Source of the DNA: a virus
Length of the DNA stretch: 35,741 nt
Direction: 5' to 3' (one strand)
IMG/VR virus record: IMGVR_UViG_3300025151_000008
Coordinates: 1 to 35,741 of that record
How positions within the stretch are numbered: the first letter of the stretch is position 1; each line of letters starts with the position of its first letter. The position numbers and the translations under genes were made by a program. Shown piece by piece: positions 1 through 35,741 of the stretch. The notes under the pieces were generated by a model. The model made no database searches, was not told the origin of the DNA, and saw only the letters and a list, made by a program, of their open reading frames with translations.

Positions 1-99
1 CCAATAATAACGTCGGTAGAATCTGCAGTGTAAATTGTCCCTGCAGATGTTGCTTCAAATCGTAAAAATGAACTCATAGATCATCCCAAGGCTATGGCG
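1..99. repeat. 99-bp terminal direct repeat, left copy (circular assembly overlap)
   Basis: Bases 1-99 are identical to 35643-35741. The repeat holds the first 26 codons of the gene at 35429-35719 (its ATG is at 75-77 in this copy) and the stop codon of the tail fibre gene at 81-83. Two normally spaced genes therefore meet across the junction once the ends are merged. An exact odd-length overlap of 99 bp is what a de Bruijn assembler leaves on a circular contig. A genuine short terminal repeat is possible, but less likely inside a structural gene pair. Confidence 0.93.
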
Positions 100-1241
100 A
101 ACACAATCGCCTGTGAATCTGTGTATTGTTTAGTTGCTGCCTGAAGATTGGCAGACGGATTTGCATTTAAAGTCACGGTTCCTGCAAAAGTCATATTTGC
201 ACCACTCATAGTCATAACGGTTGCGCCAGAAGACTTGATGTCGTTGCCGGTTACCGTCAAATCGCCTCCAATTGTGACATTGTCGCTGGTGTCCATCGTA
301 ATCGCAGTTCCACCATCTGATGCCAGGATTTCATTTCCTGTGACCTTGAGTTTGGTCCCTACTGCAACAACTCCAGTGCCGTTTGGCGTCAGTGTGATAT
401 CGCCATCTGCACCATCAGTCAGAGTGATGTTTCCAGTTGTCGAGTTACCGGTTTCCAGGACGAGATCAAAGTTTCCTGAGCTGGAAATCTTCCCGGATGC
501 ACCTCCATTTCCGACGACGATTTCACCAGTTCCATGAGGGCTGAGAGTGATATTTGAATTTCCTGCAGAGGTCGCGAGATCAAGCGTCGATGAAGCACTG
601 AGATCGATCTGACCAGCAGATGCCGTGATGGAAAGGTTTCCTCCCGCGTAGCTTGTTGCTGTCGAAAGCAAGGTCCCGGTTTCATTTGGGAGGGTCAGTG
701 CAGAACTGGATCCGGTTGCCGTATATTTCAGTTCTACCTTGTCCGAGGTCCCACTTCCATCATCTGAATATTTGTATATGAACATATCACTGATGGCGAG
801 CTTGCCGTATTCGGATCCCCCCTGGTTATGCCATAACTGGAAAAGATCCGATCCTGGGACATAGACTGCAGAAGCTGGGGCCACTAAATTAACGAATCCT
901 CCAGTTGATGCAATAGATCCGCTATTGGTCATCTGCACCTGGTTACCAGAAGAATCTCGATAATAAAGCTCTCCACCGTAGGCATACAGAGCTCTGCTTT
1001 GATCGGTCGGTTGGCTTCCCTGGTTATCAAACTGGACTTGTTTCAGCTCAAGCGCATTGTTTGAATTAAATTCCAGAGATGCATTAATATTGATTGCAGC
1101 AGGAACAATCCTGACGCCCTTGTTCGAGGTATGATCATGGGCATCGATGGCGTCCAGGGACGTGTTCAGATTCGTCGCCCAATCCGGTCCTGGTGTAACC
1201 GAAACGGTGCTTTTGACAATGCCTGTTATGTTGGTGCTCAT
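81..1241 (-). CDS. Tail fibre / appendage protein
   Basis: A 386-residue protein, probably a trimeric tail fibre or appendage. The N-terminal part has the sequence LDAIDAHDHTSNKGVRI, a motif I recall from the virion-proximal end of many podovirus fibre proteins. The middle is rich in Ser, Thr, Gly and Asn with repeated short beta-strand units such as NITLSPHGTG and DITLTPNGTG, typical of beta-helical fibres. The C-terminus (AATKQYTDSQ) resembles the AATKxYVD motif near fibre ends. It lies directly downstream of a 104-residue partner gene, and its stop is 3 bp from the next start across the circular junction. Fibre identity is solid by composition; the receptor is unknown. Confidence 0.75.
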   Translation of the reverse strand: MSTNITGIVKSTVSVTPGPDWATNLNTSLDAIDAHDHTSNKGVRIVPAAININASLEFNSNNALELKQVQFDNQGSQPTDQSRALYAYGGELYYRDSSGNQVQMTNSGSIASTGGFVNLVAPASAVYVPGSDLFQLWHNQGGSEYGKLAISDMFIYKYSDDGSGTSDKVELKYTATGSSSALTLPNETGTLLSTATSYAGGNLSITASAGQIDLSASSTLDLATSAGNSNITLSPHGTGEIVVGNGGASGKISSSGNFDLVLETGNSTTGNITLTDGADGDITLTPNGTGVVAVGTKLKVTGNEILASDGGTAITMDTSDNVTIGGDLTVTGNDIKSSGATVMTMSGANMTFAGTVTLNANPSANLQAATKQYTDSQAIVFAIALG

Positions 1242-1242
1242 A

Positions 1243-1557
1243 TCAAAAAAAGAATATATCGGCGGTCACTGACGCGCCTGCTTTCAAAATGATTTGCCGG
1301 TCTTCAAAACTGTTTGTCGTTGTTGAAACATAGATTGAAGTATCTGCATTCTGCTTCGTTATGATATAGCCGACATAGTTACGCCCAAGGCCATGATCCA
1401 CGATCGTATCACCGGTCCCGATGGCTTGATCTGTTTTATGAACCCCATCAGCGAAGGGCAGCTGCAGCAGCGGCCTGAGTGCTGTATGGATGTTTTTCTG
1501 GAGTCGGTTCGTTGTTTCATCAGTTGTCTGAATTTCAGTAAAATTTACCCGGCTCAT
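1243..1557 (-). CDS. Small virion-associated protein, function unknown
   Basis: A 104-residue protein between the 112-residue gene, which it overlaps by 4 bp (ATGA), and the tail fibre gene. The C-terminal half (GDTIVDHGLGRNYVGYIITKQN, then strands with Ser and Thr) resembles small proteins I have seen next to podovirus fibre genes, where a short beta domain sits behind a helical N-terminus with LRPLLQLP. It could be a fibre adaptor or fibre-base protein. No enzymatic motif is visible. The assignment rests on position and general resemblance only. Confidence 0.6.
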   Translation of the reverse strand: MSRVNFTEIQTTDETTNRLQKNIHTALRPLLQLPFADGVHKTDQAIGTGDTIVDHGLGRNYVGYIITKQNADTSIYVSTTTNSFEDRQIILKAGASVTADIFFF

Positions 1558-1892
1558 GACTTCATGGTAAACGCCACGTTGAGCGTTGCATCAGTTCCTC
1601 CCGAGCTTGCCACATACTTAATCCGGACGAACCTGGCCGGTAAAGCACTGAGCTCCAAAAGATTAGTTTCTGCTGCATTGATCGCCGCGGTTGCAGTTGT
1701 ATTGACCCATTCAGATTCATCATTGGAAACCTGGATAAAAATATTTCCATTAGGCGAACCAGTATTGCTGTTCACGCAAGTAAACGAGCAACTGTTCATC
1801 CCTGAAGCATCGATCGTGTCTCCAGTGACGTCGGAGGCCAGTGTCGTTGCTGCCATGTAGCTTTGATTATTTTTAAAAGTTTGATTCGGCAT
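1554..1892 (-). CDS. Hypothetical tail-associated beta protein
   Basis: A 112-residue protein with a strong Shine-Dalgarno (AGGAGGCTC before the ATG). The sequence is beta-rich and has a discoidin-like feel: SCSFTCVNSNTGSPNGNIFIQVSNDESEW, then LPARFVRIKYVASSGG near the end. This combination of a measured-quantity beta sandwich with an xRFVRIKY strand is common in small phage structural proteins and might bind carbohydrate or another tail component. It sits between the adaptor gene and the fibre module, so a role at the tail base is inferred. Confidence 0.55.
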   Translation of the reverse strand: MPNQTFKNNQSYMAATTLASDVTGDTIDASGMNSCSFTCVNSNTGSPNGNIFIQVSNDESEWVNTTATAAINAAETNLLELSALPARFVRIKYVASSGGTDATLNVAFTMKS

Positions 1893-1899
1893 GAGCCTC

Positions 1900-2787
1900 C
1901 TATGAATACCAGGTGTAAGATCCAGGATCGGTGTAATAGACCGCCATATCGGTAACCGTCGCCGGTTCGCCCAGGTCCCGGTTATCAGAGACTGAGAGAA
2001 TCCTTATTTTTGTTTCTTCCTTCATCTTCATTAATGCACTTGGATCAGATTCCTCCTTCACCATGCAGTCGATTGCAGCTCCGCAAATAATGTATTCATC
2101 CCATCCGCTGTAGAAATCAAAACGAGATTCGATGTTTCCGAAGGTCGTCGGATCCGCGAGTCCGCTGCTGTCCAGATCCGTTGTCACGGTGGCTGCACCT
2201 ACAGCAGAAACAGTCTGATCAACATCGTAATTGGTGGCATCGATGAAACCGGTGCCGGTGATCGTATCCCCAACAACAAAACCATGGTTCTTCCCGACGG
2301 TCCACATGGTCGAGGTTCCGCGGGTGATCGCCGTTACGGTTTTTTCAATGAATTTTTTCGGGCTTGGAATATACCAGACCGTCAACGTGTCATTTGTTGA
2401 AGGGCTGGGTGTAAGTCGCAGGGAGGATCCCTGGATATGATATCGATACCGGTATGGAACCGAGTACCGGGAACCTACATCACGCTGGGGAAAGTTGTAT
2501 CTTCTCAGCGGGAAAGTATCGGATCCCATGTTAAGATCGACGCCGCGCAGCTTATAAAAGTCAGCTGGCAGATCGTAGGTTTGGGTCCCGGAAACGAGCG
2601 TAACCGTTGAGGAATTTAGGAAATAATCCTCGGAGTTCGCATTCGTGATGAGTAGGTCATAGAGCTCACAATACGATCGATTGATGTATTGGCGGAGCTC
2701 CTGGTCTGTAACGAATTGCGAGTTCTCCTGGTCAGCTCGCTGCCGTACCAGGGTCCTGAGATCTGAAAGAGAGACGAAGTCTGTCAT
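1900..2787 (-). CDS. Head-tail adaptor (gp11/tail tubular A-like connector)
   Basis: A 295-residue protein. Its N-terminus (LRTLVRQRADQENSQFVTDQELRQYINRSY, residues 8-37) is the helical start typical of podovirus head-tail adaptors that dock under the portal. It is followed by a beta-rich domain with TYDLPADFYKLRGVDL. The C-terminal part returns to helices. Gene order portal, scaffold, capsid, small proteins, adaptor agrees with this. Its ATG overlaps the stop of the preceding 77-residue gene. It probably forms the first ring of the short tail, to which the 1000-residue nozzle protein attaches. Confidence 0.75.
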   Translation of the reverse strand: MTDFVSLSDLRTLVRQRADQENSQFVTDQELRQYINRSYCELYDLLITNANSEDYFLNSSTVTLVSGTQTYDLPADFYKLRGVDLNMGSDTFPLRRYNFPQRDVGSRYSVPYRYRYHIQGSSLRLTPSPSTNDTLTVWYIPSPKKFIEKTVTAITRGTSTMWTVGKNHGFVVGDTITGTGFIDATNYDVDQTVSAVGAATVTTDLDSSGLADPTTFGNIESRFDFYSGWDEYIICGAAIDCMVKEESDPSALMKMKEETKIRILSVSDNRDLGEPATVTDMAVYYTDPGSYTWYS

Positions 2788-3020
2788 CAGTAGCTCATCT
2801 GGATCCCATGAAACGCTTCCAGAATAGCCTGAGAATCTCCGGAAGAGAGTGCTGCACTGAGCTCCTCTGCCATCATATGCTGATCCTCGGAATATTCCAT
2901 TGGTCCTTCCTCAATCATTTCCTCGTCTTCCATGTATCCCTCATCGGGGGGCATCCGCCCCCCTTTGGGTTCCATGGATCCGATCGAAACCATTAAGGCG
3001 TCGTCGAGTCCTTTCTTCAT
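2787..3020 (-). CDS. Small acidic, Met/Glu-rich protein
   Basis: A 77-residue protein with no recognisable family. It is strongly acidic in the middle (EGYMEDEEMIEEGPMEYSEDQ) and unusually Met-rich, with a helical C-terminal part (MAEELSAALSSGDSQAILEAFHGI). The start is preceded by AGGAGGAAC, a full Shine-Dalgarno. It lies between the probable decoration protein and the adaptor. It could be a small assembly chaperone or a minor head protein. The DNA coding for residues around GGRMPP forms a perfect 7-bp GC hairpin (separate entry). Confidence 0.55.
   Translation of the reverse strand: MKKGLDDALMVSIGSMEPKGGRMPPDEGYMEDEEMIEEGPMEYSEDQHMMAEELSAALSSGDSQAILEAFHGIQMSY
2946..2966 (+). other. GC-rich hairpin inside a coding region
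   Basis: GGGGGGC (2946-2952), loop ATCC, GCCCCCC (2957-2963), then TTT. This is a perfect 7-bp stem with a tetraloop. On the plus strand it looks like a short-tailed terminator, and in the minus-strand mRNA it sits in the 5' part of the 77-residue gene. It may stop antisense transcription or slow ribosomes. A role is not proven. Confidence 0.4.
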
Positions 3021-3027
3021 GTTCCTC

Positions 3028-3408
3028 CTATTGCGTCAGAGACGTGTTTCGGAGAAACAAAACGAAATGGACATGATTATTCGCATGAGCGGCTAGATCG
3101 GCAGCAGAAGATCCCTCGATGTTATAAATAACGATGGTCTTCGCACTGGAAACATCAATTGCGCCGAAGTGCAGTTTTTTGTCTCCAGCACCATTGTGCT
3201 GCAGCGAACACTGGGCCGAAATGTATCCTGGATATACATCATCAAGAGTGACGGTGTAAGTTCCAGTTCCAGTTCGTTCAACGGTAAAACCGTTCCCAAG
3301 GTTCGCCGTGTTATCGATCGCGCTTGAACCATTAGGCTTAAAACGCCCTGCGACAATCTTTATGCCAGGGTTTAATGCCTGAACATCATGAAAGATTCGA
3401 TTAGCCAT
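3028..3408 (-). CDS. Probable head decoration / capsid-associated protein
   Basis: A 126-residue beta-rich protein immediately downstream of the major capsid gene, with Shine-Dalgarno TAGGAGGGG before its ATG. The pattern, a leading VQALNPGIKIVAGRFKPNG, then a GFTVERTGTGTYTVTLDDVYPG strand pair and a C-terminal NNHVHFVLFLRNTS, resembles small proteins I recall next to capsid genes in uncultured podoviruses. A decoration or head-fibre role is likely from position. No catalytic motif is present. Confidence 0.6.
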   Translation of the reverse strand: MANRIFHDVQALNPGIKIVAGRFKPNGSSAIDNTANLGNGFTVERTGTGTYTVTLDDVYPGYISAQCSLQHNGAGDKKLHFGAIDVSSAKTIVIYNIEGSSAADLAAHANNHVHFVLFLRNTSLTQ

Positions 3409-3420
3409 GATCCCCTCCTA

Positions 3421-4656
3421 TTAAGAAGGTAAGGTCACAACACAATTGAACCCAGGAGCTCTGCAGCCCATCTGTAGGTAGCTATGAATTCTCACTTCTA
3501 TCCCATCTGCGCTGTTCATGCGAAGAGTCCTGTTTCCATCCAACTGGGTCAGCTGAACTGCTGGTCCAATGGAAGCTAAAACGAGACTGTTCATGGTTAA
3601 GATGTATGCTTTTCCAGCAGGACAATCTTTGTCCGGGACCACTTTCATGGTGCCATGCGGAGCATACATTTCCAGGGATCGATATCCACTAATGGAATCG
3701 GATTGCTTTACCTCGCGCTGAACTTGGGCGTTGAGGCTCTTTTCCAACTTCACGAATTCCTCGAAGGGAATCATGACGTAGTCGGGGGATCCTCCCTCGC
3801 GAGCGCAAAGAGCAGCACCGGCAATGAGTGCTTCGACAATGGTATCCGAAGATCCATCATACCTTTGTCCGCCCAACCTGGTTGGATCAACGGAACGATC
3901 GACGCCGAAGAAAGCTGCGCTTCCAGGAGTCGTCGCTGGGATCCAGGCCTCAAGACCTTTGACTGCCGTGTCATAGTCGCCTTCGACATAAATGTAGTCG
4001 CCGACTGCACCAGAGTTGGCATTCCAGTTCGCGGTCGCGGTCAGCTGATCGGTGGATCCAGGTGTATACTTGGAACGATCGACAGCTGCGATGGTTGTAT
4101 TGTTTGATCGGAGAGTTCCACTGTTTCCGGTCTTATTCGGATTCAGATCGAGTTTCATTCCAACTTCAAAGTTGAATACCGATTCTGGAACTTCCAAGTC
4201 ACAAGCCGTAGATCCGATTGTCGTCGTGGACGCAATCTGACCAATGGCACCTGAACCGTCGCGATAAAGATCGCGGGCGATCGCAGCACCTACTGACTTG
4301 ATCGTATTGTTAATTTCCGTCGATGCAGCTGAGAGGAAACTAAAGCGGTCACCTTCTGAGGCAGCGACGGCTTCGCCCGATAAAGTTGCTACACCATATT
4401 TGGTGGTCCTGGTTAACAGGAAATCGTCAATGCTGGAAGCACTGGCGTTTGTTTGTGCAGTTGCAAAAGTATTACTGATGCCTTGAGGATGCCCATAGAT
4501 CAATGGGATCGGCATATTACGACCTTTGAAGGATTCGTCTTTTGGTATTAATTCGAACAGCGGATGGGAATCGTATACCAGATCCTCAACCTTTTTATTC
4601 GTATAATACTGCTTTAAGACGGCATCCCACTTGGTCAAAGTGGTGGCTGCTGCCAT
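3421..4656 (-). CDS. Major capsid protein
   Basis: A 411-residue protein, the main shell subunit (presumably HK97 fold). It follows the scaffold gene and precedes a decoration-like gene, the canonical position. The N-terminus has KKVEDLVYDSHPLFELIPK, the capsid-family helix and loop. The middle has GVATLSGEAVAASEGD and a long helix (INNTIKSVGAAIARDLYRDGSG), and the C-terminus has NSLVLASIGPAVQLTQLDG followed by MGCRAPGFNCVV. Length is normal for the family. The start has GGAGTTTTTCC before the ATG. No cleavage site is evident and a separate scaffold gene is present, so assembly is probably scaffold-directed. Confidence 0.85.
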   Translation of the reverse strand: MAAATTLTKWDAVLKQYYTNKKVEDLVYDSHPLFELIPKDESFKGRNMPIPLIYGHPQGISNTFATAQTNASASSIDDFLLTRTTKYGVATLSGEAVAASEGDRFSFLSAASTEINNTIKSVGAAIARDLYRDGSGAIGQIASTTTIGSTACDLEVPESVFNFEVGMKLDLNPNKTGNSGTLRSNNTTIAAVDRSKYTPGSTDQLTATANWNANSGAVGDYIYVEGDYDTAVKGLEAWIPATTPGSAAFFGVDRSVDPTRLGGQRYDGSSDTIVEALIAGAALCAREGGSPDYVMIPFEEFVKLEKSLNAQVQREVKQSDSISGYRSLEMYAPHGTMKVVPDKDCPAGKAYILTMNSLVLASIGPAVQLTQLDGNRTLRMNSADGIEVRIHSYLQMGCRAPGFNCVVTLPS

Positions 4657-4688
4657 GGAAAAACTCCATAAAGGACGTTAATCCGAGC

Positions 4689-5588
4689 CTAATTCCAATC
4701 GACTGCTGCGATAGCTGCTTCGAGTTGTTCGCGTTCAGTCAACGGACCTTTCTTAGAGGTCTTCGGCTTCGGACGAGAAACTTGATTTCTTAACGTCCGC
4801 GATCGTGTCCTTTGCGGAATCTTTGAGGGACTATCCTGGGGGGTATCATCGCCAGCCTCAATCTGGCTAAAAAGCTTACGGCCTTTCTCTGAAGAGAGTG
4901 CCGTCTGAATCAGATTTTCATAATACGCTTCTGCTTTGTCAAGCAATTCTTCTGGTTCCATCACCGTATTATTTTCACGCATACTGATTTCCTGCATCTG
5001 TATGAGCATAGGTACGGTTTCGGCCCATTTTGATCGTATTAATCCATAATTTTCATCACCGTCAACGATATCTTTTATTGCTCCAACATACCGATCCATC
5101 TTTTCTTTCTTCACATACTGGTCGAGCTGGTTCAATTTTTCCTTCAGCTCGGGAGCGGGTTCTGCTTCCGGTTGTGCTCCAGGTATTTTGCCATCATTTA
5201 AAACCTGGTCGGTTGCCGCCTGGTAATTCCAGCCGACCTTCTCAAGAGCTCCCAACATATTCCCAGATTCAGATGCTTGCTGGGCTTCCTTAAACGGTCG
5301 AAGGGCTTCACGTTCCTTGTGGATTTCTCGCTGCTGCTTCTGAAGCTCGCGCTCCCGCTGCTTCATCCTTGCAAAATTTCTGGAGACTCTGGTCTCTTTT
5401 TCTTCCTCTGGTGCTTCTGCTTCTACTTCTTCAGGTTCATCTTCTGCTGCATATTCTTCTTCGCTTACCTGGACTTCTTCAACGTCCTCGAGCTGCTCTG
5501 CAGCATCTTCCTGAGGGATATGTGCTTCGGCCCATTGTGCTATCTGAGCGTCTTCAATAATTTCTTCAGTTGATTGTGCTTCTGCCAT
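4689..5588 (-). CDS. Scaffolding protein
   Basis: A 299-residue, highly charged, mostly helical protein between portal and capsid genes, where podoviruses carry the scaffold. Residues 20-65 are almost entirely Glu, Asp and Ala; residues 65-100 (NFARMKQRERELQKQQREI and following) form a coiled coil. The C-terminal tail is basic (RSRTLRNQVSRPKPKTSKK), matching the capsid-binding basic end of known scaffolds. It directs prohead assembly and leaves before packaging. Its ATG overlaps the portal stop (TAATG), indicating coupled translation. Confidence 0.78.
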   Translation of the reverse strand: MAEAQSTEEIIEDAQIAQWAEAHIPQEDAAEQLEDVEEVQVSEEEYAAEDEPEEVEAEAPEEEKETRVSRNFARMKQRERELQKQQREIHKEREALRPFKEAQQASESGNMLGALEKVGWNYQAATDQVLNDGKIPGAQPEAEPAPELKEKLNQLDQYVKKEKMDRYVGAIKDIVDGDENYGLIRSKWAETVPMLIQMQEISMRENNTVMEPEELLDKAEAYYENLIQTALSSEKGRKLFSQIEAGDDTPQDSPSKIPQRTRSRTLRNQVSRPKPKTSKKGPLTEREQLEAAIAAVDWN

Positions 5589-7483
5589 TATGCGGGTAGG
5601 GGTTCAGGTTCTGCCGGGACCGGGGGGACTCCTGCTGGGATCCCCATGGGAGGACCTTCAGGACCTGGTGCCGGTGCCGCGGCTCCGGTTAATGCTGCCA
5701 TCATATCCTCCGGGGGTCCCGCGGGGGCCTCACCCGCTGGAGCTGCTCCTTCCGGAGTCTGCTGTTCCCCTGCCAGGAGAGCTTGACAGTCGGCAATAAA
5801 ATCATTCATGAGATTCAGTTTCTCGGTTTCAAGACCATCCTGCTGCCCTTCGAGGAAGGCCTGCGCCATCCGCTCCGATGCAAACTTCAGATTCATCACC
5901 GGTTCTGGTTGATGGTATCTGCCGAATTCGACGATCTCGGATATCCTCCACTCCATATCACGCTCGAAGGTTCTGTATAATCCAGTGAGGGCTTCCATGT
6001 CTGGAAACTCGAGCAGCCTCACGATATGAGCAGGATCGGTGATCACTCCGGTATTGATCAGCTCGGTGACTGCCGAGAGACGTCCTGCCGGGGTGCTTGG
6101 AAGAAGGCTGACCGGATACGGTTGCAGCGTGAAATCTTCCTCGGCCATATTCAGATCCTTGAAATCCAGCTTAAAGAGTGCATTGTCCTTGATGCCCTTG
6201 ACCGGCCACTTGCCAAACTCCTGGACAATTTCCTGGCCCAGATCCATGCACCACTCGGCAACCTCCATAAAGGCCTGCTCGTATTTCTGACCCTGGTGCA
6301 TAAAACGCTCGGATTCAATATCATGGAAGGTCCGGAGAGCTGCACCGGATTCCAGGCCTGCAGGCTTCCGCCCGGTTGCACTCATCTCGGAAAGACCACT
6401 CTGCTGGTATGCGAGCTGATACAATCGATCGAGGTGAGCATAGACCTCCGGGTGCATGGCGGTCGGCGTGTAGGAGGTTGGAGGATTCCCAACATAATTG
6501 ACTATGGAACCGACCTGGTTCCGTAGTGCCGTATCAACTACGCGGGAACCCGCCTGGACGAAGATCCAAGGCACCGATAAAAGGTGCATGGCCTGCTGGA
6601 TCCTCAGTGCCAGCTTGTTAATCTCAAACTGAATATTCTTGAGCTGCTCTGCCAGGGAAACTCCTGCAAAGCCTACCCCGGCATCTCCCCATTTGAGGAA
6701 AACAAAAGGATAGCGATCATAGTTCCAGGATTCTGCATCCAGCTGCAGCCCATCCATGGTCATAACATGGAGACCATCGTCGGCATCGTCGATCGACGGT
6801 AGGTGCCAGCTCTCCACAACCTGGATCATGTCTGCATCTGCTCCCTGACGGCTTTTGTATTCCTCAGAATGAACTGCATAGTATTCTATATCTTCTGCCT
6901 TCTCAGGATACATCTGGATCAATGATTCCATTGGAATCTGCTTCACCTGGTGCAGGGAAGGAGGCCGGTCGAACATGGCTGCATTTAGATCCCAGTAGAG
7001 CTCCGAAGGGAACACGCGCTCCACCCAGATATCTGATCCATGACGTCCAATCTTCAGGGCTCCAATATCGAAGATCAGTGAATCCTGGAAGACCCTGGTC
7101 ATATGTTCATAGACCTTTGCATTATGGAAAACCCCTTCCATCAGATCCGTAAGCCGAAGAGCTCTTTGTCTGAGGTTATAATCTCCGCGCTTCGTCAGAT
7201 ACATGGGCCGAGGCCGGGATTTTCCAATCCGAGAAACCAGGGTATCGACGCAGCTGCCGATCACGTTCAAGCGCATTCGGTAGTCTTCCCCGAAAGGCAT
7301 TGTTCCACGGTTCGAAGGATCATAGCGATCAAGGGCTTCATAGTCCCTCCCGGTATACATCCGGAGCATATCCATGTTGAGATTGTACCGGTACGAATGA
7401 TCCTGGATCATCTTGTTGACGGTATCGGTGACCGCGTTTGCGAGATCCTCGCCTTCAGGTTCCTGCCACCAGAATTTGCTCAT
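5588..7483 (-). CDS. Portal protein
   Basis: A 631-residue portal subunit, forming the dodecameric DNA gate at one vertex and the docking site for terminase. Position (two genes after TerL, before scaffold and capsid) and size fit podovirus portals. Features include the N-terminal MIQDHSYRYNLNMDMLRMYTGRDY helix region, a stem-like segment around RPRPMYLTKRGD, the LSEMSATGRKPAGLESGAALRTFHD segment typical of this portal group, and a long C-terminal helical barrel. The last 50 residues are an Ala/Pro/Gly-rich low-complexity tail (GAAAPAPGPEGPPMGIPAG), probably disordered. It overlaps the upstream small gene by 4 bp. Confidence 0.85.
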   Translation of the reverse strand: MSKFWWQEPEGEDLANAVTDTVNKMIQDHSYRYNLNMDMLRMYTGRDYEALDRYDPSNRGTMPFGEDYRMRLNVIGSCVDTLVSRIGKSRPRPMYLTKRGDYNLRQRALRLTDLMEGVFHNAKVYEHMTRVFQDSLIFDIGALKIGRHGSDIWVERVFPSELYWDLNAAMFDRPPSLHQVKQIPMESLIQMYPEKAEDIEYYAVHSEEYKSRQGADADMIQVVESWHLPSIDDADDGLHVMTMDGLQLDAESWNYDRYPFVFLKWGDAGVGFAGVSLAEQLKNIQFEINKLALRIQQAMHLLSVPWIFVQAGSRVVDTALRNQVGSIVNYVGNPPTSYTPTAMHPEVYAHLDRLYQLAYQQSGLSEMSATGRKPAGLESGAALRTFHDIESERFMHQGQKYEQAFMEVAEWCMDLGQEIVQEFGKWPVKGIKDNALFKLDFKDLNMAEEDFTLQPYPVSLLPSTPAGRLSAVTELINTGVITDPAHIVRLLEFPDMEALTGLYRTFERDMEWRISEIVEFGRYHQPEPVMNLKFASERMAQAFLEGQQDGLETEKLNLMNDFIADCQALLAGEQQTPEGAAPAGEAPAGPPEDMMAALTGAAAPAPGPEGPPMGIPAGVPPVPAEPEPLPA

Positions 7484-7689
7484 ATTCGCCTCGATTCATA
7501 AAAGTTGCGGAGCTCCGAGTCGGAGAGATCCGGTTTCTGCTCATCCATCATCTTCATGACAGGATCCATTTGTGCGGAGTTGTAGAAATCAATCTCCAGG
7601 TCGAGGCCTTTGAAGCGGGCGACGCCTTTGTCGGAAAGATACAGAACCAGGTCTTTCACCTGGTCGGGATTTAATTTTTTATTGAGCAT
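7480..7689 (-). CDS. Small conserved-position protein before portal
   Basis: A 69-residue protein counted from the ATG at 7687-7689 (MLNKKLNPDQVKDLVLYL). A GTG three codons upstream is an alternative. It starts 11 bp inside the end of the 851-residue gene and its stop overlaps the portal start by 4 bp, so it is translated as part of this chain. It is helical and charged (VMKMMDEQKPDLSDSELRNFYESRRI). I do not recognise the family; a minor head protein or portal-assembly helper is possible. Confidence 0.55.
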   Translation of the reverse strand: MLNKKLNPDQVKDLVLYLSDKGVARFKGLDLEIDFYNSAQMDPVMKMMDEQKPDLSDSELRNFYESRRI

Positions 7690-10234
7690 AGGCTGCACGG
7701 CCCGCGGCGCGGGAACTCAAGTTTTGTTCATAATTTTCTATTGGAACGATGCTTCTTTCCTTGACTTGCCAAGGTGCCTTTGGTCCCTGTTTGGTAAACC
7801 TAGTATCTGCTTCGATAATGTTCTGAGTCTGCAGATCTACGGCGGCGTCATACTCATCCCGCAGCAGCGCGTTTCGCTCCGCATCTGTAGGATCATATGT
7901 CCCCGCCATCTGCTCATAAACTTCAGTTGATTGTGGATCGTAGTGCATAAAAACAACGTCGGGCTCACCCTGGTTCCAATCTCCATAAAGTTCTTTATCC
8001 CATTCTGGAGGCGCAAATTCATCATTCCATGCGGTCCTTGATGAAATGCGAAACCCAACTTTTGAATAGATATGCGGAAGCGCACTATCAAAAGCATCAA
8101 GCTTCCTGCCGCCTTCCTGCACGGCAAGCATTAGTGCTGAAACCGTTGTTCCTTTATGTGGTCCACCCTTTTTGTTAAATACCGAAACAACATCATCATC
8201 CTTAATTGCAAAGCCAGTTGTCCCATCCTTGGAAAGGAACATTCGCATCCCCTGGTATTCCTCCGGTTCATAAACATAAACCGCGGCACCATAGGTACTG
8301 GCATTTTTTGATTCAATTATGGATTCTTGAAAACGGAGGGCTGCTTCCGGGGTTTGTGGAAGCTCGTAGAAATCTGGAGTGGAATAACCTAGAGAGTTCA
8401 GACGCTTCTGATCAGCGTCTGAGAGATTGAATCGGGTAACCTTGCCGAGGCCTTTTAGGCTTCGTCCAGGATTGCGCTCGCTTGTTCCGGTGAAAGGCCG
8501 GTTGACCTTGCTAGATCCATCTCGGCTTGCGACCACTGACCGGTTGACTTTGTCCCGGATCGTTTTGATGAACCTGGTTGCATCTGTTTCTCGGAACTGA
8601 TCTTCGAATCCTCCAAGAGCTCGCTTAAAAGCGGGTTCGAACCCTCGGTAAGGTGATAGATCCCCAATTTCTGCTTCTGACTGAAATGGGGTGATGCTGC
8701 TGAGTCGTTCTTCATATCGCGTACCTTTAAGAATATTCGAATACTTAGGATCACTCATCAGACTAGCAAAGTCAACAACTTCTGCTATGTCTTCAGCAGT
8801 AATATCCTGCGAGAGTTCCTGCATCGATTTCTGGGTTCCTGGTCCCTTACGACGCTTTTCATAGATCGCCTTTGTATAACTCCAAACCGTTTCCTGCACC
8901 TCTGCTGCAGTCCACTTCTGACCAGTTTTCTTTTCCAGGAAAGCAGCTGCTCGCCGGGTTGCAGCATTACTGAGCAGATAACCAGGTCCTTTTCCGCCTT
9001 TGCCTTCCGTTGCAGCTGTCGCCTTGCCTCCGAAAACATCCTGGAGGACGTTGTAGGCTCGGCCCATCCAGGTATCATTTGTTACTTCATCATATCCCTC
9101 GAGGAGATTTTTCATGAAGCTGTTTGCCTTCGGCCCCGAGAGCACAATCTCGGTTGGTTCTTCCGCGGTCAAGGCCTCGATCGAATTATTCACCCAGGCA
9201 TCCATCACTGATTCCTCAGTTCCCTTCCCGACGACACTCTGACCCATGATTTTTTTAATTTCAGCCTTGTCGGTCGGACGTCCTGCTGCATCCCAGTTTT
9301 TCCAGATCCTGAGTGCATTCTCCATATTCATTTCAACGGAGGTCTGAGGACTTGTTGCTGCCAATAATCCTATAAACCGCTCCGTATCATCCTGAAACAC
9401 GTTCCGGAGCTGCTGCGCCGAGTGCTTATACCATCCTTTTTTGTGCCTCCCAGCAAATGCCATTGCTCCGATCTCCTCCTGGTCGAGTCTTGGAACTGCA
9501 TCCTTACCATGGGTGATCGTGATCGGCTTTCCGGTTCTAGTTTTTCCGGTCTGTATCATCTGCTCCATTGCCATAATCGTCTCAGGCGTCAATGCTTGGA
9601 GCTCCTCCTCGGTTAAATACATCCGAAGTGTCGATAATGCTTCCGATTCCATGAGCTGCTTCTGCAATTCACGCGGAAGCTGGGTCTTTCCGCCTCCATA
9701 GGTCCGCAACGACAGTGTTTCCGGAGGTTGACGCCACCCGGTTTTTGTATCTGCTGCAACCAGGCCGGTTTTTTTCAAAATTTCGTCTTCTGAGGCACCT
9801 TTTTTCAGTAAACGGTTGGCACTCGCGATTCTTTTCTTTAAAGGGATCCCCAACGAGCCCAATGCCATGACTCCGGTGGCAGCTCCTGCCATTTTTGAGT
9901 AAGGAAGGTCTCCTGCGAGCAACGATCCGCCGATAAATTCTGCACTGGAAGGGTCTCCTCCTAATAATTCGTACAAATACGGCGAAGATCCGGGAATTAC
10001 ATCAGGCTGAAAGATTGGTTCCTCCCTTTCCTGCTCTTCCCGGGTTTGAACAGTAGGTTTCGTCCGCTTAAATCGTGATGCATAGGGCTCTCTGCCGGTT
10101 CCATAGTACGCTCCCTTGGCTGCAAGCTCCGTCCAATCCACTGGAGCTCCCAAAATTGTTGACGGAATCGCCTTATAGACGTCTCCGACGCCTTTCTGGT
10201 AAATGTCTTCTTTGGATTTTTTCTTTTCTGCCAT
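7679..10234 (-). CDS. Large multidomain (polyvalent-like) protein between TerL and portal
   Basis: An 851-residue protein. Residues 1-100 are charged and Pro-rich. About 100-125 is a hydrophobic Gly/Ala stretch (AGAATGVMALGSLGIPL) that could cross or enter a membrane. About 285-470 is a helical domain with FIGLLAATSPQTSVEMNMENAL, then GPKANSFMKNLL and VTNDTWMGRAY. This layout recalls the helix-hairpin-helix and xDxH/W elements of DNA glycosylases (inference). About 645-770 (GFAIKDDDVVSVFNKKGGPHKG, then LDAFDSALPHIYSKVGFR and GEPDVVFMHYDP) looks like a GNAT-type acyltransferase fold. Such mosaics resemble the phage 'polyvalent proteins' thought to be packaged and injected. RBS GGAGGATACTG precedes the ATG. 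The ORF is real; the functions are tentative. Confidence 0.6.
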   Translation of the reverse strand: MAEKKKSKEDIYQKGVGDVYKAIPSTILGAPVDWTELAAKGAYYGTGREPYASRFKRTKPTVQTREEQEREEPIFQPDVIPGSSPYLYELLGGDPSSAEFIGGSLLAGDLPYSKMAGAATGVMALGSLGIPLKKRIASANRLLKKGASEDEILKKTGLVAADTKTGWRQPPETLSLRTYGGGKTQLPRELQKQLMESEALSTLRMYLTEEELQALTPETIMAMEQMIQTGKTRTGKPITITHGKDAVPRLDQEEIGAMAFAGRHKKGWYKHSAQQLRNVFQDDTERFIGLLAATSPQTSVEMNMENALRIWKNWDAAGRPTDKAEIKKIMGQSVVGKGTEESVMDAWVNNSIEALTAEEPTEIVLSGPKANSFMKNLLEGYDEVTNDTWMGRAYNVLQDVFGGKATAATEGKGGKGPGYLLSNAATRRAAAFLEKKTGQKWTAAEVQETVWSYTKAIYEKRRKGPGTQKSMQELSQDITAEDIAEVVDFASLMSDPKYSNILKGTRYEERLSSITPFQSEAEIGDLSPYRGFEPAFKRALGGFEDQFRETDATRFIKTIRDKVNRSVVASRDGSSKVNRPFTGTSERNPGRSLKGLGKVTRFNLSDADQKRLNSLGYSTPDFYELPQTPEAALRFQESIIESKNASTYGAAVYVYEPEEYQGMRMFLSKDGTTGFAIKDDDVVSVFNKKGGPHKGTTVSALMLAVQEGGRKLDAFDSALPHIYSKVGFRISSRTAWNDEFAPPEWDKELYGDWNQGEPDVVFMHYDPQSTEVYEQMAGTYDPTDAERNALLRDEYDAAVDLQTQNIIEADTRFTKQGPKAPWQVKERSIVPIENYEQNLSSRAAGRAAYAQ

Positions 10235-11751
10235 CAGTATCCTCCCATTACCGGATCATTCCCCGAAGTTTCCCACCAAGGCACGTCTTGATCTCCCACC
10301 AATGCCAATGCACTCTCCTCCATACGCTTCTCCTCAGCTCTAAACCATTCCGGGGAGTTGAATTTGATTGCTTCCGACTCTGGTGTATGGAGATAACCCA
10401 AGCTCTCACGCCATACATACAACATCGCATCTGCCGCGTGATTCTCGCAGTCTGATCTCTCAATATACTTGCCCTTCTGACGCTCCATCGGGTCCCATTC
10501 CAGCAGCTCCAGTTCGTCCACAAGGCAGCGAGTTTCTGGATTATCCACAATGAGAAATTTCCCCTTCTTAAAGTCTGAGTTGAGGAGCTCGATATGGTCA
10601 TATTTTTTGGATTTTTCTGCAGGAGTGATGGAAAGCGAATACCTCTTGTTGATTTCTTCGATGATCATCTTGCCCAAGGCACCAGTGTCCGCGCACATTC
10701 GATCAAAATTGTATTCTGCATCGAGCTGATGCACTTTCCTCGCAATATCATCCGACGTGTATCCCTGGTGCTTTTCGGCATGGATCACATACGTCTCTGC
10801 TACATCCTCACTCCACGCGACCACGATGAACGCCGTGCTGTCCACGAACCCCAGGTCAATCCCGAGGGCAGTCTGCCAGGTCTCATCGGGTAATTCATCG
10901 ACCAGATTTCTCTTTCTGGAAAATCGATATACCAGCGTGTTTTCATCCCGGGTCCACTCTCCTAAATATTCTCGACGGTAGGTCGGATTTTCATCATCCC
11001 AGCCATTCTCCTCGATAGCTCGCTCCAGCCATGCCTTAGCCCCTGGCAGATGCGGATTCTCCAGGAGGGTCCAATAGTGGGACTCGAAGGGAGATCGCTT
11101 GAGTTGGTCCGCGTCGTAGAAATAACCCGAGCAAGTAGCAGACGGCGTTCCACACAACCACAACTCTCCATCATGGTCCAAGAGAGCTGCTTCGAGGACG
11201 TCGTTGACAAGAGTCTCAAGAATCGAAGTCTTGATTGATTGAGCTTCATCGATGATCACCCTGGAATAAGCCGGTCCACGAAATTTGTCTACTTCTCCAG
11301 GATCCTGACAACCTCCCAAAATAATCTGACTGCCATTCGGCAACTTCACCGTCAACTGGTTTTCCAGAAACTCCATGCCCATTGCCCACTGGCGTTCGAG
11401 CTCCCTCAATGTTGACCATAAAATCCTTCTCGCATTTTTGATACTTAACGTGATGTATGGAACCAGGATCCCCGGCGTCCGGACTGCTGCATCGATCAAA
11501 CCGATCGCGCTCAAATGAGTCTTGCCTGCACGACGCGAACACCTCGCTACGCGCTTTTTGGCATCGCTATGGAAAAACTTCAGCTGATTCTCATGCAAGC
11601 TCCCGATCATCTGACCGAGAACCAGCTCCAGCTGCTGCTGCTTCTCCTTACGAGCTCTTATCCTTCTTACGGCCTCTTCCGCTAGAGCCCTTTGCTCCTT
11701 GCTCCACTGAAGATCCGCTCGTCTTGCTCTTTTTTTCGGCTGACCGGCCAT
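10234..11751 (-). CDS. terL: Terminase large subunit
   Basis: A 505-residue packaging motor that pumps DNA into the prohead and cuts it. The ATPase domain carries a deviant Walker A (SRRAGKTH, about 72-79) and Walker B (VIIDEAQ, about 165-171). The C-terminal RNase H-like nuclease has acidic residues in GIDLGF (D299), CADTG (D355) and HAADA (D441). I chose the ATG at 11749-11751 because AAAGGA lies just upstream. The reading frame is open to 11802, but that would overlap the previous gene by 155 bp instead of 104. The tail (PWWETSGNDPVMGGY) ends exactly at the next gene's start. Family membership is secure; the packaging type (headful or cos) cannot be told. Confidence 0.92.
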   Translation of the reverse strand: MAGQPKKRARRADLQWSKEQRALAEEAVRRIRARKEKQQQLELVLGQMIGSLHENQLKFFHSDAKKRVARCSRRAGKTHLSAIGLIDAAVRTPGILVPYITLSIKNARRILWSTLRELERQWAMGMEFLENQLTVKLPNGSQIILGGCQDPGEVDKFRGPAYSRVIIDEAQSIKTSILETLVNDVLEAALLDHDGELWLCGTPSATCSGYFYDADQLKRSPFESHYWTLLENPHLPGAKAWLERAIEENGWDDENPTYRREYLGEWTRDENTLVYRFSRKRNLVDELPDETWQTALGIDLGFVDSTAFIVVAWSEDVAETYVIHAEKHQGYTSDDIARKVHQLDAEYNFDRMCADTGALGKMIIEEINKRYSLSITPAEKSKKYDHIELLNSDFKKGKFLIVDNPETRCLVDELELLEWDPMERQKGKYIERSDCENHAADAMLYVWRESLGYLHTPESEAIKFNSPEWFRAEEKRMEESALALVGDQDVPWWETSGNDPVMGGY

Positions 11752-11974
11752 CCATTTCCTTTGCCATCCGCGCTGCTTCTGCCGTCTCATAACACGCAAC
11801 ATTCGCAGCAGTGATCACTTTTAAAACCGTCTTCTTGCCATCATGAATCGAGACCGTCACCGATCCATCATCTTCCAGCTCAAGTTTGGTATTTACATCA
11901 TCCCGGAGACGCACTGCTACTCCATGCAGCGGCACCTGGACGCCTTTGATCAAATCAATGTTTTCAAGTTTCAT
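11648..11974 (-). CDS. Small protein between GNAT and TerL, function unknown
   Basis: A 108-residue protein counted from the ATG at 11972-11974, which shares ATGA with the stop of the GNAT gene. Residues 1-70 are a compact beta-rich domain (GVQVPLHGVAVRLRD, then DGSVTVSIHDGKKTVLKV). The last 35 are a basic, low-complexity tail ending GSSGRGRKKDKSS. It overlaps the start of terL by about 104 bp in another frame, an unusually long overlap. It might assist packaging or bind nucleic acid through the basic tail. The family is not recognised; the overlap leaves some doubt about the exact end of its useful coding part. Confidence 0.5.
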   Translation of the reverse strand: MKLENIDLIKGVQVPLHGVAVRLRDDVNTKLELEDDGSVTVSIHDGKKTVLKVITAANVACYETAEAARMAKEMDGRSAEKKSKTSGSSVEQGAKGSSGRGRKKDKSS

Positions 11975-12579
11975 ATCATCATCCGATAAGGGTTCCACCT
12001 CCATTTCACATTCGGCCATGCCTTGAACAGACTCTCCGTTCGATGGCTCACGACCACTGGGTGATTCGCGATCTGAGACCAACTACCATTGCAGCGATCA
12101 AATGCTTCTTCCATCAACCTGGTTCCAATGCCCATCCTCCGGAATGCTCCCTTCACATAGACGAAGTGCAGCACCGGATCCACCTGGTCGAAGGCAACAT
12201 AGCCCCAGATCACGTCCGTGTCTTCAGGGTCACACGCGACTAAAAGCGTACAATTCGTTAGGATTTTTTTGAGGATTATGTCGTGGTAGTACAGGGATAG
12301 GGATGGGGGTATGGGGGTGGGGATGACCCCCCTTGTCAGCGTTTCCTCCCTCTTATCCTTTACTGATATATCAGATCTAACATTAGTTATCTTTGATCGG
12401 ATACCTAAAGACCAGATCGGCTCCCTGGCTACGGCTCTGTTCCAACTATCCAAGACGAAGCCTGTCTCCCTGCCGCCCAGCTCCAGCGGTCTGATCAGTA
12501 GCTCTGCCCCGGGTTGCTGGTTAATTACCAGCGACCGTGTCTCGGGAACCATTGCAATTGCTGGGCTCGCGACGATCAT
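11971..12579 (-). CDS. GNAT-family N-acetyltransferase-like protein
   Basis: A 202-residue protein. The acetyl-CoA binding motif A is visible at about 140-155: a beta strand FVYVKG followed by AFRRMGIGTRLMEEAF (the R/Q-x-x-G-x-G/A loop and helix). The strand VIWGYVAFD before it is motif D-like. The C-terminal SLFKAWPNVKWRWNPY is reminiscent of GNAT-like proteins I recall beside phage terminases. The substrate is unknown; a virion or host protein, or a nucleotide, are all possible. It sits between terS (4-bp gap) and the small protein before terL. The codons for residues 87-95 contain a G-rich tract on the opposite strand (separate entry). Confidence 0.68.
   Translation of the reverse strand: MIVASPAIAMVPETRSLVINQQPGAELLIRPLELGGRETGFVLDSWNRAVAREPIWSLGIRSKITNVRSDISVKDKREETLTRGVIPTPIPPSLSLYYHDIILKKILTNCTLLVACDPEDTDVIWGYVAFDQVDPVLHFVYVKGAFRRMGIGTRLMEEAFDRCNGSWSQIANHPVVVSHRTESLFKAWPNVKWRWNPYRMMI
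12294..12322 (+). other. Potential G-quadruplex motif
   Basis: The plus strand has five runs of three or more G separated by 1-3 bases: 12294-12296, 12300-12302, 12305-12309, 12313-12317 and 12319-12322. This meets the classical G4 rule. It is the template strand for the GNAT gene, in the codons for a Pro-rich linker. It could stall polymerases or be a by-product of proline codons. Confidence 0.5.
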
Positions 12580-12582
12580 GGC

Positions 12583-13008
12583 TTATGAGTTTGCGTTTGG
12601 GTTTGCGTCCTGCTCGAGAAATCCACCGAGCGCGTTGGTCATGGCAGGATCCTGTCGAATCTCGTCGAGCAGCTGCGAGTCGGAGAGCCTGCCCAGGTTC
12701 ACGTTAACCAGTGGCTGCTGCCGCTCGGACCAGGATTCGGGGCTGAGGTTCTTGAGCGCGAAGATCTGGGCTTGGACGCTGCCCTTTTCTGAGGCCTCCA
12801 GGAGGGAGGAACTCAGCGCCCCAACAGTCTTTGCGCGCCCGCGTGTTATAGCTTCCTGAATCTCAGGATGGTTCTGTTTCTTCTCGCTGAGTGTCGTGGC
12901 GGCAATGCCGAGGATCGCAGCGATCTGTTCCTGAGTGAGCCCTAGCTTTGCGTGGTGCTCAATCCGATTGATGACTGACTTGGTGATCTTGAATTCAGGC
13001 TGAGGCAT
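12583..13008 (-). CDS. terS: Terminase small subunit
   Basis: A 141-residue DNA-recognition subunit of the packaging machine. Residues 18-45 form a helix-turn-helix (HHAKLGLTQEQIAAILGIAATTLSEKK), as in TerS proteins. The next region is a helical oligomerisation segment (EIQEAITRGRAKTVGALSSSLLEASEKG) followed by AQIFALKNLSPESWSERQQPL, a sequence style typical of TerS in this phage group. It is the first gene of the packaging block, separated from terL by two small genes. Identification rests on motif plus position. Confidence 0.8.
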   Translation of the reverse strand: MPQPEFKITKSVINRIEHHAKLGLTQEQIAAILGIAATTLSEKKQNHPEIQEAITRGRAKTVGALSSSLLEASEKGSVQAQIFALKNLSPESWSERQQPLVNVNLGRLSDSQLLDEIRQDPAMTNALGGFLEQDANPNANS

Positions 13009-13017
13009 AAACCCAAG

Positions 13018-13083
13018 TCACTTCTTTTTCTTCTTCGGAGGTCTCCCTCGTTTCTTTCCGTAAGTTCCAGGACCATGTGGCAT
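13018..13083 (-). CDS. 21-residue basic peptide with AT-hook-like end
   Basis: A very short ORF, MPHGPGTYGKKRGRPP followed by five lysines, stop TGA at 13018-13020. It has a proper ribosome site (GAGGAACT before ATG) and lies just before terS. The GRP core flanked by basic residues is an AT-hook, which binds the minor groove of AT-rich DNA. I recall similarly short Gly-Thr-Tyr-Gly and GRPPKKK peptides near terminase genes in other phages. It might help TerS bind DNA or condense DNA. Confidence 0.6.
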   Translation of the reverse strand: MPHGPGTYGKKRGRPPKKKKK

Positions 13084-13143
13084 AGTTCCTCATTGGCTTG
13101 AGATTGATCATGGCGATCAATATCTGGAAAGAATTCTCAGAAG

Positions 13144-13365
13144 TCAAACATTTATTTGCACCGGGTTCTTTTCGCTGATCTCGCTAAATTTCCCAGCGAG
13201 AAAATCTTCGAGCTGCTGTTCGGTGAAAATATATTCCTTGCCTGGTTTTGAAAACCGCAGCTTTTTTCGTCTGCAGTAATCTCTGAGGGTTCTTGCGGTG
13301 AGCGGATAACCTCGAAGGGCTAAATGCTGAACAGCTTCCGGGATCTTAAAATATTTCTGGTTCAT
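13144..13365 (-). CDS. Small helix-turn-helix protein (MerR/excisionase-like)
   Basis: A 73-residue protein with a winged-helix DNA-binding region of the excisionase/HTH_17 type: FKIPEAVQHLALRGYPLTARTLRDYCRRKKLRFSKPGKEYIFTEQQLEDFLAG spans residues 6-58. The ATG overlaps the stop of the initiator gene by 4 bp. Such proteins can act as excisionase, as transcription regulators, or as small terminase-like proteins. Distance from attP (8 kb) and closeness to terS favour a regulator, but excisionase for the integrase remains possible, since no other candidate is present. Confidence 0.65.
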   Translation of the reverse strand: MNQKYFKIPEAVQHLALRGYPLTARTLRDYCRRKKLRFSKPGKEYIFTEQQLEDFLAGKFSEISEKNPVQINV

Positions 13366-13997
13366 GGGTTCTCCGTTGAAAACAATTCGACGGCTTCAGT
13401 GTAATGGAGCCCGAGCCGCCATGAGTCTTTGATATCGTCGTTTGAGATATCTGGGCATCCATCTTTGACATAGAGTTTGTAGAGGCCAAAATTATCAACT
13501 CCACAACCATTTTCATTTTCATGCGCGTCCGCGCTTAAATTATTGTCGTTTTTGCCTTTATTACCTTTATTCTGTATATGCGGGTATCTTGTGGCTATCT
13601 TGTGGCTATCTTGTGGCTCCTTTGTCGATGCTTTGTCGATCAGTATGCGCTTGATCGTTTCCCAATCCTGCCATTCGTTGAAATTAGTGACCTCAATGAG
13701 GGTCCCTGCTTTGTCGGTTTGTATGCAAACCATCTTACAGGCCTCCAAAGTCTTCCGAGCGGTTCTGACGTTCGAAATCGATAGGTTCAGCTTCATGCAA
13801 TCCTTCTCGATCGAGGTGATGAATGATCCTCGTTTGAGCATATATTCTCGTCCTTTCCAGTACGTCGTATGATCCTTCCAGGCGACCTCTTCGAGGCAAT
13901 GCATCCAATAGTTCCAGACCAGCATATTTGACCTGAGGTGATGGTTTCTCGATTCACGATGGTAAAGAATCCAGCCTTCCGATGGCGTCTTCTTCAT
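13362..13997 (-). CDS. Probable replication initiator (O-protein-like)
   Basis: A 211-residue protein. Residues 8-115 look like the winged-helix domain of phage replication initiators: GWILYHRESRNHHLRSNMLVWNYWMHCLEEVAW, then LKRGSFITSIEKDCMKLNLSISNVRTARKTLEACKMV with TLIEVTNFNEWQ as the wing. A low-complexity linker (about 120-165) follows, then a short C-terminal domain (DGCPDISNDDIKDSWRLGLHYTEAVELF) resembling helicase-loader binding ends. Tandem 11-bp repeats lie in the codons for residues 120-138, so the origin is probably inside its own gene, as in lambda O. No helicase gene is present; it would recruit the host's. Confidence 0.7.
   Translation of the reverse strand: MKKTPSEGWILYHRESRNHHLRSNMLVWNYWMHCLEEVAWKDHTTYWKGREYMLKRGSFITSIEKDCMKLNLSISNVRTARKTLEACKMVCIQTDKAGTLIEVTNFNEWQDWETIKRILIDKASTKEPQDSHKIATRYPHIQNKGNKGKNDNNLSADAHENENGCGVDNFGLYKLYVKDGCPDISNDDIKDSWRLGLHYTEAVELFSTENP
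13585..13639. repeat. Five 11-bp iterons; probable replication origin
   Basis: TATCTTGTGGC occurs three times without gap (13585-13595, 13596-13606, 13607-13617), followed in the same 11-bp phase by TCCTTTGTCGA (13618-13628) and TGCTTTGTCGA (13629-13639). The 11-bp period puts each copy on the same DNA face. An AT-rich stretch (about 13527-13578) lies directly beside them, as at lambda ori where O binds iterons next to a melting region. The repeats are inside the initiator gene. The encoded residues do not repeat strictly because 11 is not a multiple of three, so selection on DNA is likely. Confidence 0.7.
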
Positions 13998-14176
13998 GCT
14001 TCAGGTTTCTCTTTCTCCCGGGACTCTATAATGCCCAGGTAATCATCGACCTTTTTTTCTGCAGCATCCCTAAGCTTGTAGAATGATGGAGCTCTGCCGA
14101 ATTTGCAGCGCGTCTGAGCTTTCCGCATTTCAATCACCAGGTTCAGAAACTCGTCACCATATTTTCCATATTTCAT
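13994..14176 (-). CDS. Small protein upstream of initiator, unknown
   Basis: A 60-residue helical protein (MKYGKYGDEFLNLVIEMRKAQ at the N-terminus, then FYKLRDAAEKKVDDYLGIIE). It overlaps both neighbours by 4 bp (ATGA), so it belongs to the replication operon and is translationally coupled. No family is recognised. The amphipathic helices and size fit a small DNA-metabolism accessory protein or an anti-host peptide; nothing decides between them. Confidence 0.55.
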   Translation of the reverse strand: MKYGKYGDEFLNLVIEMRKAQTRCKFGRAPSFYKLRDAAEKKVDDYLGIIESREKEKPEA

Positions 14177-14625
14177 CTTGGTCTTTCTCCAGGTAAGGAT
14201 TCGCCTCCGGTATCCGGTGGCAGTTCAGCTACAACGTCGATCCATTCCCAGGTTCCATCTGGATGATCATGTCGGATCTTGCCTTTGTTCCATCCGCCGC
14301 CGTTTCGTCCAAGGCGTTCACCTCCGACCTTCTTGCCTTTATGCCATGGAATATTCCCAGGCTTGAATCCAATCTTAGGATGCTCCTTGTTTCTTTTAAC
14401 CAGCAGGCATCCGCATGACCTGGTTTTATGTTTGCCGGTGGCATTGTAAACAGCAGCGTACCGAAGTCTTTTTTCATTCCCGCATCGGCAACGGAATAAA
14501 TACCAGGTGCATGAATAGGGAACGGTTTGGTGTTCTAACCAGCGGATCGGCGTCAACCAGCTGTCCGGTGCCTCAACGCCCAGCCTGACTTTGCTTTTCT
14601 CGTTCCTCCTGGCTTTACTTTTCAA
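14173..14625 (-). CDS. Zinc-finger / NUMOD-like DNA-binding protein
   Basis: A 150-residue protein. Residues 44-75 contain FRCRCGNEKRLRYAAV and SCGCLLVKR, a C-x-C-G ... C-G-C arrangement that I recall from phage HNH-associated zinc-binding modules. Residues 85-120 contain GFKPGNIPWHKGKK and GGGWNKGK, like the NUMOD3 DNA-binding repeats of homing endonucleases. No clear HNH catalytic box is visible, so this may be a degenerate endonuclease kept as a DNA-binding protein. It starts 11 bp inside the preceding gene and sits in the replication operon. Confidence 0.5.
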   Translation of the reverse strand: MKSKARRNEKSKVRLGVEAPDSWLTPIRWLEHQTVPYSCTWYLFRCRCGNEKRLRYAAVYNATGKHKTRSCGCLLVKRNKEHPKIGFKPGNIPWHKGKKVGGERLGRNGGGWNKGKIRHDHPDGTWEWIDVVAELPPDTGGESLPGERPR

Positions 14626-14863
14626 GATATCCCAAGCTCCCCAATTGCTCTAATTTGTTGTCGATTTCCGCAAGCTCAGTCGCCATGGTCATCAGAAGTG
14701 CATTCTGCTGCATGACCAGCTCCGCTAGGTTGAACTGCTTCCCCTGCTCCGGAAGGATCGGGTGACCCTTGCCGTCAGAGGTTGCAGTCAGAGCTGCAGC
14801 GATCGCCTCGAGGGATTTCATATTTGCTTCTTTGCGTTTACTTTCTGGTGAATATTTTGTCAT
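14615..14863 (-). CDS. Small helical protein, unknown
   Basis: An 82-residue protein with ribosome site AAAGGAACCA before its ATG. Its C-terminal half is a coiled-coil-like helix (LAELVMQQNALLMTMATELAEIDNKLEQL). It is the first gene after the pentamer arrays on the minus strand and overlaps the zinc-finger gene by 11 bp. I do not recognise it. An oligomeric accessory protein of the replication module is plausible. Confidence 0.5.
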   Translation of the reverse strand: MTKYSPESKRKEANMKSLEAIAAALTATSDGKGHPILPEQGKQFNLAELVMQQNALLMTMATELAEIDNKLEQLGSLGYLEK

Positions 14864-14884
14864 TGGTTCCTTTGGTTGGTGTTT

Positions 14885-14949
14885 CCTTGCCTTGCTATGA
14901 CCAGCGTAGCCTTGACCAGCATCGCTATGAAAAGCCTCGCCGGGCTCCG
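14885..14949. repeat. Pentamer array 1
   Basis: Thirteen consecutive 5-bp units starting CCTTG CCTTG CTATG. The fifth base is G in all 13; the first is C in 10 and A in 3. The unit contents otherwise vary, so this is a phase-locked periodicity and not a simple tandem repeat. On the minus strand the array ends GCAAGGAAAC just before the leader of the 82-residue gene. Confidence 0.85.
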
Positions 14950-14955
14950 TTTAAT

Positions 14956-15010
14956 CCTTGCCTTGACAAGCATGGTCCCGCATAGCCTAGTCAGGCCGAA
15001 GCTTGCCTCG
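14956..15010. repeat. Pentamer array 2
   Basis: Eleven 5-bp units beginning CCTTG CCTTG ACAAG; ten have G at position five. It is separated from array 1 by six bases (TTTAAT) and from array 3 by an AT-rich linker (15011-15029). Together arrays 1-4 fill most of the 365-bp gap between the genes at 14863 and 15229; I see no gene in that gap. Confidence 0.85.
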
Positions 15011-15029
15011 ATTTAAAATCCGTTTATTT

Positions 15030-15099
15030 CCTTGCCTTGTCAGGCGTTGCCTGGCCCCGAGTTGTCATGTCGCGCTCGGCCTAGTCATGCATCGCCTTG
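15030..15099. repeat. Pentamer array 3
   Basis: Fourteen 5-bp units beginning CCTTG CCTTG TCAGG; G is at position five in all 14. Units start with C, or with T/A followed mostly by C. An AT-rich linker containing TTTAAA (15100-15117) leads to array 4. Confidence 0.85.
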
Positions 15100-15117
15100 A
15101 GTTTAAATCTTTTGATT

Positions 15118-15242
15118 CCTTGCTTTGCCTCGTCCGGCCTCGTCAGGCATAGTCTCGCAGCGTCAAGCGGCGCGTCGCATGGCATTGTCAAGTCGTGCAG
15201 TGACCCGCTTCGCCAAGCCCATCCCGGCCTAGCCTGGACTCG
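15118..15242. repeat. Pentamer array 4
   Basis: Twenty-five 5-bp units beginning CCTTG CTTTG CCTCG; 24 have G at position five. The last units run into the 3' end of the 161-residue gene, whose TAG (15229-15231) lies inside the array. Confidence 0.85.
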
Positions 15243-15714
15243 GTAACTTTCTCCTTTCCCCTCGAAGCAGGACGCGGAGGCCTGCCACTCGGGCCATCGT
15301 ATCTGCATGGTCTTGGCGTTCCCGGACGTCTAGTTTCTCCATGGAGGTGTTCACTAATCGGGAGACCGCCTTTCTCATGCTCTTTTGAAGTTTGGTATGC
15401 AGAGTTTTCTCAGCATATTCTGCTTGTTTCTGAGGCTGCAGGATCCGGTATCCAATGCCCCACTCTGAGATCAAACATATCTTTTCTTCCTGGAGGAGAT
15501 ATTCCTTTAACGCTTCCATGTTCGCCATGTATGCGAGCTGGATCGTGTCGAACTTATGTTTCGGCATATCATCGAGAGGCTGCTCCAATCCCAGGGCTTC
15601 AAAAAACCATGAGTGTTCAATGATATCGTCAGCACTAAATTCCTCCTCGAGGAACTTCTTCGCAGCTTCTCTCCATGCCGGGAAGAGCTGCATCATTTCA
15701 TCTGTTTCATTCAT
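15229..15714 (-). CDS. Conserved-type phage protein of the replication/recombination module, unknown
   Basis: A 161-residue mainly helical protein. The N-terminus contains FSADDIIEHSWFFEALGLEQPLDD, followed by MANMEALKEYLLQEEKICLISEWGIGYRIL and a basic helical C-terminus. I recall this layout (a helical head with HxWFxEALG, then a GxGYR strand) from other temperate phages near Erf or SSB genes, always without a known function. Its start uses AAGGAAACA provided by array 5, and its end runs into array 4. It might be a DNA-binding regulator or an accessory to recombination. Confidence 0.6.
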   Translation of the reverse strand: MNETDEMMQLFPAWREAAKKFLEEEFSADDIIEHSWFFEALGLEQPLDDMPKHKFDTIQLAYMANMEALKEYLLQEEKICLISEWGIGYRILQPQKQAEYAEKTLHTKLQKSMRKAVSRLVNTSMEKLDVRERQDHADTMARVAGLRVLLRGERRKLPSPG

Positions 15715-15719
15715 TGTTT

Positions 15720-15784
15720 CCTTGCTTAGTCTTGTCTTGCAGTGTCAAGCAAAGCCCGGACGAGACCCGCCGAGCCCGGTCATG
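15720..15784. repeat. Pentamer array 5
   Basis: Thirteen 5-bp units beginning CCTTG CTTAG TCTTG, all with G at position five. On the minus strand its end, GCAAGGAAACA, runs directly into the ATG of the 161-residue gene, so the array edge supplies that gene's ribosome binding site. Confidence 0.85.
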
Positions 15785-15805
15785 GTCAATCTTTGAAAAT
15801 GTTTT

Positions 15806-15901
15806 CCTTGCTTAGTCGAGTCTTGCCGTAGCCTGGCCCAGACGAGCATTGCGCGGCCCAGCTAGGCAGCGCGGCGAATCGCCTAGCACTACCGTGCCAT
15901 G
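15806..15901. repeat. Pentamer array 6
   Basis: Eighteen 5-bp units beginning CCTTG CTTAG TCGAG, with a single extra base after the fourth unit (CCGTAG, 15826-15831), after which the phase resumes. G is at position five in 17 of the 18 regular units. It abuts the end of the 188-residue gene. Confidence 0.8.
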
Positions 15902-15906
15902 GTCAC

Positions 15907-16473
15907 TCAGTTCACTATTTCAAAACGTCCATACCTTGGACGGTAATCGCAGATTCCGACAAAATCCCCAGCGGTTTTGATGTAGCCCATAACGTCATTC
16001 ATGTTGAGGAGCTCATCACTGGCGAGGATCGTGAACGAGATCGCCCACTCGTGGAAGATCGGGCGGCACCGCATGATTCTTTTCTTCTGGAGAACGACCG
16101 ATCTCATATCTGAAAATTTATCACGCTGCTTCCACAATCCTTCGATATCCCGAGGACCGGAATATTCCAGTTTGATTTTCTGCTCAACGACCTGGAGACC
16201 TCGCTGAATGTTTCGGCCCATGCGGACGAACTTGGCACCGTCTCGAATCATCGCCTCGACGTTCTCACCAGGTATCACCGGACCTTCTTCATTCATGTAG
16301 AGCTGACCCTCCCACTCGAGGCGGGCGATCTGCTCAAGATCTTCGTCGGTTTTCTTTCTTTTGCCCGTCAGTTCCTTGATCTGTTTAGACAAAGGATCGA
16401 TCGGATTCGCGCACCGTTCGCTCGACATGAGCAGCGGCGTTACCCCTTTTAATTTAATTTGTTCTTTAATCAT
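15907..16473 (-). CDS. Conserved-type phage protein downstream of SSB, unknown
   Basis: A 188-residue protein, beginning with a beta strand and a loop (KLKGVTPLLMSSERCANPIDPLSKQIKELTGKRKKTDED), followed by EGPVIPGENVEAMIRDGAKFVRMGRNIQ and ending GDFVGICDYRPRYGRFEIV. I recall the same plan (GxTPLLMx, IPGENxxAxIxxGAK, GxCDxRPxYGRF) in many phage recombination modules, with no assigned role. The 150 bp between it and ssb (16474-16623) contains no convincing gene or promoter. It may form a ferredoxin-like or RNA-binding fold; that is a guess. Confidence 0.6.
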   Translation of the reverse strand: MIKEQIKLKGVTPLLMSSERCANPIDPLSKQIKELTGKRKKTDEDLEQIARLEWEGQLYMNEEGPVIPGENVEAMIRDGAKFVRMGRNIQRGLQVVEQKIKLEYSGPRDIEGLWKQRDKFSDMRSVVLQKKRIMRCRPIFHEWAISFTILASDELLNMNDVMGYIKTAGDFVGICDYRPRYGRFEIVN

Positions 16474-16623
16474 TTTGCTTCTCGATTAAATGATGCTCAG
16501 GGAGGATCCCGGCCCATATGATAAACCGACGCTGATCCTTAGCAGGGGAAGATTCAGGGCCTGGTGACTGTCAAGGGATGGCAGTCTAAGGAGCGGCCCA
16601 ACCTGGTTTGCCCTGAGCTGATT

Positions 16624-16980
16624 TTATTCGTGATCTTCCATCCTTTTGACGTTGTGCAACCAGTTGACTTTGAATGCCTTAATCTCGGTCTTATATTTCT
16701 TCTCCCCGGTTTCCCGGTCTTCATAGTTGCGAGTCTGCAGAGCTCCTTCGACGTAGAGCAGCGTCCCAGCTTTACAATATTCCATCATCAGATCTGCAGT
16801 TTTCCCGAAGATGACGCAATCATGCCACTCGGTTCGCTCCTGAGCATCGCCGTTTTTGTTGGTCCATTTGTCCGTTGTGGCTACCGAGAAATTGCAGACA
16901 GAATCTCCGCCTTGCGTATAATTTGTCTCGGGGTCCCTCCCGAGATTTCCAATCAACATCACCTTATTCAGACTCGGCAT
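16624..16980 (-). CDS. ssb: Single-stranded DNA-binding protein
   Basis: A 118-residue OB-fold SSB that coats single-stranded DNA during replication and annealing. It begins LNKVMLIGNLGRDPETNYTQGG and has the SSB motifs VCNFSVATTDKW, RTEWHDCVIFGKTADLM and GTLLYVEGALQTRNYEDRETGEKKY. It is short, stops soon after the OB fold (KRMEDHE) and lacks the acidic DDxIPF-type tail that host SSB uses to recruit partners. The start has AAGGAGATCG before the ATG. It lies beside the Erf gene, its likely partner. Confidence 0.88.
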   Translation of the reverse strand: MPSLNKVMLIGNLGRDPETNYTQGGDSVCNFSVATTDKWTNKNGDAQERTEWHDCVIFGKTADLMMEYCKAGTLLYVEGALQTRNYEDRETGEKKYKTEIKAFKVNWLHNVKRMEDHE

Positions 16981-17134
16981 CGATCTCCTTCCAAAACCCT
17001 CTGACGGCTTTATTGACTCCTCTGTCTATTTTCCTTTGAACAAAACTTTCATCATCTTCACGCGGATCGAAGTCGCTTCCTTTATAATCCAGGTCGCAGC
17101 CATCCGGGCCGATTATGTCTTTTATGTCATGCAT
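16964..17134 (-). CDS. Small acidic protein between Erf and SSB
   Basis: A 56-residue protein counted from the ATG at 17132-17134, chosen because AAAGGAACTCA precedes it. Eight further codons upstream are open but lack a site. It overlaps the erf stop by 8 bp and the ssb start by 17 bp. The sequence (MHDIKDIIGPDGCDLDYKGSDFDPREDD, then a basic helix) is not recognised. The acidic half could mimic DNA or contact Erf or SSB. Confidence 0.5.
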   Translation of the reverse strand: MHDIKDIIGPDGCDLDYKGSDFDPREDDESFVQRKIDRGVNKAVRGFWKEIDAESE

Positions 17135-18029
17135 TGAGTTCCTTTCTTTGCTTCTCAATTAGATTCATCAGATACTGTTTTGCAGCATCATCGATTTTTT
17201 TCTCATCGAATTCTTTTGTGACTCTGACCGAGAGTCCTTCGATGTTTTCTGCAGTCTTCTGCCGTGGGATCTGGAGACCAAGGATCTTGGCGATCCCATC
17301 GGGTTTGTAATCAGCGGGCGGATCCGCTGCTGGGAAGGATTCAACAACTTCGCTTCCGGGGAATGTTTCCAGAACAGTCTCAACCAGTTCCTCGGTTTTT
17401 GTATTGTGATCGAACTCGAAAGCGTCCTTCATCGCGCCCTTGAATTCTTTATTCACTTGTTTCTCTTTTTCCTTCTTTTCCTTTTCCCAATCCTTAGCCT
17501 GCTCGGATGGTTTCTTGGATGCTTTGGACCTGGTGGATTTGGGTTTCTCTTCCTTCTTTTCTTCGTTTCGCTCCATGGCTTTTTCACCATCGTCGTCGTC
17601 ACCAGGTGCCAATCCGACCATAGCCTGGTAGCAATACCGGCGGGCATAAGTGAGCGCGGATCCCCGGCCTTGAGCAGTCTTTTCTTTGATCTCCATCTTG
17701 TATGCGAACCGGATATATTCTCCGGAGGAATGGGTCATCATGGTGTAAAGGATATCGTCGGTCGGCATCTGAACCACGGCGAGCCCATGACTCCCAAGTA
17801 TCTTTGAAGCAGCATCCAGGGAGGCGTCGAGGGTTGAATATTTTTTCCTGAAATGGGGATTGGTTGCATCCTTCGCAACCGTTGTGTTCATCTCTTTTTT
17901 GACTGCGCTCAATGCCTTCGGGAGCTCCTTGAATGGATCCGAAAAATCCATATCTTTGAAGGGAATGTTGTTATAAATGACTTTCGTCTCGGGTTCGGTG
18001 TATCTCATCTGGGGATCGTATTCACTCAT
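17127..18029 (-). CDS. erf: Erf-type single-strand annealing recombinase
   Basis: A 300-residue annealing protein for phage recombination and genome circularisation. Residues 30-150 carry the ERF family motifs: LPKALSAVKKEM, NPHFRKKYSTLDASLDAASKILGSHGLAVVQ, MMTHSSGEYI, and GRGSALTYARRYCYQAMVGLAPGDDDDG. The C-terminal half (160-215) is a very basic and acidic low-complexity linker (KPKSTRSKASKKPSEQAKD), ending in a helical tail. Its ATG overlaps the stop of a 28-residue membrane peptide. An SSB gene and a nuclease gene in the same operon complete a recombination set. Confidence 0.85.
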   Translation of the reverse strand: MSEYDPQMRYTEPETKVIYNNIPFKDMDFSDPFKELPKALSAVKKEMNTTVAKDATNPHFRKKYSTLDASLDAASKILGSHGLAVVQMPTDDILYTMMTHSSGEYIRFAYKMEIKEKTAQGRGSALTYARRYCYQAMVGLAPGDDDDGEKAMERNEEKKEEKPKSTRSKASKKPSEQAKDWEKEKKEKEKQVNKEFKGAMKDAFEFDHNTKTEELVETVLETFPGSEVVESFPAADPPADYKPDGIAKILGLQIPRQKTAENIEGLSVRVTKEFDEKKIDDAAKQYLMNLIEKQRKELNA

Positions 18030-18112
18030 CGATTTTCCTTTCCAAGTTTTTCAATCGCGTCTTTAAATAAGACTGATAATTGAACGATCAGTAGTATTAA
18101 TAAGTAATTCAT
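18026..18112 (-). CDS. 28-residue hydrophobic membrane peptide
   Basis: A very short ORF beginning MNYLLILLIVQLSVLF and ending KDAIEKLGKENR. The first half is long enough for one membrane helix; the rest is a charged amphipathic tail. The ATG shares ATGA with the stop of the zinc-ribbon gene and follows GGAGAAGAATC, and its stop overlaps the erf ATG (ATGA). The region contains no other gene. The precise fit and coupling argue that it is translated. It could be a host-membrane toxin or superinfection factor, or a leader that couples erf. Confidence 0.6.
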   Translation of the reverse strand: MNYLLILLIVQLSVLFKDAIEKLGKENR

Positions 18113-18348
18113 GATTCTTCTCCGTAGTGTCCATAGGATTCATCCATGCCCATGCCTGCTGAGGCCAGGGCTTCCTCATCATCGAGGTAGTTGTCAGGAC
18201 CGACCGGCTCATCGTCGCCGTTGTCCCGGTTTGCATCTTCATCCTGGAGGCAATTCCAGCAAGTGATGCTGCCACCCAGGTCCCGCCATTCGTTGCCATC
18301 TTTGGCATCAAAATAATCATCGCAGTCGTCGCATCTGAGCCAGCTCAT
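18109..18348 (-). CDS. Small zinc-ribbon-like acidic protein
   Basis: A 79-residue protein with two CxxC pairs (LRCDDCDDYF at residues 4-13, ITCWNCLQDE at 28-37), a classic zinc ribbon or knuckle. The rest is acidic and likely disordered (DDEPVGPDNYLDDEEALASAG). The start overlaps the nuclease gene by 4 bp, and the ribosome site is inside that gene's end. Such proteins often bind nucleic acid or a partner protein. The specific role is unknown. Confidence 0.6.
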   Translation of the reverse strand: MSWLRCDDCDDYFDAKDGNEWRDLGGSITCWNCLQDEDANRDNGDDEPVGPDNYLDDEEALASAGMGMDESYGHYGEES

Positions 18349-18752
18349 TGGTCCTCCTTTAATGAATTCAATGCCGTGGAAAAGACGGCAAATTTATCCG
18401 TTGTTTTTTTCCTCACGTCGTCGATCGCAGCAGCTGCATCATCAACCGAGCGGACGACATAATAGTTTTCAACGCGCTTCTCGAATTCCTTCTGCGAAGC
18501 CTGCTGCCTTCCTTTTTTGGCTTTGACTTCCAGCCAACATGAAACCGGGATTCCCATGACCATCAGCTGAACATATATGTCAGCAATGCCTTTCTCCGCC
18601 GCCGGTCGAAACTTTCCCGGCTGTCCATGGATTGGAATCCCCATGACGTTCATTCGAAACATCTCGATGCCTTTGGTGACGGCACCGTATTGAAGGATCG
18701 CCTTCTGGATCCCGGCTTCAGTTTCAATCAAGCCCTTCAAAACAACTCCCAT
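18345..18752 (-). CDS. VRR-NUC-type nuclease
   Basis: A 135-residue PD-(D/E)xK-fold nuclease counted from the ATG at 18750-18752, preceded by GGAAGAAAT. The reading frame is open upstream to 18800. Motifs: ETEAGIQKAILQYGA (helix), FRPAAEKGIADIYVQL (GxxD, metal-binding Asp), CWLEVKAKKGRQQASQKEF (ExK and the basic, Gln-containing helix). This order is the VRR-NUC signature. It probably nicks or resolves DNA during recombination or replication. It overlaps the first gene of the operon. Confidence 0.75.
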   Translation of the reverse strand: MGVVLKGLIETEAGIQKAILQYGAVTKGIEMFRMNVMGIPIHGQPGKFRPAAEKGIADIYVQLMVMGIPVSCWLEVKAKKGRQQASQKEFEKRVENYYVVRSVDDAAAAIDDVRKKTTDKFAVFSTALNSLKEDQ

Positions 18753-18933
18753 ATTTCTTCCCGAAGTCATCGCGGCGTTTCTGGACCGCCTTGATGGCAT
18801 CTGTTTTTTCCAGCTCCGGGCCGATCAATTTTGTGAAATGAGCCAGCGTCAATTTGAGGTCGAGCATCTCCCTGGTGTTTTCTTCCAGAGCTCGGATTTT
18901 CCGTTCCTCAATTTTTTTTTCGTCCTGGTTCAT
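18724..18933 (-). CDS. First gene of leftward operon, small helical protein
   Basis: A 69-residue charged helical protein (KKIEERKIRALEENTREMLDLKLTLAHF, coiled-coil-like). No clear Shine-Dalgarno precedes the ATG; the upstream sequence is AT-rich with several TAAAT elements. It faces the integrase promoter region divergently. The family is not recognised. Being the first early gene, it may act as a regulator or antitermination-type protein, though no motif supports that. Confidence 0.5.
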   Translation of the reverse strand: MNQDEKKIEERKIRALEENTREMLDLKLTLAHFTKLIGPELEKTDAIKAVQKRRDDFGKKYGSCFEGLD

Positions 18934-18949
18934 TTATTTCATTATTTAT

Positions 18950-18979
18950 TTGACATTCACGAACAAATGCGAATATAAT
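18950..18979 (+). promoter_or_regulatory. Sigma70 consensus promoter for integrase
   Basis: TTGACA at 18950-18955 and TATAAT at 18974-18979 with an 18-bp spacer, both boxes perfect. Transcription would start near 18986, within operator-like dyads, so a repressor could block it. Confidence 0.85.
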
Positions 18980-19000
18980 GAGTACATATCAATCATATTG

Positions 19001-19027
19001 AGTGATATTTGATCACTTGATATCACT
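19001..19027. promoter_or_regulatory. Operator-like overlapping dyads
   Basis: AGTGATAT (19001-19008) pairs with ATATCACT (19020-19027). Inside is a third half-site ATCACT (19012-19017), which with AGTGAT forms a 17-bp site with 6-bp arms. An upstream ATATCA (18987-18992 region) adds a further weak dyad. This is downstream of the promoter and just before the integrase start, where a phage repressor would act. Confidence 0.6.
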
Positions 19028-19055
19028 TAGACGAACCCAAAATCAAGGGAAAAAA

Positions 19056-20435
19056 ATGAAAACCAAATCTCAATTCATCAAAAACTGGGTAAAAAAAGGC
19101 GGGAATCTTAAAGGTGACGAGTGGATCCTGCTTCCTAAAAATAAGCGTCAGCATAAAATTGCTGATATCAAAAATCTTCAAGCCGATGAAGTGAATATTG
19201 TCGCTCAATTCGGGAGCTGGAGAAACGGTCAGATTGTTAAAATCAGCACCGTCGCCGAGCTTGAGCAGCAGGAAAGCAAGCAGCTTTGGCTTCATCAGAA
19301 GATTGAAGAAGCTAAAAAGAATTTAAAGCCGGTTGCCTCTAAAAAATCAGCTGAACCTATTGCCGTCGATCGTTTCAGTCTCCCACTCTCCAATCTCATC
19401 CGACGTTTCAAAACTGATCACGTCAGCAAACTGAGATCAGCGCGGGATTATGAATACGCGCTCGGCCTTTGGGATGCTGAGATCGGGCATCTTCCAGTTG
19501 ACCAGGTTCATGCTACTCATATTGAAAAGTTCAAAAATGATCTGCTCAATCGCGCTCCTTCCGTTGGCACCTCCGGAAACAAAAAGCTCACCAATAAGAG
19601 TGTCAGAAATTATCTGTCAATTTTGAGTTCAGCTTTTAACTTCGGTCAGAAACTTGGCGTTGAGCTGGTGAAGCCTGGAAACAATCCGGTCAAGCTGATT
19701 GATTGGCCTGAGATCAAAGGCGAGCATGACAATAAAAGAACCGAGGTTCTGCTTCGCGGATCCGATGAGCTTACTTCACTGGTCGAGCAGCTAAACCTTT
19801 CAGAATCACGCGACCTGAAAGATTTTGTTCTCTTTGCTTTGATCACCGGAGTTCGTCAGTCTGAAGCATACGGACTGACCTGGGATCAAGTTGAATTAGA
19901 TAATGACATAATTCATCTCAGCCAAGCACTTCGCAGAAACGTCGTCGAAGGCGTTGATGAAGATGGGAATTTCATCTACAAGAAAAATGAAAACGGCGGG
20001 AAGCGGGTCATCACCAAGGGCCTCAAAAATAAAACTGATCGGAGACCAATTCATTTGAATCAGTTTCCTTCAGTGAAGAAGCTTTTAGTGAGCCGCAAAG
20101 CAGCAGCTGCAGAACGTCAGCTCGCCGGTGGCAAAGCTGAAGATCGTGTCTTCCCCCAGGATATTAAAAAAGCCTGGAATAAGGTTCTGAAACGCGCAGG
20201 CCTCCGTAAGGAAGGTGCTGGAAACAAAACCGACGATCTTGTTTTCCATACCCTCCGCCACTCGGCAGCGACCTGGCAAGTTCAGGATGGGATCCCCCTG
20301 TTTCAGGTTTCCCATTTTCTTGGACACAAGAACCTTCAATCAGTTTCCCGATACGCTCACTTCGATCCTTCCCAGGCCGAAGCGGGTGCAAGGACCGCGG
20401 AAGCTGGAGTGACCGCCGCATTCGGCGCGATCTGA
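19056..20435 (+). CDS. int: Tyrosine-family integrase
   Basis: A 459-residue site-specific recombinase that inserts the phage at the host tRNA. The catalytic set is complete: R267 (GVRQSEAYGLTW), probable K326 (GLKNKTDRR), H398 and R401 (HTLRHSAAT), H424 (FLGHKN) and Y433 (SRYAHF). The N-terminal part is an arm-binding domain followed by a SAM-like core-binding domain (DHVSKLRSARDYEYALGLWD). I chose the ATG at 19056-19058 because AAGGGA lies six bases upstream; the in-frame GTG at 19002 sits inside the operator. It should act on attP at 21635-21826. A UUCG hairpin terminator follows. Confidence 0.9.
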   Translation: MKTKSQFIKNWVKKGGNLKGDEWILLPKNKRQHKIADIKNLQADEVNIVAQFGSWRNGQIVKISTVAELEQQESKQLWLHQKIEEAKKNLKPVASKKSAEPIAVDRFSLPLSNLIRRFKTDHVSKLRSARDYEYALGLWDAEIGHLPVDQVHATHIEKFKNDLLNRAPSVGTSGNKKLTNKSVRNYLSILSSAFNFGQKLGVELVKPGNNPVKLIDWPEIKGEHDNKRTEVLLRGSDELTSLVEQLNLSESRDLKDFVLFALITGVRQSEAYGLTWDQVELDNDIIHLSQALRRNVVEGVDEDGNFIYKKNENGGKRVITKGLKNKTDRRPIHLNQFPSVKKLLVSRKAAAAERQLAGGKAEDRVFPQDIKKAWNKVLKRAGLRKEGAGNKTDDLVFHTLRHSAATWQVQDGIPLFQVSHFLGHKNLQSVSRYAHFDPSQAEAGARTAEAGVTAAFGAI

Positions 20436-20441
20436 TCCCCC

Positions 20442-20460
20442 GGGGGCTTCGGCCCCCTTT
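20442..20460 (+). terminator. Rho-independent-type terminator after integrase
   Basis: GGGGGC (20442-20447), UUCG loop, GCCCCC (20452-20457), then TTT. A perfect 6-bp GC stem with a stable tetraloop seven bases after the integrase stop. The T tract is short, so termination may be partial. Confidence 0.7.
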
Positions 20461-20490
20461 AACTTTCCGATTCTTAACTTAACTTTCCGA
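20459..20490. repeat. 12-bp direct repeat
   Basis: TTAACTTTCCGA at 20459-20470 and again at 20479-20490 (20-bp spacing), between the terminator and the next ATG. It could be a regulator site or part of a leader; no function is visible. Confidence 0.5.
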
Positions 20491-20497
20491 GGTTGAT

Positions 20498-20722
20498 ATG
20501 ACTCCAGATATTTTTAACAAACATAATTCTGATTTTTTTCATCGAGAAGAAGATGGGCATACCTACTATTTTTCACGCGCAGATAATGAGTGGATTTGCT
20601 TCCCAACATATGCCCACGGCGAGCCAGATTTCTCCGTAATGCATTATTTCAGTGACCTAGTAATGACGGAAGGAGATTTGGAAAAGTTAACAGCATGGCT
20701 TGATTCTAAGCGCAAAGCTTAA
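20498..20722 (+). CDS. Small protein between integrase and repressor, unknown
   Basis: A 74-residue protein with ribosome site GAGGTTGAT before its ATG. The sequence is rich in aromatic residues and His (FNKHNSDFFHREEDGHTYYFSRADNEWICF), followed by an acidic helical end (MTEGDLEKLTAWLDSKRKA). It is expressed in the lysogeny direction, so it may be active in the prophage. It could be a regulator partner or superinfection or anti-phage protein. No family is recognised. Confidence 0.55.
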   Translation: MTPDIFNKHNSDFFHREEDGHTYYFSRADNEWICFPTYAHGEPDFSVMHYFSDLVMTEGDLEKLTAWLDSKRKA

Positions 20723-20727
20723 TAATG

Positions 20728-20737
20728 ATCATATTGA
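20728..20737 (+). promoter_or_regulatory. 10-bp element shared with the integrase control region
   Basis: ATCATATTGA at 20728-20737 is identical to 18992-19001 beside the integrase operators. Here it is followed by TTGACT (20734-20739, overlapping) and, 17 bp on, TATTGA as a poor -10. It may be a repressor site in a weak repressor promoter. Confidence 0.45.
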
Positions 20738-20768
20738 CTTTATTTGTGAACATATGTATTGAAAGGAC

Positions 20769-21122
20769 GTGGATTTAAAAATGGAAATAGGAAAGCGGAT
20801 CAAGAAGATCCGGAATGACAAAAGCATGAAGCAAGAAGAATTTGGGGCATTGATAGGATCAAACCGATCCGTTATCAGTCGCCTTGAATCCGGTCGGCAG
20901 CAGATTGACCAGGAGATCTTAATGAAATTCTGGACGACTCTCAGAGTCTCGCCGCATTGGCTTATTACCGGGGAGGATCCTGGTGGAGTGGCTGAGGTTG
21001 CGAAATTAAAATCCGACCTGAAAGAGACAAAACGAACTTTGTCTCTCGTTGAGGCGCATCGCGATTCATTGACTGAAATAATTCAGCTCTTGAAGGATGC
21101 TGCTGGGGTAAATAAACAATGA
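20769..21122 (+). CDS. XRE-family (HTH_3) repressor
   Basis: A 117-residue DNA-binding protein, the likely lysogeny repressor. Residues 7-60 form a Cro/C1-type helix-turn-helix: IGKRIKKIRNDKSMKQEEFGALIGSNRSVISRLESGRQQI, then LRVSPHWLITGE. The rest is a coiled coil (AEVAKLKSDLKETKRTLSLVEAHRDSL). It lacks a LexA-like self-cleaving domain, so induction would not be by RecA cleavage. The start is uncertain: GTG at 20769 is only one base after AAAGGA, while ATG at 20781 is 13 bases after it. Its binding sites are probably the dyads at 19001-19027. Confidence 0.78.
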   Translation: MDLKMEIGKRIKKIRNDKSMKQEEFGALIGSNRSVISRLESGRQQIDQEILMKFWTTLRVSPHWLITGEDPGGVAEVAKLKSDLKETKRTLSLVEAHRDSLTEIIQLLKDAAGVNKQ

Positions 21123-21169
21123 ATCAGAAAGTGCCTTATATGTAGGCGGAATATATAAAGGAGAAAATT

Positions 21170-21319
21170 ATGGATATTGTTTTGAAAGTGAGATTATCAA
21201 ATTTTTGGCACCCCCCTCCCAATATTTGGAGTCAATGTTTGGGTGCTGAATGGACAAGAAAAGCAAATATAGCGTACATAGGAAAAATTGATTTGGGAGG
21301 GCAAAATGACAGCATTTAG
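21170..21319 (+). CDS. 49-residue small ORF in the lysogeny region
   Basis: A short ORF (ATG at 21170, TAG at 21317-21319) with an excellent ribosome site (AAAGGAGAAAATT). The peptide is MDIVLKVRLSNFWHPPPN, then Trp, Cys, Trp and basic residues, ending GKIDLGGQNDSI. It overlaps the start of the next gene by 14 bp. The family is not recognised. A prophage-expressed microprotein is possible, but the later half of the reading frame also carries the next gene's ribosome site, so a leader-peptide role is also plausible. Confidence 0.45.
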   Translation: MDIVLKVRLSNFWHPPPNIWSQCLGAEWTRKANIAYIGKIDLGGQNDSI

Positions 21320-21632
21320 AGAAACTCAAATCATCAAGTGTCCCACCAAAAAATCTTTCGATCTTCATTTAAAAGTCATGGATCGCATCAAAAAAATTGG
21401 AGTATCCCATGGATGCGAACTTGAATGGAATATCTTAAATAAAAAAGATAGGACTTTTGTTATAAGAGTATGCGGATACTCCAAACAGGATCAGCAGAAC
21501 GCCATGATAGACGTCATGAAATTCTTATGTAAGGAAGGGATCGAACCCGCCGTCATAGTTTCAACCAAGACGGAGAAATCTGAAGCAGAACAACAGCTGC
21601 TGAGAGTGCAGCGTATTCTTCAAACGGCGTAA
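21306..21632 (+). CDS. Protein downstream of repressor, unknown
   Basis: A 108-residue protein from the ATG at 21306, preceded by GGGAGG; an in-frame TTG at 21288 is unlikely. It is mixed alpha/beta: SFDLHLKVMDRIKKIGVSHG, then LEWNILNKKDRTFVIRVCGYSKQDQQN and a helix, ending in a coiled segment. The family is not recognised. It lies in the repressor operon and ends beside attP, so it may be a prophage-expressed accessory gene, for example a superinfection-exclusion protein, or a directionality factor. Neither is supported by motif. Confidence 0.55.
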   Translation: MTAFRETQIIKCPTKKSFDLHLKVMDRIKKIGVSHGCELEWNILNKKDRTFVIRVCGYSKQDQQNAMIDVMKFLCKEGIEPAVIVSTKTEKSEAEQQLLRVQRILQTA

Positions 21633-21634
21633 AA

Positions 21635-21683
21635 TGGGTTTGCAAATGGGTTTGCAAAAGAGCGTGGGTTTGCGTGGGTTTGC
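21635..21683. repeat. Integrase arm-type sites, left arm (four copies)
   Basis: TGGGTTTGC occurs at 21635-21643, 21647-21655, 21665-21673 and 21675-21683, all in one orientation. Two pairs are spaced 12 and 10 bp. Two more copies lie on the other side of the tRNA-like core, so these look like integrase arm-binding sites of attP. Confidence 0.75.
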
Positions 21684-21722
21684 GAAGACTAAATTCTTAA
21701 TGTACTGTTTTTATTAGGGATT

Positions 21723-21750
21723 TGGTCGGAGCGACTGGATTCGAACCTGC
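21723..21750 (-). other. attP core: 3' end of a tRNA (tRNA-Pro-like)
   Basis: Read on the minus strand this is the 3' end of a tRNA: T-stem and loop (GCAGG, TTCGAAT, CCAGT), acceptor strand CGCTCCG, discriminator A and CCA. Acceptor CGGAGCG with a T-loop TTCGAAT fits bacterial tRNA-Pro best as I recall it. One T-stem pair is mismatched (A-A) and no anticodon arm can be folded upstream, so it is a tRNA remnant and not a gene. Phages integrating in tRNA genes carry just such a 3' segment to rebuild the gene. Confidence 0.75.
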
Positions 21751-21780
21751 CGCCCATAATCTGCGAACCGTTGAAAACAC

Positions 21781-21805
21781 TGGGGTTGAAGCAATATCAA
21801 CCCCA
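21781..21805 (-). terminator. Inverted repeat beside attP, possible terminator of the late operon
   Basis: TGGGGTTGA (21781-21789) pairs with TCAACCCCA (21797-21805) around a 7-base loop. On the minus strand the stem is followed by GTGTTTTC, a weak T tract, just after the last late gene. It may alternatively be a site for an accessory protein at attP. Confidence 0.4.
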
Positions 21806-21806
21806 A

Positions 21807-21826
21807 TGGGTTTGCGTTGGGTTTGC
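21807..21826. repeat. Integrase arm-type sites, right arm (two copies)
   Basis: TGGGTTTGC at 21807-21815 and 21818-21826, in the same orientation as the four left-arm copies. They complete an attP of about 190 bp with the tRNA-like core between the arms. Confidence 0.75.
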
Positions 21827-21828
21827 GT

Positions 21829-21903
21829 TTACTTTTTCCGCGCTTTCCTCATTGGTCGCTTCTTCATTCCTCCGCTGCTTTTCTTGCTATGGTATCCTGG
21901 CAT
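21829..21903 (-). CDS. 24-residue basic peptide at end of late operon
   Basis: A short ORF (ATG at 21901-21903, TAA at 21829-21831) with ribosome site AAAGGAACACA. The peptide starts MPGYHSKKSSGGMKKR and ends RKARKK, with about half its residues Lys or Arg. It would bind nucleic acid. I recall tiny Gly-Met-Lys-rich peptides of this style in other podoviruses. The end of the gene touches the right attP arm. Confidence 0.5.
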   Translation of the reverse strand: MPGYHSKKSSGGMKKRPMRKARKK

Positions 21904-21926
21904 TGTGTTCCTTTGATCTGGCGGCA

Positions 21927-22124
21927 TCATAATTTCAGATGCCTGGGTAAGTTTTCAATAATTGCTTTCCTAGCTTCCTCAGTCAAGTTTGAAAGTGCAT
22001 TCTTAGAATGCTGTTTCGCCTGGTCGGCGGTCAGGGAATTGCCATCATCCTGAACCGCATCAAAAACCATTTTGGCTCCCCAAGTGACAAGCTCTTTTAA
22101 AATCATTGCTTCCAATCCTGTCAT
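21927..22124 (-). CDS. Small helical protein after the endolysin, unknown
   Basis: A 65-residue protein from the ATG at 22122-22124, which overlaps the peptidase stop (ATGA) and follows GGAG by six bases; an upstream ATG at 22136 lacks a site. The sequence (ELVTWGAKMVFDAVQDDG, then SKNALSNLTEEARKAIIENLP) is two amphipathic helices. The family is not recognised. Position in the lysis block suggests an accessory such as a pinholin-like or regulatory protein, but no membrane segment is clear. Confidence 0.55.
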   Translation of the reverse strand: MTGLEAMILKELVTWGAKMVFDAVQDDGNSLTADQAKQHSKNALSNLTEEARKAIIENLPRHLKL

Positions 22125-22525
22125 AGATAGCTCCATGAATTTGGCCGAGCTGGCCCGGTTAAATCATCCAGGTGGATGAAGCGTTTGTTCTTCGGCCCAT
22201 GCAGCTTGAAACCGATCCCGGTAATCCCATGCGCCTGGGCTATCTTGATCAGCTCCAAAGCTTCAGCTCCAAAGATCTGAATATCGACCGCATGGCCTGT
22301 CGTATGCGGCCCGGTTCTTCCGGTCGTGGAAACGGTTTCATTGTAGTCTGGATGACGAAAACCCGAGGTCGGGAATAGAGGTCTCCCGAAGTCATCTCGG
22401 ATCAGCTGCAGCCGCTCCATGAATGATTGAGACATATCGCAGATCCCGGTACCTCGGCATTTCAGTTCGTTGACCGTAAAGTTTTTTGTCAGGTATTTAT
22501 TCGCCATATAAAATCCGAAAACCAT
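22121..22525 (-). CDS. M15-family peptidase endolysin (D-Ala-D-Ala carboxypeptidase type)
   Basis: A 134-residue zinc peptidase that cuts the peptidoglycan peptide for lysis. Motifs: KNFTVNELKC at the start, TSGFRHPDYN, PHTTGHAVDI (HxxGxAxD zinc motif) and KRFIHLDD (third zinc ligand His). The length fits one M15A domain. The start is not certain: ATG at 22525 or 22507, neither with a strong ribosome site. The frame is open to 22672, but that would overlap the previous gene by about 110 bp. The upstream part of the frame contains SRREFL, which resembles a Tat motif. Confidence 0.82.
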   Translation of the reverse strand: MVFGFYMANKYLTKNFTVNELKCRGTGICDMSQSFMERLQLIRDDFGRPLFPTSGFRHPDYNETVSTTGRTGPHTTGHAVDIQIFGAEALELIKIAQAHGITGIGFKLHGPKNKRFIHLDDLTGPARPNSWSYL

Positions 22526-22562
22526 GGTTGTTGATTCTGCCAGAAACTCCCGGCGAGAAATA

Positions 22563-22721
22563 TCATTCGTCCTCGAGAGCTTTCCGGACCAAGACCAGAG
22601 CTTGGTCGTCCAATCGGTTAGTCGTCCTTTGAACCAGGTGACTAAGGAGGAGCAGGGTAAGGTTAATGACAAAGCGTTCGGAGGATAGTTTCTGGATAAT
22701 GGTGGATATGAATTTAGGCAT
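22563..22721 (-). CDS. Small amphipathic lysis-region protein
   Basis: A 52-residue protein from the ATG at 22719-22721, which shares a base with the stop of the holin-like gene (TGATG). It begins MPKFISTIIQKLSSERFV with a short hydrophobic stretch INLTLLLLSHLV, then a charged helix (DDQALVLVRKALEDE). It is too short and polar to be a sure membrane protein. It lies between a holin-like gene and the endolysin, so a lysis-timing or spanin-like role is possible; no lipobox is seen. Confidence 0.5.
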   Translation of the reverse strand: MPKFISTIIQKLSSERFVINLTLLLLSHLVQRTTNRLDDQALVLVRKALEDE

Positions 22722-22936
22722 CAGGTTTTTCCATTTGAGGAATCGTTGGCTTCGGTCGAGTCGAACCAATAGCCAACCGTTTGGGAAAGCTGGGTCGCAG
22801 ATGCGCCCACAATAACACTCGAAATCGTTTGCATCGATTCTGGGATTTCAACCATAAATATGAGCAGCAAGTTTGTTAAAAAGATTGCCATTAAGACAAG
22901 AGTCAAAAGGGCGCGGACGGCAAGCTTCGGGGTCAT
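22721..22936 (-). CDS. Holin-like membrane protein
   Basis: A 71-residue protein with a strong N-terminal membrane helix (LLTLVLMAIFLTNLLLIFMV, residues about 10-29) and a second, weaker one (ISSVIVGASATQLSQTVGYWF), then a polar tail. Two helices plus a charged C-terminus and a place just before the endolysin fit a class II-type holin. It overlaps the preceding gene by 4 bp. The assignment is by topology and context only. Confidence 0.6.
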   Translation of the reverse strand: MTPKLAVRALLTLVLMAIFLTNLLLIFMVEIPESMQTISSVIVGASATQLSQTVGYWFDSTEANDSSNGKT

Positions 22937-23322
22937 CGCATCCGCTCCAGTTCTCGTCCAATATTTTCCAGTTCAGACTTTTGCTCGGTCAGAGACGTGT
23001 TTGTTTTTTCGATCAACGCAATCAAACGCCCTTCGAGCTCACGTCGATCCTGCCGTGCCTGTCCGTTTGTTTTCCAGATGAACCATGAGAGGAAAATCAA
23101 ACCCACTCCAGCAATCCCCTGGTCAATTAAAACGCCCAGTATTTGCTCAGATGGATCTTGGTCTTGCTGGTCTGAATACCGGCGAGGTTCCGGTGGGATG
23201 TTCATTTGCCTTAACCGTGGTTCATATATCCCATGGTATTGAGACTCATGATCCCGAGCCATAACATCCGCAAAAACTGGTGCAGCCCAAAGCCAGATGA
23301 TAATTAAAGCATTAATTCTCAT
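22933..23322 (-). CDS. Signal peptide plus membrane-helix plus coiled-coil protein (holin/spanin-like)
   Basis: A 129-residue protein. Residues 1-18 (MRINALIIIWLWAAPVFA) look like a signal peptide; about 60-90 contain QILGVLIDQGIAGVGLIFLSWFIWKTN, a membrane helix; the last 35 residues are a coiled coil (LEGRLIALIEKTNTSL, then a Glu-rich helix). The VLIDQGIxxVxFxxL pattern recalls the BhlA/UviB holin group. With the next gene it probably forms the membrane lesion, or it may be a small spanin. It overlaps the 811-residue gene by 4 bp. Confidence 0.55.
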   Translation of the reverse strand: MRINALIIIWLWAAPVFADVMARDHESQYHGIYEPRLRQMNIPPEPRRYSDQQDQDPSEQILGVLIDQGIAGVGLIFLSWFIWKTNGQARQDRRELEGRLIALIEKTNTSLTEQKSELENIGRELERMR

Positions 23323-25754
23323 AATGTTTGCGCTGATTGAAATTGAGTCTGTATTGCAGGAGCATCCATCTTTCTTTGGCGTGAAGAAGGACCCAGCTTT
23401 TCCGCGTTTTCCATATACATCTGCTGCATCTGATTGGTGTATCGCAGCGAGGCATTCATGCGAGCCTGGAAGAACCGGGAAAGACTATTTCGAACGACCG
23501 TATCCAGGTTCCGGTTGCGTGTCATGACGCGCTCCACAAGCATTTTCATCTGGGCTTGATAGAGTGCAGGATAGACCGCTTGCATGGCTTCGACGTGCTC
23601 AGGCTGCAGCGATCCCTGAGCGATCATCGGAAGCACCAGGTTCGGATTATCGACGATCGTTTTGTACCGGTTGAATTTCAAGATCTCGGAAAATCGTGGA
23701 ACCTCCTCAGTCGGATTGAAGACCAGCTCCGATGGTGCTGTCGTTGATTTCGGAAGTTTCGAATGCAGGAAGCTGACTCCGTTTGCCATCGTGTTCGCGA
23801 CCGATTGGTTCAAAGTCTGATCTCCTTCGACCTCCGGAAGCATCGCCAGGAATCTCGGGTAGAGTGCCTGGGGATTTCCGTTCAGGTTATCAAGCTGGTT
23901 CCTGGTCTTAATGAATTCCTCAATGGTTTTCTCCGGGCTGTCTGGAATTGGATTTTTTACTTTAACACCAGCAGCAGCTCCTCCTCGAAGGATCAAAGAT
24001 ACTCCTGCATCCATTGCCTTCTGAGATTTATCTGCCAGGTTCAGCATCCCGCCGTAGTCAGAAATCCGGTTCAGCGTCCTGGCAAAAAGCAGCTCCCCAT
24101 TGTCTCGAATATATTTCCGGGCTAGTGCAGTTCCTGCGAAGGTTGCAGCAGCTCCCAGGCCTCCGGTCAGGACCGAATCAGCTGCACCGAAAACGCCGCC
24201 TCCCAGGCCTGCTCCGACGATGTATGAAGTGAGTGGAAGACGTGCATTATTTGCCTGCCGAGCAGCTGCTCCTTGAGCAAAAAAATGGAGATTCTTCAGA
24301 GTTGCGTAAACGTCTTTGGCTTCCAGGAAATTTGCATAGGTATCGGATTTGATACCCTTCGTATTGGATAATCGATTCCCGATCGCTGCCAGGGCATTTT
24401 CAGATTCCTCCCGAATGATGTTCGCCATTGATTCGTAATGGGCAAAATTATCCGGGTTCTTTTTAAAGTTGGCAAGCTCGCGCTGGTAGAATCGTTTCAG
24501 CTCCTCTGAGTCTCGAAAATTGAGAGTCTTGCCTCTCATCCCTAGCTTCTGAGAAATTGCCTTTGCAATTGGATTCATGTTCTTCCAGGCAATATCCCGG
24601 AAGTCTTCAATGGCTTGTCTGGCATTTTTAATCCGCGCATTCTGTACGGCATCATCGACAAGGCCTGCACCCATGGCTCGAGGGTTATCCACAATTTCCC
24701 GGATCATCCTGTCGGCAATTGTGTCGGGATCAAATTTCAGGTCGTCCAGATACTGTCCGGACTTCGCCATCTTTGACTCAACGTCGGTAATAATATCGTC
24801 AAGCCGCTTTCCATAATATGGAAGCAGATCATCTTCGAGCTGCATCAGAAGTGCTTCAGGATCATCGAGATTTTTGACAATCCCCTTCTTGTCAAGATTC
24901 GCGAGCTTGGCACCAAATTCGTTTGCTCCCCGAGAATAATTTCCATGCCTGGTTATTTTATTCCACTCGGTTTTTTTAGGATCCAGGGTTCTATAATATG
25001 CGCGGTCCCTGGCAAACTTCAGCGCGGATCCGCCCTTGCTCAGAGCTGTCGCGATCCCGCCGACCAGGCCTCCTGCTATTCCTCCAAACCCAGCACCGGC
25101 AATGATATGTTCTGAGAACTCGGGACGTCTTTCCGGATCATCCAAGATCTGAGAAGAAACTGCATAAGGAACCCCGACGACTGCGCCCTCGGCTGCACCC
25201 CCGACCGCCCCTTTGACGACTCGGGTGTTGAGCGGAGACGCCAGAGTCCTTAAAGCTTTTTTATTGGAAGCTGCTTTGGAAATCGAACCAACAAGTTTTT
25301 GAGCTCCCCGAGCTGCACCTCTGGCGACCAGGGAGGTCCCGCCAAAAGGAAAAATTAATCCGCCGAGTTCTCCAGCTGTCGTCGCAATCGGATTGAGCTC
25401 CCGGTGCATCCTAATCTCTTCATCTGTAAATCCGAGATTCTGAAGGGCCATATCTGAAAGACCAAAGGACATGGTCCTGAGAGCTCCCAGGCCTGCCGAA
25501 GTGAATGGAGAATCACTGACCGTAGCTTTGAGATCCTCTGTTTCAACCAGCTCAACCGGAGCATATCGATAGCCTGCTCGAAGTGCTGCATAGGCTTTAT
25601 CAGCAGGGAAATCGTAAAGGGTATCATCCTCCCCGACCAAGGTGACTTTATCCCCCTGGATGAATGCATAGTTCCCGGATGCAATCAGATCTTCGACGCG
25701 AGAATCATCGACGTTGACCGCCGATTCAGTTTGATAATCGTAAAGTCTAGCCAC
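23319..25754 (-). CDS. Large ejection (internal virion) protein, 811 aa
   Basis: An 811-residue protein, the last of three large genes after the nozzle gene. It is mostly helical and Ala/Gly-rich with several hydrophobic Gly-zipper stretches, for example GFGGIAGGLVGGIATAL and IVGAGLGGGVFGAADSVL, then GLGAAATFAGTALARKYI. Such segments suit proteins ejected from the head that insert in the cell envelope to form a DNA conduit (T7 gp14-gp16 or P22 gp7/16/20 role). The N-terminus (MARLYDYQTESAVNVDDSRVEDLI) is a small beta domain. No transglycosylase motif is visible. Family not certain. Confidence 0.65.
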   Translation of the reverse strand: MARLYDYQTESAVNVDDSRVEDLIASGNYAFIQGDKVTLVGEDDTLYDFPADKAYAALRAGYRYAPVELVETEDLKATVSDSPFTSAGLGALRTMSFGLSDMALQNLGFTDEEIRMHRELNPIATTAGELGGLIFPFGGTSLVARGAARGAQKLVGSISKAASNKKALRTLASPLNTRVVKGAVGGAAEGAVVGVPYAVSSQILDDPERRPEFSEHIIAGAGFGGIAGGLVGGIATALSKGGSALKFARDRAYYRTLDPKKTEWNKITRHGNYSRGANEFGAKLANLDKKGIVKNLDDPEALLMQLEDDLLPYYGKRLDDIITDVESKMAKSGQYLDDLKFDPDTIADRMIREIVDNPRAMGAGLVDDAVQNARIKNARQAIEDFRDIAWKNMNPIAKAISQKLGMRGKTLNFRDSEELKRFYQRELANFKKNPDNFAHYESMANIIREESENALAAIGNRLSNTKGIKSDTYANFLEAKDVYATLKNLHFFAQGAAARQANNARLPLTSYIVGAGLGGGVFGAADSVLTGGLGAAATFAGTALARKYIRDNGELLFARTLNRISDYGGMLNLADKSQKAMDAGVSLILRGGAAAGVKVKNPIPDSPEKTIEEFIKTRNQLDNLNGNPQALYPRFLAMLPEVEGDQTLNQSVANTMANGVSFLHSKLPKSTTAPSELVFNPTEEVPRFSEILKFNRYKTIVDNPNLVLPMIAQGSLQPEHVEAMQAVYPALYQAQMKMLVERVMTRNRNLDTVVRNSLSRFFQARMNASLRYTNQMQQMYMENAEKLGPSSRQRKMDAPAIQTQFQSAQTL

Positions 25755-27555
25755 CCGCGTTCCTCACTGTTCCACCAAAATTTGAAGCATTAGGAATTTT
25801 ATTTTTCCTTGGCATTCCTTTTGGAGGCATACCTTCCTGAACGAATCCGTAATCCACTGGAGTGACCGGCACAAATTGATTTGCATCCTGGAACCCTTTC
25901 AGTCGTGATTCATAATCATTGGGAAGGGTTTCAAGTGCAGATTTTAATTCACCTAGTCCGATGGTAAATACATCCTCTTCCGGGATCACTCGATTGATCA
26001 TGACTTTCTCGGTCGGCGTCAATGCAGCTCCGCCCTTCATTATGTCATTCTTATATACACCCCAGAGGGATCCAACGAGCTGCCTTAGTTCGATATAATC
26101 TTTGCCCTGAGCTTTTTTAATTCCAGCTGCAGATTGAGCAAGAAGATTTGCCGTCCCTACTTTGTTAAATAAGGCCAGAGCTCTTTCGCGAAGTTCTTCA
26201 ATTGAGCGAACAGCAGTCATCATTTTTCTTCCATCTTTAAGCGCATCCTTAATCCCCTGAGCATCCTTTATTGAGGTCACTCCCAAGCCTGGGACATACT
26301 TGTCTCCAAATTCTTTTTTAGAATCTGCGACAGCTTGATACTGCTTAACCATTAAAGTTTCTAAGGCTATAGCCATCTGCTGATCAGATCTTTCACGCGC
26401 TTCCACAATCCCGCTTTTGATTCCTTCCACCGTTGCGATCTGAGTCTCGACAGCTGCTCGGTTCTTTAAGGATGCCAGCGCACTGTCGGAAGCATTCTGG
26501 GCCAACTGAAGCATCCTGCCGCGTTCCTGGATCAGATTCAGCTGCTGCCGTTCTGCAGACTTCTGTCGGAAATCCCGGTCGTCTTTAAATTTTGCCAGGT
26601 GATCATCGATGGTTTTGTTGATGATCTGGAGAGCGAAGTTTGGCGTCCCTGTCATGGATGCAGCACCAGCTCCGAGAGCAGCTGCAATGACCGCCCAAAA
26701 CTTATTTGCTCCGGTTATCGCAGGACCTGGTTTTTCTTCAGCGATCGCGTTGATGCTGTCTTCGTATGTATCGATTTCCTTCTTTATGTCATTGGCGAGA
26801 TTGACGTAGTTCTGTTTTTCAGTCTCGAAAAACTCAAAAGATCCTTCGGTGTATTCGTCGCCGCCATAAATATCTTCAAGCTCCATCAATTTATCGATGA
26901 CGCCATCATAGGTTTCGAGCCCATAACCATAAGGATCCGATACGCTGACGATATTTTTCCCTTCCAGGTATCCCTCGGTTTGCTTCATATCAACCGGCAC
27001 GGCACCTGGTTCCTCAACAACTTCCTCAGTTTCCACGACGTCTTCCATCGTTTCGACAGCAGGCTTTACATTTTCTAGCTCCACCTTTTCTTTTGCTTCT
27101 TCCGCAGCTATCAATGTTTCAGTCTTTTCAGAATCATCTTCTTTCTGACTTAATTTTCCCCAATGCAATGCGCCAGCTTGCATTTCCTTTGGCGTTGGGA
27201 AATCTGATGCTAGACCAAGATTCTTAGCATCTGGCTTCGTTGCCATGATTCTTTTTTCTGATGGACGCAGTCGTTTATCCAATGGTTCAATAAGCTCATC
27301 TTCAAGCGGGTCATCCATAGCCCAATCAATGTACTGGTTCCCCTCAGCAACCGGTGCAGCTGTTTCAACCGGAGCAGCTGTTTCAACGGTTTCAACTGGA
27401 GCTGAATATTGCTCCCAAGGGCCGAATTCATCCAGGAGCTGCCGGTCTCGATCTACATTGGCAGGATCAAAAAGATTTCTTTGATTAAGCTGCTCATACA
27501 GCATCCGCCTTTGGCTTTCAGTGCCGCCAGCTTCAAACCGAAAAGTTTCTGCCAT
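25747..27555 (-). CDS. Ejection (internal virion) protein, 602 aa
   Basis: A 602-residue protein counted from the ATG at 27553-27555, which overlaps the previous stop (TGATG) and follows GGGAGGG. The first 250 residues are acidic and low complexity (VETVETAAPVETAAPV). A hydrophobic segment (NKFWAVIAAALGAGAASM) is followed by a long helical region (TIDDHLAKFKDDRDFRQKSAERQQLNLIQERG and on). The C-terminus ends in a Gly/Asn-rich tail. Position and composition resemble podovirus ejection proteins. It overlaps the 811-residue gene by 8 bp. Confidence 0.6.
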   Translation of the reverse strand: MAETFRFEAGGTESQRRMLYEQLNQRNLFDPANVDRDRQLLDEFGPWEQYSAPVETVETAAPVETAAPVAEGNQYIDWAMDDPLEDELIEPLDKRLRPSEKRIMATKPDAKNLGLASDFPTPKEMQAGALHWGKLSQKEDDSEKTETLIAAEEAKEKVELENVKPAVETMEDVVETEEVVEEPGAVPVDMKQTEGYLEGKNIVSVSDPYGYGLETYDGVIDKLMELEDIYGGDEYTEGSFEFFETEKQNYVNLANDIKKEIDTYEDSINAIAEEKPGPAITGANKFWAVIAAALGAGAASMTGTPNFALQIINKTIDDHLAKFKDDRDFRQKSAERQQLNLIQERGRMLQLAQNASDSALASLKNRAAVETQIATVEGIKSGIVEARERSDQQMAIALETLMVKQYQAVADSKKEFGDKYVPGLGVTSIKDAQGIKDALKDGRKMMTAVRSIEELRERALALFNKVGTANLLAQSAAGIKKAQGKDYIELRQLVGSLWGVYKNDIMKGGAALTPTEKVMINRVIPEEDVFTIGLGELKSALETLPNDYESRLKGFQDANQFVPVTPVDYGFVQEGMPPKGMPRKNKIPNASNFGGTVRNAGG

Positions 27556-29711
27556 CACGCCCTCCCTTCGAGCTGCTTCGTTCGTTTATGCAGATTCGCC
27601 TGAGCGGCCATGACTGCTGCAAGACCCTGGTTCATATCAAGCTGCTTTCCGCGAGGTCCATTTGAAACCATGGCATTCCCCATCGGCCCCCCGCGCTCGG
27701 CATCCTGGGCCATGATTCCTATGAGCAGTCCAGAGTCTCTTCCGATCGCCTTTGGATCCTTATACTCGTATTGATATGCATCAATCGCATCAAGGAACTG
27801 CTCGATCTCCCGATCTCCGGAGCTGATGTTCTGCTTCATCCGTTCGTCGGAACTGAGCTTTGCATAGGCTGCGATACCGGTTGAAATCATATTCAACCAC
27901 ATACCGGTTTCTTCATTTCTTGCTTGAGCTGATTTATATTTTGCTGTCAGTTCTGCGATGTATCGTTTCGTTGCATCATCCATCTCCGCCAGATCACGAG
28001 TTAGCTCGAATCCCATCATCTTGAGATCTTTCTCCATCTCGGCCATATCGATCTTTGTCTCCAAGCCATAGAGTGCTTGTTTTCCACGGTAGTTCTCAAT
28101 GGCATTTCCATCATCAAGAGCCCTGGATTTGAGGGCGAGTTCCGCGTTGATGGTTGCAATGGCAAGATTCTTTTGCATCACTGCAATGGCGACGGCAACC
28201 TCAAGATCTCCATTCTTTTTTGCAACCTCGAGCTGGGCCGATAGATTCGCCATCTTGGCCTTCATCTCGGTATCTGCTTCTGCAATAACTGCAGTCAATT
28301 TATTTTGGGCATCTGTAATTTTTCGAACCTGATCCAGATCAGCGTTTTGAAATGCAGTCTGTCTCCGCGTTTCCAGATCAGCGAGAGCAAGCTTTGCCTC
28401 CCGGCCTCCATCGATCTCAATCAGCTGAATCATCTGCTGTCGAGCAGCAGCTTCCTCCTGGCTTCGAAGTTCAGCTCGATCCCGGAGAAGTGCATTGCCT
28501 TGCTCCGACCATAAGTTTTGCAGCTGTCTTCGTTTTTCCGGTTCAGCTTCAGTCCCTGCGATTGCACTAAGGAAGGACCGTTGAAGTTTTTCTGATTCCC
28601 TGGTCATCATCTGCTGCGCCTGGGATGGACGACGGCCCATGATGGTATCAATCAGAATCTCAAAGGCTTGATCGGATTTTCCGCGGACCTTATCCACAAA
28701 TTCTGTATCGTAAAGAACTTCATCAGTTCCTTCGACAAATCCGAAATCCTTGACCGTTGTCTGATCTACATCTTCGGAGGTGATTGTCTCTCCAGCAATA
28801 GCACCTGGAGCGGTCACGGTTGATGCCGTTGCGTCTGCGACGGTTCCTTCTACCTTTATCGCATCACGCTCAAACATTGCGATCTCTGCTGGCGTCAACT
28901 CAAATGCTTCTTTGCGTTGTGCCTTTCCTTTCTGAAGCTCCCAGAGGGATCGCTTTGATGTTTCGCTTAATCTTCCAAATCCAGCCGGTTCTCCATTGGC
29001 AGCAATATAATCATCCCAGGTCAGATTCAGGTTTGTGAATGCCCCTGTTTCATCGACCGCAGTCAAAAGTTTATACATGGCTTCACCAAAACCCTGCAGC
29101 TGAGTTGCTCCTTCTTTTTGGGCAACAAGCATCTGGTTATCAAACTGGGTTTTAACTTCACTTTCTGGCAGATCTTCATAGGTTGGAAGGCCTTCTACTT
29201 TTTTAAGCTCCCAGGTATCATCTGTTTTGAGATCGGTGAATTCATTTGCCAGTTGAGCTCTTTGAGTATCGATGCGGTCATTGGCAGCATTGGCTTCCGC
29301 CTGAGTGTTATATTCCCGACCTAGTTTGTCCTTGTATTTTGGAGGAGGAGGAGGAGGTTGGTTGTTGTCATTATCGTCACGTTGCCTGTTTTGCTCATTC
29401 ATCATGTCTTGGACACGCTGCTGAGGGTCTGTTTCAAACTGCTTGTCTATTTCTGTTCTTTCCGGAGTGTCTGGAGTGGGGTCAAGGTCAGAATTATCAT
29501 CCATTTCAAAACTCCGTAGTCCGGTCATGGGATCGATTTGGCCTGACGTATTCGGCAGGGAGGCGAGAAGCGATTCCTCCATCGTGTTCACCATGACCGG
29601 TTTGTGCATCTGACCGCCGAGGGTTAATCCTTCATTCTTTGCCCGGTAGATGTTCAGGAGCTCCTGCAGCTCCTCCGGTTTCATATCTCGCAGGACTGTA
29701 AAATTATCCAT
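27555..29711 (-). CDS. Ejection-type protein with C-terminal S74-like chaperone domain, 718 aa
   Basis: A 718-residue protein. The N-terminal region is helical and charged, with a six-proline stretch (about 120) next to KYKDKLGREYNTQAEA. The middle is a very long helical region (TRESEKLQRSFLSAIAGTEAE, then alternating helices). The last 100 residues contain SSDERMKQNI, DAYQYEYKDP, GIMAQDAE and ending helices HKRTKQLEG. That order is the pattern of the S74 intramolecular chaperone domain, normally at the end of trimeric tail spikes. It may trimerise the protein and then be released, or have become permanent here. Its ATG overlaps the previous stop (TGATG). Confidence 0.68.
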   Translation of the reverse strand: MDNFTVLRDMKPEELQELLNIYRAKNEGLTLGGQMHKPVMVNTMEESLLASLPNTSGQIDPMTGLRSFEMDDNSDLDPTPDTPERTEIDKQFETDPQQRVQDMMNEQNRQRDDNDNNQPPPPPPKYKDKLGREYNTQAEANAANDRIDTQRAQLANEFTDLKTDDTWELKKVEGLPTYEDLPESEVKTQFDNQMLVAQKEGATQLQGFGEAMYKLLTAVDETGAFTNLNLTWDDYIAANGEPAGFGRLSETSKRSLWELQKGKAQRKEAFELTPAEIAMFERDAIKVEGTVADATASTVTAPGAIAGETITSEDVDQTTVKDFGFVEGTDEVLYDTEFVDKVRGKSDQAFEILIDTIMGRRPSQAQQMMTRESEKLQRSFLSAIAGTEAEPEKRRQLQNLWSEQGNALLRDRAELRSQEEAAARQQMIQLIEIDGGREAKLALADLETRRQTAFQNADLDQVRKITDAQNKLTAVIAEADTEMKAKMANLSAQLEVAKKNGDLEVAVAIAVMQKNLAIATINAELALKSRALDDGNAIENYRGKQALYGLETKIDMAEMEKDLKMMGFELTRDLAEMDDATKRYIAELTAKYKSAQARNEETGMWLNMISTGIAAYAKLSSDERMKQNISSGDREIEQFLDAIDAYQYEYKDPKAIGRDSGLLIGIMAQDAERGGPMGNAMVSNGPRGKQLDMNQGLAAVMAAQANLHKRTKQLEGRA

Positions 29712-32700
29712 CAGTTAAGCTTTTGTTTGGGTAGTTTCATGCCAGTGGGTTTCATCCCAATTTCCAGCATCAAATTCGAAATTGAATAGCTTTGCCCAGC
29801 TTCCGGGAAAGTCGATCCTGCATCTTCACCATCCTCGATCGAGAACCGGATGGATTCGCATTTTTGATTCGCCAGGTTCATCCGAAACTGATAAACGCCA
29901 TCGACGACGTCGCTCGATCCGCCGCCAAAGACTTCGCTTCCAAATGGATTTTCATCACCAAAAAAAGTGATTCCGAGATCGCTGCTGTAATTAAAATTAT
30001 GAGTTTCCCTATAAAAATTTTCATAGTTGTAACCGACCTGAACCCGGAGGTTGTGTTTCGATTTATAGTCACCCAGGACAAAAGCTTTTCGGCATCTCTG
30101 CAGGCCTTGAATGTTGTTGGTCTTAATCCAGGCAGTCGTCAATTTAAGCGGGAACCTGGCACCGTCGTCGGTGTAGCTGGTGCTTTGCTGCCATACCTGA
30201 CCATCGGTTCGTAAATAGACGTAGTTCCCATTCTTTTCCCAGACCGTTGCACCGTTCCCCTGGTGATCGGAAAACGTGCTCCATTTATTGAAAAAATAAT
30301 CATAGACCAGGGTCGTTCCATCCGAGCTAAGGAGGCGGACCTGGTTCTGATCCTGAAGTAATTTTGCTGAGGTGATTGTTTGGTTGTTAAACGCTTCAAC
30401 CGGAGCACCGATGTATTTTGTTTCCAGCGATCGTGAAAGCAGATAGATCCCCTTGTTTGATTGGAAAAGGATCCCTATTGGAATTAAGACGATCGACCTG
30501 GGATCGATGCAGCCTGCATCCGAAGTGACCAGGGAGGGCTCACTAAAATCATTCTGGTCGCCGGTCGGCGTCGGTCCTTGACCGGTCATGGAAAAGATCC
30601 GATTGTCTTCAAACAGGATCAGCTTTTCATCCATTGCCTGGATCCCGGTGATTCCCTTAGCTTCTGGAACTGTAATTTTGAAAACGTCTGAGAATTTGAT
30701 TGCCGCGTTTCCGGTTGTTTTCTGACTGTAATAAAGCTGCTGGGGATTTTCCGAGCTTACAGCAAAAAGACGCTGGCCGAATACACCAAGCACCGAGGTT
30801 GCCGGGGGAGCTATGTTTGCCAGGACGTTCCCGGTCGTGTAGAGAGATTGCTTTGCAACCAGGTTCGCGTCCGTTATTGCCCCGCTATCTGCAAAGCTTA
30901 CGGTATCAGCTGAGGTGCTATTTGCGACCGTTCCAATCTTGTAATAAATCGAACCAGGTCCAGCAATTGTTCGGTAGACTTCGATCGTGACTGCTGCATG
31001 ATCAGTGATCCTGAGTGTCGGGATTGTTAATGTATGGATTGAAGCATTGGAACCGGTTGCTTCTTTTGACACGCCCACTGAAGGAGAGCTCTGATGAATA
31101 TGTCCTTTTGCATCAGTGTACGAATAAATGACTTTATAAGAATAAGTTCCATTGACTAGAGATCCGCCGCTGGTCGCTGTTCCTACCGTGACGTTTTCCG
31201 GGTAGATATGAAATCCGAGCTCATCGATGACCTGGGAATCGTAGCTGCTCAGGAATCCTCCGCCGAGGTTAAGCACCTCTCCCAGCTCGCGGTTTAGAAA
31301 AGTTCTTCCACCGACAAAATCTGCTTTGATCCTGGAAAGTCCCTTCAATCCATAGACATCGTTATCTCTGGATTCCAACCTGGTGACGACTTGAACCGGG
31401 AGCTCAAAGATCCCTGCTGTTATATTTGTCAGTGATGTTGGGATCGGCCTGGTCGGGAACGCTCCGGAGGTGGACTGCTTATATTTGCCGAGTACCAACC
31501 CAGAGGAATCGATGAGGAAATAGGTAGGCTGCAGGGAGCTTGAATGAAGGACCCAGATGTATGTGGTCCCGCTGTAGAGGAAAGGTCTTGATACCAGACC
31601 GACCGATCGCATGACGACAGCTGCACTTCCGAGCGAATTGCTTGAGAGCGTAAATTGTCGTTTATTTAAAAGATGATTGTAGGTTTGAGCAGCAGAGTGT
31701 TCATAATAAATATCCAGGTTCCCATCTGCATTGAAACACATACCGATTCGCTTTATCTCGGTTGCATCTCCTCCAGCGGCGTTAGCTACTGCAGAAAAAT
31801 CTGATGCATATCGGTAAACCTTTAAACCTGAGCTGTCGGAATTTTTGGAAAGTGCAACAAACAGATCGGTGCTGGTCGTATAATCGCAATAGATCGTGAT
31901 TGCGTCCTCGGCCTGAGTTGAAATCGTAATTCTGTCGGGGTATCCATTACTCCCCTGACCGAGTGCTCCTGTCTCCGTAATAAAACAAACCTTTACCGTA
32001 GAAGAGCTGTCGGTGTATGCCATGACCGCATCGTTATAGTTTGGGTCATATGCAGAAACATCCAAAAAACCAGTTGATGAAATATCGGAAACAATAACCG
32101 TGGCGGTCGCAAAACTATCGGGTGAGCTGATATCAATCTGCCGGGATCTAATCGATTCCCCAGCAGTCTTGTCATGATAGATTACTGTAAGGAATCGACC
32201 CTGAGCGACGCATCTCGGAGTTTGGCCTCCAGTGGTTATGGAAACATCTTCCAATACGACCAGGTCATTTGCACTATCGACGACACTGGCGCGGATCCCG
32301 CCGCTGCTGTCCTCCCAGGCATACAATATGATCCCTCCAGATTCTGCTGAATCGACTGCAGATTGCTCGTTTTCATTCCGGATCAAATCCTGGGCGGTCG
32401 CATCAACCGATCGGAATCCTCCGCGATCGATCCAGCGATCGAGGCCTGAAGCGTAGGTATAAAGTTTGTTTGAACCAAAGACGAGGAGCTCGTCCTCAAG
32501 GCTGCTTAATGCCTCACCGGTAGGAAGTGCAGAGCCATCGATCACCGTTGTGCTGAGTGCATCATATCCATAGCGTTTGGTAATGACGGATCCTTTCGTA
32601 AAGACTCCGTTTTCCAGCTCAATAAGATTGGTAGGAAGGACCAGCTTTTCATCAGTTTTTGTGTCAATGCTTCCGCTTAGATCGATCGGAACCATCGCCT

Positions 32701-32713
32701 TTTGTAGTGCCAT
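29711..32713 (-). CDS. Tail nozzle/hub (tail tubular B-like) protein, 1000 aa
   Basis: A 1000-residue beta-rich protein. The N-terminus contains DTKTDEKLVLPTNLIELENGVFTKGSVITKRYGYDAL, which has the pattern 'D-TKTD-x-LV-P-x-L-ENAVFTK...KRxGY' I recall from nozzle or stabilisation proteins of many podoviruses. Long Ser/Thr-rich beta repeats follow, with propeller-like blades (SSLEDELLVFGSNKLYTY, then QAMDEKLILFEDNRIFSM). It would form the distal ring of the short tail. It is the largest gene of the genome. Confidence 0.72.
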   Translation of the reverse strand: MALQKAMVPIDLSGSIDTKTDEKLVLPTNLIELENGVFTKGSVITKRYGYDALSTTVIDGSALPTGEALSSLEDELLVFGSNKLYTYASGLDRWIDRGGFRSVDATAQDLIRNENEQSAVDSAESGGIILYAWEDSSGGIRASVVDSANDLVVLEDVSITTGGQTPRCVAQGRFLTVIYHDKTAGESIRSRQIDISSPDSFATATVIVSDISSTGFLDVSAYDPNYNDAVMAYTDSSSTVKVCFITETGALGQGSNGYPDRITISTQAEDAITIYCDYTTSTDLFVALSKNSDSSGLKVYRYASDFSAVANAAGGDATEIKRIGMCFNADGNLDIYYEHSAAQTYNHLLNKRQFTLSSNSLGSAAVVMRSVGLVSRPFLYSGTTYIWVLHSSSLQPTYFLIDSSGLVLGKYKQSTSGAFPTRPIPTSLTNITAGIFELPVQVVTRLESRDNDVYGLKGLSRIKADFVGGRTFLNRELGEVLNLGGGFLSSYDSQVIDELGFHIYPENVTVGTATSGGSLVNGTYSYKVIYSYTDAKGHIHQSSPSVGVSKEATGSNASIHTLTIPTLRITDHAAVTIEVYRTIAGPGSIYYKIGTVANSTSADTVSFADSGAITDANLVAKQSLYTTGNVLANIAPPATSVLGVFGQRLFAVSSENPQQLYYSQKTTGNAAIKFSDVFKITVPEAKGITGIQAMDEKLILFEDNRIFSMTGQGPTPTGDQNDFSEPSLVTSDAGCIDPRSIVLIPIGILFQSNKGIYLLSRSLETKYIGAPVEAFNNQTITSAKLLQDQNQVRLLSSDGTTLVYDYFFNKWSTFSDHQGNGATVWEKNGNYVYLRTDGQVWQQSTSYTDDGARFPLKLTTAWIKTNNIQGLQRCRKAFVLGDYKSKHNLRVQVGYNYENFYRETHNFNYSSDLGITFFGDENPFGSEVFGGGSSDVVDGVYQFRMNLANQKCESIRFSIEDGEDAGSTFPEAGQSYSISNLMLEIGMKPTGMKLPKQKLN

Positions 32714-32837
32714 TATTTTGATCGATTTCGATTAATGCTTCACGGTAGCCTAAAAGTCTTTGTTGATGGGTTGCTAATTCATTAATTTTGATTTGAACCT
32801 GGTTGATTTCCTGGTCGATTTCCTCAATCGTTTTCAT
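32664..32837 (-). CDS. 57-residue coiled-coil protein
   Basis: A short ORF (ATG at 32835-32837, TGA at 32664-32666) between the 94-residue gene, which it overlaps by 4 bp, and the 1000-residue gene, whose start it overlaps by 50 bp. The peptide starts MKTIEEIDQEINQVQIKINE and continues with a heptad pattern, ending in a basic tail (DGSDRSKRKH). I recall tiny coiled-coil proteins at this place in related podoviruses, so it is probably a tail-assembly factor. It fills an otherwise empty gap, which supports its reality. Confidence 0.6.
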   Translation of the reverse strand: MKTIEEIDQEINQVQIKINELATHQQRLLGYREALIEIDQNNGTTKGDGSDRSKRKH

Positions 32838-33118
32838 GGCTTCGGGAATTTATCTTTCACGCTTTTTATGCGAGCTTTCCACCCATCCATATCATGATAT
32901 ATCTGGTCTAGCTGTTCAGTGATTGGATCGTAGGCTACTGCACGATCTTTTTGATACTGAATTGCATCCTCTGCTTTCTGCATTTCTGCAACTTTAGCAT
33001 TTAAAACTTCTTTAGAAACTGCTTCTTCAGGATTATTCCAAACAATCGTATCGTAGTCATTGTTTTTACAATATGCACTAATACCTAAATTATTTAGAGC
33101 ATCTATTAATGTGATCAT
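32834..33118 (-). CDS. Small tail protein (tail-assembly-like)
   Basis: A 94-residue protein. The C-terminal part (AYDPITEQLDQIYHDMDGWKARIKSVKDKFPKP) matches a pattern I recall as YPPIxEQLDxLYHDxx...W..I..VK..yPKP in small phage proteins of cyanophages and other aquatic phages, thought to be tail-assembly or fibre-associated. The N-terminal half has MITLIDALNNLGI and a VWNNPEEAVSKEV loop. It begins the transition into the AT-rich insert upstream. Confidence 0.65.
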   Translation of the reverse strand: MITLIDALNNLGISAYCKNNDYDTIVWNNPEEAVSKEVLNAKVAEMQKAEDAIQYQKDRAVAYDPITEQLDQIYHDMDGWKARIKSVKDKFPKP

Positions 33119-33121
33119 GTT

Positions 33122-33673
33122 TTAAAATCTCCAAGTAATAGAAATACCGATAAAACGTAAATTTGCCGTGTTAGTATGTTTTATTCTAAAGCCAATTATA
33201 TCTCCTTGAGCTATAGAATCCTCCCAATGGGTGCTACCTACATCAAGTATGCTTTGTCTGTGCATATTATCATTAGTTGCAGTAATACTTGCCATGTTTG
33301 TATATGTTTGGGCCACTGCACCCTGTGCTTCAGAATTAGCGGATAATGACCAACTTAATTGCATCTGTAAGGCCCCACTATATCCGTTTGAAATCCACCA
33401 CATATAAGCATCTACAACACTAGAATATCCTGCTGGAACTACCGCAGAAGCTACTGCTGTATCCTCATTGCCTCTGTCAGGTGTTGTATAATAGTTTCCG
33501 TAATTTTTTGGGTCTGTATCTTGAGCAAGAAGATAATAAAAATCAGTCCTATCAGTTACTTTTGTCGGGAAAGTCACATCTGAATGCAAAGTAACCGCAC
33601 TTGAACTAAGCGTTGCTAAAGTCTTAGTCGCTGAAGCATCTTTTAGTAAATCGGCTTGTATTACGCTAGGCAT
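33122..33673 (-). CDS. Fibre/appendage protein, unknown receptor
   Basis: A 183-residue beta-rich protein in the AT-rich cassette. The sequence is Ser/Thr/Asn/Ala-rich with alternating strands (KTLATLSSSAVTLHSDVTF, then YMWWISNGYSGALQMQLSWSLSAN), ending RFIGISITWRF. It looks like a small jelly-roll or receptor-binding module. No specific family is recognised; the neighbours also are fibre-like. The short distances (4 bp before, 15 bp after) suggest a co-transcribed set. Confidence 0.6.
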   Translation of the reverse strand: MPSVIQADLLKDASATKTLATLSSSAVTLHSDVTFPTKVTDRTDFYYLLAQDTDPKNYGNYYTTPDRGNEDTAVASAVVPAGYSSVVDAYMWWISNGYSGALQMQLSWSLSANSEAQGAVAQTYTNMASITATNDNMHRQSILDVGSTHWEDSIAQGDIIGFRIKHTNTANLRFIGISITWRF

Positions 33674-33688
33674 GATTATTATTCGGGT

Positions 33689-34294
33689 TTATGTGTCTCC
33701 AATTCTTAGAAAAGTAAAATAAGTTCTGTTTTCGCTTGAATTTCCTTGTAGATTGCTTGTGTCTTCTGATTGAAACGAAAATTTAATTTTATGACCACTC
33801 GCGCCTGTAGTTGTTACATTAAAAAGAAAATTACAAGTATTACCACTTTCAACATTAGCAACCGAAGCATCAAATCGGTTTGTAATTGCTGTTGCAACTC
33901 TTACATATCCACTGCCAGAATCTGCATTTATGTATCCATAATTATATCTAGACTCGTTATCGTAAGTGAAAGTAAAATTTCCTATGACCCAATAAATCCC
34001 ACTTAAATCAAAAGTAAAAATTCCTGAAGCTTGATTAATGTTACTATTTAAACCCCCCGATACTTCAGTAATGTTTGATGTTACATCAGTTTCAGAACTG
34101 ACATTATCTATGCTTGATGTAAGTCTAAATTGTTGGAATGCTTTGATGCCAGTGTAACCCGTAACTGAAGACCCAATAGTCCCTGCACTTAAAGTCCCAT
34201 TAGCAATAGTCGTAGAACCATCACTTCCTAGCACCAGATTATTACTGCCAGAACTGGCGTGTTTTATGTTGGTTACTTTTATTTCAGAACTCAT
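33689..34294 (-). CDS. Fibre protein with C1q-like C-terminal domain
   Basis: A 201-residue protein. Its N-terminus (MSSEIKVTNIKHASSGSNNL, then LGSDGSTTIANGTL) has the pattern of fibre N-termini I recall from marine phages. The C-terminal part is a beta sandwich like C1q/TNF domains: GIFTFDLSGIYWVIGNFTF and YTFFTFLRIGD-type ending strands. These trimeric domains bind receptors or other fibres. The DNA is about one-third GC by a 120-bp hand count, with no GATC, unlike the rest of the phage. Confidence 0.65.
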   Translation of the reverse strand: MSSEIKVTNIKHASSGSNNLVLGSDGSTTIANGTLSAGTIGSSVTGYTGIKAFQQFRLTSSIDNVSSETDVTSNITEVSGGLNSNINQASGIFTFDLSGIYWVIGNFTFTYDNESRYNYGYINADSGSGYVRVATAITNRFDASVANVESGNTCNFLFNVTTTGASGHKIKFSFQSEDTSNLQGNSSENRTYFTFLRIGDT

Positions 34295-34300
34295 GATGCC

Positions 34301-34570
34301 TTATTCTGGTTTATTTTTTTCTGCTTCATCATTACGCTGTTTTGCTGTTTTAACCCAACCTCTTGTAAACGCATCAGCAACTATTAATTCTCTAGTAGCA
34401 GGAATCTGTACGCCTTCGTCTAACGCACGTTCTGTATAAATTTTTACTATTTCATCAGTAGCAATTCTGCATCGGTTATGAACTGCATTATCAATCCAAG
34501 CTTGTTGCGTAGCACTCGCATAACTCAACGCTTTATCTTCGGTATCTGTTAATGTAATTGTGTAGTCCAT
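34301..34570 (-). CDS. Small conserved-type phage protein of fibre cassette
   Basis: An 89-residue protein beginning MDYTITLTDTEDKALSYAS, with QQAWIDNAVHNRCRIATDEIVKIYTERAL, and ending in FTRGWVKTAKQRNDEAEKN. I recall nearly this layout from small proteins of pelagiphages and cyanophages of unknown function. It is mainly helical. It sits between two fibre genes in the AT-rich region. Function is not known; a fibre-assembly chaperone is a reasonable guess. Confidence 0.65.
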   Translation of the reverse strand: MDYTITLTDTEDKALSYASATQQAWIDNAVHNRCRIATDEIVKIYTERALDEGVQIPATRELIVADAFTRGWVKTAKQRNDEAEKNKPE

Positions 34571-34572
34571 TT

Positions 34573-35190
34573 TTATCCTATCAAATAAATTGTTGCTCTC
34601 GAATATCTTCTGCCGTGGTAATGATTGCCTTCAGAACTTTGGGCTTGGAAAATTTTAATTGTGTCACTTGCTGACATATTTTGTAAAAATGTCCCTGAAA
34701 TATTTTGCCATTTATCTTCACCATTAGTTGTCGCAAAGAGAGTGACTTTCGAAGTATCGTTTATCCTTATTTCGTATTCTGTGTTAGCGTTATAAGCACC
34801 AATTGAAAAAAAACTAATAGAATAACAACCAGAAACAGGTACAGTAAAAGTTCCATTTGGGGCAGCCGTTGATCCACCTAATGTAATACCTTGGCTTATG
34901 CCAGTTAAACTTGTATCTAGTGCAGTTGCACTCGAATAACTGCCTGAAGCAAATATATTTTTAGCACCAGTTGAAGCATCAAGATCAGCACTATTTATTT
35001 CCATAGTTACAGAAATAGCAGGAACATTAGGTTTAGTTACATATCCATCAGAACTGAAAGTTAGCCCAATATTACTGCCATACATTAACGAATAGTCTTT
35101 TACTTTAAGACCATCAATTGATACACCATTTGCACTTGTTGCTTCTGTAATAGAATTAGTGCTTATTGTGTTGTTTTGTATAACACTCAT
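34573..35190 (-). CDS. Fibre protein with C1q/TNF-like domain
   Basis: A 205-residue protein with an N-terminal fibre-type motif (NSITEATSANGVSIDGLKVKDY) and a C-terminal beta-sandwich domain (residues 100-205): NGTFTVPVSGCYSISFFSIGAY, then NTEYEIRIND and the terminal SRATIYLIG strand. This is the C1q/TNF fold pattern. It overlaps the next gene by 4 bp. It probably forms trimeric receptor-binding heads. The 5' end is at the border of the low-GC insert. Confidence 0.68.
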   Translation of the reverse strand: MSVIQNNTISTNSITEATSANGVSIDGLKVKDYSLMYGSNIGLTFSSDGYVTKPNVPAISVTMEINSADLDASTGAKNIFASGSYSSATALDTSLTGISQGITLGGSTAAPNGTFTVPVSGCYSISFFSIGAYNANTEYEIRINDTSKVTLFATTNGEDKWQNISGTFLQNMSASDTIKIFQAQSSEGNHYHGRRYSRATIYLIG

Positions 35191-35420
35191 ACGATCACCA
35201 GAACGCCATTCACCGTAAGACTTCCTGCACTACCTATCGTCAGTGGTCCTGCTACCACACAGTTCTCATCTGAGGAAATCACAACGGCACTGTTCACTGT
35301 AGAGGGGTTTCTCATCACTCCTGAGAACACAGAACTAACGTGTCCTGTGACTCCAGACTTGTCACCTTTGGCAGCAATCGGTTGACCCGATTCAAATGCT
35401 CCTGTTCCAACTCGTTTCAT
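35187..35420 (-). CDS. Small fibre-associated protein
   Basis: A 77-residue protein with ribosome site AGGAGATAGA before its ATG. Its C-terminal part (NSAVVISSDENCVVAGPLTIGSAGSLTVNGVLVIV) has the shape of the beta-strand end of many phage appendage proteins, in which a 'GPITI..G.TVTV' pattern closes the chain. It probably stacks on a fibre. It overlaps the 205-residue gene by 4 bp. The family is recognised only by pattern. Confidence 0.6.
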   Translation of the reverse strand: MKRVGTGAFESGQPIAAKGDKSGVTGHVSSVFSGVMRNPSTVNSAVVISSDENCVVAGPLTIGSAGSLTVNGVLVIV

Positions 35421-35428
35421 TCTATCTC

Positions 35429-35719
35429 CTATGATGCTGAATCAAGTACCGAAACGTAGACTGCAACGGTTCCTGCATCGACTGCGAGAACCAGTGCATC
35501 TCCACTCTGAGCAACCAGTTTGCCCTGCACTAACTCAACGGACCCTCCTGGTGGAATCTCTAAGTCTGTAGCCAGTGATGTCCCTGAGAGCGTGAGATCC
35601 ACCTTTGCCGTAGTGGTTGCATGAGTGCAACTGACAAGAATACCAATAATAACGTCGGTAGAATCTGCAGTGTAAATTGTCCCTGCAGATGTTGCTTCAA
35701 ATCGTAAAAATGAACTCAT
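35429..35719 (-). CDS. Small beta-rich structural protein, first gene of fibre cassette
   Basis: A 96-residue protein with beta strands and few charges (TIYTADSTDVIIGILVSCTHATTT, then EIPPGGSVELVQGKLVAQSGDALVLAVDAGTVAVYVSVLD). It resembles small phage proteins with an 'AxxxxGDAL.l.v...vdvyvSvlE' end seen near fibres. Its 5' end lies in the terminal repeat, and in the circle it begins 3 bp after the tail fibre gene's stop at 81. It may be a decoration or fibre-base protein. Confidence 0.6.
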   Translation of the reverse strand: MSSFLRFEATSAGTIYTADSTDVIIGILVSCTHATTTAKVDLTLSGTSLATDLEIPPGGSVELVQGKLVAQSGDALVLAVDAGTVAVYVSVLDSAS

Positions 35720-35741
35720 AGATCATCCCAAGGCTATGGCG
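35643..35741. repeat. 99-bp terminal direct repeat, right copy
   Basis: This is the exact second copy of bases 1-99. It contains the start of the 96-residue fibre-associated gene (ATG at 35717-35719). Removing one copy gives a circular unit of about 35,642 bp in which the late operon is uninterrupted. Confidence 0.93.

What the first reader, a model, noticed from the sequence alone, without database searches (positions are those of the whole stretch)
14885..15242. Phase-locked 5-bp periodicity (arrays 1-4): every unit ends in G
Four arrays of 13, 11, 14 and 25 pentamers fill most of a gene-free 365 bp. By hand count the fifth base is G in 61 of 63 units (13/13, 10/11, 14/14, 24/25). The first base is usually C, and units starting with T have C second. 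Sequence in the other positions varies, so this is neither a tandem repeat nor a CRISPR. Each array begins CCTTG and AT-rich linkers, two with a TTTAAA core, separate several of them. A 5-bp period on DNA is half a helical turn. Options: a protein-binding lattice, a structured leader RNA, an origin or packaging signal, or a selfish sequence expanding in gaps. I recall spurious hypothetical ORFs with this texture in other phages but know of no described function.
Basis: seen in the sequence. Interest (0 to 1): 0.85.

Follow-up and report, generated by a model that had tools for sequence, protein, structure and literature searches.

The report
Phage RNA-guided VIPR guide arrays
The odd five-base rhythm is a set of guide RNAs of a recently described CRISPR-like weapon (VIPR) that phages use against rival phages, and here one guide spells out the active-site region of the integrase that rival phages need to insert into host genomes.

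Summary
In detail: lag-5 autocorrelation is 0.436 against 0.264 in shuffles (z 7.1), and 61 of 63 units end in G. Read on the coding (minus) strand, nearly every unit starts with C, and two more arrays lie outside the given coordinates. The arrays flank a 188-aa gene (15907-16473) that matches PDB 36pp, "SUSP1 Vipr protein" (E 3e-30). Its model has the Cas7/Csm3 RAMP fold. The next gene (15229-15714) is homologous to the gene after vipr in phage SUSP1. This is therefore a type II-like VIPR locus (Viral Interference Programmable Repeat; preprint PMC13142463, 2026). The arrays are vrRNAs whose NN dinucleotides pair with target DNA, skipping one base per unit. A blind scan for five-base arrays in IMG/VR found Vipr homologues beside 68 of 86 array loci, against 0 of 114 control loci. 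Decoding gave one solid result: vrRNA1 spells the integrase catalytic box (Y-C/W-HDLRHSAASYLVM) with skips at codon wobble positions, and its changes between relatives are synonymous or conservative for that peptide (p 0.0003). The phage's own integrase is not matched. Differences from the published consensus: only C is near-invariant (GG in about two thirds of units), and the tail is short and AT-rich. New member of a known kind.

The parts
15907..16473 (-). vipr gene (188 aa, PHROG 4652): RAMP protein that would bind the vrRNAs
   Evidence: phmmer to PDB 36pp 'SUSP1 Vipr protein' E 3e-30; AF2 model pLDDT 96.2, top structural matches all Csm3/Cas7 subunits, Z up to 10.6
15785..15901 (-). vrRNA1: 15 pentamers (15901-15827), a one-base slip, CAAGA CTCGA CTAAG CAAGG, then an AT-rich tail; decodes to the integrase catalytic box
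15720..15784 (-). vrRNA2: 13 pentamers ending CTAAG CAAGG AAA; the CAAGGA is also the ribosome-binding site of gene 15229-15714
   Evidence: target search inconclusive
15229..15714 (-). vap1-like accessory gene (161 aa, PHROG 5926), predicted DNA-binding with a weak winged-helix match
   Evidence: profile of this family finds the gene after vipr in phage SUSP1, E 6.8e-30; AF2 pLDDT 86.6; Foldseek best E 0.055, SaeR DNA-binding domain
   Evidence: tentative target a D5_N/DUF5906 primase-helicase
15100..15117 (-). AT-rich linker/tail after vrRNA3 (AATCAAAAGATTTAAACT)
   Evidence: conserved in the clade
15011..15029 (-). AT-rich linker/tail after vrRNA4 (AAATAAACGGATTTTAAAT)
19002..20435 (+). the phage's own tyrosine integrase (box HTLRHSAATW), not matched by vrRNA1 above chance
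   Evidence: Pfam PF00589; best place for guide 1 anywhere in the window only 18 of 30

Best explanation
This is a VIPR locus of a temperate phage: vipr (15907-16473), a vap1-like gene (15229-15714) and about six vrRNAs (15901-14885), all read on the minus strand. By the published mechanism, several Vipr subunits (RAMP fold, like Cas7) coat each vrRNA. The fixed bases of each pentamer are held by the protein, and the two variable bases (NN) pair with double-stranded target DNA with one target base skipped per unit. Binding blocks transcription of the target gene in a competing phage or prophage. Here vrRNA1 is most likely aimed at the integrase gene of rival temperate phages, at the codons of the catalytic H-x-L-R box; the skipped base falls on the wobble position, so synonymous changes there do not help the rival escape. 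Shown here: arrays, strand, gene linkage, protein family and fold, vap homology, decoding of guide 1. Inferred: transcription, RNP formation, DNA binding and repression in this phage, and the biological purpose. Confidence is for the VIPR assignment; for the integrase target it is about 0.8.
For: Protein: E 3e-30 to the solved SUSP1 Vipr; Csm3/Cas7 fold; vap1 homology E 6.8e-30. Linkage: a DNA-only scan of viral contigs gave 86 array loci, 68 with a Vipr homologue at a median 4 bp from an array; 0 of 114 control loci have one. Strand: where the triplet is GGC or GCC in the vipr sense, GGC 99 and GCC 4. Published RNA unit YNNGG with 3' tail, 1-nt skip code. Constraint: between the window and L002, C1 changes at 2.6% and positions 2-4 at 18-20%, against 10% at fourfold sites of the neighbouring genes. 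Guide 1: 12 of 14 viral hits of its 8-unit 1-nt-skip core fall in HDLRHSAA-type boxes, two confirmed by Pfam as phage integrases. In a pool gathered without reference to the guide (2.57 million residues, 11 integrase-like boxes) the two best places are integrase boxes (z 6.7 against shuffled guides). Changes of this guide in L002 and L003 are synonymous or conservative in the decoded frame (6 unique changes, p 0.0003; opposite strand p 0.63).
Against: No RNA data for this phage. No full-length exact target was found; the best place for guide 1 matches 24 of 30 bases. The repeat is looser than published: GG in only about two thirds of units, and position 4 evolves as fast as NN. The tail lacks the stable structure reported for SUSP1. 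Guides 2, 4 and 6 gave hits at about chance level. The general wobble-phase excess is not independent of guide composition, and a skip-length test on a small pool was inconclusive.
Confidence: 0.95

Rival explanations
1. VIPR locus, but in this clade the guide uses three variable positions per unit (C-NNN-R), or the relaxed arrays are decaying and partly non-functional.
For: Position 4 changes as fast as positions 2 and 3, and GG is present in only about two thirds of units.
Against: C1 stays near-invariant; arrays number 5 to 10 per genome in relatives; guide 1 drifts only within the meaning of an integrase peptide when positions 2-3 are read; G remains the commonest base at positions 4 and 5.
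Confidence: 0.15
2. Protein-binding DNA lattice (half-turn period) for an early phage protein, for example an origin or partition site.
For: Five-base phasing; a DNA-binding-like accessory gene nearby.
Against: Strong strand asymmetry (GGC 99, GCC 4), adjacency to a RAMP-fold gene, guide-like meaning of the variable bases, and experimental vrRNAs in the homologous SUSP1 locus.
Confidence: 0.02
3. Selfish or slippage-driven pentanucleotide expansion without function.
For: Array number and length vary between close relatives.
Against: Two or more positions are free while one to three are fixed over hundreds of units and distant phages; slippage would copy whole units. Arrays sit beside Vipr in 68 of 86 blind loci.
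Confidence: 0.01

Closest known systems
VIPR type II, Escherichia phage SUSP1 (PMC13142463; PDB 36pp; GenBank KT454805)
   Same: Homologous Vipr (about 33% identity, E 3e-30), homologous gene directly after vipr, several vrRNA arrays of five-base units with NN variable, arrays upstream or downstream of the genes, same strand as the genes
   Different: Unit C-NN-(G)-R with only C near-invariant instead of Y-NN-GG; short AT-rich tail without predicted stable structure; arrays of 10-25 units in the clade instead of 9-16; temperate phage
VIPR-like loci in Pseudomonas phages (LESphi2; P. fulva prophage of the preprint)
   Same: LESphi2 Vipr is 45% identical and its GGCNN arrays lie upstream of the gene; a vap1-like gene follows
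   Different: LESphi2 arrays keep GG in most units and have longer GC-rich segments between arrays; P. fulva itself was not examined here
Type III CRISPR Csm3/Cas7 (RAMP) backbone
   Same: Same fold as the modelled Vipr (Z 10.6); Cas7 also spaces guide bases periodically (every sixth base, as cited in the preprint)
   Different: No CRISPR repeats or other cas genes seen; unit of five bases; non-contiguous guide; sequence identity about 10-14%

Membership tests
VIPR (PMC13142463) | Vipr protein, a minimal RAMP homologue | tested here: met
   E 3e-30 to PDB 36pp SUSP1 Vipr; Csm3/Cas7 fold of the model
VIPR (PMC13142463) | Adjacent vap gene (type II: predicted DNA-binding) | tested here: met
   Window gene 15229-15714 matches the SUSP1 gene after vipr, E 6.8e-30; weak winged-helix structural match. 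That this SUSP1 gene is vap1 is inferred from its position.
VIPR (PMC13142463) | vrRNAs of 9-16 tandem YNNGG units (or a related consensus) in intergenic regions of the locus | tested here: inconclusive
   Tandem five-base units with NN variable are present, C1 in 76/77, but G at positions 4 and 5 is only about 66-68% in the clade and lengths run 10-25. Fits 'a related consensus'; the preprint's fig. S17 could not be read.
VIPR (PMC13142463) | Invariant, structured 3' tail on the vrRNA (SUSP1 clade: pseudoknot) | tested here: inconclusive
   A conserved short tail like CAAGGAAnCAAAAGATTTTAAAC exists but folds no better than shuffles in most cases; the preprint says array architectures differ between types.
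VIPR (PMC13142463) | Non-contiguous target code with 1-nt skip, targets in competing elements | tested here: inconclusive
   Guide 1 decodes to the integrase catalytic box, which supports it; other guides gave no clear target and no exact full-length target was found.
VIPR (PMC13142463) | vrRNAs expressed and bound by Vipr; dsDNA binding and repression | not testable with these tools
   Needs sRNA sequencing, pull-down and reporter assays.
CRISPR-Cas | Direct repeats separated by unique spacers, with cas genes | tested here: not met
   No Rfam CRISPR repeat near gathering score; units are five bases with no spacers; the two proteins of the locus hit no cas family in Pfam, NCBIfam or PADLOC.
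Simple tandem repeat | Whole unit copied | tested here: not met
   45 different pentamers among 77 units.

The most novel reading that the evidence does not exclude
A VIPR subclade with a relaxed repeat (only one fixed base per unit) that uses its first guide against the catalytic core of integrase genes of rival temperate phages. The guide itself is kept by selection to follow the rival's codons: between three relatives it changes almost only in ways that leave the decoded integrase peptide the same or similar (Leu TTN to CTN, Ser TCN to AGN).
Probability: 0.65. Interest if true: 0.68.

Novelty: new member of a known kind. Interest (0 to 1): 0.58.

Why it matters
It is an independent recovery of VIPR from raw DNA texture, without the protein. 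It shows that five-base arrays alone lead to Vipr loci in IMG/VR (68 of 86 array loci, with fixed triplets GGC, CGC, GGT, GAC, GCA and others). Decoding one guide gives a concrete, testable target, the integrase of competing prophages, which ties VIPR to the control of who may integrate. The synonymous-like drift of the guide is evolutionary evidence that the 1-nt-skip code with wobble skipping is used in nature outside the systems tested so far.

Tried and rejected
Whole-region periodogram at exactly 5 bp: weak because linkers break phase. Skip-length test (0-3) on a 4.4 Mb local pool: no clear difference, several top hits low complexity. Guide 2 core: 11 hits, one cluster in large terminase genes (VNKRDPDR motif, 20 contiguous guide bases), but other proteins fit as well, so no target is claimed. 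Guide 3 cores: hits in D5_N/DUF5906 primase-helicase proteins resemble the decoded peptide (FFDGNTFKHDAMGDFL against decoded C/W-F/L-D/E-G-T-T-F/L-K/N-H/Q-D/E-A-F/L-A-D/E-Y-L) but flanking base matches (14 of 30) are weak. Guide 4: hits in several unrelated proteins, one a D12 adenine methyltransferase. Guide 6: nothing consistent. Guide 5 was not searched. Wobble-phase excess over all guides: shuffled guides show a similar bias, so it is not used as evidence. Decoded peptides against PHROGs: no hits. Rfam: nothing at gathering score in the window region or in 15 array loci, so the hammerhead-interspersed arrays of the preprint were not seen here. Literature search on pentamers or 5-bp periodicity found nothing relevant; the link came through the PDB name 'Vipr'. 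No sigma-70 promoter or terminator signal above chance.

Full report
WHAT WAS CLAIMED AND WHAT IS THERE. The count is exact. Autocorrelation at lags 5, 10 and 15 is 0.43-0.44 against 0.26 in shuffles, z about 7, and phased runs far exceed Markov shuffles. The window is a 35.7 kb virus record of a temperate phage with portal, terminase, internal virion proteins, Erf-type annealing protein and tyrosine integrase. Its genes around the arrays run on the minus strand. On that strand the unit is C-N-N-(G)-R, with C in 76 of 77 units. Two further arrays lie just outside the given coordinates (15901-15806 and 15784-15720), so there are about six arrays around two genes.

RELATIVES. The gene upstream of the arrays (15907-16473, PHROG 4652, no name) was used to fetch relatives. 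Relatives at 87-99% identity have arrays in the same two gaps, but with different numbers of array modules, each ending CAAGGAA plus an AT-rich tail. More distant relatives (L009, L011, 43-47% identity) have clean GGCNN arrays at the same junctions.

A DNA-ONLY SCAN LEADS TO ONE PROTEIN. A strict detector (two or more fixed and two or more free columns, no 10- or 15-base repetition) found arrays in 86 of these 120 loci and none in 607 kb of Markov sequence. Arrays in one phage generally share one fixed triplet; between phages it differs (mostly GGC, also CGC, GGT, GAC, GCA). A profile from the 188-aa protein finds a homologue in 68 of the 86 loci, at a median distance of 4 bp from the nearest array, but in none of 114 viral loci fetched by unrelated patterns. 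In the sense of that gene the triplet reads GGC 99 times and GCC 4 times, as expected of an RNA.

IDENTITY. phmmer against the PDB gives entry 36pp, 'SUSP1 Vipr protein', E 3e-30; LESphi2's homologue gives 1.8e-41. The preprint PMC13142463 (bioRxiv 2026.04.26.720920) describes VIPR: a small RAMP protein, vrRNAs of 9-16 YNNGG repeats with a 3' tail, pairing of NN with dsDNA by a 1-nt skip, transcriptional repression, targets in satellites and prophages, seven types. A structure model of the window protein (pLDDT 96.2) has the Csm3/Cas7 fold. The gene between the array groups (15229-15714, PHROG 5926) is homologous to the gene after vipr in SUSP1 (E 6.8e-30), the position of vap1 of type II, and its model resembles winged-helix DNA-binding domains weakly. 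The locus is therefore VIPR, closest to type II.

WHAT DIFFERS. In this clade (516 units in five genomes) C1 is 96%, but G at positions 4 and 5 is only 66-68%. Between the window and L002, C1 changes at 2.6%, positions 2-4 at 18-20% and position 5 at 13%, while fourfold sites of the neighbouring genes change at 10%. Arrays run from 10 to 25 units. The tail is short and AT-rich and mostly does not fold better than shuffles. The preprint allows 'a related consensus', so this is not claimed as a new type.

DECODING. Cores of eight NN units (16 bases) with 1-nt skips were searched in viral contigs. For vrRNA1, 12 of 14 hits encode the tyrosine-recombinase box HDLRHSAA, read antisense with skips at the wobble position; two were confirmed as phage integrases with Pfam. 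The full 15 units decode to Y-C/W-H/Q-D/E-F/L-R-H/Q-S/R-A-A-S-Y-L-V-I/M, a typical integrase stretch. In proteins gathered before any guide search (2.57 million residues, 11 box-like places) the two best-scoring places are integrase boxes, z 6.7 against shuffled guides, and the guides of L002 and L003 behave alike. Six unique changes in this guide between the three relatives are synonymous or conservative in the decoded frame (mean BLOSUM 2.17, p 0.0003) and not on the opposite strand (p 0.63). The phage's own integrase (HTLRHSAATW) is not a target: the best place for the guide anywhere in the window matches 18 of 30 bases, as unrelated places do; the best foreign place matches 24 of 30. So vrRNA1 most likely represses integrase genes of rival temperate phages. 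Other guides gave only tentative leads (terminase, primase-helicase, adenine methyltransferase), and the overall wobble-phase excess did not survive a shuffled control.

VERDICT. This locus is a new member of it, with a relaxed repeat and a decoded target. Transcription, RNP formation and repression in this phage are inferred from the homologous SUSP1 system, not shown.

Noticed in passing
L013, L018, L025, L035, L038, L057, L060, L063, L064, L071, L089, L095, L118, L119 and a few others: 18 viral contigs have five-base arrays but no detectable Vipr homologue in the stretch held. Some arrays lie at contig ends, but L095 has five nnGTT arrays over 3 kb and may carry a very divergent Vipr or another partner.
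   Followed up: no
L254 (Listonella phage phiHSIC) 5602-5883: The annotated ORF21 of phiHSIC overlaps degenerate nnGCA arrays beside a Vipr homologue (ORF22) and is probably a spurious gene call.
   Followed up: partly
L252 (Pseudomonas phage LESphi2) 4569-4896: GGCNN arrays upstream of a Vipr homologue (P21_9) followed by a vap1-like gene (P21_8) in a P. aeruginosa Liverpool epidemic strain prophage.
   Followed up: partly
L008 4560-5100: This relative (51% identical Vipr) has an AT-richer pentamer texture of the GGANN type instead of GGCNN; its repeat rule was not worked out.
   Followed up: no
L040 and L116: Two of the few loci where the detected triplet reads GCC rather than GGC in the vipr sense: antisense arrays or a detector artefact.
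   Followed up: no
window 15826: vrRNA1 has a one-base slip (extra G) before its last four units CAAGA CTCGA CTAAG CAAGG. The slip is conserved in L002 and L003, and vrRNA2 ends with nearly the same four units without the slip, so these may be a constant 3' handle rather than guide.
   Followed up: partly
Genome-contig loci, e.g. L138 (Fibrobacteres MAG), L186 (Alphaproteobacteria MAG), L215 (Dokdonella fugitiva), L238: Cellular genomes, probably in prophages, carry the same arrays with Vipr homologues; many other GGCNN hits in actinobacteria are plain tandem repeats.
   Followed up: partly
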